NCBI RefSeq assembly: GCF_000444135.1
Contig: NZ_ATDK01000221.1
Coordinates: 1 to 64,000, forward strand
DNA from: Pseudomonas avellanae BPIC 631
GTDB taxonomy: Bacteria; Pseudomonadota; Gammaproteobacteria; Pseudomonadales; Pseudomonadaceae
Direction: 5' to 3'
DNA length: 64,000 bases
In this document: piece after piece, positions 1 through 64,000 of the stretch
How positions within the stretch are numbered: position 1 is the first letter of the stretch
How the letters are laid out: the number at the start of each line of letters is the position of its first letter
Made by a program: the position numbers and the translations under genes
Notes under the pieces: model-generated
What the model was told of the DNA's origin: nothing
Database searches by the model: none
Seen by the model: only the letters and a program-made list of their open reading frames with translations

Positions 1-130
1 TACAGATGCCCTATCGAAATGATGACGGAAATGATGTCCAAGCATCATGAGAGTCCATCCCTAACTCAATAGCCGGGTGTTGCACTCAGCCTCTGAAACC
101 GCCCTGATTAAAAAGTTGTCCGAGCCTGCC

Positions 131-1159
131 ATGCAATCACTCAAACACTTCAAGCGCGTCGCCACCGACTGGTTCCTCTGGGGCATGGTCCTGGCGACGG
201 TTCTTGCCTACTTCCTCCCCCACTTCGGTGCCACGGGCGGCAGCATGCATGCCGAATACGTCATTAACATCGGCGTGTTCGTGGTGTTCTTCCTGCACGG
301 GGTCAACCTGTCCAGCGAGCAGATCAAAAAGGGCCTGAGCAACTGGCGCCTGCACGTGATGATTCAGGTGTTCACCTTCGTCGTATTCCCGCTGATCTGG
401 CTGGCGTGCGACAAGCTGCTGGGCTCGCATGTGCCTGCGCTGCTGATGCTGGGTTTTTTCTACCTGTGCGCCCTGCCCTCGACCATTTCGTCTTCGGTGG
501 CGCTGACCGGCAGCGCGGGCGGTAACGTTCCGGCGGCGATTCTCAACGCCAGCATGTCCAGCGTCATCGGGATTTTCATCACGCCGTGGCTGGTGAGCCT
601 GCTGGTCGGCACTGGCGCAGGCGGTATCGATCTGGGCGATACGCTGCTGAACCTCTGCGCCATGTTGCTGCTGCCACTGGTGCTGGGCCAACTGTTGCGT
701 CCGCTGCTGGGCAAGTTCTTTGCGCGGCACAAGAAGTACACCAACCTGATCGACAAGATGGTGATTCTGCTGCTCGTCTATGCGGCGTTCTGCAATTCGA
801 TGATCTCCGGCATGTGGCAAAGCCAGGGCAACAGCGTGATTCTGACTGCATTCATCGGCACCGCGCTGTTGCTGGCGGTGATTCTGCTGCTGACCACCCG
901 CACCGCGCGGGCGCTCAAGTTCGATCACGCCGACAAGGTTGCTGCGGTGTTCTGCGCCACCAAGAAGTCCCTCGCGGCCGGCGCACCGATGGCGGCCTTG
1001 ATCTTCGGCAGCAATCCGGGGCTGGGGCTGATTCTGCTGCCGATCATGATTTATCACCCGATGCAGTTGATCGTCTGTTCGATCATCGCCGAGAGCTACG
1101 CCAGTCGGCACCGCCAGCAGCTCTCGCAAGCCGCACTGGAAGAAGCTCGCGCCGCCTGA
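131..1159 (+). CDS. Bile acid:sodium symporter (BASS/SBF-like) family transporter
   Basis: A 342-residue, very hydrophobic protein with about nine or ten membrane segments, of the SBF-like type (YfeH/BASS-7 group), which moves organic anions with sodium in the inner membrane. The substrate cannot be read from sequence. The ATG at 131 is preferred over an in-frame GTG at 77, because the protein from 131 begins with the short basic segment that normally precedes the first membrane helix and the extra 18 residues look non-coding. It stops 7 bp before the convergent hydrolase gene and has no operon partner in the window. Confidence 0.85.
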   Translation: MQSLKHFKRVATDWFLWGMVLATVLAYFLPHFGATGGSMHAEYVINIGVFVVFFLHGVNLSSEQIKKGLSNWRLHVMIQVFTFVVFPLIWLACDKLLGSHVPALLMLGFFYLCALPSTISSSVALTGSAGGNVPAAILNASMSSVIGIFITPWLVSLLVGTGAGGIDLGDTLLNLCAMLLLPLVLGQLLRPLLGKFFARHKKYTNLIDKMVILLLVYAAFCNSMISGMWQSQGNSVILTAFIGTALLLAVILLLTTRTARALKFDHADKVAAVFCATKKSLAAGAPMAALIFGSNPGLGLILLPIMIYHPMQLIVCSIIAESYASRHRQQLSQAALEEARAA

Positions 1160-1166
1160 CCGCGGC

Positions 1167-2564
1167 TTACATCAGCGCGTCGTCGTCCAGCGTGACGCGC
1201 GCGTAAAAGACGATGGCCACGGTCGGGTTCAACGCCGAATAACCTGGCCTCAGCGCCGTGCCGAAATGCGTCAGCATGCGCTGCACCGGCGCCTGGCGAA
1301 TCGCACCCAATAACCCTTTGAGCCTGCCGGGGGCTTCTTCGGCCTGCGCCGGCTTGAAAAACGCAGCGACGGTCAGGCGCTCGGCCAGCGTATCGACATG
1401 CGCGGCATACACCTCCCAGCTCATCGCCCTGACACTGGTGCGGGGCATCTGCACCAGCGGGTGCGCACTGTTGAACGCATGGCGAAAGAACGTTCTGAGC
1501 AGCAGCTCTTCCACCTCGACCACCGTGGCGCACTGGTGCAGCGCGTCGTCCAGGCCGTATTGCCGCGCCAGCATGCCTAGCGCTCGGGTATAGGGCACGC
1601 CTCGACGACGCGCGGCATTGACCAGAAAGTGTCCGGCGACCAGCTGGAATTCGCGCACGAATGCATAGGCCCGGTCTGCTTCGGCATCGTGCAGGCGGGT
1701 CCAGCGGCTGCTGCGCAAATGCCTGATCGCCGCGTCCAGCAAGTGATCCGGCGAGCGCGCCAGCACGTCGTGCAGCAAGGCATCCTGCAAGACCGGGTCG
1801 CGGGTCGTTACGGGCAAAACAGCGACGCCTGTTTCCAGCCCTTCACACCCGCTGAAACCGGTCGCGATCAGCACTTCCTGCAAACGGCGCCAGTAATGGT
1901 GATGGCGATACCCCGCCATGCGCACATTTTCAAAATGCTCGACCGGCGTGCGCCCCAGGCTTTTCTCGCCCAGGTTCAGCAGCAACACGTGGTCTTCGCT
2001 GGAATAAGCATTGATCAGTCGCCCGCTGATGCTTTGTTTGAGCTGCTCGGCCTCGGCGGCATTGAGGCGCACCGCAGCGGCCATCAGCAGCACATCACCC
2101 ACGACCAGGCCGTGTTCGAGGGGTTGCTCGGCGTTTTTGAGTGCGCTGACCAACAGCCGACCGCCCAGTGAATGGCCGATCAGGTTGACGCGCTTTACCT
2201 GCGGGTGATGCTCGAACAGGTAGCGGTCCAGTTGCGTCAGCAGCACCTTGCCCATATCGCGGGCACGATTGCGGATGCGCGCGAAATGAACCACCCGATC
2301 CCCCGCCAGCGCCGCCGCACCGGCCAGCGGATGCACACGAGCGGCGGCCATCAGCAGGCCACGGGAGCGGTTATCCATCTGGGTGAAATGGCTCGAAGGC
2401 CAAAAGGCCAGGATGTTCACGCTGTGGCGCAAGGCAACGGGAATGCTGCTGGCCAGCATGCGCCGGTCATCCAGATCGTGCCCTGAGGAGTAGCCATGAA
2501 TGAACACGTTGGCGACCTCGCCCGATGTCTTGGGCAAGGTCAGAAATTTGAAATGATTTTCCAC
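1167..2564 (-). CDS. Alpha/beta hydrolase, DUF726-like
   Basis: A 465-residue predicted serine hydrolase. An oxyanion-type HGY motif lies at residues 23-25 and the nucleophile elbow G-H-S-L-G-G at 130-135 (Ser132). After the catalytic core there is a long C-terminal region of about 250 residues with no recognisable motif. The elbow and the following helix resemble DUF726/TMCO4-type proteins, which is family resemblance only. No signal peptide is visible, so it is probably cytoplasmic. The substrate is unknown. It is followed on the opposite strand by the transporter and preceded by a small membrane protein gene. Confidence 0.7.
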   Translation of the reverse strand: MENHFKFLTLPKTSGEVANVFIHGYSSGHDLDDRRMLASSIPVALRHSVNILAFWPSSHFTQMDNRSRGLLMAAARVHPLAGAAALAGDRVVHFARIRNRARDMGKVLLTQLDRYLFEHHPQVKRVNLIGHSLGGRLLVSALKNAEQPLEHGLVVGDVLLMAAAVRLNAAEAEQLKQSISGRLINAYSSEDHVLLLNLGEKSLGRTPVEHFENVRMAGYRHHHYWRRLQEVLIATGFSGCEGLETGVAVLPVTTRDPVLQDALLHDVLARSPDHLLDAAIRHLRSSRWTRLHDAEADRAYAFVREFQLVAGHFLVNAARRRGVPYTRALGMLARQYGLDDALHQCATVVEVEELLLRTFFRHAFNSAHPLVQMPRTSVRAMSWEVYAAHVDTLAERLTVAAFFKPAQAEEAPGRLKGLLGAIRQAPVQRMLTHFGTALRPGYSALNPTVAIVFYARVTLDDDALM

Positions 2565-2596
2565 GTTGTCCTGTCACGCACGGGCGGGTTGCGCGT

Positions 2597-2875
2597 TCAA
2601 TTTCTGACGATGAAGCGTTTGGCGATCAGCATGATCAGCCGCAGGCAGAACATGATACCGGTCACGGCGATCACCCATTTGGCAACCAGCACAAAATAAC
2701 CTTCGATCTCATCGGAGACCAGCCCCACCAGCAGCCCCATGCCGAAGATCAGCAAACCGATCAGCGCCAGACCAATGTAAGGCCGCAACCAGCGGGTTCG
2801 CGCGCCTTTGTCGAACAGATAGAGCACAGTGCCGATCAGAATCAGAAGTACCGATATACCAATGATGAGCCCCAT
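2597..2875 (-). CDS. Small three-helix membrane protein, unknown function
   Basis: A 92-residue protein with three hydrophobic stretches (about residues 2-20, 32-52 and 62-84) separated by short charged loops, including a basic patch G-A-R-T-R-W after the first helix. It ends with a basic tail. It is not recognised as a named family. It sits 32 bp upstream of the hydrolase gene on the same strand and may be co-transcribed with it. Confidence 0.65.
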   Translation of the reverse strand: MGLIIGISVLLILIGTVLYLFDKGARTRWLRPYIGLALIGLLIFGMGLLVGLVSDEIEGYFVLVAKWVIAVTGIMFCLRLIMLIAKRFIVRN

Positions 2876-3038
2876 GTTTTACCTCGACGTTACAGGCCAG
2901 TAGTGCTGGTTGATCATTGATAATCTCAACTATCGTGCGACGCTGCTCGTCGGCATGCCGTTCTGGACGCTCTGCGTCCGGTCTTGGCTGCACAGCGAAG
3001 CGCGGCAGCGGATTATGCCCATGACCGCCGCCATTTGC

Positions 3039-4316
3039 CTAACGCTCCAGAATCGCCGTCACGCCCTGCCCGCCTGCTGCGCAGATCGAGATCAGGCCAC
3101 GTCCGCTGCCTGCCGCCGCCAGCAGTTTGGCAAGGTTGGCGACGATGCGGCCTCCGGTAGCAGCAAACGGGTGGCCGGCGGCCAGTGAGCTGCCCTTGAC
3201 GTTCATTTTGCTGCGATCAATCGACCCAAGCGGCGCATCCAGCCCCAGGCGGGTCTTGCAGTACTCGGCGTCTTCCCAGGCCTTGAGCGTGCACAGCACT
3301 TGCGCGGCGAACGCTTCGTGGATTTCGTAGTAATCAAAATCCTGAAGCGTAAGCCCGTTGCGGGCCAACAGGCGCGGAACGGCGTAGACCGGCGCCATCA
3401 GCAAGCCTTCCGCGCCGTTGACGAAGTCCACTGCTGCTGCTTCGCCATCGCGCCAGTAAGCCAGCACCGGCAAACCACGTTCGCGAGCCCAGTCTTCACT
3501 GGCCAGCAACACCACCGACGCGCCATCGGTCAGCGGTGTCGAATTGCCAGCCGACAACGTGCCTTTGGCGCTGCGCTCGAAAGCCGGTTTGAGGCTGGCC
3601 AGTTTCTCCAGCGTCAGGTCCGGGCGCAGGTTGTTGTCGCGGATCAGCCCCAGGTACGGCGTCATCAGATCATCCTGCCAGCCCTCGGCGTAAGCGGCGG
3701 CCATTTTCAGATGGCTTTCCAGCGCCAGTTGATCCTGCGCCGAGCGCTCGACGCCCCAGGTCTGCGCCATCAGCTCGCAATGCTGGCCCATCGACAACCC
3801 CGTGCGTGGCTCACCGTTGCGCGGCAGCTCCGGCTTGAGGTGATGCGGGCGCAACTGCAGCAACGCCTTGAACTTGTCAGCCGGAGTCTTGCTGCGGTTG
3901 ACCTGCAACAGAATGGCGCGCAGCCCTTCATTGACGCCGATTGGCGCGTCCGACGTGGTGTCCACACCGCCGGCAATGCCGCACTCGATCTGCCCTAACG
4001 CGATCTTGTTGGCCACCAGCAATGCGGCTTCAAGACCCGTGCCGCAGGCCTGCTGAATGTCGTAAGCGGAAGTCTGCGCGGACAGCCGCGAGCCGAGCAC
4101 GCATTCGCGGGTCAGGTTGAAGTCTCTGGAGTGCTTGAGCACCGCGCCCGTCGCGACTTCACCCATGCGCAGCCCGTGCAGGTTGAAGCGCTCGATCAGA
4201 CCTTCGAGCGCTGCGGTGAGCATGTCCTGATTGCTGGCAGTGGCGTACGAGCCATTGGAGCGGGCGAACGGAATGCGGTTACCGCCGACGATGGCGACCC
4301 GACGAGGTTGCGTCAT
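3039..4316 (-). CDS. Acetyl-CoA C-acyltransferase (thiolase), FadI-like
   Basis: A 425-residue thiolase. The acylated Cys is Cys91 in Q-Q-A-C-G-T-G; His382 lies in G-H-P-F-A-A-T-G-G-R and Cys412 in C-A-A-G-G-Q-G, so the whole active site is present. The length and N-terminus are closer to FadI/thiolase II than to the 390-residue FadA type. It is transcribed divergently from a FabG-like reductase and a MaoC-like hydratase. Together the three could cover condensation, reduction and dehydration of 3-oxoacyl thioesters. Whether they work in fatty acid breakdown or synthesis is not decided by sequence. Confidence 0.88.
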   Translation of the reverse strand: MTQPRRVAIVGGNRIPFARSNGSYATASNQDMLTAALEGLIERFNLHGLRMGEVATGAVLKHSRDFNLTRECVLGSRLSAQTSAYDIQQACGTGLEAALLVANKIALGQIECGIAGGVDTTSDAPIGVNEGLRAILLQVNRSKTPADKFKALLQLRPHHLKPELPRNGEPRTGLSMGQHCELMAQTWGVERSAQDQLALESHLKMAAAYAEGWQDDLMTPYLGLIRDNNLRPDLTLEKLASLKPAFERSAKGTLSAGNSTPLTDGASVVLLASEDWARERGLPVLAYWRDGEAAAVDFVNGAEGLLMAPVYAVPRLLARNGLTLQDFDYYEIHEAFAAQVLCTLKAWEDAEYCKTRLGLDAPLGSIDRSKMNVKGSSLAAGHPFAATGGRIVANLAKLLAAAGSGRGLISICAAGGQGVTAILER

Positions 4317-4424
4317 GGAAAACTCCCTTTATGCATACGAATGGATGAGCCGTGTCGATCGCAAGAACAAACGTCATGCCACCGTGGTCCATTCCTTTGA
4401 ACCCCGACTTCAGGAGAGTGTTCC
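4317..4424. promoter_or_regulatory. Divergent promoter region between thiolase and FabG-like genes
   Basis: A gap of 108 bp separates two divergently transcribed acyl-metabolism genes, so both promoters must lie here or overlap the coding ends. A Shine-Dalgarno-like AGGAGAG precedes the ATG at 4425, and GGGAG is placed before the thiolase start on the other strand. No confident -35/-10 pair or operator was identified. Confidence 0.5.
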
Positions 4425-5780
4425 ATGCCGTCAGATCGCTATATTGATTTCGCCAATTCCGACATGGGTCGGCGTCTGGTGAACGCCGTCGGTCTGCCCG
4501 CCCCCACCCACCTGGAGCGCTGGCAGGCCGGGCGTCTGCGTCCGGTCGAAGGCACACTGCTGATCAGCGCCGGGCCGCTGGGCGATCAGGTCAGGCAGTT
4601 CGCCAGCCGCCTGACCGACTCGCTTTACAGCTTCGGCAGCGAGATGCCCGGCGCAACCGCCTGGGTCGCCAATCAGGGGCCGCGCCTGAAAGCGGTGGTT
4701 TTTGACGCCAGTCAGATTCTGCGTACCGAGCAGCTCAGACAACTCCGGGATTTCTTTCAACCGTTGCTGCGCAACCTCGACCACTGTGCACACGTGGTGA
4801 TTCTTGGCCGCGCGCCGGAGATGCTCGACGATCCACTGGCGGCCAGCACGCAGCAAGCCATCGTGGGCTTCAGCCGTTCGCTGGCCAAGGAAGTGCGTAA
4901 CGGTGCGACGGTCAAGCTGTTGCAAGTGGACGAAGAAGCGCAGGACCAACTGGAGGGCGCATTGCGCTTTTTCCTGACACCCAAGGCGGCATTCATCTCC
5001 GGTCAGTTTGTCCATTTGAGCGCCTGCCCGAGCAAGGTGCAGGACTGGACACGCCCACTGGCCGGGCGCAAAGCGGTCGTGACCGGTGCCGCGCGGGGCA
5101 TCGGCGCCTCGATTGCCGAAACCCTGACCCGCGATGGCGCGCAGGTCATTCTGCTGGACGTGCCGCAAACCCGCAAAGAGCTGGAAGCGCTGGCCTCGCG
5201 GCTCGGTGGTCAGGCCCTGGCGCTGGATATCTGCGCGGCGGATGCACCTGCGCAATTGCTTGAGCACCTACCCGATGGCGTCGACATTCTGGTGCACAAC
5301 GCAGGCATCACCCGCGACAAGACGCTGGCCAATATGCCGGAAGATTTCTGGGACTCGGTGCTGGCCGTCAACCTTGGCGCGCCGCAAGTGCTCACTCAGG
5401 TGCTGCTTGATGGCGGCGCGCTGAAAGACAACGCCCGAATCGTGCTCATGGCCTCGATCAGCGGCATCGCCGGTAATCGCGGGCAAACCAACTACACCAC
5501 CAGCAAGGCCGGTCTGATCGGCTTTGCCAAGGCCATGGCGCCAGGGCTCAAGGCTCGCGGCATCAGCATCAATGCTGTTGCGCCAGGTTTCATCGAAACG
5601 AAAATGACCGCCCACATGCCGTTCACCTTGCGTGAAGCGGGCCGGCGCATGAGTTCGCTGGGCCAGGGCGGTACGCCACAGGATGTCGCAGAAGCGGTGG
5701 CGTGGTTCAGCCAGCCGGGCAGCGGCGCCGTCAGTGGCCAGGTTTTACGCGTATGTGGTCAAAACGTGATCGGGGCCTGA
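4425..5780 (+). CDS. High-molecular-weight 3-oxoacyl-ACP/CoA reductase (FabG4-like)
   Basis: A 451-residue SDR enzyme, nearly twice the length of ordinary FabG. The C-terminal half carries the catalytic SDR domain: T-G-A-A-R-G-I-G nucleotide motif near residue 220, N-A-G near 290, Ser in M-A-S-I-S-G, and Tyr357/Lys361 in N-Y-T-T-S-K. The N-terminal ~200 residues look like a degenerate Rossmann domain without a glycine-rich loop, as in mycobacterial FabG4. It probably reduces 3-oxoacyl-CoA or -ACP with NAD(P)H. A MaoC-like hydratase follows 27 bp downstream. Confidence 0.85.
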   Translation: MPSDRYIDFANSDMGRRLVNAVGLPAPTHLERWQAGRLRPVEGTLLISAGPLGDQVRQFASRLTDSLYSFGSEMPGATAWVANQGPRLKAVVFDASQILRTEQLRQLRDFFQPLLRNLDHCAHVVILGRAPEMLDDPLAASTQQAIVGFSRSLAKEVRNGATVKLLQVDEEAQDQLEGALRFFLTPKAAFISGQFVHLSACPSKVQDWTRPLAGRKAVVTGAARGIGASIAETLTRDGAQVILLDVPQTRKELEALASRLGGQALALDICAADAPAQLLEHLPDGVDILVHNAGITRDKTLANMPEDFWDSVLAVNLGAPQVLTQVLLDGGALKDNARIVLMASISGIAGNRGQTNYTTSKAGLIGFAKAMAPGLKARGISINAVAPGFIETKMTAHMPFTLREAGRRMSSLGQGGTPQDVAEAVAWFSQPGSGAVSGQVLRVCGQNVIGA

Positions 5781-5807
5781 GGTCCCGCACTGAGTTCAAG
5801 GAGATGG

Positions 5808-6668
5808 ATGATGACGGCTCATTGGCGCTATCTCAATTCACTGCAACCGCTGTCCAACCTGTTCATTCAGGCGGCGCTCAGGCGCAAGGTAACCGGCACA
5901 AAGCTACCCGATCTGGGGTTGCGCAGCTGGATCACGGTCGATAACGACAAGCTTGAAGCGTACCGCAAGGTCTGTGGGTTTGCAGACAGCAGCCTGCTGC
6001 CGCCCACTTACCCGCATGCGCTGGCATTTACGTTGCAGATGCAATTGATGACCTCACCGGAGTTTCCCTTCCCGCTGCTGGGGCTCATTCATCTGGGCAA
6101 TCAGATTCGCACCCTTCGTCCGCTCGGCGGTGTGAGCCAGTTGTACATCAGCGTGCAGGCCACCGACCTGCGCCCACACCTCAAAGGCGCGACGTTTACC
6201 TTGCTCACGCAGGCCGAGGACGGCATGGGCCTGCTGTGGGAAGAAGAAAGCACCCTGCTGTGCACCGCCGTGCACCTGGAAGACGCACCTGTCGAGACGC
6301 CCGAAGCGTACCTGCAACCGCTCACCGAGCTGGACCGCTGGCGGGCGTCTGCACAGATCGGCCGCGAGTACGCCAAGGTGTCTGGCGACTACAACCCGAT
6401 CCACCTCAGCGCCGCCAGCGCCAAGCTGTTCGGCTTCCCGCGCGCCATTGCCCACGGCATGTGGCTCAAGGCACGTGCGCTCGCAGCACTGGAAGATCAC
6501 CTGCCCGCCTCGAACGTCGAGATCAGCGTGCAGTTCCAGAAGCCGGTACGCCTGCCCGCCGATGTCACGCTGTCGGCCAGCGCCGCCGGTTCCCATGGTG
6601 AGTTTCGTGTCGAGGGCCAGGAAGGCATCGTGCACATGATCGGTAGCTGGCAACCCGCTACGGATTGA
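5808..6668 (+). CDS. MaoC-like hot-dog dehydratase
   Basis: A 286-residue double hot-dog protein. The hydratase motif V-S-G-D-Y-N-P-I-H, followed by F-P-R-A-I-A-H-G-M-W, lies in the C-terminal domain at about residues 188-212, and the N-terminal half is a second, non-catalytic hot-dog. It probably interconverts 3-hydroxyacyl and enoyl thioesters made by the upstream reductase. A strong AAGGAGAT lies just before the paired ATG codons at 5808/5811. Together with the upstream reductase it forms a two-gene operon. A short GGGAGC/GCTCCC hairpin at 6688-6702 is a weak terminator candidate. Confidence 0.85.
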   Translation: MMTAHWRYLNSLQPLSNLFIQAALRRKVTGTKLPDLGLRSWITVDNDKLEAYRKVCGFADSSLLPPTYPHALAFTLQMQLMTSPEFPFPLLGLIHLGNQIRTLRPLGGVSQLYISVQATDLRPHLKGATFTLLTQAEDGMGLLWEEESTLLCTAVHLEDAPVETPEAYLQPLTELDRWRASAQIGREYAKVSGDYNPIHLSAASAKLFGFPRAIAHGMWLKARALAALEDHLPASNVEISVQFQKPVRLPADVTLSASAAGSHGEFRVEGQEGIVHMIGSWQPATD

Positions 6669-6782
6669 GGTCATTGCGTCCTGTGACGGGAGCGCTGCTC
6701 CCTTCAACGGCTGAACAAACTGCAACGCCCACTTGCCTGACGACTCGATCCCCCTGAAGCTATGCGTCTTCAGGAGAGCACG

Positions 6783-7088
6783 ATGAACCTCGACGAGTTG
6801 ACCCAACGCCTGCACCGCATCCGCGACCAGAATGACTGGAAGCAATTTCACAGCCCGAAAAACCTGGCCATGGCTGCCAGCGTGGAAATGGCCGAGCTGG
6901 TGGAGATATTCCAGTGGCTGCGCGAAGACCAGTCCCGCGAGCTGCCTGCCGATCAACGTGAGCATGCCGGGCAGGAAGTCGGCGATATCGTCCTCTACCT
7001 GTTGCTGCTGTGCAGCGAACTGGGGCTGGACATGGAAACGGTCGTGCGCAACAAGCTGGCAGACAGTGAGCGGAGATTTGCCAAGTGA
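6783..7088 (+). CDS. MazG-like nucleotide pyrophosphohydrolase
   Basis: A 101-residue all-alpha NTP pyrophosphohydrolase of the MazG/RS21-C6 kind. The metal-binding pattern is seen as E-M-A-E-L-V-E in the middle and E-V-G-D-I-V-L-Y later on. Such enzymes cleave NTPs or modified dNTPs to the monophosphate and pyrophosphate. The ATG at 6783 is chosen because CAGGAGAG ends 5 bp before it; an in-frame ATG at 6762 lies upstream of that site. The stop codon overlaps the GTG start of cmoM, so the two genes are translationally coupled. Confidence 0.85.
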   Translation: MNLDELTQRLHRIRDQNDWKQFHSPKNLAMAASVEMAELVEIFQWLREDQSRELPADQREHAGQEVGDIVLYLLLLCSELGLDMETVVRNKLADSERRFAK

Positions 7089-7834
7089 GTGATCGCCATT
7101 TCGACCAGTTGGCGACGCGCTTTGCAGAAAAGATCTACGGCGGGGCCAAAGGGGCCATTCGTCTGGCCGTTTTGCAGGCCGATATGACCGAGACGCTGCC
7201 CACGCGGCCATTGCGCGTGTTGGATATCGGCGCCGGGTTGGGGCATATGTCGCTGTGGCTGGCCGAGCAAGGTCATGAGGTGACGCTGGCCGAGCCCGCC
7301 GAGCCTATGCTTGAAGGCGCACGCCAGCGTTTTGCCGATGCCGGACAGACGGCAACCTTCATTCAGGCCCCGTGGCAGGCGCTGCCCGACTTACTGAGCG
7401 ACACTTACGATGTGGTGCTGTGCCACGCCGTACTGGAATGGCTGGCCGAGCCGTACTCGATTCTTCCGGTGCTGCGCAGGCTCACCAAGGACGACGGCTG
7501 GCTGTCGCTGGCGTTCTACAACCGCGATGCGCTGATTTATCGCAACTTGCTCAAGGGTCATTTCCGCAAGATGCGTAAAAACGACATGGCCGGAGAAAAG
7601 CAGAGCCTGACGCCCCAGCAGCCCCTCGACCCTCGGGAACTGGCGACGCAACTTGAAGGGCTGTGGCAAGTCGAAACCCGCAGCGGCGTGCGGGTGTTTC
7701 ACGATTACATGCCGGTTGAATTCCAGGCGCGGGCCGAGCTGACGGACCTGCTGGAAATGGAGCTGGCGCATCGACGGCATCCGGCGTTTGCCGGGCTGGG
7801 TCGATACCTGCACTGGATCTGCCGTCCGGTCTGA
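7085..7834 (+). CDS. cmoM: tRNA 5-carboxymethoxyuridine methyltransferase CmoM
   Basis: A 249-residue class I SAM-dependent methyltransferase of the SmtA/CmoM type, which methylates cmo5U34 to mcmo5U in certain tRNAs. The opening [17 protein letters not shown] is typical. The SAM loop [10 protein letters not shown] lies near residues 46-55 and the post-loop acidic L-A-E-P-A-E follows. Translation starts at a GTG inside the end of the MazG-like gene. Confidence 0.88.
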
Positions 7835-7853
7835 CATCATTGCGGAGACCCAC

Positions 7854-8492
7854 ATGACCTACCGTCCAGCCTTGTTTGCCCTGTTGCTCGGCCTGAGCGT
7901 TATCGGGCTGAGCGCCTGTCAGAGCGACAACCCTTACGTGGCCAGCTCGCTGCCCATGCCGCCAGCGCCGCCGCAGGCAGCCAAAACGCTGGACTTGAGC
8001 GCTTATCCAGCGCCGCCGCGCGACTACGGCAAGTACCGGACCTGGGGCTGGCTCAACGGCCAACTGCCACCGGGTACGGCCTGGGTGGATTCGGCACAGG
8101 TGGTCGAAGCATTGAGCAATGGCCTGGATCAGCGCGGCCTGCGCCCGGCTCGTAATAATCAGCCTGCCGACCTGTACGTCAGCGCCACGACACGGCAGGA
8201 AACCCGGCTACGCCAGGTGCGCGAGGATTATGATCCGTATTACGGGGGCGGCTTGGGTTACGGCCGTTACGATGGCTACCGCCCCGGTTACGGCGGATAC
8301 GCCAGCGTGCCGGTGGTGCGCACTTATCAGGAAAACGTGATGGTGGTGCAGATCAACCTGATTGATGCGCGCACCGGCCAGCCGGTCTGGAGCGCCAGCG
8401 CCGACGCACGCGCCAGCAACAATCTGGCAGACCGCAGCAGCGCACTGCGTCAGGCCGTGCAACAGGCACTGACCGCTTATCCCCCTTCGTAG
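7854..8492 (+). CDS. DUF4136 lipoprotein (first of a tandem pair)
   Basis: A 212-residue lipoprotein with a signal peptide ending in the lipobox L-S-A-C at about residue 22, then a Pro/Ala-rich linker and a DUF4136 domain ([10 protein letters not shown] near the start, L-D-Q-R-G-L in the middle). A Gly/Tyr-rich insert ([12 protein letters not shown]) sits at about residues 125-145. The ATG at 7854 follows a GGAGA site and gives a proper signal peptide. Function is unknown. It is co-oriented with a paralogue 29 bp downstream. Confidence 0.82.
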
Positions 8493-8521
8493 CTCTTTTG
8501 TAACCTCTTCGGAGAACTGCC

Positions 8522-9085
8522 ATGTTTCGCCGTATCATCCTGCTGTCCTGTGCCCTGTTGCTGGCCGCCTGTCAGAGCAACTCGATCAATCGCGATTTCG
8601 ATGCCCAGCGTGATTTCGCTGGTTATCGCAGCTGGAGCTGGAAAGAGCCCGGTGTGCAGTACCAGCCGGATGATCCACGGCTCAGGAGTGACCTGACCGA
8701 GCAACGCATTCGCCAGTCGATCGGCGAGCAATTGGACCAGCGCGGCTTGCGCATGGCCGCGGGCGGTGCACGTGCGGATTTGAACGTGCAGGCCTGGCTG
8801 ATCGTCGAAAATCGCCAGCAGACGGTGAGCACCAACTACGGCGGCGGATGGAACCCGTGGGGCGGCTATGGTTACTGGAACGGGCCGATGAACACCGAAA
8901 CCCGCAGCGTTGATTACAAGGTCAGCACCCTGCAGATCGACCTGTTCGACGCCAAGGACGGCAAACTGGTCTGGCGCGGCAGCACCGAACGCATCCTCAA
9001 CGACAACGCCGGCACCCCCGCCGAACGCGACCAGGCCATGCGCAGCACCGTTGCGAAGATCCTGGAGCAGTACCCGCCGCGCTGA
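8522..9085 (+). CDS. DUF4136 lipoprotein (second of a tandem pair)
   Basis: A 187-residue paralogue of the preceding gene: signal peptide with lipobox L-A-A-C, then Y-R-S-W-S-W, L-D-Q-R-G-L-R and L-Q-I-D-L-F-D motifs that line up with the neighbour. It also has a shorter Gly/Trp/Tyr-rich insert. A CGGAGA site precedes the ATG. Both proteins are expected to be anchored in a membrane facing the periplasm. Function is unknown. Confidence 0.83.
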   Translation: MFRRIILLSCALLLAACQSNSINRDFDAQRDFAGYRSWSWKEPGVQYQPDDPRLRSDLTEQRIRQSIGEQLDQRGLRMAAGGARADLNVQAWLIVENRQQTVSTNYGGGWNPWGGYGYWNGPMNTETRSVDYKVSTLQIDLFDAKDGKLVWRGSTERILNDNAGTPAERDQAMRSTVAKILEQYPPR

Positions 9086-9140
9086 TTGGCGCCTGACCGA
9101 GACCGGGCAACGCTTCGCTTGTCTGGGATCTCTCGGTTTT

Positions 9141-9240
9141 GTAGGAGCGGACTCGTCCGCGAAGGGTTGCGAAGCAACCCCAAAACGAGCCACCTCGGCT
9201 GCATCTGACTATACCGAGGGGGCCGGTCCACTCCTACGCC
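9141..9240. repeat. Degenerate REP pair after the DUF4136 genes
   Basis: A REP palindrome beginning GTAGGAGCGGACTCGTCCGC lies at 9141-9164, and a shorter, decayed inverted copy of its outer end (ccactcctacg) lies at about 9228-9238. The spacing and orientation fit a worn REPIN. It fills most of the gap between two convergent transcription units. Confidence 0.7.
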
Positions 9241-9292
9241 CTCCGGTCAGAAGCCCCTGATCTCAGTACTGAGCGAAGTGACTTTCCAAAGC

Positions 9293-9883
9293 TCAAGCCT
9301 GCATGTCGCCCTGCATTTCATCGAGCAATTCCTGAATCGCGTCGAGGCGTTCTTCAGGGTCGTCGATTTCCAGCAGTTCGACTTTGTCTTTCTCGGTAAA
9401 TGGCAGCAAATAGGCCAACTGGTTGGACAGCGAATACTGCCCCTCGGCGGACACGCCCATGTTCAAGGAGGCAACCATCGGGTGTTCGGCCAGGGCTTCA
9501 AGCAGCGCGACGAGGTCGGCGTCTTCTTCCTGTAACGGCCGCTCCTCAGGCTCTTGCAGCCATTCAACCTCGGCCACCAGCAGTTGATCGCGCTGGACCT
9601 CGGTTGCAGTAACCCGGAAGCGGCGTCCACCCACAACACGAATGCCCAGCAAACCGTTGTCCTGCTGCTGAAAATCCTCGACCAGCGCTTCACAGCCGAT
9701 TAGCGAGTAGCCGTCCGGCACTATGCCGACCTCACTGCCCTGGGTGATGCACACCACGCCAAACCCTTCGCCCTGCTTCATGCAGCGGCCAATCATGTCC
9801 AGATACCGGGCTTCGAACAGTTGCAGATCAAGCACACAACCCGGAAACAGCACAGCGTTCAATGGAAACAAAGGCAACGTCAT
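9293..9883 (-). CDS. Lon N-terminal-domain (substrate-binding) protein
   Basis: A 196-residue protein consisting of the Lon protease N-terminal substrate-binding domain only (M-T-L-P-L-F-P-L-N-A-V-L-F-P-G at the start, F-E-A-R-Y-L-D-M following), with no ATPase or protease part. The ATG at 9883 gives the typical start and has AAGGAGA upstream. The C-terminus is acidic. The exact role is not established. It lies 13 bp downstream of lrgB. Confidence 0.82.
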   Translation of the reverse strand: MTLPLFPLNAVLFPGCVLDLQLFEARYLDMIGRCMKQGEGFGVVCITQGSEVGIVPDGYSLIGCEALVEDFQQQDNGLLGIRVVGGRRFRVTATEVQRDQLLVAEVEWLQEPEERPLQEEDADLVALLEALAEHPMVASLNMGVSAEGQYSLSNQLAYLLPFTEKDKVELLEIDDPEERLDAIQELLDEMQGDMQA

Positions 9884-9896
9884 AGAAAAGTCTCCT

Positions 9897-10613
9897 TTAA
9901 ATGGCCAGCGACATTGCCAGCGGCAGAAACAGTGCCGTTGCAACGCCCATCAGACTCATTGCCAACGCAGCAAAAGCCCCCGATTCCTCACCTTCTTGCA
10001 ACGCCACGGACGTTCCCACCGCATGAGCGGTCAGGCCCAGGGCCATGCCCCGCGCCGCAGGATTGTCCACGCCGGCCAGCGACAGTAGGCCCGGGCCGAA
10101 AATGGCACCGAATACACCCGTAATCAATACAAAAACCGCCGCCAGCGCCGCCACTCCGCCAATCTGCTCGGCGACCAGCATGGCGATGGGTGATGTCACC
10201 GACTTCGGTGCCATGGTCATCAAAATCATGTGATCGGCCCCAAACAGCACCCCAAGGCCCACGCACAGCCCGGTGGCAAACACTCCGCCGATCACCAGCG
10301 TAGTCAAGACGGGCCAGAACAACTGCCGAATGCGCCGCATATTCAGATAAAGCGGCACCGCCAGCGCAACCGTCGCCGGCCCCAGCAGGGTGCTGAGAAT
10401 CTCGGTGCTTTTGCGGTACTCGGTGTAGTCCAGGTCGCAGACCAGTACCACGCCGATCACCACCACCATCGACACCAGTACCGGCTGGAGAAACAGCCAG
10501 CGGGTTTTTTCATACGCAGCCATCGCCATCTGATAGGCACCGAGCGTGACCGCGATGCCGAAAAGCGGGTGATGAATCACCGACATCCATGCGCCGTGCC
10601 AGTCCAGAGTCAT
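9897..10613 (-). CDS. LrgB/CidB family membrane protein
   Basis: A 238-residue inner-membrane protein with about six or seven hydrophobic segments. It shows the conserved family regions S-V-T-S-P-I-A (here K-S-V-T-S-P-I-A-M-L-V) and G-L-T-A-H-A-V-G-T in the C-terminal half. LrgB/CidB proteins act with LrgA/CidA as holin-like pairs or as small-metabolite transporters linked to cell-wall turnover. The start overlaps the stop of the upstream lrgA-like gene. Confidence 0.88.
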   Translation of the reverse strand: MTLDWHGAWMSVIHHPLFGIAVTLGAYQMAMAAYEKTRWLFLQPVLVSMVVVIGVVLVCDLDYTEYRKSTEILSTLLGPATVALAVPLYLNMRRIRQLFWPVLTTLVIGGVFATGLCVGLGVLFGADHMILMTMAPKSVTSPIAMLVAEQIGGVAALAAVFVLITGVFGAIFGPGLLSLAGVDNPAARGMALGLTAHAVGTSVALQEGEESGAFAALAMSLMGVATALFLPLAMSLAI

Positions 10614-10972
10614 GACAGCTCCTGGCGGCGAGTCTGACGCTTGACGAGCTTCTGCATCAGCCAGCCGACGAAGGTCAGGGAAATCATCAGCGACAGGGTC
10701 AGGGTGCCAAAGATCGCCCAGAAGTCCTGGGCAATGGCCGACGCGTACACCATCACGCCGACGGCGGGCGGCACCAGTAACAGTGGCAGGTAGCGCAACA
10801 GGCTGCTGGCGGCCACGCTGATTGGCTCGCTGACTTCACCGCGCAGCATAAGGTAAGCCATCAGCAGCACCAGGCCAATGATCGGCCCCGGCAATATCGA
10901 TAGAAACAGATGGTTGAGCGCCGTGCCCAGCAATTGGAACAGCACCAGCCATGTCAAACCCCGTAACAACAT
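10610..10972 (-). CDS. LrgA/CidA family holin-like protein
   Basis: A 120-residue protein with four predicted membrane helices, the family signature L-P-G-P-I-I-G-L near residue 29 and a Pro-rich V-P-P-A-V-G-V-M region. A basic C-terminal tail follows. It is the first gene of a lrgA-lrgB operon that probably also carries the Lon-N gene. It is divergent from a MaoC hydratase gene across a 197-bp gap. Confidence 0.87.
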   Translation of the reverse strand: MLLRGLTWLVLFQLLGTALNHLFLSILPGPIIGLVLLMAYLMLRGEVSEPISVAASSLLRYLPLLLVPPAVGVMVYASAIAQDFWAIFGTLTLSLMISLTFVGWLMQKLVKRQTRRQELS

Positions 10973-11169
10973 GAGGACTCCAGCAAATAAACGAATCCGG
11001 CGAATTCACCGCGCCATTATAAACACGCCGCGCCAGAGACTATGCGTGGGTATTCGCATCCATGCAGTCGCTTGACCAACCGGCAACCGTCTGCTGATCT
11101 TGAGGTTCGCCTGGCGGGGAGAACCGCTGCGGCCAATGCTGCAAAACCAAACCTGACAAGGAGCGCGAC

Positions 11170-11625
11170 ATGCCTTTTGTACCTGTCACAGAGCTCGAGG
11201 ACTACATTGGCAAGGAACCGGGATGTTCCGACTGGCTGTTAATTGACCAGGAACGTATCAACCTGTTCGCCGAAGCCACGGGGGATCATCAGTTCATTCA
11301 CATCGACCCGGTCAAAGCGGCGCAGACCCCGTTTGGCGAGACCATCGCCCACGGTTTTCTGTCGTTATCGCTGATCCCCAAGCTCATGGAAGGCATCATG
11401 GTGCTGCCCGAAGGCATGAAGATGGCGGTGAACTATGGCATGGACAGCGTGCGTTTTGTGCAGCCGGTGGTGGTTAACTCGCGCGTGCGCCTCAAGGTCG
11501 AGTTGACGGAAGTCACCGAGAAGAAACCGGGCCAGTGGTTGCTCAAGGCAACCGCTACGCTTGAGATCGAAGGCCAGGCAAAACCCGCTTTTGTGGCCGA
11601 ACCCCTGACCTTGTGTTTCGTGTAA
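11170..11625 (+). CDS. MaoC family (R)-specific enoyl-CoA hydratase-like protein
   Basis: A 151-residue single hot-dog hydratase. The active-site motif A-T-G-D-H-Q-F-I-H-I-D lies at about residues 36-46, followed by F-G-E-T-I-A-H-G-F-L, so the Asp/His pair is present. It would hydrate trans-2-enoyl-CoA to (R)-3-hydroxyacyl-CoA. It stands alone, ends in an 11-bp perfect stem-loop, and is preceded by AAGGAGC. Confidence 0.85.
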   Translation: MPFVPVTELEDYIGKEPGCSDWLLIDQERINLFAEATGDHQFIHIDPVKAAQTPFGETIAHGFLSLSLIPKLMEGIMVLPEGMKMAVNYGMDSVRFVQPVVVNSRVRLKVELTEVTEKKPGQWLLKATATLEIEGQAKPAFVAEPLTLCFV

Positions 11626-11637
11626 CACGTTTAAAAC

Positions 11638-11665
11638 ATGAAACAGTCGTAACAGACTGTTTCAT
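11638..11665. terminator. Perfect 11-bp stem-loop after the MaoC gene
   Basis: ATGAAACAGTC at 11638-11648 pairs with GACTGTTTCAT at 11655-11665 around a 6-base loop. There is no T-run on the plus strand after it, but the minus strand reads GTTTTAAA directly after the stem. It could terminate antisense transcription or stabilise the 3' end of the MaoC message. Confidence 0.55.
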
Positions 11666-11765
11666 CCCGCTTACTCGCTGCGGCATACTCCCCTGCAGTC
11701 GTGACCCATGACATCTGCTCAAGCAGAGCCGGGCTCGCCACTGAATCACTCTTCCGGGATCTCAC

Positions 11766-13493
11766 ATGCGCGCGCTTGCTCCATTGGCTTTGACACTCTT
11801 GATCGCAGGCTGCGGTGATGGCGAATCACTTTTGCCGCCAGACGGCCGCCTGCCCGATGGCGGACGCTACCGTGGCGACGTGGTCAACGGCCTGCTGCAA
11901 GGCGAGGGGCGGATCGACTACCCCAACGGCAGGTGGTACACCGGCCAGTTTGTAAACGGGCTTTGGCAAGGTCAGGGGGAATGGCACGCCAGCAATGGTG
12001 ACGTCTACAAAGGCGGCTTCGAGCAGGGCCTGTATCAAGGCCAGGGTCGACTGACCACGCGCAACGGCGCGAGTTATGTCGGCAACTTCAAACTCGGGCT
12101 GCGTGACGGCGAAGGGACGCAGAAAGACAAGGGCGTGCTTTACCGCGGCCAGTTCAAGGCAGGCCAGTACGACGGCCCCGGACGTCTGGAACTGGAAGAC
12201 GGCAGTCAGCACCAGGGCATGTTCGCCAAAGGCAAAGCCAACGGCGAAGGTTCGCGCAGTGACGCCAGCGGCAATCAATACAGCGGCAACTTCGTCGACG
12301 GCCAGTTGCAGGGCATCGGCAGTTTCACCAGCGCCGACGGCGATCAATATGTCGGCAACTTCCGCAACAGCCAGTTGGACGGCCAGGGCCGCTACGAAAA
12401 CAGCGACGGCGACGTCTGGAGCGGTGAATTCAAGGAAGGCGCACTGACCGGCAAAGGCGAGCTGATCGGTTCGGACGGCAGCCGCTATCAGGGCGACTTC
12501 GATAACTGGCGCTTCATGGGCCAGGGTCAACTGCAACTGGCTGACGGCAGTCGTTACGTCGGCCAGTTCGCCGATGACACCTATCAGGGCAACGGCGTAC
12601 TGACCTCCCCGGATGGCAAGGAACAGCGCGGCATCTGGGCCAATGGCCAACGGGTGCGTGACGCCAAGGGTAAATTGCTGCCCGACGTGCTTGAAGCCGG
12701 GTTGCTTGCGCAGGGCACTTTGCTGGACCAGGCGCTCGCCGCCGTGCCGGCATCGACACCGGCCACCGAACTGTACACGCTGGTGGTGGCAGGCGATGGC
12801 AAGCAAAGCGTGTTCATGCGCGAAGCGGACTACGTCAGCAATTTGCTGAAATCGCGTTTCGGCGCGGTCGGCCAGGTTGGTCTGGTCAATCATCGCGATC
12901 ACATGGATGACCGGCCGATGGCCACCCGCGAAACCATCACCCGCGCAGTGCAGCCCCTTGCACAGCGCACCGGCCCGGAAGACCTGGTCTTCATTTACCT
13001 GACCAGCCACGGCACACAGGACCATGAACTGGTACTCGACCAACCGCGCCTGTCGCTGGCTGATCTGCCCGCTGACGCGCTGGCCGCCGCCCTCGCCCCG
13101 CTGAAAAACCGCGACAAGGTCGTGGTCATTTCGGCCTGCTACTCCGGCGGCTTCATTCCGGACCTCAAGGACGAGCGCACCCTGATCATGACCGCCTCCC
13201 GCGCCGACCGGGTGTCCTTCGGTTGCTCGGAAGAAGCCGACTTCACTTATTTTGGCGATGCACTGTTTGCCAAGGCATTGGTCGAAACCGATGACCTGCA
13301 ACAAGCATTCAATGAAGCAAAAGCCTATGTCGCCCAACGTGAGACCGAAGATAATTTCGAAGCCTCCGAGCCGCAGATATGGACACCAAAAGGAGTTCTG
13401 GCGCGCTGGCAGCAATTGCGCAAAAGCCAGGCCGAACGCGCTTTGAATACGGCGTTGAACCGCACGGAAGCGAAGACCCCGACTAGCCGCTAG
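11766..13493 (+). CDS. MORN-repeat lipoprotein with C13-family cysteine peptidase domain
   Basis: A 575-residue predicted lipoprotein (lipobox L-I-A-G-C at residues 12-16). Residues ~35-300 hold about eleven MORN-like repeats of ~23 residues with the pattern Y-x-G-x-F-x-x-G-x-x-x-G-x-G. The C-terminal ~240 residues form a C13 (legumain/caspase-fold) domain: the His is in Y-L-T-S-H-G-T and the Cys in V-I-S-A-C-Y-S-G-G. Both catalytic residues are present. It would be a membrane-anchored periplasmic protease. The substrate is unknown. It is single-gene, with a 27-bp gap before the next gene. Confidence 0.87.
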   Translation: MRALAPLALTLLIAGCGDGESLLPPDGRLPDGGRYRGDVVNGLLQGEGRIDYPNGRWYTGQFVNGLWQGQGEWHASNGDVYKGGFEQGLYQGQGRLTTRNGASYVGNFKLGLRDGEGTQKDKGVLYRGQFKAGQYDGPGRLELEDGSQHQGMFAKGKANGEGSRSDASGNQYSGNFVDGQLQGIGSFTSADGDQYVGNFRNSQLDGQGRYENSDGDVWSGEFKEGALTGKGELIGSDGSRYQGDFDNWRFMGQGQLQLADGSRYVGQFADDTYQGNGVLTSPDGKEQRGIWANGQRVRDAKGKLLPDVLEAGLLAQGTLLDQALAAVPASTPATELYTLVVAGDGKQSVFMREADYVSNLLKSRFGAVGQVGLVNHRDHMDDRPMATRETITRAVQPLAQRTGPEDLVFIYLTSHGTQDHELVLDQPRLSLADLPADALAAALAPLKNRDKVVVISACYSGGFIPDLKDERTLIMTASRADRVSFGCSEEADFTYFGDALFAKALVETDDLQQAFNEAKAYVAQRETEDNFEASEPQIWTPKGVLARWQQLRKSQAERALNTALNRTEAKTPTSR

Positions 13494-13520
13494 GCTTATC
13501 AGTATCAAGGGAGAACGGTA

Positions 13521-14162
13521 ATGTATTTGACGCCGCAACATATTCTGCTCGCCGGGGCCACCGGCCTTACCGGTGAGCATTTGCTTGATCGCCTGCTTAA
13601 CGAACCGACCGTAAGCCGAGTGCTGGCACCGACGCGCAGGCCTCTGGCGGAACACCCTCACCTGGAAAACCCGGTCGGCGACCTCACCACATTGCTGCCC
13701 TTGCTGGGTGGCCGTGTGGACATTGCCTTCTGCTGCCTGGGCACCACTATCAAGCAGGCAGGCTCGCAGGACGCTTTCAAGGCGGTCGATCTGGACCTGG
13801 TGCTGGCGTTCGCCACCCGTGCCCGTGAGCTGGGTGCGCGTCATTTGCTGGTGATCAGCGCGATTGGCGCTGACCCGAAATCGACTACGTTCTACAACCG
13901 CACCAAAGGCGAGATGGAACAGGCACTGCGCGCGCAAGACTGGCCGCAACTGACCATCGCCCGCCCGTCACTGCTGGTGGGCAGCCGTACTGAAACCCGC
14001 TGGGTCGAACAACTGGCCACGCCTATCGCCAAGCTGCTCCCCGGCAAATACGGCGCAATCGAAGCCTGCCAACTCGCCCGTGCCATGTGGCGCCTGGCGC
14101 TGGAAGAGCAGAATGGTGTGCGGATTGTCGAGTCGGATGAGCTGCGTAAGCTGGGGAAGTAG
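13521..14162 (+). CDS. NAD(P)H-binding oxidoreductase (atypical SDR, HTATIP2-like)
   Basis: A 213-residue atypical short-chain dehydrogenase-like protein. The N-terminal dinucleotide loop reads G-A-T-G-L-T-G near residues 12-18, with C-C-L-G-T-T, V-I-S-A-I-G-A and Y-N-R-T-K-G-E-M-E further on, the last holding the YxxxK-like pair. The layout fits the HTATIP2/YbjT-like group. The substrate is unknown. An AAGGGAGAA site precedes the ATG. Confidence 0.8.
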
Positions 14163-14216
14163 GCGATGGTCGCTGGGGCTCAGACTATGATAGTCCCCAC
14201 GCTCCGCGCTCGTCGC

Positions 14217-14415
14217 TATACACAAGTCCTGAAGAGTCCGGTGGACGGGGATTTCAAGCTTCTGCCCGCAGGGCGTGGGAGCGAACCGGGCGACGCTTCG
14301 CTTGTTCGCGAAAGGGCCGGTGCAAACGCCGAAAATATATCGTCTGAAATGCCGCTTTCGCGAACAAGTTCGCTCCCACGGCCTCCGGCCAGAATCAAAA
14401 GCGGACTTGTGTATA
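14217..14415. repeat. REPIN-type element with 11-bp terminal inverted repeats
   Basis: TATACACAAGT at 14217-14227 is the exact reverse complement of ACTTGTGTATA at 14405-14415. Between them two REP palindromes face each other (14273-14312 and 14355-14382, core GTGGGAGCGAA). The sequences between each terminal repeat and its REP are also related (TCTGGCC-like box next to GTGGGAGCG). The whole fits a non-autonomous, MITE-like REPIN of about 199 bp. It occupies the gap between two convergent genes. Confidence 0.8.
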
Positions 14416-14461
14416 ACGATCACCATCGACTGGTAGCGCTGGTAGTCGCTCTGGTGTCTCT

Positions 14462-14746
14462 CTAAAGCCCGCCTGTCGCCCGAACGCCCACCCCAGCCGC
14501 CGTCAGCAACGACAGCGGCAGCAACAAGGTGTCGAGCAGCGCGCTGCCTGGCAGGTCAAGGCCCGGATAGCTCGGTGCCTCTGCGCCGAACCGGTCTGCG
14601 GCGCAGCAACCGCCCTGCAATGCATACAGGTTCAGCCGTGTGCCGGCATACACCACCGGCGCGCCGGGCTTGGCGGCATCAAGCGTGCGTGCGGTGGCGC
14701 AACCGGTCAGTGCGAGCGCAAGTGATATCGATATCAGCTTATTCAT
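14462..14746 (-). CDS. YceK/YidQ family lipoprotein
   Basis: A 94-residue lipoprotein with signal peptide and lipobox L-T-G-C at about residues 12-15. The family features Y-A-G-T-R-L-N, P-G-L-D-L-P-G-S-A-L-L-D-T-L-L-L-P follow. The ATG at 14746 is chosen because it gives a short basic start before the hydrophobic core. It overlaps the end of ubiX by 8 bp, so it is probably translated from the same message. Function is unknown. Confidence 0.8.
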   Translation of the reverse strand: MNKLISISLALALTGCATARTLDAAKPGAPVVYAGTRLNLYALQGGCCAADRFGAEAPSYPGLDLPGSALLDTLLLPLSLLTAAGVGVRATGGL

Positions 14747-15368
14747 CGCCGCCCACATGATGCTCACCCCAACGCGGCAGCATGTCCTGAGGGATGTTCA
14801 GCAGGTTGAGAATCCGCGCGACGATAAAGTCCACGAGGTCGTCGATGGTCTGCGGCTGGTGATAAAAGCCAGGAGAGGCTGGCAGAATCACCGCGCCCAT
14901 GTTCGACAGCTTGAGCATGTGTTCCAGATGAATGCTGGAATACGGTGCCTCGCGGGGCACCAGGATCAACTGCCGACGCTCTTTCAAGGTGACGTCGGCG
15001 GCGCGCTCGATCAGATTGTTACAGGCACCGGTCGCAATCGCCGACAACGAACCGGTGGAACACGGCACCACCACCATCGCACCGGGCGCACCGGAGCCCG
15101 AAGCCACCGGCGACATCCAGTCGTCGCGGCCATACACCCGAATCTGCCCGGCCGACGCGCCGGTGTATTCCGTCAGGAAGGCCTGCATCATCATCGCCTT
15201 GGGCGGCAGGCGCACGTCGGTCTCGGTGGCCATCACCAGTTGCGCAGCCTTGGAGATGAGGAAGTGCACTTCCCGGTCTTCACGCACCAGACAATCCAGC
15301 AACCGCAGGCCATATTGCGCACCTGACGCACCGGTCATCGCAACGGTAACGCGCTCCGGGCCGCTCAT
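14739..15368 (-). CDS. ubiX: Flavin prenyltransferase UbiX
   Basis: A 209-residue flavoprotein that makes prenylated FMN, the cofactor of the decarboxylase UbiD in ubiquinone synthesis. Visible family motifs are G-A-S-G-A-Q-Y-G-L-R-L near residue 13, the P-C-S-T-G-S-L-S-A-I-A-T-G segment in the middle, and L-V-P-R-E-A-P-Y-S-S-I-H-L. The start overlaps the stop of mpl by 4 bp. Confidence 0.93.
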   Translation of the reverse strand: MSGPERVTVAMTGASGAQYGLRLLDCLVREDREVHFLISKAAQLVMATETDVRLPPKAMMMQAFLTEYTGASAGQIRVYGRDDWMSPVASGSGAPGAMVVVPCSTGSLSAIATGACNNLIERAADVTLKERRQLILVPREAPYSSIHLEHMLKLSNMGAVILPASPGFYHQPQTIDDLVDFIVARILNLLNIPQDMLPRWGEHHVGGDE

Positions 15369-16714
15369 TGCAACGCCTCCGCCAGCTTGCCATGCAGGCC
15401 GCCAAAACCGCCGTTACTCATGATGACAATGTGCGTACCGGGCTGCACCTGGCTTTTGACCTGGGCGATGATTGCCTCCAGAGAATCACAGACCAACGCT
15501 GGCACGGTGCCTCCCGCGACTGTTGCCGCCAGGTCCCAGCCCAGATTGGGGGGCGCATACCAGACCACCTGATCGGCTTGCTGTACGCTTTCCGGCAGAC
15601 CGTCGCGGTGCGCGCCCAGCTTCATGGAGTTGGAACGCGGTTCGATCACGGCAATGATCGGCGCATCGCCGACCTTTTTGCGCAGGCCATCCAGCGTGGT
15701 GGCAATCGCGGTCGGGTGATGAGCGAAGTCGTCATAAATAGTGATGCCGCGCACCTCGGCGACCTTTTCCATACGGCGCTTGACGCTTTTGAACGCGCTT
15801 AGTGCCTGCACGCCCAGCAGCGGAACAACACCGACGTGACGGGCTGCAGCGAGGGTCGCCAGCGCATTGGCGACGTTGTGCAGGCCAGTCATGTCCCACT
15901 CGACCGCGCCCTGCAGCTCGCCTTCGAACAGCACTTCAAAGCGCGATCCGTCTTCACTCAACAACCGCGCCTGCCACTGACCGCCCTCGCCCGTGGTTTG
16001 CACCGGCGTCCAGCAGCCCATTTTGATGACGCGTGACAGCGCAGGCTCGGTGGTCGGATGGATCACCAGGCCCTCGCTCGGAATGGTGCGCACCAGATGG
16101 TGAAACTGACGTTCGATGGCGGGCAGATCGGGGAAAATGTCGGCGTGATCAAACTCAAGGTTATTGAGGATCGCAGTACGTGGGCGGTAATGAACGAACT
16201 TGGAGCGCTTGTCGAAGAAGGCACTGTCATATTCGTCGGCTTCCACCACGAAGAACGGGGTTTCACCCAGACGCGCCGACACCGCGAAATTCTGCGGGAT
16301 ACCGCCAATCAGAAAGCCAGGGCTCATGCCTGCGTGCTCCAACACCCAGGCCAGCATGCTGCTGGTGGTGGTCTTGCCGTGCGTGCCGGCTACCGCCAGT
16401 ACCCAGCGACCTTGCAACACGTGGTCTGCCAGCCATTGCGGGCCAGACACATACGGCAAACCTTTATTCAGGACATATTCAACCGCCGGGTTGCCACGCG
16501 ACAGTGCGTTGCCGACCACCACCAGATCCGGCGCCGGAACCAGTTGCACAGGGTCGTAGCCCTGAGTCAGCTCGATACCCTGAGCCTGAAGCTGGGTACT
16601 CATCGGCGGGTAGACGTTGGCGTCGGAGCCGGTGACCCGATGCCCCAACTCTTTGGCGAGCACCGCCAGCGAACCCATGAACGTGCCGCAGATACCAAGG
16701 ATATGAATGTGCAT
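15365..16714 (-). CDS. mpl: UDP-N-acetylmuramate:L-Ala-gamma-D-Glu-meso-DAP ligase Mpl
   Basis: A 449-residue Mur-ligase homologue that recycles the murein tripeptide by attaching it to UDP-MurNAc. The opening M-H-I-H-I-L-G-I-C-G-T-F-M-G-S is typical. The ATP loop G-T-H-G-K-T-T-T lies at 110-117 and D-D-F-A-H-H-P-T-A near residue 335. The ATG at 16714 has GAGAGG upstream and replaces an earlier in-frame ATG that lacks one. It heads a mpl-ubiX-yceK operon. Confidence 0.93.
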   Translation of the reverse strand: MHIHILGICGTFMGSLAVLAKELGHRVTGSDANVYPPMSTQLQAQGIELTQGYDPVQLVPAPDLVVVGNALSRGNPAVEYVLNKGLPYVSGPQWLADHVLQGRWVLAVAGTHGKTTTSSMLAWVLEHAGMSPGFLIGGIPQNFAVSARLGETPFFVVEADEYDSAFFDKRSKFVHYRPRTAILNNLEFDHADIFPDLPAIERQFHHLVRTIPSEGLVIHPTTEPALSRVIKMGCWTPVQTTGEGGQWQARLLSEDGSRFEVLFEGELQGAVEWDMTGLHNVANALATLAAARHVGVVPLLGVQALSAFKSVKRRMEKVAEVRGITIYDDFAHHPTAIATTLDGLRKKVGDAPIIAVIEPRSNSMKLGAHRDGLPESVQQADQVVWYAPPNLGWDLAATVAGGTVPALVCDSLEAIIAQVKSQVQPGTHIVIMSNGGFGGLHGKLAEALQ

Positions 16715-16938
16715 GACCAACCTCTCAGAACATCCACGCAGGTTAACGTAGGGGCGGTCAAATGGCACCCTGAGTTTGTCCGTCGCAGCGCCCGCGCAGG
16801 TATTTCAATAGCGTGCGGATAAGCCTAAAGTCCTGATCACGGCCGGCTGCAAATAGCCTACTCTTGAATGCCTCCTGCCCACTACCCGACTGCAGAATCG
16901 ACACAGACTCCCTCACAACAAGAACCAGGAGACATACC

Positions 16939-18459
16939 ATGCGTTACGCTCATCCCGGTACCGAAGGCGCTATCGTCAACTTCAAGGAACGCTACGGTAA
17001 CTACATTGGCGGCGAGTTCGTCGCGCCCGTCAAAGGTCAGTATTTCACCAACACCTCGCCCGTCAACGGCAAGCCCATCGCCGAATTCCCGCGCTCCACC
17101 GCCGAAGACATCGACAAGGCACTCGACGCTGCCCACGCAGCCGCCGCAGCCTGGGGCTCGACTTCGGTGCAGGCGCGCTCGTTGGTGCTGCTGAAAATCG
17201 CCGATCGTATCGAAGCCAATCTGGAAGTCCTGGCCATCACCGAGACCTGGGACAACGGCAAGGCGATTCGCGAAACCCTCAACGCCGACATTCCGCTGGC
17301 CGCTGACCACTTCCGCTACTTCGCTGGCGTGCTGCGCGCCCAGGAAGGCAGCGCCGCCGAGATCGACGGCAACACCGTGGCGTATCACATTCACGAGCCG
17401 CTGGGCGTGGTCGGGCAGATCATCCCGTGGAACTTCCCGATCCTGATGGCCGCCTGGAAACTCGCTCCAGCACTGGCTGCCGGTAACTGCATCGTGCTCA
17501 AACCTGCAGAGCAGACGCCACTGGGCATCAGCGTGCTGATCGAACTGATCGGCGATCTGTTGCCTGCCGGCGTTCTGAACATCGTCCAGGGTTATGGCCG
17601 CGAAGCCGGCGAAGCGCTGGCCAGCAGCAAGCGTATTGCCAAGATTGCCTTCACCGGCTCGACACCGGTTGGCTCACACATCATGAAGCTGGCGGCAGAC
17701 AACATCATTCCGTCCACCGTTGAGCTGGGCGGCAAGTCGCCGAACATCTTCTTTGAAGACATCATGAGCGCCGAACCGGAGTTCATCGACAAAGCTGCCG
17801 AAGGCCTGGTGCTGGCGTTTTTCAATCAGGGCGAAGTCTGCACCTGCCCGTCGCGCGCGCTGGTGCAGGAGTCGATCTATCCACAGTTCATGGAAGCAGT
17901 GCTGCGCAAGGTCGAGAAGATCAAGCGTGGCGACCCTCTGGACACTGACACCATGGTCGGCGCTCAGGCCTCCGAGCAACAATTCGACAAGATTCTCTCG
18001 TACCTGGAAATCGCCAGGGGCGAAGGCGCCGAGCTGCTGACCGGCGGCAAGGTCGAGAAGCTGGAAGGCAATCTGTCGACGGGCTATTACATCCAGCCGA
18101 CGCTGCTCAAAGGCAACAACAAGATGCGCGTCTTCCAGGAGGAAATCTTCGGTCCGGTGGTCAGCGTCACGACCTTCAAGGATGAAGCGGAAGCGGTGGC
18201 GATTGCCAACGACACCGAGTTCGGCCTGGGCGCAGGCCTGTGGACCCGCGACATCAACCGCGCCTACCGCGTGGGCCGGGCAATCAAGGCCGGGCGCGTC
18301 TGGACCAACTGCTACCACCTGTACCCGGCACACGCCGCATTCGGTGGCTACAAAAAATCCGGCGTCGGCCGCGAAACCCACAAAATCGCGCTTGAGCACT
18401 ATCAGCAGACCAAAAACCTGCTGGTGAGCTACGACACTAATCCGTTGGGGTTTTTCTAG
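16939..18459 (+). CDS. exaC: NAD-dependent aldehyde dehydrogenase, ExaC/AldB type
   Basis: A 506-residue aldehyde dehydrogenase. Cys301 in G-E-V-C-T-C-P-S-R is the nucleophile, the Glu lies in V-E-L-G-G-K-S-P-N, and I-P-W-N-F-P and G-S-T-P-V-G are in place. It is expected to oxidise acetaldehyde, the product of ethanolamine ammonia-lyase encoded just downstream, to acetate. The ATG at 16939 follows CCAGGAGAC. Alternative in-frame ATG at 16864 would add an unrelated 25-residue tail. Confidence 0.88.
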
Positions 18460-18498
18460 GTTTTTAGGTCCCCTGCTCAAGTTGGAACATGCCCCCCT

Positions 18499-18638
18499 GT
18501 GGGAGCGGACCGGGCGACGCTTCGCTTGTCCGCGAAGACGGTAGTTCAGACGATACCTTCTCGGAGAATGTACTGGCCCTTTCGCGAACAAGTTCGCTCC
18601 CACGGCCTTTGGCCAGAATCAAAAGCAGACTTGTGTAC
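18499..18638. repeat. REPIN copy with one terminal repeat, between exaC and eutB
   Basis: Two facing REP palindromes (18499-18537 and 18581-18603) are followed by ggccagaatcaaaagc and ACTTGTGTAC at 18629-18638. This matches the right flank and terminal repeat of the element at 14217-14415, so the two are copies of one family. The left terminal repeat is not recognisable. Confidence 0.78.
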
Positions 18639-18781
18639 AGCACTGAGCCCTCTTGAGCGGTAACAAGAAACACACCACGCACCAACCCTGTGCATCACGT
18701 CCCGGCTTAACGCTCTGGCGTGATGCATCCCGCCCCCGAACCCATCCGCTTACGCCTGCAAACTCGCACTCCCGGCCGGGA

Positions 18782-18797
18782 TGGAGTATTAATTGCT
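18782..18797 (+). promoter_or_regulatory. Sigma-54 promoter candidate for eutBC
   Basis: The sequence TGGagtattaaTTGCT has GG (18783-18784) and GC (18795-18796) separated by exactly ten bases, as required for a -24/-12 promoter, with a good TTGCT -12 box. It lies about 96 bp before the eutB start. Ethanolamine catabolic genes of pseudomonads are known to be driven by sigma-54 enhancer-binding regulators, but no such regulator gene is in this window. Confidence 0.5.
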
Positions 18798-18892
18798 TGC
18801 ATCGCTTCCCACAGTCGTTTGAACCGGGACGTCACCGGTTCGACCGAAAGACTACGTCCAACGCGAACAGCGCGACGTCATGGAGAATCTGT

Positions 18893-20287
18893 ATGGCGAG
18901 CTTTTCCCATTCTGTCGGTGCGCAGACGTACCGCTTCGACAGCCTCAAAGAAGTCATGGCCAAGGCCAGCCCCGCGCGTTCCGGTGATTATCTGGCTGAA
19001 GTCGCGGCGCACAATGATGCCGAGCGGGTTGCCGCGCAAATGGCGCTGGCCAATATTCCCCTCAAGCATTTTCTTGAGGAGGCCCTGATCCCCTACGAAC
19101 AGGACGAAGTCACCCGCCTGATCATCGACACCCACGACAAACTGGCCTTCGCGCCGGTCAGCCACCTGACTGTCGGCGGTTTTCGTGACTGGTTACTCAG
19201 CGACCAGGCCGATGAAACCAGCCTGCGCGCATTGGCGCCGGGCCTGACGCCGGAGATGGCGGCTGCCGTTTCAAAAATCATGCGCGTGCAGGATCTGATC
19301 CTGGTGGCGCAGAAGATCCGTGTCGTCACCCGCTTCCGCAACACCATGGGCCTGCGTGGCCGGCTGTCTACCCGCCTGCAACCCAACCACCCGACTGACG
19401 ACCCGTCCGGTATTGCCGCCAGCGTGCTGGACGGCCTGCTGTACGGCAACGGCGATGCCATGATCGGCATCAACCCGGCCACCGACAGCACCTCAAGCAT
19501 CGTCGCGCTGCTGGAGATGCTCGACGCCATCATCCAGCGCTATGACATCCCGACCCAGTCCTGCGTGCTGACCCACGTCACCACGTCCATCGAGGTGATC
19601 AACCGTGGCGTGCCGGTCGATCTGGTCTTCCAGTCAATCACCGGCACCGAAGCCGCCAACGCCAGCTTCGGCATCAACCTCAAGCTGCTGCAGGAAGGCT
19701 ACGAAGCAGGGCTGAGCCTGAACCGCGGTACCCTCGGGCAAAACCTGATGTATTTCGAGACCGGCCAGGGCAGCGCGCTGTCGGCCAACGCCCACCACGG
19801 CGTCGACCAACAGACCTGCGAAACCCGCGCCTACGCCGTCGCCCGGCATTTCAACCCGTTTCTGGTCAACACCGTGGTCGGTTTCATCGGGCCGGAATAC
19901 CTGTACAACGGCAAGCAGATCATTCGCGCCGGCCTGGAGGACCACTTCTGCGGCAAGTTGCTGGGCGTGCCGATGGGCTGCGACATCTGTTACACCAACC
20001 ACGCCGAAGCCGATCAGGACGACATGGACACCCTGCTGACGCTGCTGGGCGTTGCCGGCATCAACTTCATCATGGGCATCCCGGGCTCCGACGACATCAT
20101 GCTCAACTACCAGACCACCTCGTTCCACGACGCACTGTACGCCCGGCAGAGCCTGGGCCTGCGTCCGGCACCGGAATACGAAGCCTGGCTGGAGAAAATG
20201 GGCATCTTCACTCAGGCAGACGGCCGCGTTCGCTTCGGTGACAGCCTGCCGCCCGCCTTCCGTCAGGCACTGGCGCACCTCGCATGA
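18893..20287 (+). CDS. eutB: Ethanolamine ammonia-lyase large subunit EutB
   Basis: A 464-residue protein of the normal EutB length. With EutC it forms the adenosylcobalamin-dependent lyase that splits ethanolamine into acetaldehyde and ammonia. Conserved segments include [23 protein letters not shown] and H-Y-type radical-enzyme barrel strands such as [18 protein letters not shown] (split here across text). The ATG at 18893 follows ATGGAGA. The stop overlaps the eutC start by 4 bp. Confidence 0.93.
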
Positions 20288-21147
20288 GTGATCAGCCGAT
20301 GAACGAAGTACAAGACAACGCCGCACCCGCCAATCCGTGGCTGGAACTGCGCCGCCTGACGCCCGCCCGCATCGCGCTGGGACGTACCGGCACCAGCCTG
20401 CCAACCTCCGCGCAACTCGACTTTCAGGCCGCGCATGCCCAGGCGCGCGATGCTGTGCATCTGGCATTCGATCATGCCGCGATCAGCGCGCAACTGGCCG
20501 AAAAAAGCCGGGAAACCATACTGCTGCACAGCGCTGCAGCCGACCGCGACAGTTACCTGCAACGCCCGGACCTGGGCCGTCGCCTGAATGACGAGTCTGC
20601 ACAGACATTGCGCGAGTACGCCGCGGCTCATCCGGGCGGGCTGGACCTGGCCGTGGTGGTGGCTGACGGGCTGTCGGCACTCGCCGTCCATCGCCATGCC
20701 GTGCCGTTCCTCACCCGCCTGGAAGAACAGGCCAGCGCCGAGGGCTGGACCCTGTCGCCGGTGCTGATGGTAGAGCAAGGCCGTGTGGCGGTCGCGGACG
20801 AAATCGGCGAGCTGCTCGGCGCTAAAATGGTGGTGATCCTGATCGGCGAACGACCTGGCCTGAGTTCCCCTGACAGCCTGGGCCTGTATTTCACCTACGC
20901 GCCAAAAGTCGGACTGAACGACGCACATCGCAACTGCATTTCCAACGTGCGGCTGGAGGGCCTGAGTTACGCAATGGCCGCCCATCGCCTGCTGTACCTG
21001 ATGCGCGAAGCCTGCAAACGGCAGATTTCCGGGGTCAGCCTCAAGGACGAAGCGCAATTGAATACTCTGGAGTCCGATGACTCTGCCGACAATTCAGACA
21101 GGAAAATCGGCAATTTCCTGCTCGACGGCCCCGCAGTCCCACATTAG
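20284..21147 (+). CDS. eutC: Ethanolamine ammonia-lyase small subunit EutC
   Basis: A 287-residue EutC, partner of EutB and part of the cobalamin-binding active enzyme. Typical segments are [11 protein letters not shown] (residues 21-31), [17 protein letters not shown] and [10 protein letters not shown]. An in-frame ATG at 20299 is an alternative start. A strong stem-loop follows the stop codon. Confidence 0.93.
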
Positions 21148-21164
21148 ATTGTGCTTTCTAAAAC

Positions 21165-21195
21165 TGCCGGGCAGGATCGCGTAATCCTCCCGGCA
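21165..21195. terminator. Stem-loop after eutC
   Basis: TGCCGGG (21165-21171) pairs with CCCGGCA (21189-21195), and AGGAT (21173-21177) with ATCCT (21184-21188), with C21172 bulged: a 12-bp stem. There is no T-run on the plus strand, whereas the minus strand shows GTTTTAG after the stem. Probably a 3'-end or bidirectional terminator. Confidence 0.55.
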
Positions 21196-21230
21196 CACTG
21201 CATTAGCCCATAGGGAAGTTGAGGCCAACC

Positions 21231-21689
21231 ATGCGGATCATCAAAGCCACTCTCGAACACCTGGACATACTCTGCCCACTGTTCATCAAATACCGCGAGT
21301 TCTACGGCGAAACACCGTTCCCGGACTCTTCACGGGACTTTCTCGAAAAACGCCTGCGCCGCGACGAATCGGTGATCTACCTGGCACTGGCCAATGATGA
21401 CGAAGGCAGGTTGCTGGGTTTTTGCCAGCTCTATCCAAGCTACTCGTCGCTGTCGCTCAAGCGTGTATGGATTCTCAACGATATCTACGTCGCCGAAGAC
21501 GCTCGCCGCCAACTGGTCGCCGATCATCTGATGAAACAAGCGAAGAAAATGGCCAAGGAAACCCATGCCGTCCGCCTGCGGGTGTCCACCAGCAGCAACA
21601 ACGAGGTGGCGCAAAAGGTCTACGAGTCCATCGGTTTCAAGGAAGACACGCAGTTCAAAAACTACGTGCTGCCGATCAACTCAGACTGA
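21231..21689 (+). CDS. GNAT family N-acetyltransferase
   Basis: A 152-residue GNAT acyltransferase. The central strand W-I-L-N-D-I-Y-V-A leads into the acetyl-CoA loop E-D-A-R-R-Q-L-V-A-D, a slightly altered version of R/Q-x-x-G-x-G/A in which the second glycine position is not conserved. The C-terminal N-N-E-V-A-Q-K-V-Y-E-S-I-G-F-K motif is clear. The substrate is unknown. The ATG at 21231 follows GAGG. Confidence 0.82.
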   Translation: MRIIKATLEHLDILCPLFIKYREFYGETPFPDSSRDFLEKRLRRDESVIYLALANDDEGRLLGFCQLYPSYSSLSLKRVWILNDIYVAEDARRQLVADHLMKQAKKMAKETHAVRLRVSTSSNNEVAQKVYESIGFKEDTQFKNYVLPINSD

Positions 21690-21880
21690 TCACCCGCCTG
21701 ATCGAACGTGGCAGCACTGCCGCGTTCGGCTGCGATAAAGCGTCCCGGTTGTCACTCCGTCAATCCCGCCACTTATTCCAAAACCCCTTCTGCGCATTCT
21801 GCTTCTATAATGCGGCGCATACCGAAAAGTCGTTTCTTCCGCATGCGACCCCGGACAGGGTTCTCGCCTCAGGTGCTTCA

Positions 21881-22528
21881 ATGGAATTCAACCCGCTCGA
21901 CCTTATCCTGCATCTCGACGTCTACCTCGACCTGCTGGTGACCAACTACGGCACCTGGGTCTACGCGATCCTGTTTCTGGTGATTTTCTGCGAGACCGGG
22001 CTGGTGATCATGCCGTTCCTGCCGGGCGATTCGCTGTTGTTCATCGCCGGAGCCGTGGCTGCCGGTGGCGGCATGGACCCGGTATTGCTGGCCGGGCTGC
22101 TGATGCTGGCGGCGATTCTCGGTGACAGCACCAATTACGTCATCGGTCGCACCGCCGGAGAAAAACTGTTCAGCAACCCCAAATCACGCATCTTCCGCCG
22201 CGACTACCTGCTGCGCACCCAGGATTTCTACCAGCGCCACGGCGGCAAGACCGTCACCCTGGCGCGTTTTCTGCCGATCATCCGCACGTTCGCGCCGTTC
22301 GTGGCCGGTGTCGGCCGAATGTCCTATCCGCGCTTCGTGGGGTTCAGTGTGCTGGGGTCGGTGCTGTGGGTCGGCAGTCTGGTCGCGCTGGGCTTTTTCT
22401 TCGGCAATGTGCCGTTCATCAAGCAAAACCTGACCCTGCTGGTGCTCGCCATCATCCTTATTTCGCTGGTGCCGATGGTCATTGGCGTGTTGCGCAGCCG
22501 CAGCGCCCCGCCGGTAGACGCACGCTAA
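21881..22528 (+). CDS. DedA family inner-membrane protein
   Basis: A 215-residue DedA/SNARE-associated-type protein with about five hydrophobic segments. The conserved motif F-L-P-G-D-S-L-L-F-I-A-G lies near residues 46-57, and the F-x-R-F-x-P-x-x-R-T-F-A-P-F-V-A-G motif near 130-145. DedA proteins act in membrane lipid distribution and proton-motive-force homeostasis. The ATG at 21881 matches the family start. A TATAAT at 21806-21811 is a possible -10 box. Confidence 0.88.
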   Translation: MEFNPLDLILHLDVYLDLLVTNYGTWVYAILFLVIFCETGLVIMPFLPGDSLLFIAGAVAAGGGMDPVLLAGLLMLAAILGDSTNYVIGRTAGEKLFSNPKSRIFRRDYLLRTQDFYQRHGGKTVTLARFLPIIRTFAPFVAGVGRMSYPRFVGFSVLGSVLWVGSLVALGFFFGNVPFIKQNLTLLVLAIILISLVPMVIGVLRSRSAPPVDAR

Positions 22529-22531
22529 ACC

Positions 22532-23341
22532 ATGTGGTCATTCAGCAATTGGCGCAGGCGACGAACCCTCGCCAGACATCCGGTTGCTGAAGAACTGTGG
22601 CAGCAGGTGCGCAAGCGTCTGCCGATCCTTGATGGCTTAAGCAACGAGCAGGACGCACACCTGCGCGACGCCTGCGTGCTGTTTCTGAACGACAAACACT
22701 TGAGCGCGCTGCCGGGTGTAGAGCTGGACGACGAGCAAAGGCTGTTTCTCGCCGCGCAAGCGCAATTGCCGCTGCTCAGCCTGGGCGAACTGAACTGGTA
22801 TCAGGGCTTTCACGAGATCGTGCTGTACCCCGACGACTTCGTCAGCCCGCAGCGCCATCGCGATGCAAGTGGCGTGGAACATGAGTGGGATGGTGAACAC
22901 AGCGGCGAGGCCTGGCTGCAAGGCCCGGTGATTCTGGCCTGGCCGGGCGTGCTGAGCAGCGGCGACTGGGACGGCTACAACCTGGTCATCCACGAACTGG
23001 CGCACAAGCTCGACATGCTCAACGGCGACGCCAACGGCCTGCCGCCGCTGCACAGCGACATGCGGGTGACCGACTGGGCCAGCGTCATGCAAAGCGCATT
23101 CGACGAACTCAACCGGCAACTTGATCAGGACCCGGATGCACAAACCGTCATCGACCCCTATGCCGCACAAGACCCTGGCGAGTTCTTCGCCGTGACCAGC
23201 GAGTACTTCTTCAGCGCACCCGACCTGCTGCACGAAAGCTACCCGGCGGTGTACGCACAACTTCAGGCGTTCTACCGTCAGGACACCCTCGCGAGGCTGA
23301 ATGCGTTGCGCCATCAGGACCCGGCTTATCGGGACAGCTAA
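22532..23341 (+). CDS. mtfA: Zinc-dependent peptidase MtfA (M90 family)
   Basis: A 269-residue metallopeptidase homologous to E. coli MtfA, which interacts with the glucose repressor Mlc. The zinc motif H-E-L-A-H lies at residues 154-158 with K-L-D-M-L-N-G following, and the distal F-F-A-V-T-S-E-Y-F-F motif supplies the third ligand region. Translation starts 3 bp after dedA stops, so the two probably share a message. Confidence 0.88.
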   Translation: MWSFSNWRRRRTLARHPVAEELWQQVRKRLPILDGLSNEQDAHLRDACVLFLNDKHLSALPGVELDDEQRLFLAAQAQLPLLSLGELNWYQGFHEIVLYPDDFVSPQRHRDASGVEHEWDGEHSGEAWLQGPVILAWPGVLSSGDWDGYNLVIHELAHKLDMLNGDANGLPPLHSDMRVTDWASVMQSAFDELNRQLDQDPDAQTVIDPYAAQDPGEFFAVTSEYFFSAPDLLHESYPAVYAQLQAFYRQDTLARLNALRHQDPAYRDS

Positions 23342-23383
23342 CCGCTACCGAGGCCATGCGTAGCAACCAAAACAGAATATGCC

Positions 23384-23389
23384 TATAAT
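23384..23389 (+). promoter_or_regulatory. Probable -10 box for ppa
   Basis: A perfect TATAAT lies 62 bp before the ppa start codon. The -35 region is not clear. A GC-rich leader follows and a GGGGGG-like ribosome-binding stretch precedes the ATG at 23452. Confidence 0.45.
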
Positions 23390-23451
23390 CCGGACCACTT
23401 TAGGGCGGCTCGCGCCGCAATCTGTCTGTTCAACCAGGGGGGCAATGCCCA

Positions 23452-23979
23452 ATGAGCTACAGCAAGATTCCGGCCGGTAAAGACCTGCCGAACGACATCT
23501 ACGTCGCGATCGAAATCCCGGCCAACCATGCGCCGATCAAGTACGAAATCGACAAAGACACCGATTGCCTGTTCGTTGACCGTTTCATGGCCACCCCGAT
23601 GTTCTACCCGGCCAACTACGGTTTCATCCCTAACACCCTGGCTGACGACGGCGACCCGCTGGACGTGCTGGTGGTCACCCCTTACCCGGTCACCCCAGGC
23701 TCGGTCATCCGCGCCCGCCCGGTCGGCATTCTGCACATGACTGACGACGGCGGCGGCGATGCCAAAGTCATCGCAGTACCCCACGACAAGCTGTCCCAGC
23801 TGTATGTCGACGTGAAAGAGTACACCGACCTGCCAGCCCTGCTGCTTGAGCAGATCAAGCACTTCTTCGAGAACTACAAAGATCTCGAGAAAGGCAAATG
23901 GGTGAAGATCGAAGGTTGGGGCAACGCTGACGCTGCCCGTGCCGAGATCATGAAATCGGTAGAAGCGTTCAAAGGCTGA
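23452..23979 (+). CDS. ppa: Inorganic pyrophosphatase (family I)
   Basis: A 175-residue soluble pyrophosphatase, hydrolysing pyrophosphate from biosynthetic reactions. The family I signature [10 protein letters not shown] lies at about residues 64-73. The bacterial hexameric-type length is normal. The gene has its own -10-like box and a stem-loop terminator. Confidence 0.95.
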
Positions 23980-23992
23980 TCATCGATTTCGC

Positions 23993-24034
23993 GTTTCCGG
24001 GCACCTGATGCCAGGGCCCGGAAACACGCTTTAC
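23993..24034 (+). terminator. Terminator after ppa
   Basis: GTTTCCGGGC (23993-24002) pairs with GCCCGGAAAC (24016-24025) around a 13-base loop, followed by a short T-containing tract. It lies 14 bp after the stop codon. Confidence 0.7.
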
Positions 24035-24325
24035 CTCTCCTGCGCGTCAAATCCGCTCCCGACACACCCCCATACGTATTTTTCTGCAGACCGCACGTTT
24101 AAAAATGCGCTCGACGATTCACCCACCCATAAACAGTCCGTTAATGCCCGTATAGCCTGGGTAAACGTCCGATGCGTCGTTTAGTCGAAAAAGCGTTATT
24201 ACGGAATCTGCCTACACGGTATTCATTCCATCCGTAGTCCCGATAGCCGCCACCCCCTTGGGATAACGTCGATCTCAACACCTCGTTCATTTAAACGCCC
24301 AAGCGACGCCCGTAGAATTTGCGCC
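24035..24325. other. Intergenic region before the S24 repressor, with possible operator
   Basis: No open gene is visible. An inverted repeat TAAACG (24162-24167) / CGTTTA (24178-24183) with a 10-base spacer could be an operator for the adjacent repressor. A possible -10-like TATAGC lies nearby. Both are weak and are noted only because the neighbour is a DNA-binding repressor. Confidence 0.3.
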
Positions 24326-25057
24326 ATGAATACATCAGGCGATCGACTCCGCATCCTCCTTCGGGAGTGCCACCTCACCGCGACTGATTTTGCCGCCAAC
24401 CGCAAAATCACGCCGCAACACGTCAATAACTGGTTCAAGCGCGGCGTGCCCATGGCGCGGATTGACGAGGTGGCTGAACTATTGACCGTCAACGCCCGCT
24501 GGCTGCGCAGCGGCGACGGGCCCAAACACCCCAATGAATCGGCCAATGAAAACACCGGTGACGACACACGGATGGCCATCCAGCAAACAAGAAACGTACT
24601 GCGCGGCGACGTGGAAATTCAAATTTACATGGAAATCGAATCCACCCACGGCGTCGGCAAAACCGTGCTCTCCGAAGCCCCCGGACAAAAAATCCGCCTG
24701 CCCCTGCAAGTGTTGCAAACCATGGGCATCGACCCGAAAAACTGCATGTGCGTGGCCATGGTCGGCAACAGCATGGCCGACAAAATCCAGGACGGCTCGA
24801 TCCTCGGCGTCGACCGCGAACTCACCCAAGTCATCGACGGCGAAATCTACGCCCTCGAACACGGCGGCATCCTGCGCGTGCGCTACCTCTACCGCCTCCC
24901 CAACGGCGGCCTGCGCCTGCGCAGCCACAACGACGCCGAGTACCCGGACGAAGTGTTCAGCGGCGAGGACATTGCAAGGGAGAAGATCCGGATTCTGGGC
25001 TGGATATTCTGGTGGTCGACACTGAACAGCCGGCGTAATGCGATGCTGTTGTTGTGA
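24326..25057 (+). CDS. CI/LexA-like repressor with S24-type C-terminal domain, catalytic Lys replaced
   Basis: A 243-residue phage-type repressor. Residues 5-60 form an HTH domain and residues 125-225 a LexA/S24 fold. The nucleophile Ser149 lies in M-V-G-N-S-M. The general-base position 37 residues later (the LexA Ser119-Lys156 spacing) is Arg186, in L-R-V-R-Y-L. No Ala-Gly or Cys-Gly pair is seen in the linker. Self-cleavage is therefore doubtful. No cro-like or structural phage gene is adjacent. It may be a domesticated prophage regulator. The gene is strongly GC-biased, unlike the region that follows it. Confidence 0.82.
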   Translation: MNTSGDRLRILLRECHLTATDFAANRKITPQHVNNWFKRGVPMARIDEVAELLTVNARWLRSGDGPKHPNESANENTGDDTRMAIQQTRNVLRGDVEIQIYMEIESTHGVGKTVLSEAPGQKIRLPLQVLQTMGIDPKNCMCVAMVGNSMADKIQDGSILGVDRELTQVIDGEIYALEHGGILRVRYLYRLPNGGLRLRSHNDAEYPDEVFSGEDIAREKIRILGWIFWWSTLNSRRNAMLLL

Positions 25058-25357
25058 CGGGTTCGGGATTTGGGAGGTATCCGGGCTGGGCATAAGTGGT
25101 GAGGTTTAGTATCCTGCGCACCATCCAGAGCACCCGACGCTGTTGAGCGGTGCGGTGCTTGAACGGGGCATATGATCCGTTTGCCTCGTTGTCTATTCGC
25201 GCTTCTTTGAGGGCGCATCTGTTGAAGGCGATTGCGGTTTATCAAAAATAGATAGGAATCGCCTACGAGAAGCCGGCCACAAGCCGGCTTTTTAATGTCT
25301 GAGTGACTACAGGCGCTACCGAACAAGCAATTGGGCAGCACGCTGCTGCCCAATTTA
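25058..25357. other. Intergenic region ending in a strong terminator; possible small RNA
   Basis: No gene of recognisable type is present. The only clear structure is the terminator hairpin at 25271-25294, 214 bp after the repressor stop. The distance is long for a simple 3' UTR, so a short transcript starting in the gap is possible. No promoter could be assigned with confidence. Confidence 0.3.
25271..25294 (+). terminator. Rho-independent terminator
   Basis: AGCCGGC (25272-25278) pairs with GCCGGCT (25284-25290) around a 5-base loop, followed by TTTTAA. It is a textbook plus-strand terminator with no gene immediately before it. Confidence 0.75.
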
Positions 25358-25528
25358 TCAATTGCCGGGAACGCTCGCGATATCAGTAGCTGGCACTTCA
25401 TCAAAACCCGGAAATCGCTGCTTTAATCGCTCAATCGTCCACCGCCACTTCGGCGTAGTCGGACGGCAAACCGTATTCTGGTTACCGAACATCCCAATCT
25501 CTCGCACCGCCTGGCTCACCGGCACGCT
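25358..25528 (-). pseudogene. C-terminal remnant of an unidentified minus-strand gene
   Basis: On the minus strand about 50 residues, from about A-V-R-E-I-G-M-F-G-N-Q-N to the stop at 25358 (…D-I-A-S-V-P-G-N), look like genuine protein. The open frame continues upstream, but only as antisense of the DarT remnant. I read this as the 3' end of a gene whose 5' part was deleted together with the 5' part of darT. The family is not recognised. Confidence 0.4.
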
Positions 25529-25834
25529 TTGCAGCCAATGTTTACCAACGCACACGCCTACCCTGACTGGACCGATTACTACAGCGATCTGGTGAATCTC
25601 GACCAGATCGACTGGCCTATAATCCAGAAACGAGACTTCAAGCGTGACCCTGATGATCCGCGTAAGATGGAGCGTTATCAGGCCGAAGCGCTCATTCACC
25701 ATCACCTACCGATTACAGGACTCCTGGGCATCATGTGCTACGACGATGCAATGAAAGAACGCATTGAGCAAGACGTTGCCGCCCGAGGTCTGACTTTGCC
25801 TGTCCACGCGCGTCCGGGATGGTATTTCCAATGA
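25529..25834 (+). pseudogene. darT: DarT toxin remnant (C-terminal half only)
   Basis: About 101 residues match the C-terminal part of DarT (DUF4433), the toxin that ADP-ribosylates thymidine in single-stranded DNA. Seen are M-F-T-N-A-H-A-Y-P, L-D-Q-I-D-W, R-D-F-K-R-D-P-D-D-P-x-K-M-E-R-Y-Q-A-E (which should hold the catalytic Glu) and H-A-R-P-G-W-Y-F at the end. Full DarT is about 200-220 residues. The N-terminal NAD-binding half, with its His and Arg residues, is absent, and upstream sequence belongs to another gene fragment. The TGA overlaps the darG ATG. Expected to be inactive. Confidence 0.8.
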
Positions 25835-26919
25835 TCAGATTCACCCAAGGCAATCTGCTGGAAGCAGATACCGAAGCTCTCGTCAACACGGTGAACACTG
25901 TAGGCGTGATGGGAAAAGGCATTGCGCTGATGTTCAAGGAGCGCTTTACCGAAAACTATCGCCTCTATTCTGCGGCGTGCAAGGCGGGTGAGGTAGAGAC
26001 CGGAAAGGTTCACGTAACGGCAGTCAACGAGCTGGACGGCCCGCGCTGGATAGTGAATTTCCCTACCAAGCGTCACTGGCGTTCCCCCTCGCAGATGGCA
26101 TGGATCACCGAAGGCTTACGGGATCTGCGCCGTTTTTTGATCGATAACCACGTGAAGTCCGTAGCGGTTCCACCTCTCGGGGCGGGTAATGGCGGTTTGA
26201 AATGGGTAGAGGTCCGTGAGCAGATTGTTGATGTCTTGAGTGATCTGGATGTCGATGTACTTGTCTTTGAACCCACTGATCAATATCTGAATGTCGCGAA
26301 GCGTAGCGGTGTCGAGAAACTGACGCCTGCACGCGCACTCATTGCCGAACTCGTTCGGCGTTACTGGGTTTTGGGCATGGAATGCAGCCTGCTTGAGATT
26401 CAGAAGCTCGCTTGGTTTCTGGAGCGTTCGACAGAGCAATTGCCAAGCGCCAAGAACCCCTTGGATCTCAAATTTGTAGCCCACAAATATGGGCCATACG
26501 CCAATCGCCTTGAGCATCTGCTCGACAATCTCGATGGTAGCTACCTGCATTGCGATAAACGCATCAGCGACGCAGGTATTGACGACGTGATCTGGTTTGA
26601 CGAGGGCCGTAAGGCTTTTCTGCAAACTTATCTGAAAACAGAGGCCAAGGAATATTCCCAGGCTCTGGAGCGCACCGCAGAGCTGATTGACGGCTTTGAG
26701 TCGCCTTTCGGCATGGAACTGTTGGCGACGGTTGACTGGTTATTGTGTAAGTCGGGAGTGTCTCCAACGGTTCCGACAGTGCGTGAAGCATTGAAGCATT
26801 GGGATGGAGGCGCAGATGCGGCGGCTCGGAAAAGCAGGTTGTTCGATGATAAAGCGATCGACATTGCGCTAAAGCCGTTGACTACCAGCAGTCTCAGTCC
26901 AGAGATGGCCGCTTCCTAG
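25831..26919 (+). CDS. darG: DarG antitoxin: macrodomain DNA-ADP-ribosylglycohydrolase
   Basis: A 362-residue antitoxin. Residues 1-155 are a macrodomain ([34 protein letters not shown]), which removes ADP-ribose from thymidine. Residues ~165-350 form the C-terminal domain that, in studied DarG proteins, binds DarT directly. Both parts look intact. The ATG at 25831 overlaps the darT stop, so translation was coupled. The 3' end overlaps the convergent HigA-like gene by 26 bp. Base composition is lower in GC than the flanking core genes. Confidence 0.87.
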
Positions 26920-27238
26920 GTAGCTGGCGGCTGTGCATGACCGGTACGCCAAGCGGGCGCTCACTTGATGCGTCGCGAAAAACCAATTTCATGAACACGT
27001 CTCGCAGACATGTCTGTGCCGCGCCGGTTGGCTGACGACGACCCTGCTCCCAATCCTGAAGAGTACGCAAGCTGACACCCAATAGTTGAGCAAACGCATT
27101 CTGGGAAACACCGACTTTAGCTCGGGCCTCAGCAGCAGCCGATAGCGTCACCTCTGTAGTGCGCGCGGCCTTGCCATTTTTCATTTGGCGTACTGAATTC
27201 AGCAAGTCTTTCTGAAACTGCTCCATTTCATTGTCCAT
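26894..27238 (-). CDS. HigA/NadS-type helix-turn-helix antitoxin
   Basis: A 114-residue XRE-family antitoxin. The HTH ([23 protein letters not shown]) lies at about residues 43-65, and R-R-Q-P-T-G-A-A follows. It belongs with a RelE/HigB-type toxin encoded just upstream on the same strand with an 11-bp overlap, but that toxin is truncated. The C-terminal extension after residue 85 is poorly conserved-looking and overlaps the darG end. It probably still represses its own promoter. Confidence 0.82.
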
Positions 27239-27380
27239 GACTGATCTCCTCTCTCAAATGACTCAGGAACGCGATCGGCAGATTGTCGAAGTTCGCCTTA
27301 GTGTAAGCAATCAATAGCCAGATATAGCCTTCTGAAAGCGCGCTGTAGTAGATGACTCGCGTGCCGCCACGCTTGCCCAT
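27228..27380 (-). pseudogene. RelE/HigB-type toxin remnant
   Basis: A 50-residue frame beginning M-G-K-R-G-G-T-R-V-I-Y-Y and continuing Y-I-W-L-L-I-A-Y-T-K matches the C-terminal half of HigB/RelE toxins (~110 residues). A TGA immediately precedes the ATG in frame, so the N-terminal half is missing or shifted. It overlaps the antitoxin start by 11 bp, as in intact modules. Confidence 0.7.
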
Positions 27381-27455
27381 TCAGCCACAGGTCAACACGG
27401 TCATAACATGGAACCAAAGCTTCGGAAAAGCTGCGCGCCAGACACTCAATCACTT

Positions 27456-27815
27456 TCACGCCCCCAACCGCCTCCGCCGCGCATCCAGCGCTCGGCGCAG
27501 CGAAACATCCGCATATTCCATGAAAAGCCCCGCCAGACGATTCAGCGCAGCCTCTTCTTCTTCGCCGCCCACGATAGAATCAAAGCCCAGCGCACGCTTG
27601 TTCTGGTCGGGCAGCTCTTCCCAACTGGTCATGAGGTAGGCGTACATCGCGCTGACGATCTGGAGTTTGGTTGGGGAGTCAGATGCCGAAGTCGAGCATG
27701 CGACACACTGCTTGCATCGACTTCGCGTATGCGACAACCCCGAATAACGATGTCTACGACTGAGCAACTGCGACTTTCTGGTTTTCATTTGGCCTCCTTG
27801 AGCGCGTGCGAGCAT
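27456..27815 (-). CDS. Hypothetical protein, possibly a gene fragment
   Basis: The last ~75 residues (from T-K-L-Q-I-V-S-A-M-Y-A-Y-L-M to A-R-R-R-R-L-G-A) have a believable composition, with an acidic G-G-E-E-E-E-A-A-L-N patch and a helical C-terminus. The first ~45 residues are Cys/Ser/Arg-rich and look non-coding, so the true start is probably internal. The family is not recognised. It lies upstream of the toxin remnant on the same strand. Confidence 0.35.
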   Translation of the reverse strand: MLARAQGGQMKTRKSQLLSRRHRYSGLSHTRSRCKQCVACSTSASDSPTKLQIVSAMYAYLMTSWEELPDQNKRALGFDSIVGGEEEEAALNRLAGLFMEYADVSLRRALDARRRRLGA

Positions 27816-27908
27816 CCTTGAGAAAGCATTTTAAATGAAAAACCCATTTTGGGATAATCCCAAATCAGGTTTATTTAGGTAGCCGGACTATTCAGACGGC
27901 GCGCCTAC

Positions 27909-28151
27909 GTGAAAACCATCCATAACGCTCGCTACCAAGCGCTGCTTGATCTTTTGCTGGAAGCGCGCAGTGCGGCTGGCATAACGCAAAAGGAATTGGC
28001 AGCCCGGCTCGGCCGACCACAGTCTTTTGTATCAAAAACAGAGAACGCCGAACGCAGGCTCGATGTGATTGAGTTCATGGATGTCTGCAGGGGGATCGGG
28101 ACTGATCCGTATGCGTTGCTCAGCAAGCTGGAAGCCATTGAGCCGCGCTGA
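27909..28151 (+). CDS. Small XRE-family transcriptional regulator
   Basis: An 80-residue single-domain Cro/CI-type DNA-binding protein. The HTH is I-T-Q-K-E-L-A-A-R-L-G-R-P-Q-S-F-V-S-K at residues ~26-44, followed by E-R-R-L-D-V-I-E-F. It carries no partner domain and no toxin gene is adjacent. It begins with GTG. It probably regulates its own or a nearby promoter. Confidence 0.78.
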   Translation: MKTIHNARYQALLDLLLEARSAAGITQKELAARLGRPQSFVSKTENAERRLDVIEFMDVCRGIGTDPYALLSKLEAIEPR

Positions 28152-28207
28152 CCGACCACGGCGTTTGTGCAGCAGCTTCGTTCTTTTCAGTCAGATTAGC
28201 CGGGGGC

Positions 28208-29059
28208 TTACCGACACCCCGTAAACTCCAGACCTCTCCACACCTTCCAGGCCTCTTCCCATCCGGTTTCGTGGGTCGCACCCGCAACGATAATCAGCAG
28301 ACTGCATGCTGTGTGGCCCAGTAGCCGGTTATAACGCTTCGCTAATTCAGTGGGTATCATTTCGTCACCTGCTCCTGAAAAGTGACGCTGAGGTATAAGC
28401 GCCAAGCGCTGGGTGTAATCCAGTGGGTCAAGTGACCCGCTGAGCGGCGAAAGGCTTTTTGTTTTTATCCATTGTGTCGGGTCGAGGTTGCCCGCGAGGG
28501 TCTGAACACCAGTCACGTCATCCCGCTGCGCAGCGAGCAACAGTGCCAGGGTAGCGCCACCGGAATAGCCGATTAACTCAAACTCACGGTTACCGTAGCG
28601 GTGTTTCAATTGGTCCAGCGCCTGGCTGATGCTGGCGACGACTTCAGGAGAGAAGCGCCGATGGGTCCAGAGCGCGGAGTTGCACGCTGCGGTCTTGATG
28701 AACTGGCAGGGTCGCGCCAGGTAAGCATTGGGCGTCGGATCGTTGATTGCCAGGCTCGGTACAAGCAGTTTCCGTGGGCTTGGATCAAGACTGGGCTGGG
28801 TTGCCGTGGCCCAGGCGTGACCGTCGCCTTCCAGATATACCCGCAGGCGCGCGGCCTTGAAGGTCTCTGGCGGCAATAGCGCGATCAGCGGAAAAGGCTG
28901 TCCCGGCAGGATCTGCATCTGCCGGTGGTGCTCGTCCGCCAATTGTTGCAATGCGGCGCTTGGCGACTGACAACCCGAGATGAAGGCGCTGACCAGCAGC
29001 GCCATCAAAACCCCATGAATACCGACCCGGCGTTGTTCGCAAGGACGATGCCCGTTCAT
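28208..29059 (-). CDS. Lipoprotein alpha/beta hydrolase
   Basis: A 283-residue predicted lipoprotein (lipobox I-S-G-C near residue 29) with an alpha/beta-hydrolase core. The nucleophile elbow is G-Y-S-G-G-A near residue 165, and a C-terminal G-A-T-H-E-T holds the likely His. It may act on an envelope ester. Its ATG overlaps the autotransporter stop codon (TGATG), so translation is coupled to that gene. The substrate is unknown. Confidence 0.75.
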   Translation of the reverse strand: MNGHRPCEQRRVGIHGVLMALLVSAFISGCQSPSAALQQLADEHHRQMQILPGQPFPLIALLPPETFKAARLRVYLEGDGHAWATATQPSLDPSPRKLLVPSLAINDPTPNAYLARPCQFIKTAACNSALWTHRRFSPEVVASISQALDQLKHRYGNREFELIGYSGGATLALLLAAQRDDVTGVQTLAGNLDPTQWIKTKSLSPLSGSLDPLDYTQRLALIPQRHFSGAGDEMIPTELAKRYNRLLGHTACSLLIIVAGATHETGWEEAWKVWRGLEFTGCR

Positions 29060-31349
29060 CAGAAGTCGTAACGCACTTTTGCCGAAAACACGTCGGCATT
29101 GAAGCCGGACTTTCCGATGTAGTCGTAGTTGACGCCCAATGTAACTGCGCCCAGTTTGTAATCGGCACCTACACCGGCTTCGTAGCTGTCACGCACCGCT
29201 TTGGCGCCAGTTGTCACGAACGGCGTGCTGCCGAGCAAAAAGGTCGATGTACTCTGAGCCTCGTCGGCGGCGAAGTCATGGTAAGCCATCAGCTTGGCCT
29301 GCGGCTCCAGCGTGCCGGCACCCAAGGTGAAACTGCCAGCCACACGCATACCTGCGCCCAACTCAATCGCCTCATAACGCTGGTCTTCTACTTTCAGCGC
29401 AGCCGAAGAACCTTTTTCGCGGTAGCCATCAATGTTTACCTGGCTGTAACGCGCAGCAAGACGTGGCTCGATCAGTACTTGCGGGCTAACGTGGTAGGTG
29501 TAGCCGCCCACCAGATTCAGGCCCAGCAGGTCACTGTCGTAATCGGCCTTGGCACGTGTGCCCGCGATGCTGCGCTTGCTCTGGTTGTCGTTGAAGCCGT
29601 AAGTCAGGCTGGTATCCACGAAATAGTTGCCCTGCTCAAACCCGCCGTACAGCGTATAGGCATGGCTCTCGACGTCGGTTTGGTTGCCACTTTTGCCATT
29701 CACATCGGTGTTGATGAAGCTATAGGCCAGTCCCAGGGTCAGGTTTTCATTGACCTTGCCGTCAGCACCTACTGCGATTCCGTTGCTGTAGGCGTTGTAG
29801 CCGGCAATGCCGTCACGCCGGTCTTGAGTGGCGTCGCTGTAGAGTGACTGGACCCAAACACCCGCATCTTTGAAGCCTTCACCAGAGGATGCACCGCGTA
29901 TCGAACTGGTGCGGCTGCCCGTCACATTGCTGATCAGGCTCTGGCTGGTGGTGGCGGCGCTTCTGGCCCCACCGCTGACTTCCGGGGCCAACTCCGAAGC
30001 CAGTTTGGCAACTTGACCTCCATCCGCGTTCAACAAGAGCTGTTTGAACGAGTCGCTGTCATTCAATCTGCTGATGATGCTGTCACCGGTCAAGGTGACC
30101 AGTGTTGCCTGTTCATTAACTGAGCCGCCGTTATCAGCAACTACCTGGGCGACCTCTTCCCGGCCTTTACCGGTGACTACAGCCACCACGTTTTTGCCGT
30201 CGACGGTATAGCTGTCGATTTTAAGTAGCGCCGAGGTACTGACCACATCGAGCTTGCCGACAGGATCGACCGCTTTTCCATCTTTGCTCAGTAATTCGAT
30301 CTTACCTGCTTCGATGAGCTGGTAAGTCGTGCCGTTGGCGTTGAAGTCGTCACCCTTGGCTGCCAGCTTCACTTGCGCGCCCTGTTCGAACTGGGTAGTG
30401 CCGGTCACTTTCAGCACCGCAATTTTAGCATCAGTGGCATTGCTCAGATTCAGGCCGAGCGCAGAGTTGCCGTCGACATAGAGGTCACCATTAATGCTGG
30501 TGTGCGTGGACTCGAAGGTCATGGTAGTGGGGCTGCCGGAAGTGCCGCCAACGGAAACCTCGCCGCCCGTCTTGAGACGAATGTTGTAGCCATCTGTACG
30601 GCTGTCAGTACCAGTGAAAGAGGTATCACCTTCCAACTCGATATTGCTCAGGTCTATCAGGTGCCGACCACAACGCTGCCTTTTCTCAGGATCAGCTCGA
30701 CCGGTCGGTTGCTTTTTGAAGCGTCGATGGCTCTGTCTGCAGAAATGATCGAGCCGGTGTTGTAGATGTTGAAGTCGCCCCGCTCGATGAACCAGGGTTG
30801 AGCATTGCTAAGGCTGTATCGGGTAGTACCGATCGCAATAGCAGCGCCCTCCCCACGAATTGTCCCCGCATTGGTGATATAAGCATTGGAGCCAGTGATC
30901 GTGGCACCGTCGATGCGAAGGCCTTTAGAGCCCGTACCCGTGGCGGAAATGCTGCCCTGGTTGTCGAAAACAGCCAGACTCGTCGCGACATCCAGAGCAG
31001 TCGCCCCTGTACCCACCACATCAATCAGGCCGCGGTTGATAACGCTGCCGACAATTCTGCCGCCTTCGAGACTGACGCCTTTGGCATCTTCACCGCCGGC
31101 AAGGTTGCCGGAGTTGTTGATGTTCGCGTTGAGGATCAGATCCCTGTCAACGGTCGAACCGCTGAGTTTGATCGCATCTTTAACCGTACTGCCGGTATAG
31201 GCGCCGTTGATTTCAAGATTGCCAGTATGGGTCTGACGCTCGCTGTTGTAGCCCGCATTGGTCAGTTGGACAGTTTCAGCAAAAGCCGGGATAGCAGTTG
31301 CAGCCACAGCCATGGCGAGAAGGGTCTTGCGAAAAATCACAGCGGTCAC
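29059..31349 (-). pseudogene. Autotransporter (type Va), split by a -1 frameshift
   Basis: Reading begins at 31349 with a signal peptide (cleavage near A-F-A, residue 23) and a repeat-rich beta-helix passenger, then stops at 30657 after S-V-V-V-G-T. In the frame one base back, the protein resumes at once (I-D-L-S-N-I-E-L-E-G-D-T-S) and runs to 29059 with a complete outer-membrane beta-barrel domain (~270 residues, from V-W-V-Q-S-L-Y-S-D to the terminal K-V-R-Y-D-F). A single-base loss near 30650-30660 explains the break. No slippery heptamer or homopolymer is seen, so programmed shifting is unlikely. Surface adhesin or enzyme role unknown. Confidence 0.82.
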
Positions 31350-31527
31350 GATTCATTCCTTATGTTGGGGCGTTTCCATGCGTAGCGGGAACCTGCTGCG
31401 GCAAAAAATGGCGATTGGCCACATAGAAGAGCGCGGCGAGAATAAAGTAACAGCCTTGAAATAACATCAAATATTATCGGTACATTCATGCCTCGTTAAA
31501 CTGTGCAGGTGTTCGGGCTTATGATGT
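31350..31527. other. Gap between autotransporter start and glycan locus
   Basis: No gene is seen. The segment is AT-richer than the surroundings and contains the autotransporter promoter side (minus strand) and the 3' end of the WavE-like gene's transcript. No confident terminator or promoter was identified. Confidence 0.3.
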
Positions 31528-32571
31528 CTAAACCCTATACGACCCCACATGCCCCAGCTTCCTGGTCTTTCGCCAACACGAGCGTACAACTCTTGCCAGC
31601 GGTGGCGAGAGGCTGAACATGACGACGGTTGCGAACGATATCCACCAGCCGGGGCGCAGGCAGTTGAGTACGTATTGGTTGAGCCAGATGCGCGCTATTC
31701 TCGACCGGTAAGCGCCAGGCCCAAGGCGCCCTAGTTGCTCTATGTCATGTGCTGTGTAGAGCGTTTTCAGCACGTAGCTGTTTGCGGTAAAGCGCTCGGG
31801 GAAATCGACCCCGGCTTCCTGGTGGTTCAATACCCTGAAATTGCACCTCAAGACGTTATCCCACAGCTTCAGATTGCTAAGGCCTACCTGGCAGGGTTTC
31901 GCAAGTCGGGCGTCGATACCGCGCCTGCGCATGAGGCCAAGCATGAGTGCCTGTTCGCTCACCATACGCGCGGATGTATAGCCGATGAAGTTTCCGAACG
32001 GGTTGCGAGACGGCGTGTTGTTGAAGAGTTCTTCTCTTTTGAACAACGGCTGTACCCACATGGCAAGCATGGCGTCACGGGTGCCGAACTGGACCAGGTC
32101 CGATATGTGAAACAGCATCGGCATCTGTTCAGGGTTGCGAATGTAAAGCGTCGTGGTGGTGATAGGCGTGTCGAACAATCGGGGCTCGACGGGCTCGTTG
32201 TCATCTGGCCGGCCGATGACAGCAAGTGCAGCGCTGGTCAGGTTGTGATCAGCGCGCATCTTCATGATGTAAGGCCGTGCTGCAGCCTGAATCCCGTACA
32301 GCGTTGATCGCAGCATGCGATTGACGTTGATCTGATTGCCGGCATCGTCGACGAAGGTACCGGGATCATCCGACAGAATAATCTGGTCAGCTTCCGCTGA
32401 AGAAACATCTTCAGTGCGCCAGGTTGAAACGATGATTTCCGCGTGTGGCAAATGCGTTCTTATCGATGCGATGCAGGCGAAGATGTTCCGCTTGGGGCTT
32501 AAGTTTCGATAGAGAGGGCCCTGGATAACCACACTGATCTTTGTGGAATCAACGGCCGCAAGATGAGGCAT
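31528..32571 (-). CDS. WavE-like surface-polysaccharide protein (glycosyltransferase-like)
   Basis: A 347-residue protein of the WavE lipopolysaccharide-synthesis family. The start I-S-V-V-I-Q-G-P-L-Y is typical, followed by I-I-V-S-T-W and the D-x-N-R-M-L-R-S-T/K-M-R-A-D-H type core. A hydrophobic segment at about residues 310-330 near the C-terminus may anchor it to the membrane. It is the last gene of the eight-gene glycan locus, 125 bp downstream of the cupin. It is the only recognisable glycosyltransferase-type protein in the cluster. Confidence 0.78.
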   Translation of the reverse strand: MPHLAAVDSTKISVVIQGPLYRNLSPKRNIFACIASIRTHLPHAEIIVSTWRTEDVSSAEADQIILSDDPGTFVDDAGNQINVNRMLRSTLYGIQAAARPYIMKMRADHNLTSAALAVIGRPDDNEPVEPRLFDTPITTTTLYIRNPEQMPMLFHISDLVQFGTRDAMLAMWVQPLFKREELFNNTPSRNPFGNFIGYTSARMVSEQALMLGLMRRRGIDARLAKPCQVGLSNLKLWDNVLRCNFRVLNHQEAGVDFPERFTANSYVLKTLYTAHDIEQLGRLGPGAYRSRIARIWLNQYVLNCLRPGWWISFATVVMFSLSPPLARVVRSCWRKTRKLGHVGSYRV

Positions 32572-32696
32572 GTTTTAAACCTTGTAATGGGAAACGACCG
32601 CTAACAACGGCAAGAACAGATCAGTCAGATGGATCTTGCAGCTCGCTCGCCGACGCATGACCAAGGCCTGGATGGTGCTCTATAGGGGGGCATGCG

Positions 32697-33017
32697 TCAG
32701 ACCACGTACTTGTCATCGAGCGCACCCGGCAACTTGACGACCACGGTGGTCGCATCGGTAAGCGCCTCGAAAGCCGTGATATCGCCGGGTTCAAGAACGA
32801 TGATGTCGCCGGCCTCCCAGACTTTATCGCGCATGATGACTGACCCGCAAAGCAGCACCGTTATCTCGGTGGCAACCTTGTGATAGTGAGCCACTTCCCT
32901 GTCGCCGGCCTTGTAATGCTTGATGCCCACCTCGCAGGACTCGGTATTGAACGCGGACGGTTCAAACCCGCCCACAAACCAGCCTTTGACCATGTCCTCC
33001 AGCTTTGCCGTTTTCAT
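32697..33017 (-). CDS. Small cupin-domain protein
   Basis: A 106-residue single-domain cupin. H-Y-H-K and a downstream E (residues ~44-52) match the first cupin motif, and the barrel continues with G-D-I-I-V-L-E-P-G-D. A metal site is therefore likely. It overlaps the stop of the upstream nucleotidyltransferase-like gene by 4 bp. In glycan loci such proteins act as isomerases or epimerases on sugar phosphates, but the reaction here is unknown. Confidence 0.7.
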   Translation of the reverse strand: MKTAKLEDMVKGWFVGGFEPSAFNTESCEVGIKHYKAGDREVAHYHKVATEITVLLCGSVIMRDKVWEAGDIIVLEPGDITAFEALTDATTVVVKLPGALDDKYVV

Positions 33018-33745
33018 CGAATGTCCGCCATTTCAAACGCGTGAAGCTGGTTCTGGGTTTTCAAGGGGCGGTACTGACGGGGTTCAATCCGGTAGGCACC
33101 AATTTTCTTGCGTAACAGCACCAGTTCATTGAGGGCTGGAGCGATGTAGAAGTGGTCGTTGACCCTCGCGTCCTTGCGAATCATTTCCTTGGCGGCAGAG
33201 ACAAACAGCGAACCGGATTTGAACCAGTACATACCTGCAATGGCGTGGGGACTGATCGGATTCTTTTCGGCAGCCTCGATAACGCGCTGGTCGCTGTCCA
33301 GGCGTGCAAATGAATAACGAGGGTGCAGAGAGTTGAAGATGACGACACCGGCGTCCTCGTTCGCCTCCCGAAACCCACGCAGCACCTCTCGCAGTTCTAT
33401 GTCGAGAAAATCACTGACGCTGAGGATCAGCAGCTCATCATCGTTATCGATTTGCCCGCTCGCCAGAAGCGCGGTGCAGGCAGCGCCCTGGGTGATGTTG
33501 TGAACGGGAAGAACGCTGGCAGAAGGATGCATCTGCTGGACCATGTTGCGCAGGTGCAAACGGATCACGTCGTCATTAGAGAACGTGCAGATGATCCTGC
33601 GCGGCTCAAGCGCGGCACAATTATCGATCAGCGTGTGGATCAATGGCTTGCCGTTGTACTCGCACAAGTATTCGGGGTACTCGCCATCGCCGGGCTGCGC
33701 TTCGCTCTTTTTGCCCGACAGAAGAATGATGTTCAGTGTGCTCAC
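33014..33745 (-). CDS. Nucleotidyltransferase-like protein with degenerate signature
   Basis: A 243-residue Rossmann-type NTP-transferase-like protein. Its end (F-Y-I-A-P-A-L-N-E-L) and middle (T-Q-G-A-A-C-T-A-L-L-A-S-G) line up with the nucleotidyltransferase at 35010-35771. The first loop, however, reads L-L-S-G-K-K-S-E-A-Q-P-G-D-G-E-Y-P instead of a G-x-G-x-R loop. It may bind a different nucleotide or act as a partner subunit. A GTG start at 33745 overlaps the HAD gene stop. Confidence 0.68.
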   Translation of the reverse strand: MSTLNIILLSGKKSEAQPGDGEYPEYLCEYNGKPLIHTLIDNCAALEPRRIICTFSNDDVIRLHLRNMVQQMHPSASVLPVHNITQGAACTALLASGQIDNDDELLILSVSDFLDIELREVLRGFREANEDAGVVIFNSLHPRYSFARLDSDQRVIEAAEKNPISPHAIAGMYWFKSGSLFVSAAKEMIRKDARVNDHFYIAPALNELVLLRKKIGAYRIEPRQYRPLKTQNQLHAFEMADIR

Positions 33746-34380
33746 AGGCTGGCCACCTTGTCGGCGTTGATCTGTTCGACTCGGCCAAGGATGTTGTTGA
33801 GGTTTGCATCGCAGGTTTGCGCAACAACCAGAACATGGGCTCCCGAGGCTCTGGCGGCCTTGATGCCATTTTCGTTGTCTTCGACGATCAGGCACTCTTC
33901 GGGCTTCATGCCAAGCTGCTTGATGGCTTTGGTGTAGATGTCGGGCGCGGGCTTTGCGTGCGCCACGTCTTCGTTGGAAAGTTGCAGGTCGAGGTATTTA
34001 TCAAGATCTGCCCTGCCCATCATGACCTCCACGGTGTTGCGAATGGAGTTGGACGCAACGGCCAGCTTGTAGCCCAGGGTTTTCAGCGATGACAACGCAT
34101 ACTGATGCACAAACGTCGGTTTGCACTGGGCGTGGACAATCTCCATGGTGTATTGCTGTTTCATCTCGTTGATGAAGGTGTGCAAGGCAACCGGCAGGTC
34201 ACGTTCGATACTCAACATGTCGAGTTTTCGCGAAGTGGGCAGACCGTCATAGGCCGTCAGGTGTTCGTGGCGACTGATGGTGTAGCCGAACAGACTGAGC
34301 GCTTTGTTCAGTGCATCGTAGTGCCACTCCTTCGCTTCGATGAGGACACCATCCATATCGAAAATCACTGCCTTGATCAT
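33742..34380 (-). CDS. HAD-superfamily sugar-phosphate phosphatase/mutase-like
   Basis: A 212-residue HAD hydrolase of the beta-phosphoglucomutase-like kind. Asp8 and Asp10 are in F-D-M-D-G-V-L, the cap domain follows, and V-E-D-N-E-N-G-I-K-A supplies the metal-binding acidic pair. It should be a phosphatase or phosphomutase acting on a small sugar or polyol phosphate. It overlaps the following gene by 4 bp and lies 7 bp after the GDPD-like gene. Confidence 0.82.
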   Translation of the reverse strand: MIKAVIFDMDGVLIEAKEWHYDALNKALSLFGYTISRHEHLTAYDGLPTSRKLDMLSIERDLPVALHTFINEMKQQYTMEIVHAQCKPTFVHQYALSSLKTLGYKLAVASNSIRNTVEVMMGRADLDKYLDLQLSNEDVAHAKPAPDIYTKAIKQLGMKPEECLIVEDNENGIKAARASGAHVLVVAQTCDANLNNILGRVEQINADKVASL

Positions 34381-34387
34381 GATTGCC

Positions 34388-35008
34388 TCACTTGAAGAAA
34401 ATGGCTGCGTCTGCGGGAGTATCAGTGCACAGCGTCAAACGGTTCTCCGACCTGAACTCAACCAACTGTTGCCAGAGCGCCATGCAGTCGCGGCCGTGCA
34501 GTTCCGGTGAAACCACACAGACCTGCTTGCCTTGTGACAAAAGATCGCCAATGACCTGATTGGAAAACCACTCGCCGTCGAAACCATCAAGCCAGACGCC
34601 TGCTGCCCTTTCGAGCCAGGCGGGTGAAGGTTCAACGTCGCTGAGGCGGGAATAGGTGATGACCTCTTCGTCGAGGTAACTGCGCATGTCCGGAACAGCC
34701 ATGTCGAAGACGAACCAGTTGCTGTGGCCGTAACGGGCAAACGTCTTTTTGAGCGCCAGCGCCATGCCATCGGCCTTGACGTTGATGGCCAGAGGCAGGT
34801 TGCGACCCGCCATGATGTCGAGCAGACCGTCGAGCGTCAGTTCGCCGCCCACGGGCATGTCATGAGAAATCACGAGTTGACCCGCCACATCACGAACATC
34901 GGTTTCGGTACCGAAACCGAAACCGAAGTCGAATGATCGATGGAAGGCTTGCGTCAGGTTACGCTCGGGCTTGTGCAGCCAGTAGCCGCGATGGCTGATG
35001 ATCTGCAT
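34388..35008 (-). CDS. Glycerophosphodiester phosphodiesterase-like protein
   Basis: A 206-residue TIM-barrel protein of the PLC-like phosphodiesterase superfamily. The catalytic residues are in place: H-R-G at residues 6-8, the metal-binding E-T-D near residue 35, and I-S-H-D-M near 49. It has no signal peptide, so it would act in the cytosol. It may process a glycerophospho- or polyol-phosphate intermediate of the glycan. It starts 1 bp before the preceding gene ends. Confidence 0.78.
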   Translation of the reverse strand: MQIISHRGYWLHKPERNLTQAFHRSFDFGFGFGTETDVRDVAGQLVISHDMPVGGELTLDGLLDIMAGRNLPLAINVKADGMALALKKTFARYGHSNWFVFDMAVPDMRSYLDEEVITYSRLSDVEPSPAWLERAAGVWLDGFDGEWFSNQVIGDLLSQGKQVCVVSPELHGRDCMALWQQLVEFRSENRLTLCTDTPADAAIFFK

Positions 35009-35009
35009 G

Positions 35010-35771
35010 TCAGTTCCCGACGCCCGAGGCTGCCTGCCGGCTTAAAGGCAGTGACAGAAACAGGTTCAGATCGACGGGTATGCCAAGGCCATACATGCCA
35101 TGACCCTCAGCGCCAATGCTGTAATGAACGACCTTTGCGCCTTGCTCGATGAGCTCGTTGTAAGCCGGCGCGACGTAGAACTCGCCGTTGACGCGAAGAT
35201 CTTTCAGGACCATCGCGTCGATGGCTGATATCAGCTGGCCGCCACTGCGAAAGTTGTAGATGCCGACAGTGGCTTCGTCCGAGATGACTTCCTTTTCAAC
35301 CACGCGATTGATGTGGCCTTGTGAATTGAACCCCACGAATGACCACTTCGGATCGCTGGCTTTCATGGTCATGATCAGGCCTGCGGCATCGCATTCGTTC
35401 ATTGCATGCAGATAGGCATTGATGTCTACGTCAACGTACTGGTCGCTGTTGGCAATCATCACTTGCTGGTCATAATCGATCAGGTGCCTTGCTGCGTAAA
35501 CAGTGCAGGCCGCACCACCGGTCAAACCGCCAAGTTCGACGATGTCGCAACCGGGTGCCCAGGCATTCAGTTTTTCTCTGAGCCCGTAGGCCGCGACCTG
35601 TTCCGCCTGACAGATAAAGATGAAGCTGTGCGGGCAGTCAGGTGTCAGGTTATCAATCACGACCTTGATCATCGGCACACCATGCACAGGGATCAGTGGC
35701 TTTGGGGCCGTGTAGCCTGCAACGGCAAAGCGACTCCCGGCTCCGGCCATTGGAACGATAATTTGCAGCAT
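35010..35771 (-). CDS. Sugar/polyol-phosphate nucleotidyltransferase
   Basis: A 253-residue NTP-transferase. The signature P-M-A-G-A-G-S-R-F lies at residues 7-15 and P-K-P-L-I-P at 23-28; D-Q-Y-V-D-V-D is the likely metal-binding acidic site. It should activate a sugar or polyol phosphate with CTP or UTP. It is probably the main activating enzyme for the exported glycan and lies 79 bp downstream of the ABC ATPase. Confidence 0.82.
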   Translation of the reverse strand: MLQIIVPMAGAGSRFAVAGYTAPKPLIPVHGVPMIKVVIDNLTPDCPHSFIFICQAEQVAAYGLREKLNAWAPGCDIVELGGLTGGAACTVYAARHLIDYDQQVMIANSDQYVDVDINAYLHAMNECDAAGLIMTMKASDPKWSFVGFNSQGHINRVVEKEVISDEATVGIYNFRSGGQLISAIDAMVLKDLRVNGEFYVAPAYNELIEQGAKVVHYSIGAEGHGMYGLGIPVDLNLFLSLPLSRQAASGVGN

Positions 35772-35849
35772 GGAAATCCCTGTGTGAAATAGTGTTTACC
35801 CAGTCGATAGAAGCCTGACGCCTTGAAATTTTAAACTTCAAAAAAGAGA

Positions 35850-36554
35850 CTAATAGCAACCGTGTTCAATCATCCGGCCACGCTCAAGCTTCAAATATCG
35901 CTGACAAAATGCTCTGCCTTCTTCTACGGCGTGAGTCACCAGAATCAAGGCCATGCCGTCATCCTGCAGACTGCGAATTCGTTCATGGCACTTGAGTTTG
36001 AATTCTTCATCACCCACAGCAAGCACCTCATCAGCCAGTAACGTCTGTGGCTCCACATGGACAGCAACCGAAAACCCTAGGCGCATGTACATGCCCGAGG
36101 AATAATTCTTCACCGGTGTATCGATAAAGTTTCCCAGACCGGAGAAATCGACGATCTCGTTAAAGCGCGAACGTATTTCCTTATTGCTCAAGCCAAACAG
36201 GCTGGCGTTCAAGTAAATATTTTCTTCGTCGGTCAGCTCGGGATGAAAGCCAACGCCAATTTCAATCAAAGGTGCTACACGGCCAACGGTGGTCAAACGG
36301 CCGCTGGTAGGCAAAAGGATTCTTGAGACAAGCTGCAAAAGCGTGCTTTTGCCTGAACCGTTGTGCCCCACAAGCGCTAGCGATTCGCCCTTGTGCAAGG
36401 TGAACGACACGTCGCTTACCGCCATGAATTTTTCGGCGCGCTCACGGTATTGAGCATCAAATAGCCCCAGAAACTTTTTCTTCAAACCGCCCATGTTGTG
36501 GCGCAAGACGAACTGCTTGGTGAGGTTTTCGGCCTTGATGACGACGTTGCTCAT
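35850..36554 (-). CDS. Polysaccharide ABC exporter ATPase (Wzt/KpsT/TagH type)
   Basis: A 234-residue ATPase. The Walker A motif is G-H-N-G-S-G-K-S-T near residue 62, the signature Y-S-S-G-M-Y-M-R-L near 150 and Walker B L-L-A-D-E near 170. It lacks the C-terminal carbohydrate-binding domain of long Wzt proteins, so it resembles KpsT. The ATG at 36554 overlaps the permease stop. It powers export of a lipid-linked glycan. Confidence 0.88.
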   Translation of the reverse strand: MSNVVIKAENLTKQFVLRHNMGGLKKKFLGLFDAQYRERAEKFMAVSDVSFTLHKGESLALVGHNGSGKSTLLQLVSRILLPTSGRLTTVGRVAPLIEIGVGFHPELTDEENIYLNASLFGLSNKEIRSRFNEIVDFSGLGNFIDTPVKNYSSGMYMRLGFSVAVHVEPQTLLADEVLAVGDEEFKLKCHERIRSLQDDGMALILVTHAVEEGRAFCQRYLKLERGRMIEHGCY

Positions 36555-37327
36555 AAGTACTCCACCGCACGGTCTACTCGTCTGAATATGGCGAGGCCTA
36601 CAATAAGGGACGTGGTGCCCAGCACTACGCACACAATCAAGTCACGGCTGTCGGGAATGACCCCGGCGTGCAGGATGCTGCTGAAACTGTTGAAATACAG
36701 GGCTACCGGGTTGTAGGCCGCGATACTGGCAATGCCCTCGGGCAGCGAAGAGGTGACCCACACAATTGGCGTGAACCAGAACAGCAAGGGTAAAAACACA
36801 TCGATGAAATGCTTGGCATCCCGCACGGTTATCTGGATGACGCTGAGCGCCAGACCGAAGCCCATGATCAAGGCCATGAATGCGATCAGTACAATCGGGT
36901 AAAAAAACAGTGCCCGGGTAAACACACCGCCGAGCATGGCAAACAATGATGCGTACACGATCATGCAGCCTGCCCAGAACACAATAATCGTGAGCGCCCC
37001 GGAGACGGGCAGCAAGATACGTGGAAAGCGTAATTTGCGAATGAGATTGCCGTTGTTGATGAGCCACTCCCCACTTTGCGAGACTATTTGCGCCAGAAGC
37101 ATCCAGTGGACGACGCCAGTCACCAGATGAAGTGCGAAACGGTCCTGATTGCTGGGCAGAATGTAGGTAAACACCATGTAATACGTAAGTGTCACAACCA
37201 ACGGGTTACCCAGTGACCATACGAAGCCCAGCGTCGCGCCCATATAGCGGATTTTTATTTCTTTGCAGACGAGATTGATGACCAGATCGCGCCATTTGAT
37301 AACGCCTGCAATACGAGATAACGGCAT
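36551..37327 (-). CDS. Polysaccharide ABC exporter permease (Wzm/KpsM type)
   Basis: A 258-residue ABC-2 permease with six predicted helices and the amphipathic N-terminus (I-K-W-R-D-L-V-I-N-L-V-C-K-E-I-K-I-R-Y) typical of Wzm/KpsM/TagG. It is the first gene of the minus-strand glycan locus and would move the glycan across the inner membrane. Confidence 0.88.
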   Translation of the reverse strand: MPLSRIAGVIKWRDLVINLVCKEIKIRYMGATLGFVWSLGNPLVVTLTYYMVFTYILPSNQDRFALHLVTGVVHWMLLAQIVSQSGEWLINNGNLIRKLRFPRILLPVSGALTIIVFWAGCMIVYASLFAMLGGVFTRALFFYPIVLIAFMALIMGFGLALSVIQITVRDAKHFIDVFLPLLFWFTPIVWVTSSLPEGIASIAAYNPVALYFNSFSSILHAGVIPDSRDLIVCVVLGTTSLIVGLAIFRRVDRAVEYL

Positions 37328-37659
37328 ACGGATATCCGGTTATTAATAATGTGGCCTGGGTAAACGACCTTTGACAATCAAGCACCTACATGGATAACCT
37401 TCAGGCTTCCTGATGCGCACACATACTCCCCTCTTTTGTCGATCTACAGCTATAGGACGTCACCTTAGTTGCTGTAGGAATATTCCACAAACTACAGACG
37501 GCAACCGAATGGTTGCCTCAGCAGCACCGTTATGATGGGCAAGCGCTACGCCCGGCCAGCATCGCAAGGCACTTCCCTCCCCGCGCATTGATCTATAACG
37601 TCAATGGTCATTTCAACGCGACCGGTCCTGCGATCGTCCCTGAACAAGCGAGGCTCTTC
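37328..37659. promoter_or_regulatory. Divergent region between glycan locus and yghU
   Basis: A gap of 332 bp, AT-richer than core DNA. It holds an inverted repeat CTACAGC (37444-37450) / GCTGTAG (37471-37477) and a hairpin GGCAACC (37500-37506) / GGTTGCC (37511-37517). The promoters of the glycan operon and yghU must lie here. No RfaH/JUMPstart-like ops sequence was found. Confidence 0.4.
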
Positions 37660-38502
37660 ATGACGCAATCTCCTTACACCCCACCAAAAGTCTGGCAGCC
37701 GGAAACGCCAACGGGTGGCGCGTTTGCCAGCATCAACCGGCCTGTCGCCGGCCCAACACATGAAAAGGAGCTGCCGGTCGGCAAGCATCCGCTGCAGCTT
37801 TATTCACTGGCCACGCCCAATGGGGTGAAGGTCACGATCATGCTGGAAGAGTTGCTGGCGCTGGGGCACAGCGGGGCGGAATACGATGCCTGGCTGATCC
37901 GCATATCCGAGGGCGATCAATTTTCCAGCGGGTTTGTCGAGATCAATCCCAACTCCAAGATCCCGGCATTAATGGACCGAAGCCATGAAAAGCCTGTGCG
38001 GGTCTTCGAGTCCGGTTCGATCCTGCTGTATCTGGCGGAGAAGTTTTCCAGCTTTCTGCCCGCAGACCTGGCAGGGCGCACAGAAACCCTCAATTGGCTG
38101 TTCTGGCAGATGGGCGCTGCGCCTTATCTGGGCGGCGGTTTCGGGCATTTTTATGCTTATGCGCCCGAGAAACTCGAGTACCCCATCAACCGTTTTGCGA
38201 TGGAGGCCAAGCGTCAACTCGATGTGCTGGACCGTCGCCTTGCGGAGCACCGCTACCTGGCCGGCGATACCTATACGATTGCCGATATCGCGGTGTGGCC
38301 ATGGTATGGCGCGCTGGTGCGCAACAAGGTTTACTCGGCTGCCGAGTTCCTGTCGGTGCACGAATACCCGAATCTGATCCGCTGGACGGAAGAGATCGCA
38401 GCGCGTCCGGCTGTTATCAAAGGCCAGAAGGTCAATCGCACCTGGGGCGAAGAAGCGGATCAGGTTCCGGAGCGGCATGAGGCATCTGACCTGGATAAAT
38501 GA
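37660..38502 (+). CDS. yghU: Glutathione-dependent disulfide-bond oxidoreductase YghU
   Basis: A 280-residue glutathione-transferase-fold protein of the YghU/Nu-class, which reduces disulfides and peroxides with two glutathiones. The N-terminus Y-T-P-P-K-V-W is family-typical, as is N-P-N-S-K-I-P-A-L and E-S-G-S-I-L-L-Y-L-A-E-K-F of the thioredoxin-like domain, followed by the all-helical domain. The ATG at 37660 is chosen by family start. Confidence 0.9.
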   Translation: MTQSPYTPPKVWQPETPTGGAFASINRPVAGPTHEKELPVGKHPLQLYSLATPNGVKVTIMLEELLALGHSGAEYDAWLIRISEGDQFSSGFVEINPNSKIPALMDRSHEKPVRVFESGSILLYLAEKFSSFLPADLAGRTETLNWLFWQMGAAPYLGGGFGHFYAYAPEKLEYPINRFAMEAKRQLDVLDRRLAEHRYLAGDTYTIADIAVWPWYGALVRNKVYSAAEFLSVHEYPNLIRWTEEIAARPAVIKGQKVNRTWGEEADQVPERHEASDLDK

Positions 38503-38627
38503 GGCGCAAGTCAAGGTCGGCACGAAGAGAAACCTGATGTCACAAACCCGGCGCAAATGCCGGGTCTGGCAGGTGTGATCTGCACGTAAAGTAGCCGCCC
38601 TTACCGACTCCCCAAGGACGCGCTTAC

Positions 38628-39656
38628 ATGAACCAGGGAACTACACGCCCGGCCCTTCTCTCACCGGCAACTGATCGCTTCGATGAAGTGCTCGCCATGA
38701 TTCAGGGCGCTCGACAGCAGGCAGCGCAGGCGGTCAACACGCGCCTGATAGAGCTGTACTGGCAAGTCGGCGCCTACATCAGTCGCAAGATTGAAAACGC
38801 CGAATGGGGCGATGCAGTGGTCAGCCAGCTTGCCGAGCACCTGGCTACCACCCAGCCGGGGCTGCGCGGGTTTACACGTCGAAATCTGTTTCGCATGCGC
38901 CAGTTTTTCGAGGCTTACCGGGACGATGAGAAAGTGTCAGCAGTGCTGACACAATTGCCGTGGACTCATCACTTGATCATCTTCAGTCAAAGCAAGCGAC
39001 CCGAAGAACGTGAGTTTTACTTGCGTATGGCTATCAGGGAAAAATGGTCCAGCCGCGAACTGGAACGCCAATTCAAAACCGCCTTGTTCGAACGCACTGT
39101 CACCCAGCCAGCCAAAGCCTCGGCCATGCTCAAGGAAACCCGGCCGGCCGCACTGGAGGTGTTTCGTGATGCCTACATGGTGGAATTTCTGGAACTGTCT
39201 GCCGGACATGCCGAGGCGGACCTGCATCGCGGCTTGCTGCAACGCCTGAGGGATTTTCTGATCGAACTGGGTCGTGACTTCTGCTTTGTCGGCTCCGAGT
39301 ACCCGGTGCAGGTGGGCGGCCAGGATTTCGCGCTGGACCTGCTGTTTTTCCATCGTGGCCTTAACTGCCTTGTGGCCATCGAACTCAAGGTCGGACGCTT
39401 TGAGCCGGAGTACCTGGGCAAGCTGAACTTCTATCTGGAAGCACTGGACCAGACTGAGCGCAAACCCCATGAAAGCCCCGCCATTGGCGTGCTGCTGTGC
39501 GCCAGCAAAAACGATGAAGTGGTCGAGTACGCGCTGAACCGCTCGTTGTCACCCGCACTGATTGCCGAATACCAGACCCGACTGCCGGACAGGCAATTGT
39601 TACAGGCCAAACTGCACGAGTTTTATGCACTGGACGTTGCGAAGGACGATCAGTAA
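38628..39656 (+). CDS. YhcG-type PDDEXK nuclease (DUF1016)
   Basis: A 342-residue protein with an N-terminal DUF1016 helical domain (I-E-L-Y-W-Q-V-G-A-Y-I-S, residues ~35-50) and a C-terminal PD-(D/E)XK nuclease domain: D-L-L-F-F-H near residue 240 and A-I-E-L-K-V-G-R-F near 255 supply Asp, Glu and Lys. Homologues often sit in or near restriction-modification loci; here it stands alone. Probable DNA endonuclease, target unknown. Confidence 0.85.
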   Translation: MNQGTTRPALLSPATDRFDEVLAMIQGARQQAAQAVNTRLIELYWQVGAYISRKIENAEWGDAVVSQLAEHLATTQPGLRGFTRRNLFRMRQFFEAYRDDEKVSAVLTQLPWTHHLIIFSQSKRPEEREFYLRMAIREKWSSRELERQFKTALFERTVTQPAKASAMLKETRPAALEVFRDAYMVEFLELSAGHAEADLHRGLLQRLRDFLIELGRDFCFVGSEYPVQVGGQDFALDLLFFHRGLNCLVAIELKVGRFEPEYLGKLNFYLEALDQTERKPHESPAIGVLLCASKNDEVVEYALNRSLSPALIAEYQTRLPDRQLLQAKLHEFYALDVAKDDQ

Positions 39657-39729
39657 TACCTGCCAACCGCACGGATGCATTACGCTTGGCGCAATAACGT
39701 AATAACGCCAGCACCTATCGGAGCCTCAG

Positions 39730-40896
39730 ATGCCGCACAGCAAAGACCCTCGCGCCCACACTGCCCTGTCGCAACGTGGTCGCAGCGCCAGTAGCGGTCC
39801 GGGGCTTGCGGTCAATCCGCCGGTTGTGCGCCTCAGCACGGTAGTATTCGACAGCCTCGAAAGCTTGCGCGAAGCCGAGGTTCGCACGGCCGGGCCGGAG
39901 CGTTCGCTGACTTACGGGGCCAATGGCAACCCGACCGCGTTTGCCTTGCAGGACCTGATCTCCGAGCTGGAAGGCGCGCACGGCACGTGTCTTTACCCCA
40001 CCGGGCTTGCCGCCGTCGCACAGATGTTTCAGTCCTTTCTGCGCCCCGGCGATCATGTACTGCTCACCGAATCGGTCTACGGACCTGTCCGGCGTCTGGC
40101 GAACACGATGTTGAAAGCTTTCGACATTCAGTTCGATTTCTATGCCGCCGATGGCAGTGACGTGGAATCGCTGATCAAAACCAACACGCGGATGATCTAC
40201 GCCGAAGTTCCGGGTTCGCTGACCTTCGACATGTGCGACCTGCCCGCCCTGGCGCAGTTGTGCAAAGCGAAGAACATGCTGCTGGCGGTGGATAACTCCT
40301 GGGGTTCGGGGGTTTTGTACAAGCCGCTGGAGCTGGGCGCCGATATCTCGCTGATGGCCCTGACCAAATACGTGGCCGGGCACTCGGATGTGATGATGGG
40401 CAGTGTCAGTACCACCCAAACCCACTGGCACACCCTCAAGACCATGAACACCGCTGTCGGCAACACCGTCAGCCCGGATGACGCCTATCTGGTGCTGCGC
40501 GGAGCGCGCAGTCTGGCGGCACGCATGGCCATGCACGAACGCCACGCGATGCAGGTCGCGCAGTGGCTGCAGGACCAGCCTGAAGTCGTTCGCGTTCTGT
40601 ATCCCGCGCTGCCGAGCGATCCGGGGCACGCCCTCTGGAAACGCGATTTCCATGGTTGCAATGGCTTGCTCAGTTTCGAGTTCAAAACGGCTGATCGGCT
40701 GGTGCTGGATCGTTTTACAGGTGCCTTGACGCTTTTTGGCATTGGTTATTCGTGGGGCGGTTTTGAAAGCCTGGTCACGGAAGTAGAGCAGCACGGTCCA
40801 GACCGCGGCATGGGGCCGATGCTGCGCCTGCAGGTCGGCCTGGAAAGCCCGGATGATCTGATCGCCGACTTGCAGAACGGGTTTGCTGCGGGTTGA
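39730..40896 (+). CDS. metC: Cystathionine beta-lyase (trans-sulfuration PLP enzyme)
   Basis: A 388-residue Cys/Met-metabolism PLP enzyme. The PLP lysine is Lys213 in [12 protein letters not shown]. Other conserved parts are [10 protein letters not shown] and the Y-P-T-G-L-A-A-V loop, plus a Ser-Trp-Gly-Gly-Phe-Glu-Ser motif near the end. It should cleave cystathionine to homocysteine in methionine synthesis. A gamma-lyase activity cannot be excluded. Confidence 0.87.
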
Positions 40897-40999
40897 GTTA
40901 CTTTGCTCACTGCGACAACGAACATCCATCGCTGTCATTTGCCCCAAAGCCGCCGCTCTGCTAGTGTCGCGCGGTTTAACCTCTACCGGAAATGCCCCC

Positions 41000-41245
41000 A
41001 TGGCCCGCAAGAAAGCTGCACTGGATTTCGAACAGTCTCTCGCTGATCTGCAAGCGCTGGTAGAGCGGCTGGAGAATGGTGAACTGTCGCTGGAAGACTC
41101 GTTGACCGCCTTCGAGCAAGGCGTGCGTCTGACGCGTGATTGCCAGAGCGCCCTCACCCAGGCTGAACAAAAGGTTCAAGTACTGCTGGAGCGCGACGGC
41201 GAACTGACCGAAGAGCCGTTCGACGACGCGGAACTCCCCGAATGA
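41000..41245 (+). CDS. xseB: Exodeoxyribonuclease VII small subunit
   Basis: An 81-residue helical protein, the small subunit of exonuclease [21 protein letters not shown] at residues 10-27 and [13 protein letters not shown] are characteristic. Its stop overlaps the ispA start, forming the conserved xseB-ispA-dxs operon. Confidence 0.93.
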
Positions 41246-42129
41246 TCGCGAGCTATCAAGCGCAAAGCCAGACTCGCGTCAATGCAGCACTCGAAGGCTT
41301 GTTTCAGGCACCGAGCCCTGAGCTGGACCGTCTGTACGAGGCCATGCGTTACAGCGTGATGAATGGCGGCAAACGCGTGCGCCCGCTGCTGGCCTACGCC
41401 GCCTGTGAAGCACTGGGCGGCGTGGCCGAAGATGCCAATGGCGCGGCCTGTGCGGTCGAGCTGATCCATGCTTATTCACTGGTGCACGATGATTTGCCGG
41501 CGATGGACGATGACGACCTGCGTCGCGGCCAACCGACCACGCACAAGGCGTTCGATGAGGCCTGCGCGATCCTCGCCGGTGACGGCCTGCAAAGCCTCGC
41601 TTTCACCGCCCTGCTCGCCCCGCACTTGAGCTCGCGTGACGCCGAAACCCGGTTGCAGATGGTCAGCACACTGGCCGCTGCCGCAGGTCCGGCCGGAATG
41701 GTGGGCGGACAGGCCATCGATCTGGGCTCGGTAGGGCTGAAGCTGGATCAGGCCGCGCTGGAATACATGCACCGTCACAAGACCGGCGCGTTGATCGAAG
41801 CCAGTGTTCGGCTCGGTGCGCTGGCCAGCGGTCAGGCCGATCAGGCGCGGCTCGATGCCCTGCAGGTCTATGCACGTGCGGTCGGCCTGGCCTTTCAGGT
41901 GCAGGACGACATTCTCGACGTCGAAAGCGATACCGCGACCCTCGGCAAGCGCCAGGGTGCCGATATTGCACGCGACAAACCGACCTACCCCGCACTGCTG
42001 GGCCTGGACGCAGCCAAGGGCTATGCCCTGGAGTTACGCGATCAGGCGCTCGCTGCACTGAGTCCTTTCGACGCCGCCGCAGAGCCGTTGCGCGAGCTGG
42101 CGCGGTACATCGTCGAGCGCCGCCACTGA
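41242..42129 (+). CDS. ispA: (2E,6E)-farnesyl diphosphate synthase
   Basis: A 295-residue short-chain prenyl diphosphate synthase making FPP from IPP and DMAPP. The first Asp-rich motif [13 protein letters not shown] lies at about residues 80-92, and the second Q-V-Q-D-D-I-L-D-V near 218-226. ATG overlaps the xseB stop. Followed by dxs after 162 bp. Confidence 0.93.
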
Positions 42130-42291
42130 TTGCTATTGCCGGGGCTGAAATACGATGAATCAACGGCGGTTCATCAGGTCTGAATCATCAAGCTTGTCAG
42201 TCGACGGACCTTCCGCCGACTCACTTCATGGGCAGCGTGCGATGCATAAGGTAAACTGCCGCCTCTTTACTTATATATAACGATTCGCCTG

Positions 42292-44187
42292 ATGCCCACG
42301 ACGTTCAAAGAGATCCCCCGCGAGCGCCCGGTCACGCCGTTGCTCGACCAGGCTGACACCCCACACGGCCTACGCCGTCTGGGTGAAGCCGAGCTCGAAA
42401 CCCTGGCCGATGAACTTCGCCTGGAGCTGCTGTACTCCGTTGGCCAGACCGGAGGGCATTTCGGTGCCGGTCTTGGGGTCATCGAGCTGACCATCGCGCT
42501 GCATTACGTGTTTGACACCCCGGACGACCGTCTGGTGTGGGACGTGGGTCATCAAGCCTATCCGCACAAGATTCTCACCGGCCGTCGCGCGCGCATGTCC
42601 ACCCTGCGCCAGAAGGACGGTGTTGCCGCCTTTCCGCGCCGCAGCGAGAGCGAGTACGACACGTTCGGCGTTGGCCACTCCAGCACCTCGATCAGCGCCG
42701 CACTGGGTATGGCGATTGCTTCACGCCTGCAAGGCAGCGAGCGCAAATCGATTGCCGTGATCGGCGACGGTGCGCTGACCGCAGGCATGGCATTCGAGGC
42801 GTTGAACCACGCGCCGGAAGTGGCGGCGAACATGCTGGTGATCCTCAACGACAACGACATGTCGATCTCGCGCAATGTCGGCGGGCTGTCGAACTATCTG
42901 GCCAAGATTCTTTCCAGCCGCACCTACACCAGCATGCGCGAAGGCAGCAAGAAAGTGCTCTCGCGGCTGCCGGGCGCGTGGGAAATCGCACGACGCACCG
43001 AAGAATACGCCAAAGGCATGCTGGTCCCCGGCACGCTGTTCGAAGAGCTGGGCTGGAATTACATCGGCCCTATCGACGGCCATGACCTGCCAACCCTGAT
43101 TGCCACGCTGCGCAACATGCGCGACCTGAAAGGCCCTCAGTTCCTGCACGTGGTGACCAAGAAGGGCAAAGGCTTTGCGCCCGCCGAAGTCGACCCGATC
43201 GGCTATCACGCCATTACCAAGCTTGAACCCCTGAATGCACCTGTCAGCGTTCAGAAAAAGGTCAGCTCACCGAAATACTCCGGTGTGTTCGGCCAGTGGA
43301 TTTGCGACATGGCCGAGGTCGACTCTCGTCTGGTGGGCATCACGCCGGCCATGAAGGAAGGTTCGGACCTGGTGGACTTCAGCGAGCGCTTTCCAGAGCG
43401 TTACTTCGATGTGGCCATTGCCGAGCAACACGCCGTCACCCTCGCAGCCGGTATGGCCTGTGAAGGCAGCAAGCCGGTGGTGGCGATCTATTCGACGTTC
43501 CTGCAGCGCGGCTACGATCAGTTGGTGCATGACGTAGCGGTGCAGAACCTCGACGTGCTGTTCGCCATCGACCGTGCCGGGCTTGTGGGCGAAGACGGCC
43601 CGACCCACGCGGGCAGCTTTGATCTGTCTTACCTGCGCTGCATCCCCGGCATTGTGGTGATGACACCAAGTGACGAAAACGAATTGCGCAAATTGCTCAG
43701 CACCGGCTATCTGCACACCGGACCTGCGGCTGTGCGCTACCCGCGCGGCACCGGGCCGAATGCTGTGATTGAAGCCAATCTGGACCCGGTCGAAATTGGC
43801 AAAGGCGTTGTGCGCCGTCAAGGTCAGGGGGTTGCGATTCTGGTGTTTGGCGTACAACTGGCCGAGGCACTGGTGGTTGCTGAGAAGCTGAACGCTACCG
43901 TCATCGACATGCGTTTCGTCAAACCACTGGACGAAGCATTGGTACGCGAAACAGCTGCCAGTCACCAACTGCTGGTCACGCTGGAAGAAAACGCGGTGAT
44001 GGGTGGTGCAGGTGCTGCAGTCAGCGAGTTTCTGGCCCGCGCGAACATCCTCAAGTCCGTACTGCACCTGGGCTTGCCAGACGTTTACGTGGAGCACGCC
44101 AAACCGGCGCAGATGCTGGCTGAATGCGGGCTGGATGTTGACGGGATTGAAGCGGCGATCAATGAGCGGTTATCGCTGATTGGCTGA
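42292..44187 (+). CDS. dxs: 1-deoxy-D-xylulose-5-phosphate synthase
   Basis: A 631-residue TPP enzyme, first step of the MEP pathway. The TPP motif [15 protein letters not shown] lies near residue 160, H-S-S-T-S-I-S-A near 125, and the transketolase part has [14 protein letters not shown]. Full length. Placed with ispA, linking precursor supply to prenyl chain building. Confidence 0.95.
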
Positions 44188-44210
44188 CACGCACATTCCA
44201 GTGCTCAGCG

Positions 44211-44262
44211 TTATACATAAATCTCGTGGGAGCTACCGGGGCGGCGATCCGCATTCAGGCTG
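44211..44262. repeat. Decayed REP/REPIN end after dxs
   Basis: The stretch begins ttatacataaatc followed by gtgggagc, resembling the terminal repeat (TATACACAAGTCC) plus REP head (GTGGGAGCG) of the element at 14217. The rest is degraded. It occupies the convergent gap and reaches the end of the next gene. Confidence 0.4.
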
Positions 44263-44668
44263 TGGGCAGCCGGTACAGATAAAGCAGCACCACACTGGAA
44301 AACGCCAACAGGCAAACCGGCAGCGGATGAAGGCCGAACAGTACCGCGATGGCGGCGATCCAGGCGGGAAGCCCGGCCGCTAGAAAGGCAAAACGGCGGA
44401 CCGCAGCAAGCTTGATCCAGGCGGCGGGCTCTTCTGGCGTGTCGAGCGCAGCCTGAGTGGCCGCCAATGCACGCTTGTAAGCCCCGAACGGCTTCAGGCT
44501 GACGAACATCGAGCCTATCCCGGCGATGAACAACGGTATCGCCAATACAGGGATAAGCGGCTCACTGGAGCCGAAAAACACACAAACCACCAACAATGGC
44601 GCCAGAGTCAGACCCAGTTGGCGCCACCAGGCCATTTCCAGCTTTTGGCGCACCTCGCTGCGTGTCAC
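44255..44668 (-). CDS. Membrane protein of unknown function
   Basis: A 137-residue protein with four hydrophobic segments in two pairs (about residues 18-35, 40-56, 92-108 and 112-130), separated by a charged cytoplasmic stretch K-P-F-G-A-Y-K-R-A. It is not recognised as a named family. The start overlaps the ribA stop by 4 bp, so the two are coupled on the minus strand. Confidence 0.65.
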
Positions 44669-45285
44669 GCGGGGCCGACCTCGCTTTGGTGTTCGTTACC
44701 CATCATGTGCCCCAACTTGCCGGCCTTGGTCGCCAGATAAAGGCGATTGTGCGGGTTTTGCCCAGTGTGCAGCGGCACACGCTCGGCGACATTGATGCCC
44801 ATGTCGGTCAGCGCTTTGACTTTACGCGGGTTGTTGGTCATCAGGCGCAGCGACTGCACACCCAGATGCTGAAGCATCGGCAGGCAGATGGCGTAGTCGC
44901 GCTGGTCGGCAGCGAAACCAAGACGTTCGTTGGCTTCGACCGTATCGGCCCCGCCGTCCTGCTGCTCGTAGGCGCGGATCTTGTTCATCAGGCCGATGCC
45001 GCGCCCTTCCTGACGCAGATACAGCAATACGCCGCGCCCCTCGGTGGCAATAGCGCGCATGGCGGCTTCCAGTTGAGAGCCGCAATCGCAACGCTGACTG
45101 AACAACGCGTCGCCGGTCAGGCACTCGGAGTGCACGCGGCCAAGAACCGGGGCGCCATCCGCTACATCGCCCAGGCTCAGGACAACGTGTTCTCGGCCGG
45201 TTGCCGACTCGATAAAGCCGTGCATGGCAAATTCTGCAAAGGGTGTGGGCAGTTTGGAAGCGGCGACAAATACGACGGGCACCAT
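44665..45285 (-). CDS. ribA: GTP cyclohydrolase II
   Basis: A 206-residue zinc enzyme that opens GTP in the first step of riboflavin synthesis. The zinc cysteines lie in [15 protein letters not shown], followed by [11 protein letters not shown] and L-L-T-N-N-P-R-K-type (here R-L-M-T-N-N-P-R-K). The ATG at 45285 gives the usual start V-P-V-V-F-V-A-A-S. An upstream in-frame ATG at 45330 is rejected. Confidence 0.93.
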
Positions 45286-45416
45286 GTGCTCCTGATCAGT
45301 ATGAAGACTGGAAATTCGCAAGATTTGCATTGTAACAGCAGGTTCCTACAGACGCTCAGGCTGAATTCTCGCGCATTTAGATCATAAAGTTCGATAGATA
45401 GACCTGACACACCCCG

Positions 45417-46382
45417 TCACTGTGAGCCGCCAAAATGCTGGTAGCCACGGGTATCGGGGGTGATGTCGGCTCCGACATGATCGATCAGAACCACGCCATT
45501 TCCAGCCTCGACCCGGCCGATCACATGCACCGGCCAGCCTGCGTCGAGCAACCCAGCCAGATGTTCGGGCGGCAGCGTAAAGGCCAGCACGTAATCGTCA
45601 CCGCCGCTGAGCGCCGCCTGTTGCGCGGCCTGCAGGTCGAACAACGCGAGCAGCTGCGGCGACATTGGCAGCCGGTCGCGCTCGATCACCAGACGTACCC
45701 CCGAAGCACGGGCGATGTGCCCGCAGTCCGCGAGCAAGCCATCGGAGATATCCAGCGCCGACGTCGCCTTGCCGCGCAATGCCTGACCCAGCGCCAATTG
45801 CGGTTGTGGCGACCAGTAGCGCGCCAGCAACGGTTCGGCAATAGAAGCCTCGGCGCTGCGTTGATTCAACACCAGGGGCAACGCAGCGGCACCATCGCCC
45901 AGCGCACCGCCGACACACAACAGATCACCTTCGCGAGCGCCGCTGCGTGTCAACGCAAGCCCTGGGGGTACAGCGCCGAACACGGTCAGGGTCAGGCTCA
46001 ACGGACCGCGCGTGGTGTCGCCACCGATCAGGCGCAACGAACAGCCTTGCGCCATCAGGCTCAAACCGTGAGCAAAGCGCTGCAACCAGTCGGCATCGAC
46101 GTGCGGCAAGGTCAAGGCAAGGGTGAATGCAACGGGACGAGCGCCCATGGCCGCCAGATCACTGGCAGAGACGGCCAATGCACGCTGACCAAGCAGAAGG
46201 GGGTCGCAGACGGCCGGAAAATGCACAGCGGCCACCAGGGTATCGGTCGAGATCGCCAACTGCTCGCAGGGCGGTAACGCCAGCAGCGCGCAGTCGTCGC
46301 CGATCCCCAATACAACCTCTTCGCCCGCCTGCGCACAGGGCGCGGCGGCGAAGTAATTGCGGATCAGCTCGAACTCTCCCAT
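45417..46382 (-). CDS. thiL: Thiamine-monophosphate kinase
   Basis: A 321-residue enzyme that phosphorylates thiamine phosphate to the diphosphate cofactor. Family motifs are G-I-G-D-D-C-A-L near residue 26, S-T-D-T-L-V, and G-G-D-D-Y-V-L-A-F in the C-terminal half. Downstream, where pgpA normally overlaps thiL, there are only 131 bp before ribA and no pgpA. It is 16 bp downstream of nusB. Confidence 0.93.
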   Translation of the reverse strand: MGEFELIRNYFAAAPCAQAGEEVVLGIGDDCALLALPPCEQLAISTDTLVAAVHFPAVCDPLLLGQRALAVSASDLAAMGARPVAFTLALTLPHVDADWLQRFAHGLSLMAQGCSLRLIGGDTTRGPLSLTLTVFGAVPPGLALTRSGAREGDLLCVGGALGDGAAALPLVLNQRSAEASIAEPLLARYWSPQPQLALGQALRGKATSALDISDGLLADCGHIARASGVRLVIERDRLPMSPQLLALFDLQAAQQAALSGGDDYVLAFTLPPEHLAGLLDAGWPVHVIGRVEAGNGVVLIDHVGADITPDTRGYQHFGGSQ

Positions 46383-46398
46383 GAAGGTCAGGCGCTGA

Positions 46399-46896
46399 TC
46401 AGCGCTTGTGAGCCTTCACTTCGACTTCACGCAGGCGCGGTGCAAGCTTGTCCAGCACGCCATTGACGAACTTGTGGCCGTCAGTGGAGCCGTAGACTTT
46501 GGCCAGCTCGATGCCTTCGTTGATCACAACGCGGTAAGGCACGTCGATGCGCTTGAGCAGTTCGAAGGTGGACAGGCGCAATATCGCCAGCTCAATCGGA
46601 TCGAGTTCTTCGATGGTCAGGTCAAGGCAAGGCGTCAGAGCGGTGTCGATCTCGGTCTGGTTGGTTGCCACGCCGTGCAGCAGCTCACGGAAGTAAGTGC
46701 CGTCAACGTTACTGAAGTCATTATCGACACGGAACTGGGCTTCGATTTCGTTCAGCGCGTGGCCAGCCATGTGCCGTTGGTACAGGGCCTGCGTTGCCAT
46801 CTGACGCGCTTCGCGACGTTTGGCGCTCTTGCCCTTGGCGATTTCCGGCGATTTGGCGTCGCGCGGGTTGAACTGGTCGGTATCGTCGGAAATCAC
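46399..46896 (-). CDS. nusB: Transcription antitermination factor NusB
   Basis: A 165-residue NusB, which binds rRNA boxA with NusE. Typical parts are [21 protein letters not shown] and [14 protein letters not shown][12 protein letters not shown] (split by an x here). The start overlaps the end of ribH by 4 bp, as is usual in the rib-nusB cluster. Confidence 0.94.
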
Positions 46897-47369
46897 TTGG
46901 CCTCCAACTGCGACAGCAGGCTGACCATTTCGATGGCGGACAGGGCAGCTTCAGCGCCCTTGTTGCCGGCCTTGGTGCCGGAGCGCTCGATGGCCTGCTC
47001 GATGGAATCGACAGTCAATACGCCGAACGCGACCGGAACGCCGAATTCCATGGAAACCTGGGACAAGCCTTTGACGCACTCGCCTGCCACGTATTCGAAG
47101 TGCGGAGTACCGCCACGGATCACTGCACCCAGTGCAACGATGGCCGCGAACTCGCTGCGTTGGGCAACTTTCTGCACAACCAGTGGAATCTCGAACGCAC
47201 CCGGCGCACGGATGATGGTGATATCGCTTTCGCTGACGCCGTGGCGTACCAGCGCATCAACGGCACCGCTAACCAGGCTTTCCACGACGAAGCTGTTGAA
47301 ACGGCCAACCACCAAGGCGTAGCGGCCTTGGGGGGCGATGAAGGTACCTTCGATGGTCTTCAAGGTCAT
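46893..47369 (-). CDS. ribH: 6,7-dimethyl-8-ribityllumazine synthase
   Basis: A 158-residue lumazine synthase, penultimate step of riboflavin synthesis. Visible motifs are [32 protein letters not shown] and F-G-V-L-T. It lies 129 bp after ribBA. Confidence 0.94.
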
Positions 47370-47498
47370 TCGGTGAGTCTCGTATTAAAGAGCAAGCCCG
47401 CCTTGGGGCGGACTTTGAGGGATATTAGGCCACGAATCGCACCTGTCAGGCCAAACGCTGCAAAAAACAGTCTTTCGCATGCTTCAACCTGCCGGTAT

Positions 47499-48590
47499 TT
47501 ATTCGGAGGGCACGTATTCTACAACTTCCAGATCGAAACCGGATATCGCATTGAACTTCATTGGCGAACTCATCAGGCGCATTTTGCGTACACCGAGGTC
47601 ACGAAGGATCTGCGAACCGGCACCCACGGTGCTGTAAGTGGTCGGCGTCTTGACCGGTTGCTGCCCTGCAGTTTCACGGATATGGGCCAGCAATACATCG
47701 CCATCCAAGGGGTGACCAAGCAACAGCACAACACCGCTGCCCGCCTCGCTAACCGCACGCATGGCGGCGCGCAGGCTCCAGCGGCCGGGCTGCTTGACCA
47801 TCAACAGGTCGCGCAACGGGTCCATGTTGTGAACCCGCACCAGGGTCGGTTCTTCTGCGCAGATCTTGCCCAGGGTCAGCGCCAGATGCACATCGCCTTC
47901 GACCGAATCGCGGTAAGTCACCAGGTTGAAACTGCCCAGTTCGCTGTCCATTGGCTGCTCGGCAATCCGCTGAACGGTACGTTCGTGGATCATCCGGTAG
48001 TGGATCAGGTCGGCGATGGTGCCAATCTTGATGTCGTGTTGCAGGGCAAATTCTTCAAGTTCGGCGCGACGCGACATGGTGCCGTCGTCGTTCATGACTT
48101 CGCAGATCAGCCCCGTCGGCTCGAACCCGGCCATGCGCGCCAGATCGCACGCAGCTTCGGTATGACCGGCGCGAGCCAGAGTGCCACCGGCCTGAGCCAT
48201 CAGCGGGAAGATGTGCCCCGGGCTGACGATGTCTTCGGCTTTGGCTTCTTTGGCGGCGGCTGCCTGCACGGTACGCGCACGGTCTGCCGCAGAGATGCCA
48301 GTGGTCACGCCTTCGGCAGCTTCGATGGAGACGGTGAACTTGGTGCCGAAACCGGAGCCGTTGCGCGGCGCCATCAGCGGCAGCTTGAGGGTTTCGCAGC
48401 GCTCGCGGGTCATCGGCATGCAGATCAGGCCACGGGCGAAACGCGCCATGAAGTTGATGTGCTCAGGCTTGACGCATTCGGCGGCCATGATCAGGTCGCC
48501 TTCGTTCTCGCGGTCTTCGTCATCCATGAGGATGACCATCTTGCCCTGGCGGATGTCTTCAACCAGTTCTTCGATATTATTGAGCGCCAC
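47499..48590 (-). CDS. ribBA: RibBA: DHBP synthase with degenerate GTP cyclohydrolase II domain
   Basis: A 363-residue fusion. The N-terminal ~205 residues are 3,4-dihydroxy-2-butanone-4-phosphate synthase ([10 protein letters not shown] at residues ~23-32, H-T-E-A-A-C-D-L-A near 150). The C-terminal cyclohydrolase-II-like domain lacks the C-x-x-C-D-C-type zinc cluster, so it is probably inactive; the separate ribA at 44665 covers that step. It has 17 bp to ribC. No FMN riboswitch was found upstream. Confidence 0.91.
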
Positions 48591-48607
48591 GCGGCACCCT
48601 CCTTGAT

Positions 48608-49270
48608 TCAGGATTTGAGGTAGCCGTTCTCGGCCAGAAAGCTTTCGGTGATCGTGCCGTGACCCGGTTCTGCTGCCTTGTCGCCCAGCAACAGACGCTC
48701 CAGATAGCGCGCCAGCAGATCCACTTCCAGGTTGACCTTACGGCCAGGCAGGTAGTCGGCCATGATGGTTTCGCTGAGGGTGTGCGGCACGATGGTCAGT
48801 TCGAACTCGGCGCCATTGACCGAGTTGACCGTCAGGCTGGTGCCGTCAATGGTGATCGAGCCTTTATGGGCGATGTATTTGGCCAGCTCGCGCGGCGCAC
48901 GCACCGTAAACTGGATGGCGCGGGCGTTGTCGGCACGGGCGACGATTTCGCCTACGCCGTCGACATGGCCGCTGACCAGATGGCCGCCAAGGCGCGTGGT
49001 CGGCGTCAGGGCTTTTTCCAGATTGACTCGGCTGCCGCTCTTCAAATCGACAAAGGCAGTCACGGTCAGGGTTTCACGACTGACGTCAGCCCAGAAGCCG
49101 TCGCCGGGCAATTCGACGGCGGTCAGGCACACGCCATTGACGGCAATGCTGTCGCCGAGTTTGACGTCGCTCAGGTCGAGCTTGCCGGTTTCCACGTAAA
49201 CGCGGACGTCGCCACCCTTGGGAGTCAGGGCGCGGATGCTGCCGATGGATTCGATGATGCCGGTAAACAT
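48608..49270 (-). CDS. ribC: Riboflavin synthase alpha chain
   Basis: A 220-residue protein of two lumazine-binding repeats: M-F-T-G-I-I-E-S-I-G starts the first, with S-I-A-V-N-G-V-C-L-T, and the second has S-I-T-I-D-G-T-S-L-T-V-N. It makes riboflavin from two lumazines. GGAGGACCC precedes the ATG. Confidence 0.94.
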   Translation of the reverse strand: MFTGIIESIGSIRALTPKGGDVRVYVETGKLDLSDVKLGDSIAVNGVCLTAVELPGDGFWADVSRETLTVTAFVDLKSGSRVNLEKALTPTTRLGGHLVSGHVDGVGEIVARADNARAIQFTVRAPRELAKYIAHKGSITIDGTSLTVNSVNGAEFELTIVPHTLSETIMADYLPGRKVNLEVDLLARYLERLLLGDKAAEPGHGTITESFLAENGYLKS

Positions 49271-49317
49271 GGGTCCTCCGGGAGAACAAGGGCTACGCGC
49301 TAGGCGAAAGCGAAGAA

Positions 49318-50463
49318 TTATACGCCGGGTGCACTGGCAGGGAGAGCAATGACTCGCCAGTCATTGCCGACGGCTCGGATTTCGATAATGTTCAGCTCCA
49401 GCGCTTCACTCATCTGCGCCAGTGGCAGATCGAGCAGCGGCCGGGCCGACGAACCGAGAAACTTGCCTGCAATGAATAGCTGAAATTCGTCGACCAGCCC
49501 GAGACGCGTGAAGGCACCAGCCAGACGCGGACCGGCTTCGACCAGCACCTCGTTGACGCCCCGCACACCCAGTTCGCCCATCAACCTGCGCAGGTCAACA
49601 TGACCGGCGCTGTCGGCCAGCGCCAGCATCTCGTGACCGTCTTCCTGATAACGACCCCGCGCCGACGCCGCGGCGCAGGTCACGACCAGCGCACTGCCCG
49701 CCTGAAAGAACGGCGTATCCAATGGCACGCGCAGCCGTCCGTCAATCAATACGCGCAGCGGCGGACACGCAGCCGCCAGCGCAGTGAGTTCGGCATTGAG
49801 GCCTAACTCGTCAGGGCGCACGGTCAGGCGCGCCTTGTCGGCCAGCACCGTATCGGCACCGGTCAGCACCACACTCGATTGGGCGCGCAGGCGCTGGACG
49901 GCAGAACGCGCCTCGGGGCCGGTGATCCACTGGCTTTCACCGCTGGCCATGGCCGTTCTGCCATCCAGGCTCATGGCCATCTTGACCCGCACATAGGGCC
50001 GTCCGGTTTCCATGCGTTTGATAAAACCTTTGTTCAGCGCTCGCGCTTCGCTTTCCAGCACGCCGCACTGAACGCTGATACCGGCAGTCATCAGGCGCAA
50101 AAGCCCGCTGCCGGCCACTTGCGGATTGGGGTCCTGCATTGCCGCCACGACCCGCGCCAGCCCGGCGCTGATCAGTGCATCGGCGCACGGCGGGGTGCGT
50201 CCCTGATGGCTGCACGGTTCAAGTGTGACGTAGGCGGTTGCGCCCCGGGCAAGCTCGCCGGCCTCGCGCAGCGCGTGCACTTCGGCGTGCGACTCGCCGG
50301 CCCGCGCATGCCAGCCCTGGCCGACAATCTGGCCGTCACGCACGATTACGCAACCGACTCGCGGGTTGGGGTGTGTCGAATAAAGGCCCTTGCGCGCCAG
50401 TTCCACCGCATGGGCCATGTAATGAACGTCGAGGGCTGCCTGTTCAGTCAACACTGCACTCAT
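49318..50463 (-). CDS. ribD: Bifunctional riboflavin deaminase/reductase RibD
   Basis: A 381-residue fusion. The N-terminal deaminase domain has H-A-E-V near residue 58 and [11 protein letters not shown] near 82-92; the C-terminal reductase domain has [10 protein letters not shown] and V-L-V-E-A-G-P-R-L. The start overlaps the nrdR stop by 4 bp. It acts after GTP cyclohydrolase II. Confidence 0.94.
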
Positions 50464-50924
50464 TCCTTACCCGGCTCGCGGGCCAGACGGTCGATTTCTT
50501 CACGAAACTCGTTGAGGTCCTGAAAGCGGCGGTACACGGACGCGAAGCGAATATAGGCCACTTCATCCAGCTTTTGCAGCTCGCCCATGACCAGCTCGCC
50601 GACCACCAGCGACTTGACCTCGCGCTCACCCGTGGCCCGCAGCTTGTGCTTGATGTGGGCCAGTGCGGCTTCTAGCCGTTCGACACTCACCGGGCGCTTT
50701 TCGAGGGCGCGCTGCATGCCGGCGCGCAGCTTTTCTTCGTCGAACGGCTGGCGACTGCCGTCCTGCTTGATCAGGCGCGGCAAGACCAGCTCGGCGGTTT
50801 CAAACGTCGTGAAGCGCTCGCCACAGGCCAGGCATTCGCGGCGGCGGCGTACTTGCTCGCCTTCGGCGACGAGGCGGGAGTCGATGACTTTGGTGTCATT
50901 GGCACCGCAGAAGGGACAGTGCAT
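50460..50924 (-). CDS. nrdR: Transcriptional repressor NrdR
   Basis: A 154-residue repressor of ribonucleotide reductase genes. The zinc ribbon is M-H-C-P-F-C-G near the start and [10 protein letters not shown] at residues 31-40, and an ATP-cone follows ([14 protein letters not shown]). The ATG at 50924 is chosen as the standard NrdR start. It heads the nrdR-ribD operon. Confidence 0.95.
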
Positions 50925-51100
50925 GGTGGCTGGCAACGAAAGAATGAGGAGCGCCATGTTAGCGCATCCTGCCGGCAAGACAAGGCTGGGGGTTTACGGT
51001 ATATAGACGCGCATTAAAGCGATGTGAAATTGCCCCGGCTCGGTAATACTGCACGCTTGGCGTGACACAGCCTTTCGATTTTTGTCTTGTGGAGCTCTTG

Positions 51101-51550
51101 ATGACGTTACGCCCCCTTTTTTTACTCGGCCTCATCGGTTTGCTGGCCGCGTGCAGTAGCAATGACGCCCCGAAACCTGTCGCCGCGCCGCCCGTTGCGC
51201 CAGCGATCAAGCTGCCGGCCGGGCCGGGCCCGTTGCTGCCTTATCAGCGTGAGCTCAGCGGGCAATTGCTGGGCGTCCCGGCCGGTGCCGAGGTCGAGCT
51301 GGCGATGCTGGTGATCGACGATCGCGGTCGTCCGCAAAAACTGCTGACCAGCACCTTGCTCAAGGGCAACGGCCAGTCACTGCCGTTTCAGTTGCGCTTC
51401 AACCCGGAAGCCTTTCCGGTGGGCGGACGCGTCGAATTGCGCGGCCGTGCGAGCAAATCAGGACAGTTGATTCTGCACCTGCCATCGATGCGCATCGAAC
51501 AGGCCACCACTCAGGCACTGGGGCAATTGCAGTTCGTCAAGGCGCCATGA
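51101..51550 (+). CDS. YbaY-like lipoprotein
   Basis: A 149-residue lipoprotein (lipobox L-L-A-A-C near residue 15) with a beta-rich YbaY/META-type domain: P-Y-Q-R-E-L-S-G and G-Q-S-L-P-F-Q-L-R-F. The ATG at 51101 follows GTGGAGC. Its stop overlaps the next start (ATGATC). Function unknown. Confidence 0.78.
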   Translation: MTLRPLFLLGLIGLLAACSSNDAPKPVAAPPVAPAIKLPAGPGPLLPYQRELSGQLLGVPAGAEVELAMLVIDDRGRPQKLLTSTLLKGNGQSLPFQLRFNPEAFPVGGRVELRGRASKSGQLILHLPSMRIEQATTQALGQLQFVKAP

Positions 51551-52200
51551 TCGCCCCGCAACATCTGCAACACGCGTTGAGCGAACTGCTTGGCGACGCC
51601 CGGCTGGCTGTCACTGCGCTGCCGGGCACAGAGCTGAAGCTGTGGCTGATCGACGAGGCCAAGATGGACCGCGCCTTCAGCCCGGATGAAACGCGCCGCA
51701 TTCTGGAAGACCCACCGTACTGGAGCTTCTGCTGGGCGAGTGGCCTGGCCCTGGCGCGTTTTCTGGCTGAAAACCCGCACTGGGTGGCTGGCAAGCGGGT
51801 ACTGGACTTCGGTGCGGGCTCGGGTGTGGCGGGCATTGCCGCGTTCAGGGCCGGGGCGCTTGAGGTGGTTGCCTGTGATCTCGATCCACTGGCGCTCGCT
51901 GCCTGCCGGGCCAATGCCGAACTCAATCAGGTGCCATTGAGCTACTCGACGGATTTCTTTGCCGAGGCGGATCGCTTCGATCTGATTCTGGTCGCCGACG
52001 TGCTTTACGACCGCGCCAACCTGCCACTGCTGGACCAGTTTCTCTCCCGAGGCCGCGAGGCATTGGTGGCGGATTCCCGCGTGCGCGACTTCAAGCACGA
52101 TGCCTACCAGCGTGTGACGATACTGCATGCGCACACCCTGCCGGACCTGGCCGAGCCGCACGAGTTTCGCGACGTGAGTGTGTATCACGCGGCGCGGTGA
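51547..52200 (+). CDS. Class I SAM-dependent methyltransferase, METTL20/PrmA-like
   Basis: A 217-residue methyltransferase. The SAM loop V-L-D-F-G-A-G-S-G-V-A-G lies near residues 87-98, and the post-II acidic motif A-C-D-L-D-P near 118. P-P-Y-W-S-F-C-W-A-S-G and A-D-V-L-Y-D-R are typical of ETF-beta lysine methyltransferase-like proteins. The substrate is probably a protein lysine, not established here. Confidence 0.8.
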   Translation: MIAPQHLQHALSELLGDARLAVTALPGTELKLWLIDEAKMDRAFSPDETRRILEDPPYWSFCWASGLALARFLAENPHWVAGKRVLDFGAGSGVAGIAAFRAGALEVVACDLDPLALAACRANAELNQVPLSYSTDFFAEADRFDLILVADVLYDRANLPLLDQFLSRGREALVADSRVRDFKHDAYQRVTILHAHTLPDLAEPHEFRDVSVYHAAR

Positions 52201-52244
52201 GCGCTGAATAACAGTCCAGAATCGCTCAGCCAAACGGTTTCTGC

Positions 52245-52270
52245 AGAATCAAAAGCAGGTGTGTGGACAG
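52245..52270. repeat. Solitary REPIN outer-end remnant
   Basis: The stretch agaatcaaaagcaggtgtgt matches the right flank of the REPINs at 14217-14415 and 18499-18638 (agaatcaaaagc followed by the terminal repeat). The REP palindromes themselves are missing. It sits in the 172-bp gap upstream of cnoX. Confidence 0.45.
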
Positions 52271-52372
52271 TGCCGAGCGTAGGGCAAGGATGATGCCCCA
52301 CCGCCGACGCCGCTTTCAGCATTGCCCTGCGGGCTTTATAGTTGGCGGCATTCAGATTCTTCGAGACGTGCA

Positions 52373-53245
52373 ATGAGCCAGGAAACTGCTTACATCTTCG
52401 ACGCAACCAGCGCGAACTTTGACCAACAGGTGATCGACAAGTCATTCGATCAGCCTGTCCTCGTTGATTTCTGGGCCGAGTGGTGTGCGCCCTGCAAGGT
52501 CCTGATGCCGCTGTTGCAGCAGATCACCGAAAGCTATCAGGGCGAGTTGCTGCTGGCCAAGGTCAATTGCGACGCCGAGCCGGATGTTGTCTCCCGCTTC
52601 GGTATTCGCAGCCTGCCGACCGTGGTGCTGTTCAAGGACGGCCAGCCGGTGGACGGCTTTGCCGGTGCGCAGCCCGAGTCGGAAATCCGCAAGATTCTTG
52701 AACAGCATGTGGTCATGCCACCGCCCCCGGCGGCTGACCCGCTCAAGCAGGCGCAGGCATTGTTTGCCGAAAGCCGATTCTCCGAGGCCGAGGCGGTTCT
52801 CAAGCAACTGCTGGGCGAAGACAACACCCATGCAGCCGCGCTGATTCTGTATGCACGCTGCCTGGCCGAACGTGGCGAGTTGAGTGAAGCCCGCGCTGTG
52901 CTCGATGCCGTTACCGGCGATGCACATAAAGCCGAACTGGCCGGTGCCAAGGCGCAACTGACTTTTCTGGCCGAAGCGGCCACCTTGCCGGATGCTGCCG
53001 AGCTGAAAAGCCGTCTGGCGCAAAACCCTCAGGATGACGAAGCCGCGCATCAACTGGCGATTCAGCAGTTGTCGCGTCAACAGTACGAAGCCGCACTTGA
53101 TGGCCTGCTCAAGCTGTTCATCCGCAACCGCAATTACGCCGAAGGCCTGCCGCACAAGACGCTGCTGCAAGTGTTCGACCTGCTGGGCAATGACCATCCA
53201 TTGGTGACTGCGTACCGTCGCAAGCTGTTTGCTGCGCTGTACTGA
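52373..53245 (+). CDS. cnoX: Chaperedoxin CnoX (YbbN), thioredoxin plus TPR-like domain
   Basis: A 290-residue protein with an N-terminal thioredoxin domain (W-A-E-W-C-A-P-C-K near residues 36-43, both Cys present) and C-terminal TPR-like helices from about residue 120 on. CnoX protects clients from oxidation and hands them to GroEL/DnaK. Standard length and start. Confidence 0.9.
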   Translation: MSQETAYIFDATSANFDQQVIDKSFDQPVLVDFWAEWCAPCKVLMPLLQQITESYQGELLLAKVNCDAEPDVVSRFGIRSLPTVVLFKDGQPVDGFAGAQPESEIRKILEQHVVMPPPPAADPLKQAQALFAESRFSEAEAVLKQLLGEDNTHAAALILYARCLAERGELSEARAVLDAVTGDAHKAELAGAKAQLTFLAEAATLPDAAELKSRLAQNPQDDEAAHQLAIQQLSRQQYEAALDGLLKLFIRNRNYAEGLPHKTLLQVFDLLGNDHPLVTAYRRKLFAALY

Positions 53246-53307
53246 ACAATCCAGACTGAAGCCCCCCCGCGACAGGCATCACATGATGCCTGTCGCCGAT
53301 ATTCAGA

Positions 53308-53664
53308 TCAGGCCGTCTCGATCCAGCTGTACAGCGGCGCATCCCCGCCGCTCTCGACCTTCACGTTCGCAGAGTGACGCAAACGCACCAGCAAATGCTT
53401 GCCAGCTGCGGTGCTGCCGGCCAGCCCCTCCAGTTGCCCCAGCAGATCCGGCCCACTCATTTGCCCGGCTTTTTGCAGCATTTCCCGAGCGACCAGCCAC
53501 AACCGGTCATCCGGATTGACCGGCTTGGTCTCGGCAGCGGTCGGTGCCGCCAGGTCAGGCGCTACAGCCTTGAGCTGAGCGCCCAGATGGGCCCAGTCGC
53601 CTTCGTCCAGTTCAAGGGTCAAATCCACCGGCCATTGGCCTACGGTTCCACGAATACGCAACAT
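53308..53664 (-). CDS. Conserved hypothetical protein
   Basis: A 118-residue soluble protein of mixed composition, starting M-L-R-I-R-G-T-V-G with a beta-rich first half and an acidic middle (L-E-L-D-E-G-D-W). No motif was recognised. The ATG at 53664 is preferred over one at 53727, which adds an unlikely Cys-rich leader. Confidence 0.6.
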   Translation of the reverse strand: MLRIRGTVGQWPVDLTLELDEGDWAHLGAQLKAVAPDLAAPTAAETKPVNPDDRLWLVAREMLQKAGQMSGPDLLGQLEGLAGSTAAGKHLLVRLRHSANVKVESGGDAPLYSWIETA

Positions 53665-53739
53665 GATGTGTACCTGCTGACAGTCAGGCACACATGCTCC
53701 CACAGGCTGGCGCGCATTCCCATGCACAACCGTAAGGGC

Positions 53740-54162
53740 TCAGCCGTAAAGCCACTGATTGATGACCGGTTCTTTGCCGTTCATGAAATTGCCGAGTGCG
53801 CGCACGTCGTAGACGTTTTCCCAGTGCTCGATAATCTTGCCGTCACGAAATCGCCAAAGGCCGCAAAACGGCATGATGATTCTGCGCCCCTCGCAGCGCG
53901 CGCGCAGGTCGCCCACCACCGAGCCGAAATGGTCGTTGGCAATGATGTCGTGGACATCCATGTAAAGGGTCTGACGCGTGCGTCTGAGCAGATTGATCTC
54001 GTGGGAAAGCACCGCGTCTTTGCCGATGGCTATGGACAGGCCACCGCCAGCGCCCTGATCGGCCTTATGCAGGACGATGTCAGTGTCGGCAAACTCGGTG
54101 ATACGTGTCGGATCCTTGTACACCGCACGCAGTATTTCCCTGTTCGAATGGAGTTTGTTCAT
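53740..54162 (-). CDS. NTF2-like (SnoaL-type) protein
   Basis: A 140-residue cystatin-like alpha+beta barrel protein with the SnoaL/NTF2 pattern: an N-terminal helix, then F-R-D-G-K-I-I-E-H-W-E-N-V-Y-D in the final strands. Such proteins are small isomerases, hydrolases or binding proteins. The ATG at 54162 follows AAGGAAGA. The substrate is unknown. Confidence 0.72.
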   Translation of the reverse strand: MNKLHSNREILRAVYKDPTRITEFADTDIVLHKADQGAGGGLSIAIGKDAVLSHEINLLRRTRQTLYMDVHDIIANDHFGSVVGDLRARCEGRRIIMPFCGLWRFRDGKIIEHWENVYDVRALGNFMNGKEPVINQWLYG

Positions 54163-54465
54163 TGATATCTTCCTTGATAATGCACGCGACCGACGTCGAA
54201 CGCCTGTCCGGGCTGGCGATGAAAATCCTCCCGACGCATCCGGCGCAGGTGTAGCGATTTTCATCTTCCAGAGTAGGACTTGATGACGCAACGTGTGAGA
54301 CTACTTCTGCATAAGCGCGGGTCGATGTATTCCAGACAGCACCACACACTGCCGGCCTGAAGCGACTCAGTCATCCAGACGCGACACAAAAAACACGTCC
54401 ACCCGCACCGGCAATTGTTATAAGATCACATAACAGATACCCCCTCATAACCTCCGGAGTTCGCT
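54163..54465. promoter_or_regulatory. Divergent region with zinc-operon promoter
   Basis: A gap of 303 bp between the NTF2-like gene and the zinc-linked operon. The only structured site seen is the palindrome at 54416-54435. No gene or transposon remnant is present. Confidence 0.4.
54416..54435. promoter_or_regulatory. Palindrome TGTTAT-N8-ATAACA, candidate Zur operator
   Basis: TGTTAT (54416-54421) and ATAACA (54430-54435) are perfect inverted half-sites 8 bases apart, 30 bp before the start of the zrgA-like gene. The half-sites match those of gamma-proteobacterial Zur boxes, although the spacer is longer than the usual 1-3 bases. The equivalent P. aeruginosa operon (PA4063-PA4066) is known to be induced by zinc lack. 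Confidence 0.5.
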
Positions 54466-55053
54466 ATGCGCCGCCTGCTACTCGCCCTGCCTTTCGCCCT
54501 GTTGCCACTTGTTGCTGCGCACGCTGCTGAAGAACACGACCACGATCACGGCGACGAACACGGCAGCCTGGGTGCCCACGAGCACGGCGTCGGACGTCTG
54601 GATGTGGTGCTGGAAGGCAAGACGCTGGAGTTCGAGTTCGACAGCCCGGCCATGAACATCGTCGGTTTCGAGCACGCTGCAACCTCGGCAGAAGACAAAG
54701 ACAAGGTCGCCAAGGCCCGCGAGTTGCTGCTCAAGCCCAATGCGCTGTTCAGCATCGCCGATGCGGCGAACTGCTCGGCCACTTCGGTGAAACTGGAAAG
54801 CCCGCTGTTTGGCGACAAGGATGACGATCATGACGAGCACGCCAAGGCAGGCGATGCCGAACACCATGAGCACAGTGAAATTCACGGTCACTACAAATTC
54901 GTTTGCGACGCACCGGCCATTCTGAAAAAGCTCGACCTGTCGCAGATCTTCAAAACCTTCCCCGCCACCAAAAAGCTTCAGGTACAACTGATTTCACCAG
55001 GCGGCCAGTCGGGCGCAGAAGTGATCGCAGCCAACCCAACGCTGAAATTCTGA
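54466..55053 (+). CDS. ZrgA-like (DUF2796) periplasmic zinc-binding protein
   Basis: A 195-residue exported protein. The signal peptide ends near A-H-A (residue 20). Two His/Asp-rich metal-binding stretches follow: H-D-H-D-H-G-D-E-H near residues 24-34 and an acidic/His loop at about 125-145 (D-D-D-H-D-E-H-A). DUF2796/ZrgA proteins help zinc uptake in Vibrio and Pseudomonas. It is first in an operon with ABC and DUF3299 genes, with a stem-loop after its stop. Confidence 0.85.
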   Translation: MRRLLLALPFALLPLVAAHAAEEHDHDHGDEHGSLGAHEHGVGRLDVVLEGKTLEFEFDSPAMNIVGFEHAATSAEDKDKVAKARELLLKPNALFSIADAANCSATSVKLESPLFGDKDDDHDEHAKAGDAEHHEHSEIHGHYKFVCDAPAILKKLDLSQIFKTFPATKKLQVQLISPGGQSGAEVIAANPTLKF

Positions 55054-55072
55054 TCGCACCCTGCGGCACAAT

Positions 55073-55096
55073 GACCGGGCCTGGCCCGGTCTTTTA
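55073..55096 (+). terminator. Stem-loop terminator inside the zinc operon
   Basis: GACCGGGC (55073-55080) pairs with GCCCGGTC (55084-55091) around a 3-base loop, followed by TTTTAATTT. It lies between the zrgA-like gene and the ABC genes, and could give more of the first protein than of the transporter. Confidence 0.75.
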
Positions 55097-55122
55097 ATTT
55101 CCAACCGAGCGTGAGTCAGCCC

Positions 55123-55833
55123 ATGCCCCAAGCACTGATCGAGCTGTCGGACCTGACCTTTAACTGGCCAGGTCACCCTCAATTGCTGGACATCCCGGGC
55201 TTTCGCCTCGAAACCGGCGAAACCCTGTTCCTCAAAGGCCCCAGCGGCAGCGGTAAAACCACGTTGCTGGGCCTGCTCGGCGGCGTGCAGCAACCTGTCA
55301 GCGGCAGCATTCGCCTGTTGAATCAGGAGCTGTCGAGCCTGTCGTCGGCGGCGCGTGATCGCTTTCGTGTCGACCACACCGGTTACATTTTTCAGCAGTT
55401 CAATCTGTTGCCGTTTCTGTCGGTGCGGGAAAACATCGAGCTGCCGTGCCACTTCTCCAACGTCCGCGCCGAACGTGCAAGGCAACGTCACGGCAGTGTC
55501 GAAAAAGCCACGACTACCCTGCTCGCGCATCTGGGCCTGAAAGACCCGGCGATGCTCGCCCGCCGCGCCGATTCGCTGTCCATCGGTCAGCAGCAGCGCG
55601 TCGCCGCCGCACGGGCACTGATCGGTCAGCCGGAACTGGTGATTGCCGACGAGCCCACTTCAGCACTGGACGCAGACTCGCGCGAGGCGTTCATTCGCCT
55701 GCTGTTCGCCGAATGTCGCGAAGCCGGGGCCAGCCTGTTGTTCGTCAGCCATGACCAGAGCCTGGCTCCGCTGTTTGATCGCAACCTGTCGCTGAGCGAC
55801 CTGAATCGCGCCGCCGTCGCCGTGGAGATCTGA
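55123..55833 (+). CDS. ABC transporter ATPase (LolD/MacB-type)
   Basis: A 236-residue ATPase. Walker A G-P-S-G-S-G-K-T-T near residue 40, signature L-S-I-G-Q-Q-Q-R-V near 145 and Walker B V-I-A-D-E-P near 168 are intact. It pairs with the permease that follows. A GTG at 55111 is a possible earlier start. Probably part of a zinc-linked or lipoprotein-type exporter. Confidence 0.87.
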   Translation: MPQALIELSDLTFNWPGHPQLLDIPGFRLETGETLFLKGPSGSGKTTLLGLLGGVQQPVSGSIRLLNQELSSLSSAARDRFRVDHTGYIFQQFNLLPFLSVRENIELPCHFSNVRAERARQRHGSVEKATTTLLAHLGLKDPAMLARRADSLSIGQQQRVAAARALIGQPELVIADEPTSALDADSREAFIRLLFAECREAGASLLFVSHDQSLAPLFDRNLSLSDLNRAAVAVEI

Positions 55834-55834
55834 G

Positions 55835-57100
55835 ATGTATCTGTTTCGTCTGGCCCTCGCCAGCCTGGCCAATCGCCGCTTTACTGCCTTTCTCACGGCC
55901 TTCGCCATTGCCCTTTCGGTCTGCCTGTTACTGGCCGTCGAACGGGTGCGCACCGAAGCCCGTGCCAGCTTCGCCAGCACCATCAGCGGCACCGACCTGA
56001 TCGTCGGCGCGCGCTCCGGCTCGCTCAATCTGTTGCTGTATTCGGTGTTCCGCATCGGCAACGCCACCAACAACATTCGCTGGGACAGCTTCGAGCACTT
56101 TGCCCAAAGCAAACAGGTCAAATGGGCGATACCGGTTTCGCTGGGTGACTCGCACCGTGGTTACCGGGTGATGGGCACCAACGAGTCGTACTTCGAGCAT
56201 TATCAGTTTGGCCGCCAGCAGCACCTGCAAATGGCTGAAGGCCGTGAGTTTCAGACCGATCCTTTTGAGGTTGTCCTCGGCTCGGAAGTCGCCAGAGCGT
56301 TGCATTACAAGCTGGGTGACAAGCTGGTTCTGGCGCACGGCGTTGCAGCGATCAGCCTGGTCAAGCACGACGACAAGCCGTTCACCGTGGTAGGCATCCT
56401 CAAGCCTACTGCCACGCCGGTGGATCGCACACTGCACATCAGCCTGGGTGGCATGGAAGCCATCCATATCGATTGGCACAACGGCGCGCCGGCCAGGGGC
56501 AACGAACGCATTTCAGCCGATCAGGCGCGCAACATGGACCTGACGCCCACGGCGATTACTGCGTTCATGCTGGGCCTGAACAGCAAGATTTCAACGTTCA
56601 GCCTGCAACGCGAGATCAACGAGTACCGCGGCGAGCCGATGCTGGCGATTCTCCCGGGCGTGGCCTTGCAGGAGCTGTGGAGCCTGATGGGCACCGCTGA
56701 AAAGGCGCTGTTCGTGATTTCGTTGTTTGTGGTGCTGACCGGGCTGATCGGTATGCTGACCGCGATCCTCACCAGCCTTAACGAACGACGTCGGGAAATG
56801 GCCATCCTGCGCTCGGTCGGCGCGCGGCCCTGGCATATCGCAAGCCTGCTTATACTGGAGGCCTTCGCCCTGGCGTTGGCCGGTGTGGTCAGTGGCCTTG
56901 CGCTGCTCTATATCGGCATTTTCGCGGCCCACGACTACGTGCTCGAGAACTACGGCTTATACCTGTCGTCTATGCCACCTGGCCAATATGAATGGACTTT
57001 ACTGGGTGGCATTCTCGGTTGCGCGCTGTTGATGGGAACCGTGCCAGCCTGGCGAGCCTACAGGCAGTCACTGGCCGATGGACTGTCGATTCGTTTATGA
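55835..57100 (+). CDS. ABC transporter permease, MacB/FtsX type
   Basis: A 421-residue permease with an N-terminal helix, a large periplasmic domain (about residues 45-270) and three C-terminal helices, of the FtsX/MacB architecture. E-R-R-R-E-M-A-I-L-R-S-V-G-A-R-P is the coupling region. Starts 1 bp after the ATPase. Its substrate is unknown. Confidence 0.87.
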   Translation: MYLFRLALASLANRRFTAFLTAFAIALSVCLLLAVERVRTEARASFASTISGTDLIVGARSGSLNLLLYSVFRIGNATNNIRWDSFEHFAQSKQVKWAIPVSLGDSHRGYRVMGTNESYFEHYQFGRQQHLQMAEGREFQTDPFEVVLGSEVARALHYKLGDKLVLAHGVAAISLVKHDDKPFTVVGILKPTATPVDRTLHISLGGMEAIHIDWHNGAPARGNERISADQARNMDLTPTAITAFMLGLNSKISTFSLQREINEYRGEPMLAILPGVALQELWSLMGTAEKALFVISLFVVLTGLIGMLTAILTSLNERRREMAILRSVGARPWHIASLLILEAFALALAGVVSGLALLYIGIFAAHDYVLENYGLYLSSMPPGQYEWTLLGGILGCALLMGTVPAWRAYRQSLADGLSIRL

Positions 57101-57108
57101 GGACCTTC

Positions 57109-57633
57109 ATGATGCGGCGCATGCTACTCACTTTGCTGCTCTCGGTTACCACTCAGGTGTGGGCCGCCGAGCCGCGTGAACTGACCTGGAATGACATGAT
57201 TCCGCCCGATGCACCCGTGGTGAAGCCGATAACGGCACCCATACACGATATGTCCAAGCTGTCCGATGCACTGGCCATGGAGGCAGCGCCTGCGGCCCAT
57301 CAACTGGCACCGCATGCGCCAGTGGTCAAGGCACTGGATGGCAAACTGGTGCGTTTACCGGGCTACATCGTACCGCTCGAAGTCAGTGAGGAAGGCAGAG
57401 TGACGGAGTTTTTGCTGGTGCCGTATTTCGGCGCCTGCATCCATGTGCCGCCGCCGCCAGCGAACCAGATCGTGCATGTCACGAGTGAGCTGGGCGTGAA
57501 GGTCGATGAGCTGTATCAGCCGTACTGGATCGAAGGACCGATGCAGGCCAAGTCGTCGACCAGCGAACTGGCAGAAGCGGGTTATCAGATGCAGGCAGAC
57601 AAGATTCTTGTCTACGAGTTGCCCGATTCATAA
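57109..57633 (+). CDS. DUF3299 exported protein
   Basis: A 174-residue protein with a signal peptide (cleavage near W-A-A) and the DUF3299 core: W-N-D-M-I-P-P near the start, L-P-G-Y-I-V-P-L, and Y-F-G-A-C-I-H-V-P-P-P-P-A-N-Q. The ATG at 57109 has GAGGA 6 bp upstream; one at 57097 overlaps the permease stop. It may work with the upstream transporter in metal or cofactor handling. Confidence 0.8.
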   Translation: MMRRMLLTLLLSVTTQVWAAEPRELTWNDMIPPDAPVVKPITAPIHDMSKLSDALAMEAAPAAHQLAPHAPVVKALDGKLVRLPGYIVPLEVSEEGRVTEFLLVPYFGACIHVPPPPANQIVHVTSELGVKVDELYQPYWIEGPMQAKSSTSELAEAGYQMQADKILVYELPDS

Positions 57634-57736
57634 GGATGACGGGGTTCCCAGCGATTTCATTGAGCTGAGTCAAAGTCGCCGCTCGACAGCGCTTTAACAT
57701 TCCGCCCATAAATTTTGACTGATCCCTGGAGCCTCC

Positions 57737-58423
57737 ATGAACAAGCATCTGCTACGCGCGTCTCTTGCCGCGCTTGCCCTCACAGACCCGGTCGCGGCTA
57801 ACGCCTACGAGAAAGGCGACTTCATCGTTCGCGCCGGTGCCGCCCACGTCCAGCCCAACGAAGACAGCGGTGAAGTCCGCCTGGACGGTGCCAAGGTTTC
57901 CGGCACCAAATCGACGCTGGATGGCGATACTCAGCTGGGCCTGACGTTCGCTTACATGCTGACCAACCATATCGGCATCGAGCTGCTGGCTGCCACGCCG
58001 TTCAACCACACTGTATCAGTCAAGGGCCTGGGCCCCGGGCTTGACGGCAAACTGGCCGATGTCAAACATCTGCCGCCAACCCTGTCGCTGCAATACTACC
58101 CGATGGAGCCTTCGTCCAGATTCCAGCCGTATGCGGGCGTGGGCATCAACTACACCACCTTCTTCGACAATGACCTGACCAGCGACCGCAAGAGTCAGGG
58201 TTTCAGCAACCTCAAACTCAAGGACTCGGTCGGCCTGGCCGCTCAGTTGGGCATGGACTACATGATTACCGACAACGTACTGGTCAACGCCTCGGTCTGG
58301 TACGTGGATATCGACACCAAAGCGACAGTGGACGGCCCTTCTGCGCTGGCAGTCGGCCAGACCAAAGTCGATGTGGACATCGACCCGTGGGTGTACATGG
58401 TCGGTGTGGGTTACAAGTTCTGA
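57737..58423 (+). CDS. oprG: Outer membrane protein OprG (OmpW family)
   Basis: A 228-residue eight-strand outer-membrane beta-barrel of the OmpW/OprG type. A signal peptide (cleavage near A-N-A) is followed by D-F-I-V-R-A-G-A-A-H-V-Q-P, N-H-I-G-I-E-L-L-A and the terminal W-V-Y-M-V-G-V-G-Y-K-F, with the aromatic last residue needed for BAM assembly. OprG passes small amino acids or hydrophobic compounds. Confidence 0.92.
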   Translation: MNKHLLRASLAALALTDPVAANAYEKGDFIVRAGAAHVQPNEDSGEVRLDGAKVSGTKSTLDGDTQLGLTFAYMLTNHIGIELLAATPFNHTVSVKGLGPGLDGKLADVKHLPPTLSLQYYPMEPSSRFQPYAGVGINYTTFFDNDLTSDRKSQGFSNLKLKDSVGLAAQLGMDYMITDNVLVNASVWYVDIDTKATVDGPSALAVGQTKVDVDIDPWVYMVGVGYKF

Positions 58424-58452
58424 CCTGCACATTTTCAAACGCTACACACAAG

Positions 58453-58484
58453 AAGGCACCCTTATCGGGTGCCTTTGTTTTTTG
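58453..58484 (+). terminator. Rho-independent terminator after oprG
   Basis: GGCACCC (58455-58461) pairs with GGGTGCC (58467-58473) around a 5-base loop, followed by TTTGTTTTTT. It is the clearest terminator in the window, 32 bp after the stop codon. Confidence 0.9.
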
Positions 58485-58518
58485 TGGGACTTTGATAGTT
58501 CATTTCGAAGTAACGGAG

Positions 58519-58701
58519 TATCGTCTTCGCGGACAAGTCCGCTCCTACGCGTACTCACGGTATTCTGTAGGAGCGAACTTGTTCGCGAATAGGCAGTTAC
58601 AGTCGATGCACTTTCCGCGTCTGGAATATCGTCTTCGCGGACAAGTCCGCTCCTACATCGAGAGATCGCGGATAGGCGACGCATCGCCCGGTCCGCTCCT
58701 G
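58519..58701. repeat. REP cluster between oprG and the epimerase gene
   Basis: Three REP palindromes (58524-58548 minus-like, 58567-58589 plus-like, 58633-58656 minus-like) and a damaged fourth one (58665-58701) lie here. A 30-base stretch is identical at 58519-58548 and 58627-58656. The first two face each other as a REPIN and the third is a direct repeat of the first. Confidence 0.8.
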
Positions 58702-58704
58702 CAT

Positions 58705-59634
58705 TCACTGCCCTATCAGCAACTCAAGCCCGCGCTTCAAGGGAGTGACTTCGTCGAGGGTGAAGTGCTCCAGCAGGCGCTGATTACTGGCGCGGGAGTG
58801 TTTGATGTCTCCCGAACGCGGCGCCTGATAGGTGACTTGTGGCTGTTTGCCAACCACTTGCGAAAGTGCCGACAACAGCTCATTGAGCGAGGTGGTGTTG
58901 TTCAATCCGACGTTGATCGCGCCTTCGATGGCGCTGTCTCGTGACAGGGCTTGCAACAGCAGTTTGAGCAGGTCGCCCACGTAGAAGAAATCGCGCGTCT
59001 GCTCGCCATCGCCAAACACGAGGATCGGCAGGCCGTTCTGGAGGCGCTCGGCAAAGATGCTGATGACGCCGGAATACGGCGACGACGGGTCCTGGCGCGG
59101 GCCGAAGATGTTGAAGAAGCGAAAGATCACCGGCTCCAGGCCATGCTGGCGGCGGTAGAAGTCCAGGTAGAACTCGCTGGCCAGTTTGTCCGAAGCATAA
59201 GGGGTCAGCGGTGCTTTGGTGGTGTCTTCGGTGATCGCTTCGCCTTCGCCGTTGTTGCCGTAAACCGCTGCGCTGGACGCGAAGATCACCCGCTTGATAC
59301 CGGCCTCGCGCATCGCTTCGCAGACATTCAGCGTGCCGATGAAATTGCTTTGATGGGTGCGCACCGGGTCATCGACTGACGCCTGCACCGAGGCCACCGC
59401 AGCCAGGTGCACGACCGCCTTACAACCCTGCGCCACGCGCTTGACCAGCTCGGCATCGGCCACATCACCTTCGATCAGTTCAACCCGTGGATTATCCAGC
59501 GGCAGGTTGCTGCGCTTACCCGCCGAAAGGTTGTCGAGGATGCGCACGCTGTGCCCGCTGGCGAGCAATGCGTCGGTCAGGTGCGAGCCGATGAAACCCG
59601 CACCTCCGGTGATCAGAACAGGAGCGTCAGACAT
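58705..59634 (-). CDS. NAD-dependent epimerase/dehydratase, GalE-like
   Basis: A 309-residue extended SDR. The nucleotide loop is G-G-A-G-F-I-G-S-H near residue 10, the Ser/Thr site is F-A-S-S-A-A-V-Y-G and the catalytic Tyr/Lys pair is Y-A-S-D-K. It should act on a UDP- or similar sugar in envelope glycan synthesis. It overlaps the next gene by 8 bp. Confidence 0.87.
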   Translation of the reverse strand: MSDAPVLITGGAGFIGSHLTDALLASGHSVRILDNLSAGKRSNLPLDNPRVELIEGDVADAELVKRVAQGCKAVVHLAAVASVQASVDDPVRTHQSNFIGTLNVCEAMREAGIKRVIFASSAAVYGNNGEGEAITEDTTKAPLTPYASDKLASEFYLDFYRRQHGLEPVIFRFFNIFGPRQDPSSPYSGVISIFAERLQNGLPILVFGDGEQTRDFFYVGDLLKLLLQALSRDSAIEGAINVGLNNTTSLNELLSALSQVVGKQPQVTYQAPRSGDIKHSRASNQRLLEHFTLDEVTPLKRGLELLIGQ

Positions 59635-60511
59635 GTCGATAATACCGATCCAGCAGGCTTGGCAAGCCGGCCCGCCAGGCGCGGGGCTTGATGCCGAAAG
59701 TGTGGAGAATTTTCTTGCAGGCGAGTACCGCGTGTTGCGGCTCTTCGGCTGCGTCGGGACGCGCGGCATGCGCCTGCGCGGTAGGCGATTCGATAGCCAG
59801 CGGGTGCAGCAGGCGCGCTTCGGTGAGTACCGCCTGACCCAGTGCCAGCGGCGTGGTCGCCTCATGGCCGGCATAGTGGTAAGTACCCCACAACGGCGCT
59901 TCGCAATCGAGTTGCTTGATCACCGAAATGATCACCCGCGCGGCGTCGTCGACCGGCGTCGGGTTGCCACGTCGGTCATCGGCCAGCAGCAATTCGCCGG
60001 GCTCTTTGGCACGCGACAGAAAGCGGCCCAGTACGCCGTCGGCGCTGTCATCCAGCAGCCAGCCGAAACGTACCAGCACATGTTGCGGGCAGGTCGCGCG
60101 CACGCTTTGTTCGATACGCCACAGCGCCTGGCCGCGCAGGCCCAATGGCACAGGTTCGTCTTTTTCGCTGTAGGCGGTCGCACGCGAGCCATCGAACACG
60201 CGATAGCTGGACGGCTGGACCAGAGTGATGTTGTGGTGCTGACACAGTTCGGCCAGGCGCTCGACAGAGCGTTCCTGGTGGGTCAGACGCGCTTCGCTCA
60301 CGGTCTCCGCCTGAAACCAGTCGAAGTAGTAAGCAAGGTTGATCAGGGCATCGGGACGGGTGTCGTCAAGCAGTTGCGTGAGGCTCGCCGCATCCCAGCC
60401 GTCTTGCGGTGGACGTGGTGCGAGGAAACCAATGTTTTCCTCGGCACCCAGACGAATCAGCGCCTGCCCGAGGGCATTCCCGCCGCCCAACAGCATAAGG
60501 CGCATTCGCAT
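59627..60511 (-). CDS. RmlD-like sugar nucleotide-binding protein
   Basis: A 294-residue protein with an N-terminal dinucleotide fold (L-L-G-G-G-N-A-L-G-Q-A) and RmlD-type segments: I-N-L-A-Y-Y, Q-P-S-S-Y-R-V-F-D-G, R-F-G-W-L-L-D. The usual Y-x-x-x-K catalytic pair is not seen, so it may not be a true dehydratase/reductase. It is followed by the epimerase with overlap. Confidence 0.75.
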   Translation of the reverse strand: MRMRLMLLGGGNALGQALIRLGAEENIGFLAPRPPQDGWDAASLTQLLDDTRPDALINLAYYFDWFQAETVSEARLTHQERSVERLAELCQHHNITLVQPSSYRVFDGSRATAYSEKDEPVPLGLRGQALWRIEQSVRATCPQHVLVRFGWLLDDSADGVLGRFLSRAKEPGELLLADDRRGNPTPVDDAARVIISVIKQLDCEAPLWGTYHYAGHEATTPLALGQAVLTEARLLHPLAIESPTAQAHAARPDAAEEPQHAVLACKKILHTFGIKPRAWRAGLPSLLDRYYRHV

Positions 60512-60669
60512 AGAGTCAGCAGGCTCGGTGTCAGATAATCAAACGAACAATCAAAAACGCCTGCAAACATAACACGTTGACTGCCAACCCCCAACAGTTG
60601 CGCAGCCTCGCCGGTTAATGACGCCAAAACAAGGCGTTACAGCGCCTCCCTCAAGCCCGTCGCTATCAG

Positions 60670-62952
60670 TTATTGAGCCGCAGGCCCTGGCGCGCCGCCC
60701 CCCTTGGGCAGACCCAGCGGTGCTGGCGCAGGTGCAGAAGGTGTGGCAGCAGCAGGGTCCGACGGCGCAGGAGGCCCTTCGGGTTCGGCGCCCGCTTGTG
60801 GATTGTTGAAGCCAGGCCCCATGACCATCTGTGGATAAGTCTGTGAGAAATGTACAGTCGGAGTTTTATCCACAAGCCGCTTGAGACGCTCGTTGAAGGC
60901 GCGCCCCACTGCGTACTGACCACCGGAAGAGGTACGGAATTGCGCGGTCAGCACCATGCCGTTGAGGTTCATGCTGTCTACGCCGAATACCTCCAGCGGC
61001 CCTTGCAGGTTGTGCTTGAGCAGAATGTCATCGGTGATCGACTGCCCGGTTTCGCGGATCAGAGCCAGCGCATCGTCGATATCGGAGTCGTAGGTGAACT
61101 GCACCGAGAAGAACGCATAGGCGAATTGTCGCGACTGGTTGGTGACCGCCTTGATCTGCCCGAACGGCACAGAGTGGACGAAGCCTTTGCCGTCACGCAG
61201 GCGCACGGTGCGAATGGTCAGGCTTTCAACCGAGCCGGAATGGCCGGTGCTGAGCACCACCCAGTCGCCCACCGAGAAGGTGTCTTCGATGATGATGAAC
61301 AGGCCGGTGATGACGTCCTGCACCAGTTGTTGCGAACCAAAACCGATGGCCAGACCGACCACCCCGGCACCCGCCAGCAGCGGCGCGACGTTGATGCCCA
61401 GATTGGCCATGGTGGTGATCGCGCAGATCACCACCAGAATGATTTTAACGGCGTTGCGCAGCAGCGGCAGGATGGTCTTGATGCGCGTGCTCGGCTGGCG
61501 GCCGCTGCGATGGTTGACCGGCGGTTTGAGGGCTTCCTGAATCGCGGTGTCGAGCACCACCCACAGCAACCAGGTGACCACAAATATCAGGCCGATGCTG
61601 CTCAACGAGTCGCTGATCACCCGGCCCAGAGTATTGCGCTGGGCAAACTCGAACATCGAGAAGCCCCAGATACGCCCCAATACCTCAATGAACGTGATGG
61701 CCAGCGCAATGCGCACCACCGCATACAGCAGGCTCAGCAGGCGCGCCTTGTACACATGGCCGCCGCGCCCCAGAGATTCGTTCGGTTTGAACAGGTGCTG
61801 GAAGACCGTACTCAAAAACACTGTGGCGATCAGCAGAATGGTCGTGAACAACGCGCAACGCAGCGCTTCCTGACTGTCTTCACCGGCACCGATGAGGTTG
61901 ATCGCCGAGACCAGAATCATCAGCAGAATAGGTAGGTGCCACAGGTTGGAGAATATTTTCAGCGACTGTTGCAGTGCAGGTCGTTGCAAGCGGCTGCCCA
62001 ACGAACGGTTACGAATCAGGTGCGCGACCGGGCGACGTACCTTGATGATCAGCATGCAGAACACCACCGAGGCAAACAGCCCGGTGAACACTGCAACGCT
62101 GGTGGTCACGTTACTGCCCAGTTGGCGGGCGATCTGCGGGCTGGTTAGTGCATCGCTCAGCGCCGCCAGAAAGCCGACCACAAACAAGGGCCTTGGCGCG
62201 TAGCGGCGGATCATGCGCACCGCAGCGCGCTTGTGCCCGGAGTTGAACATCACGATCACACAGAGCAGCACCGAGGTGGACACGATGCCGCTGCTGGTCG
62301 CGTAGGCAAAACACAGCGCCAGCGCACGGCCGACCGATGCCGGCATGAAGTGGCTGACGTACAGGGTCAACGGCAGGCAGATGATCGCCGGCAATGTGAA
62401 CGGCAAGACGTATTTGAGCAGCGCCTGGCTGCGCTCGCGAACGTGGATAAAGTTGGTTCGGCACAGGCGAACGGCGAGGAAGCGTCCGAGGGTCGTCAGC
62501 ACCGCGAACGAGCCGATCCATACAAACGACAGGGCAAGAAAGTCGCCCACGACACTCCACGGAGAGCGCGTCGTGCGTTTGTTGACCAGCTTTTCCAGTT
62601 CATCGGCTGCGCGGTCGGCGCGCAATCGCCAAGCATCGAACAGGTTGTCGTCCAGATTGAGCTTTTCCTGGACGTCATCAATGCCGGAGCTGATGGCCCC
62701 AAGCAAACCGCCCTGCACCAGAAGCTCGGCGGCCGTATCGGCTGTGGCAGGGTCGGCAGCAGCGTCTGACTTGGAATCGGTTTTTTCAGCGGCCTTTTCA
62801 TCCGGCTTGGGCGCTGCTTTGTCAGCAGCCTTGTCATCGGCTGGCACCGCAGCGCCCATGGGCAGTGCAGGAACATCGGCCGCTTGAAGAGTGAAACTGC
62901 CTGCGAACAACAACAGACCCGACAGGATCAGGATTTTCAGCTGAGACGCCAC
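60670..62952 (-). CDS. Large MscS-family mechanosensitive channel
   Basis: A 760-residue channel of the long MscS type. A signal peptide and an Ala/Lys/Asp-rich low-complexity region (residues 25-80) precede about nine or ten membrane segments. The MscS pore helix and beta domain follow (G-V-V-G-L-A-I-G-F-G-S-Q-Q-L-V-Q-D, F-S-V-G-D-W-V near residues 560-600), and the C-terminus is Pro/Ala-rich. Opens under hypo-osmotic stretch. Confidence 0.87.
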   Translation of the reverse strand: MASQLKILILSGLLLFAGSFTLQAADVPALPMGAAVPADDKAADKAAPKPDEKAAEKTDSKSDAAADPATADTAAELLVQGGLLGAISSGIDDVQEKLNLDDNLFDAWRLRADRAADELEKLVNKRTTRSPWSVVGDFLALSFVWIGSFAVLTTLGRFLAVRLCRTNFIHVRERSQALLKYVLPFTLPAIICLPLTLYVSHFMPASVGRALALCFAYATSSGIVSTSVLLCVIVMFNSGHKRAAVRMIRRYAPRPLFVVGFLAALSDALTSPQIARQLGSNVTTSVAVFTGLFASVVFCMLIIKVRRPVAHLIRNRSLGSRLQRPALQQSLKIFSNLWHLPILLMILVSAINLIGAGEDSQEALRCALFTTILLIATVFLSTVFQHLFKPNESLGRGGHVYKARLLSLLYAVVRIALAITFIEVLGRIWGFSMFEFAQRNTLGRVISDSLSSIGLIFVVTWLLWVVLDTAIQEALKPPVNHRSGRQPSTRIKTILPLLRNAVKIILVVICAITTMANLGINVAPLLAGAGVVGLAIGFGSQQLVQDVITGLFIIIEDTFSVGDWVVLSTGHSGSVESLTIRTVRLRDGKGFVHSVPFGQIKAVTNQSRQFAYAFFSVQFTYDSDIDDALALIRETGQSITDDILLKHNLQGPLEVFGVDSMNLNGMVLTAQFRTSSGGQYAVGRAFNERLKRLVDKTPTVHFSQTYPQMVMGPGFNNPQAGAEPEGPPAPSDPAAATPSAPAPAPLGLPKGGGAPGPAAQ

Positions 62953-63208
62953 GCAGTTCTCCTTAAATGGACAGGTCCGGGGGCTTTAGTCCCAAGGAAC
63001 TGATTCCCGTTTGCCCGGCAAGTTCGGTTCCGGAAGGCAAATACGGTGAGCCAATGTTTCAAAAGCCGCCTTGGCAGCGTGCATTTAGTCTTCCCGGCTG
63101 AACTATGCAAAGGGCTGAATGCCGGAATTATCGGGAGCTGCCAAATGCGTCGTTAAATCTGTCCGCAATGGCGCTGCGCCGACCAATCCGACATCGAGAG
63201 GAATCTGC
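62953..63208. other. Divergent region between MscS gene and hydrolase gene
   Basis: A gap of 256 bp. No gene or repeat is recognised. It must hold the promoters of both flanking genes; a GAGAGGA site precedes the hydrolase ATG at 63209. Confidence 0.4.
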
Positions 63209-64000
63209 ATGAGCACGTTCACCACACAAGATGGCACCGAGATCTATTACAAGGACTGGGGTACGGGCAAGCCGGTGCTGTTCAGTCACGGCTGGCCGCT
63301 GGATGCGGACATGTGGGAATACCAGATGGAATACCTCAGCAGCCGCGGTTACCGCACCATTGCCTACGACCGCCGCGGCTTCGGTCGGTCCAGCCAGCCG
63401 TGGACGGGCTATGACTACGACACCTTCGCCGACGACCTTGCCGCATTGATCGAGCACCTCGACCTGCGCGACGTGACACTGGTCGGTTTCTCGATGGGCG
63501 GCGGCGACGTGACGCGCTACATCGCCAAATACGGCAGCGAGCGGGTCGCCAAACTGGCCTTGTTGGGCTCGGTGACGCCGTTTTTCCTCAAGACCGAAGA
63601 CAACCCGGAAGGCGTCGACAAGTCAGTCTTCGACGGGATCATGGACGGTTTGCTGAAAGACCGTGCGCAGTTCATCTCTGACTTTGCCACTGCGTTTTAC
63701 GGCATCAACCATGGCCAGAAAGTCTCCGAGGGCGTACTGACCCAGACGCTTAACATCGCCCTGCTTGCCTCGCTGAAAGGCACGCTGGATTGCGTCACCG
63801 CGTTCTCGGCAACGGACTTCCGTGCTGACATGGCGAAAATCGATGTGCCGACCCTGGTGATCCACGGTGATGACGATCAGGTGGTGCCCTTCGAGGCCTC
63901 GGGCAAACGTGCTACCGAACTGATCGAGGGTGCCAAACTGAACGTCTATTCAGGCGCACCGCATGGCTTTGCCGTGACTCATGCACAGCAGCTGAACGTG
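63209..64000 (+). CDS. Alpha/beta hydrolase, non-haem chloroperoxidase-like (cut by window end)
   Basis: The first 264 residues are open and run off the window; the family is about 275 residues, so only the tail is missing. The nucleophile elbow G-F-S-M-G-G-G-D lies near residue 95, the H-G-W-P-L oxyanion region near 31, the acid in H-G-D-D-D-Q-V-V-P and the catalytic His in A-P-H-G-F-A. Such enzymes are esterases/perhydrolases. Confidence 0.87.
   Translation, partial: MSTFTTQDGTEIYYKDWGTGKPVLFSHGWPLDADMWEYQMEYLSSRGYRTIAYDRRGFGRSSQPWTGYDYDTFADDLAALIEHLDLRDVTLVGFSMGGGDVTRYIAKYGSERVAKLALLGSVTPFFLKTEDNPEGVDKSVFDGIMDGLLKDRAQFISDFATAFYGINHGQKVSEGVLTQTLNIALLASLKGTLDCVTAFSATDFRADMAKIDVPTLVIHGDDDQVVPFEASGKRATELIEGAKLNVYSGAPHGFAVTHAQQLNV

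Follow-up and report, generated by a model that had tools for sequence, protein, structure and literature searches.

What does a bacterial lipoprotein that joins MORN repeats to a legumain-like peptidase do in the cell envelope, and after which residue would it cut? These questions are raised by one gene in the window, i.e., the whole 64,000-nucleotide stretch of Pseudomonas avellanae DNA that was analysed. The open reading frame occupies positions 11766–13493 (+), starts with ATG and encodes 575 amino acids; these coordinates are exact, as given by the ORF call and the translation, and all features of the protein described below lie on the same (+) strand. The Pfam MORN profile matched at 121.5 bits (cut-off 22.5) and the Peptidase_C13 profile at 135.8 bits (cut-off 22.8), the latter over residues 402–541, to which the genome search added residues 337–387. 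Together with the lipobox described below, these scores bear out the original prediction of a lipoprotein in which MORN repeats are fused to a C13 peptidase. Searches of the own genome with C13 and MORN returned this gene as the sole match (E 0.001). A 707-residue frame on the complementary strand (11826–13949, −) faces nearly the whole MORN-C13 gene; similar frames lie opposite the genes of relatives. It is probably a codon-usage shadow and was rejected as a gene.

The chain begins with a short lipoprotein-type signal peptide (residues 1–15, MRALAPLALTLLIAG; 11766..11810), which is followed by the predicted lipidated residue, Cys16 (11811..11813). The lipobox Leu-Ile-Ala-Gly-Cys ends at this residue and, with the signal peptide before it, marks the window protein as a putative bacterial lipoprotein. 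A comparable lipobox is present in 78 of the 80 Pseudomonas loci, the other two (L108 and L142) having no readable start; a narrower lipobox pattern gave 75 of 80. Asp at position +2 of a lipidated Cys is a retention signal for the inner membrane. The window protein carries Gly instead of Asp at this position, and the 78 loci have Gly (73), Asp (4) or Ser (1). The lipid most likely anchors the window protein in the outer membrane, facing the periplasm. The four relatives with Asp (L145, L151, L153 and L154) may reside in the inner membrane according to the Asp+2 rule.

Eleven MORN repeats follow the anchor (residues 35–286; 11868..12623), in agreement with the "about eleven" of the original prediction. 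According to the motif layout, the units start at residues 35, 58, 81, 104, 126, 149, 172, 195, 218, 241, and 264, and the spacing of 23 residues (one interval is 22) is that of tandem PF02493 units. The full-length model has a mean pLDDT of 86.9 and a pTM of 0.56. In the model, the repeats form a continuous beta rod, with pLDDT values mostly of 90–97 in this block, which superimposes on Trypanosoma brucei MORN1 (6t4r; Z 20.3, rmsd 2.4, 209 aligned residues). A helical linker (residues 306–334; 12681..12767), corresponding to helix 3–20 of the C13 model, leads from the rod to the peptidase. The pTM of the full-length model suggests that rod and peptidase have no fixed mutual orientation. The rod would hold the endopeptidase domain off the membrane. 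The MORN1 proteins of T. brucei, T. gondii, and P. falciparum likewise form a MORN rod (Z 20.1–20.3), but their repeats come without an enzyme domain, as stated for TbMORN1 in the available part of the source (PMC7725318). The same partial source describes MORN1 proteins as dimerising protein-protein interaction modules and reports binding of TbMORN1 to individual phospholipids, with no binding to membranes or vesicles. These reports weaken the proposal that the repeats bind lipid or peptidoglycan. Protein-protein contacts are the probable means by which the rod of the window protein docks or dimerises.

The peptidase domain (residues 337–541; 12774..13388) is predicted to adopt the clan CD caspase fold. 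The catalytic residues of the original prediction are at the expected places, His415 in Thr-Ser-His-Gly (13008..13010) and Cys458 in Ser-Ala-Cys-Tyr-Ser-Gly-Gly (13137..13139). Both are invariant and are aligned with the His and Cys of legumain. A profile match above the cut-off and a His-then-Cys dyad in a predicted caspase/haemoglobinase fold place the domain in family C13 (PF01650). The model of the C13 domain alone has a pTM of 0.89. In VIA-align, it matches metacaspase-4 (6w8r; Z 19.8, rmsd 2.7, 208 aligned residues) and, 1.0 lower in Z, legumain (7fqi; Z 18.8, rmsd 2.9, 204 aligned residues), followed by metacaspase-9 (8a53; Z 18.2, rmsd 2.7, 207 aligned residues), chain K of the GPI transamidase (8imx; Z 17.7, rmsd 4.9, 218 aligned residues), and caspase-7 (Z 17.4, rmsd 2.5, 190 aligned residues). 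Foldseek places legumain first (4n6o; E 1.4e-09), with caspases next. Since both legumain and metacaspase match well, the predicted fold does not separate the two subfamilies. The profiles differ more: the domain scores 139.5 bits with C13 and 35.2 bits with caspase C14, and C13 is so far ahead that the best match to a caspase-domain profile that defines a metacaspase (C14B) is not seen. The Arabidopsis type II metacaspase AtMC4 matches the predicted fold no less well than legumain does (VIA-align) and shares an acidic residue at the start of helix alpha1, but its family scores far below C13 and the window domain has no acid two residues before the Cys.

If the domain were a true bacterial legumain, it would act on envelope proteins as an Asn-specific endopeptidase, or as a transamidase like the GPI transamidase and the plant ligases. 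The lead of C13 over all other Pfam families, the first place of legumain in Foldseek, and the match to GPI transamidase chain K are as this reading would have it, and the catalytic stretch of human legumain could be aligned with the C13 family profile (E 1.5e-09). The P1 preference of clan CD enzymes is set by residues on alpha1 (or L1), L4, and L5, and the S1 residues of legumain are Arg44, His45, Ser216, and Asp231, according to the accessible portion of a review (PMC4357240). Counted on the legumain-profile alignment, Ser216 corresponds to Ser484 and Asp231 to Asp498 of the window protein, so both are kept here. Ser484 belongs to a Ser-Phe-Gly-Cys motif (residues 484–487; 13215..13226) that follows the catalytic loop. 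Across 40 aligned sequences, the Ser216 position is always Ser, but the Asp231 position is Asp in only five and is Arg in P. aeruginosa. Arg44 and His45, matched by hand, are replaced by Met351 and Arg352, and these positions hold Arg in seven and His in none of the 40. The Glu located two residues before the catalytic Cys in legumain is Ser in all 40. Legumain also carries a C-terminal activation peptide and an LSAM domain (PMC4357240, in the part available). A C-terminal domain of this type is absent from the window protein, the chain of which stops about 34 residues past the Pfam match as one long helix. Human legumain therefore shares the predicted fold and the His/Cys dyad with the window protein, which differs in its partly kept S1 pocket, its chain end, and its MORN lipoprotein N-terminus. 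We regard a legumain of this kind as rather unlikely, and the Asn-directed cleavage of the original prediction is weakened: the Ser216 and Asp231 positions of the window protein speak for it, and the Asp231 position across the 40 sequences and the other pocket positions speak against it.

A different acidic residue is conserved. Glu353 (12822..12824), at the start of alpha1, is a possible S1 acid by its conservation and by the HMMER alignment; of the 40 sequences, 38 have Glu and two have Asp at this position, which HMMER aligns with an Asp of Arabidopsis metacaspase-4. Metacaspases cleave after Arg or Lys, and the alpha1 acids of two Arg/Lys-cutting enzymes, Asp95 of TbMCA2 and Asp365 of MALT1, form part of their S1 pockets, as reported in the part of PMC4357240 that was available. 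The L4 acid of the Arg-cutting enzymes (Asp462 of MALT1 and Asp211 of TbMCA2) is replaced by Ser in the window protein. The alpha1 acid in all 40 sequences and the partly kept legumain S1 pocket favour a P1 preference other than Asn, possibly for a basic residue, but this prediction is weak because the L4 acid is missing. We tentatively treat the P1 residue as basic (Arg or Lys), or otherwise not legumain-like, in preference to Asn.

The alignment consists of the window protein and 39 hand-picked relatives with 76% to 30% identity, in which MORN-only matches and some C13 matches (e.g., both of genome G142) were left out; all 40 sequences match the Peptidase_C13 profile at E 0.01. The His/Cys dyad is present in every one of them. 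The Ser-Phe-Gly-Cys motif, as well as Ser229 and Pro231 in the segment numbering, is also invariant. The motif contains a second invariant Cys, Cys487 (13224–13226; 40 of 40), which is aligned with a Cys of legumain. In the search with the C13 part, in which the own record of the window may have been omitted, P. syringae pv. cilantro (94%) is the closest relative with a name, followed by P. caricapapayae and P. amygdali (both 93%) and P. viridiflava (90%); the window thus belongs in or close to this group. Compared with four relatives, the dN/dS is 0.04–0.06 for the C13 part and 0.06–0.13 for the MORN part; in two of these pairs, the synonymous sites are almost saturated. The MORN-C13 gene is under purifying selection and is not a chance ORF. 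Locus L144 was left out of set A3 because its given coordinates held a stop.

These data bear on another explanation, in which the peptidase fold would serve for binding, as a structural part, or as a switch that processes itself, and not as a trans-acting protease, with the MORN array as the main envelope scaffold. MORN arrays are indeed described as protein-interaction modules (PMC7725318, partial source), and PA4016 insertions had no confirmed phenotype in killing of C. elegans (PMC3406104, partial source; see below). However, the dyad is kept in 40 of 40 sequences, and in each of the four pairs the dN/dS is lower for C13 than for MORN, the difference being clear in two. Moreover, it is the MORN part that is exchanged among relatives and not the C13 part, although a C13-based search would miss proteins that had lost C13. 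We consider such a scaffold improbable and retain an active peptidase as the preferred reading.

The exchange of the N-terminal part was examined in a tree of 56 C13 proteins, which comprises the 40 aligned sequences, L155–L167, and L174–L176, and excludes six weak class-level matches (L168–L173). Thirty-five members have at least three MORN units, 15 have 4–6 predicted membrane helices, and six have neither; one of these six carries DUF4124, and some relatives are nearly the C13 domain alone. The labels were assigned by a custom motif pattern and hydropathy rules, with the first start codon in frame taken as the start. They require seven changes on the tree, fewer than in any of 200 shuffles, in a tree with 17 of its 53 inner branches poorly supported and two long branches (L176 and L162) of unsure placement. 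The number of MORN repeats in C13 relatives ranges from 3 to 12 by the custom pattern. Members of the family carry other membrane modules in place of MORN, which therefore looks like an exchangeable membrane-side anchor or scaffold, one of several N-terminal modules on C13. The description of the fusion as little studied fits the literature that was found, but MORN-C13 is only one of the combinations in which C13 occurs. The protein is widespread and made of known domain families. What is added to the original prediction is the modular nature of the C13 N-termini, the doubt on Asn specificity, and the finding of no partner gene outside the Pseudomonas family.

Among the genomes sampled, Peptidase_C13 scored above the cut-off in 93 of 148 for the family (spread over 11 of 19 genera), in 52 of 293 for the order, and in 20 of 229 for the class. 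Nineteen same-genus genomes, the own genome included, match C13, and the listed part of the genomes without a match contains none of this genus. A mobile gene was considered and set aside: the plasmid collection gave few C13 matches (7 records per search), five of which are from Acinetobacter, three of these being chromosome-sized.

In P. aeruginosa, the order of genes is the same as in the window: LON-substrate-binding, lrgB, lrgA, maoC, C13, oxidoreductase, a small lipoprotein gene, ubiX, and mpl. The P. aeruginosa protein, PA4016 (annotated "peptidase C13"), has the same architecture, lipobox, and dyad, with 66.8% identity over the C13 part; it differs in having 12 MORN motif matches, where the same pattern gives 11 in the window protein, and Arg at the position of legumain Asp231. 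The comparison sequence is from a record filed as a plasmid and not from PAO1, and its identity with PA4016 is based on the PA4015 and PA4017 flanks and gene order. PA4016 is located between PA4015 and PA4017 and is most likely a single-gene unit according to the authors of PMC3406104 (partial source). This conserved gene order identifies the window gene as the orthologue of PA4016, as the original prediction had it.

Among 80 Pseudomonas loci, some of which end early, the oxidoreductase gene flanks the peptidase gene in 80, lrgA, lrgB, and LON-substrate-binding in 78, maoC in 75, and ubiX and mpl in 64. In the window, the oxidoreductase gene (NAD(P)-binding, SDR-type; 13521..14162, +) starts 27 nucleotides past the peptidase stop, and by tblastn ends it lies 23–212 nucleotides downstream in all 80 loci. 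Co-transcription of the two genes is possible, and their products might form one pathway as a two-gene unit. A perfect hairpin with a stem of 8 bp or more precedes the peptidase gene in 36 of 77 Pseudomonas loci, compared with 8 of 385 shuffles, and its sequence differs among loci; GAAACAG/CTGTTTC is common to 20 of the 36. Such a hairpin fits transcription separate from maoC. Among the loci from outside the family, however, no such pairing was found, the recurring SDR-like ORFs there being generic short-chain dehydrogenases, and PA4016 is regarded as a single-gene unit (see above). We consider a two-gene pathway very unlikely. An all-against-all ORF comparison of 40 loci gave no convincing partner gene beside C13 in at least three families: of the 12 recurring-ORF rows, nine come from frames on the strand opposite the C13 gene, and the other three form a single generic short-chain dehydrogenase group. 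No neighbour common to the C13 loci was found beyond the Pseudomonas family.

In the window, a perfect inverted repeat of 11 bp with a 6-nucleotide loop (11638–11665) is located between maoC and the peptidase gene, with no T run after it. It occurs at a single place in the genome and shows paired changes in relatives. As its sequence varies between species groups, it was set aside as an operator and is perhaps the 3′ hairpin of maoC. A promoter and terminator scan of 11560–14260 gave 0 of each (mean of shuffles, 0.8 and 2.9, respectively). Further upstream, two adjoining small lipoprotein-like genes (7788–9085, +) were observed, the second of which is DUF4136 and the first alike by eye. The DUF4136 gene is present in 3 of the 80 loci, the flanks of which often stop short of its place.

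The published data on relatives concern PA4016 and AbrP, and the following sources were each available in part. PA4016 is listed in an envelope proteome, in which its level is reduced when MFS pumps are overexpressed (PMC7835679). A PA4016 insertion weakened C. elegans killing in an exoU-deletion background only; a second allele in the wild type had no effect, and the gene was dropped (PMC3406104). PA4016 was rejected as a virulence factor, the screen result being unconfirmed by the second allele. The C13 protein of A. baumannii is of the same family (38.6% identity over the domain; Pfam C13, 128.6 bits) and shares the dyad and the Ser-Phe-Gly-Cys motif, but no MORN repeat was found and it has four predicted N-terminal membrane helices; it falls among the multi-helix members of the tree. 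Five A. baumannii records, of which three are chromosome-sized, each contain it once, and it is therefore presumably AbrP. Deletion of abrp is reported in two reviews to increase membrane permeability and slow growth in A. baumannii (PMC10203620, PMC5346588), although these sources, in their available parts, disagree on which way susceptibility changes. In a study of A. baumannii expression, a peptidase C13 gene was among those that predict early polymyxin exposure (PMC4872528). The main text of a prokaryotic caspase survey, in the part available, mentions neither legumain, C13, nor MORN (PMC3501461). In the open-access literature, which leaves most subscription papers uncovered, we found no substrate or structure study of a PA4016-type protein, and studies of bacterial C13 proteins were limited to Acinetobacter reviews. 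A known substrate or role of the orthologues was named as counter-evidence in the original prediction, and no substrate is reported in the open-access literature found.

The sequence analysis supports the domains, the lipobox, the invariant dyad, purifying selection, and the modular N-termini. On this basis, our preferred reading, which we judge to have about an even chance of being correct, is an outer-membrane lipoprotein whose MORN rod bears a site-specific endopeptidase of the envelope, with a basic or otherwise non-legumain P1 residue more probable than Asn. The His415/Cys458 peptidase would cut one or more envelope proteins at specific sites, for maturation or quality control, and these cuts may help to keep the envelope tight. 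We count in favour of an envelope function the listing of PA4016 in an envelope proteome and the permeability reports on abrp. Against the preferred reading we count the large lead of C13 over C14, the first place of legumain in Foldseek, the kept Ser216 and Asp231 positions, and the missing L4 acid; the unconfirmed effect in C. elegans, the conflict between the abrp reviews, and the relative without MORN in A. baumannii; and the lack of a neighbour outside the Pseudomonas family that points to an envelope pathway.

A broader proposal, which we consider speculative and unlikely, is that a branch of the legumain/caspase clan is widespread in the envelope of Gammaproteobacteria and some alphaproteobacteria, in which branch the S1 pocket is altered to a non-Asn (perhaps basic) preference and the peptidase is plugged into MORN, multi-helix, or DUF4124 modules. 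Such a branch would be an unrecognised periplasmic system of site-specific proteases that controls envelope permeability. The C13 protein is usually present once per genome in the searched sets. If the envelope role holds, caspase-clan proteolysis would contribute to maintaining the envelope of Pseudomonas and Acinetobacter, and the specificity and substrate of the peptidase would account for the reported permeability phenotype of abrp and give PA4016 a testable function.
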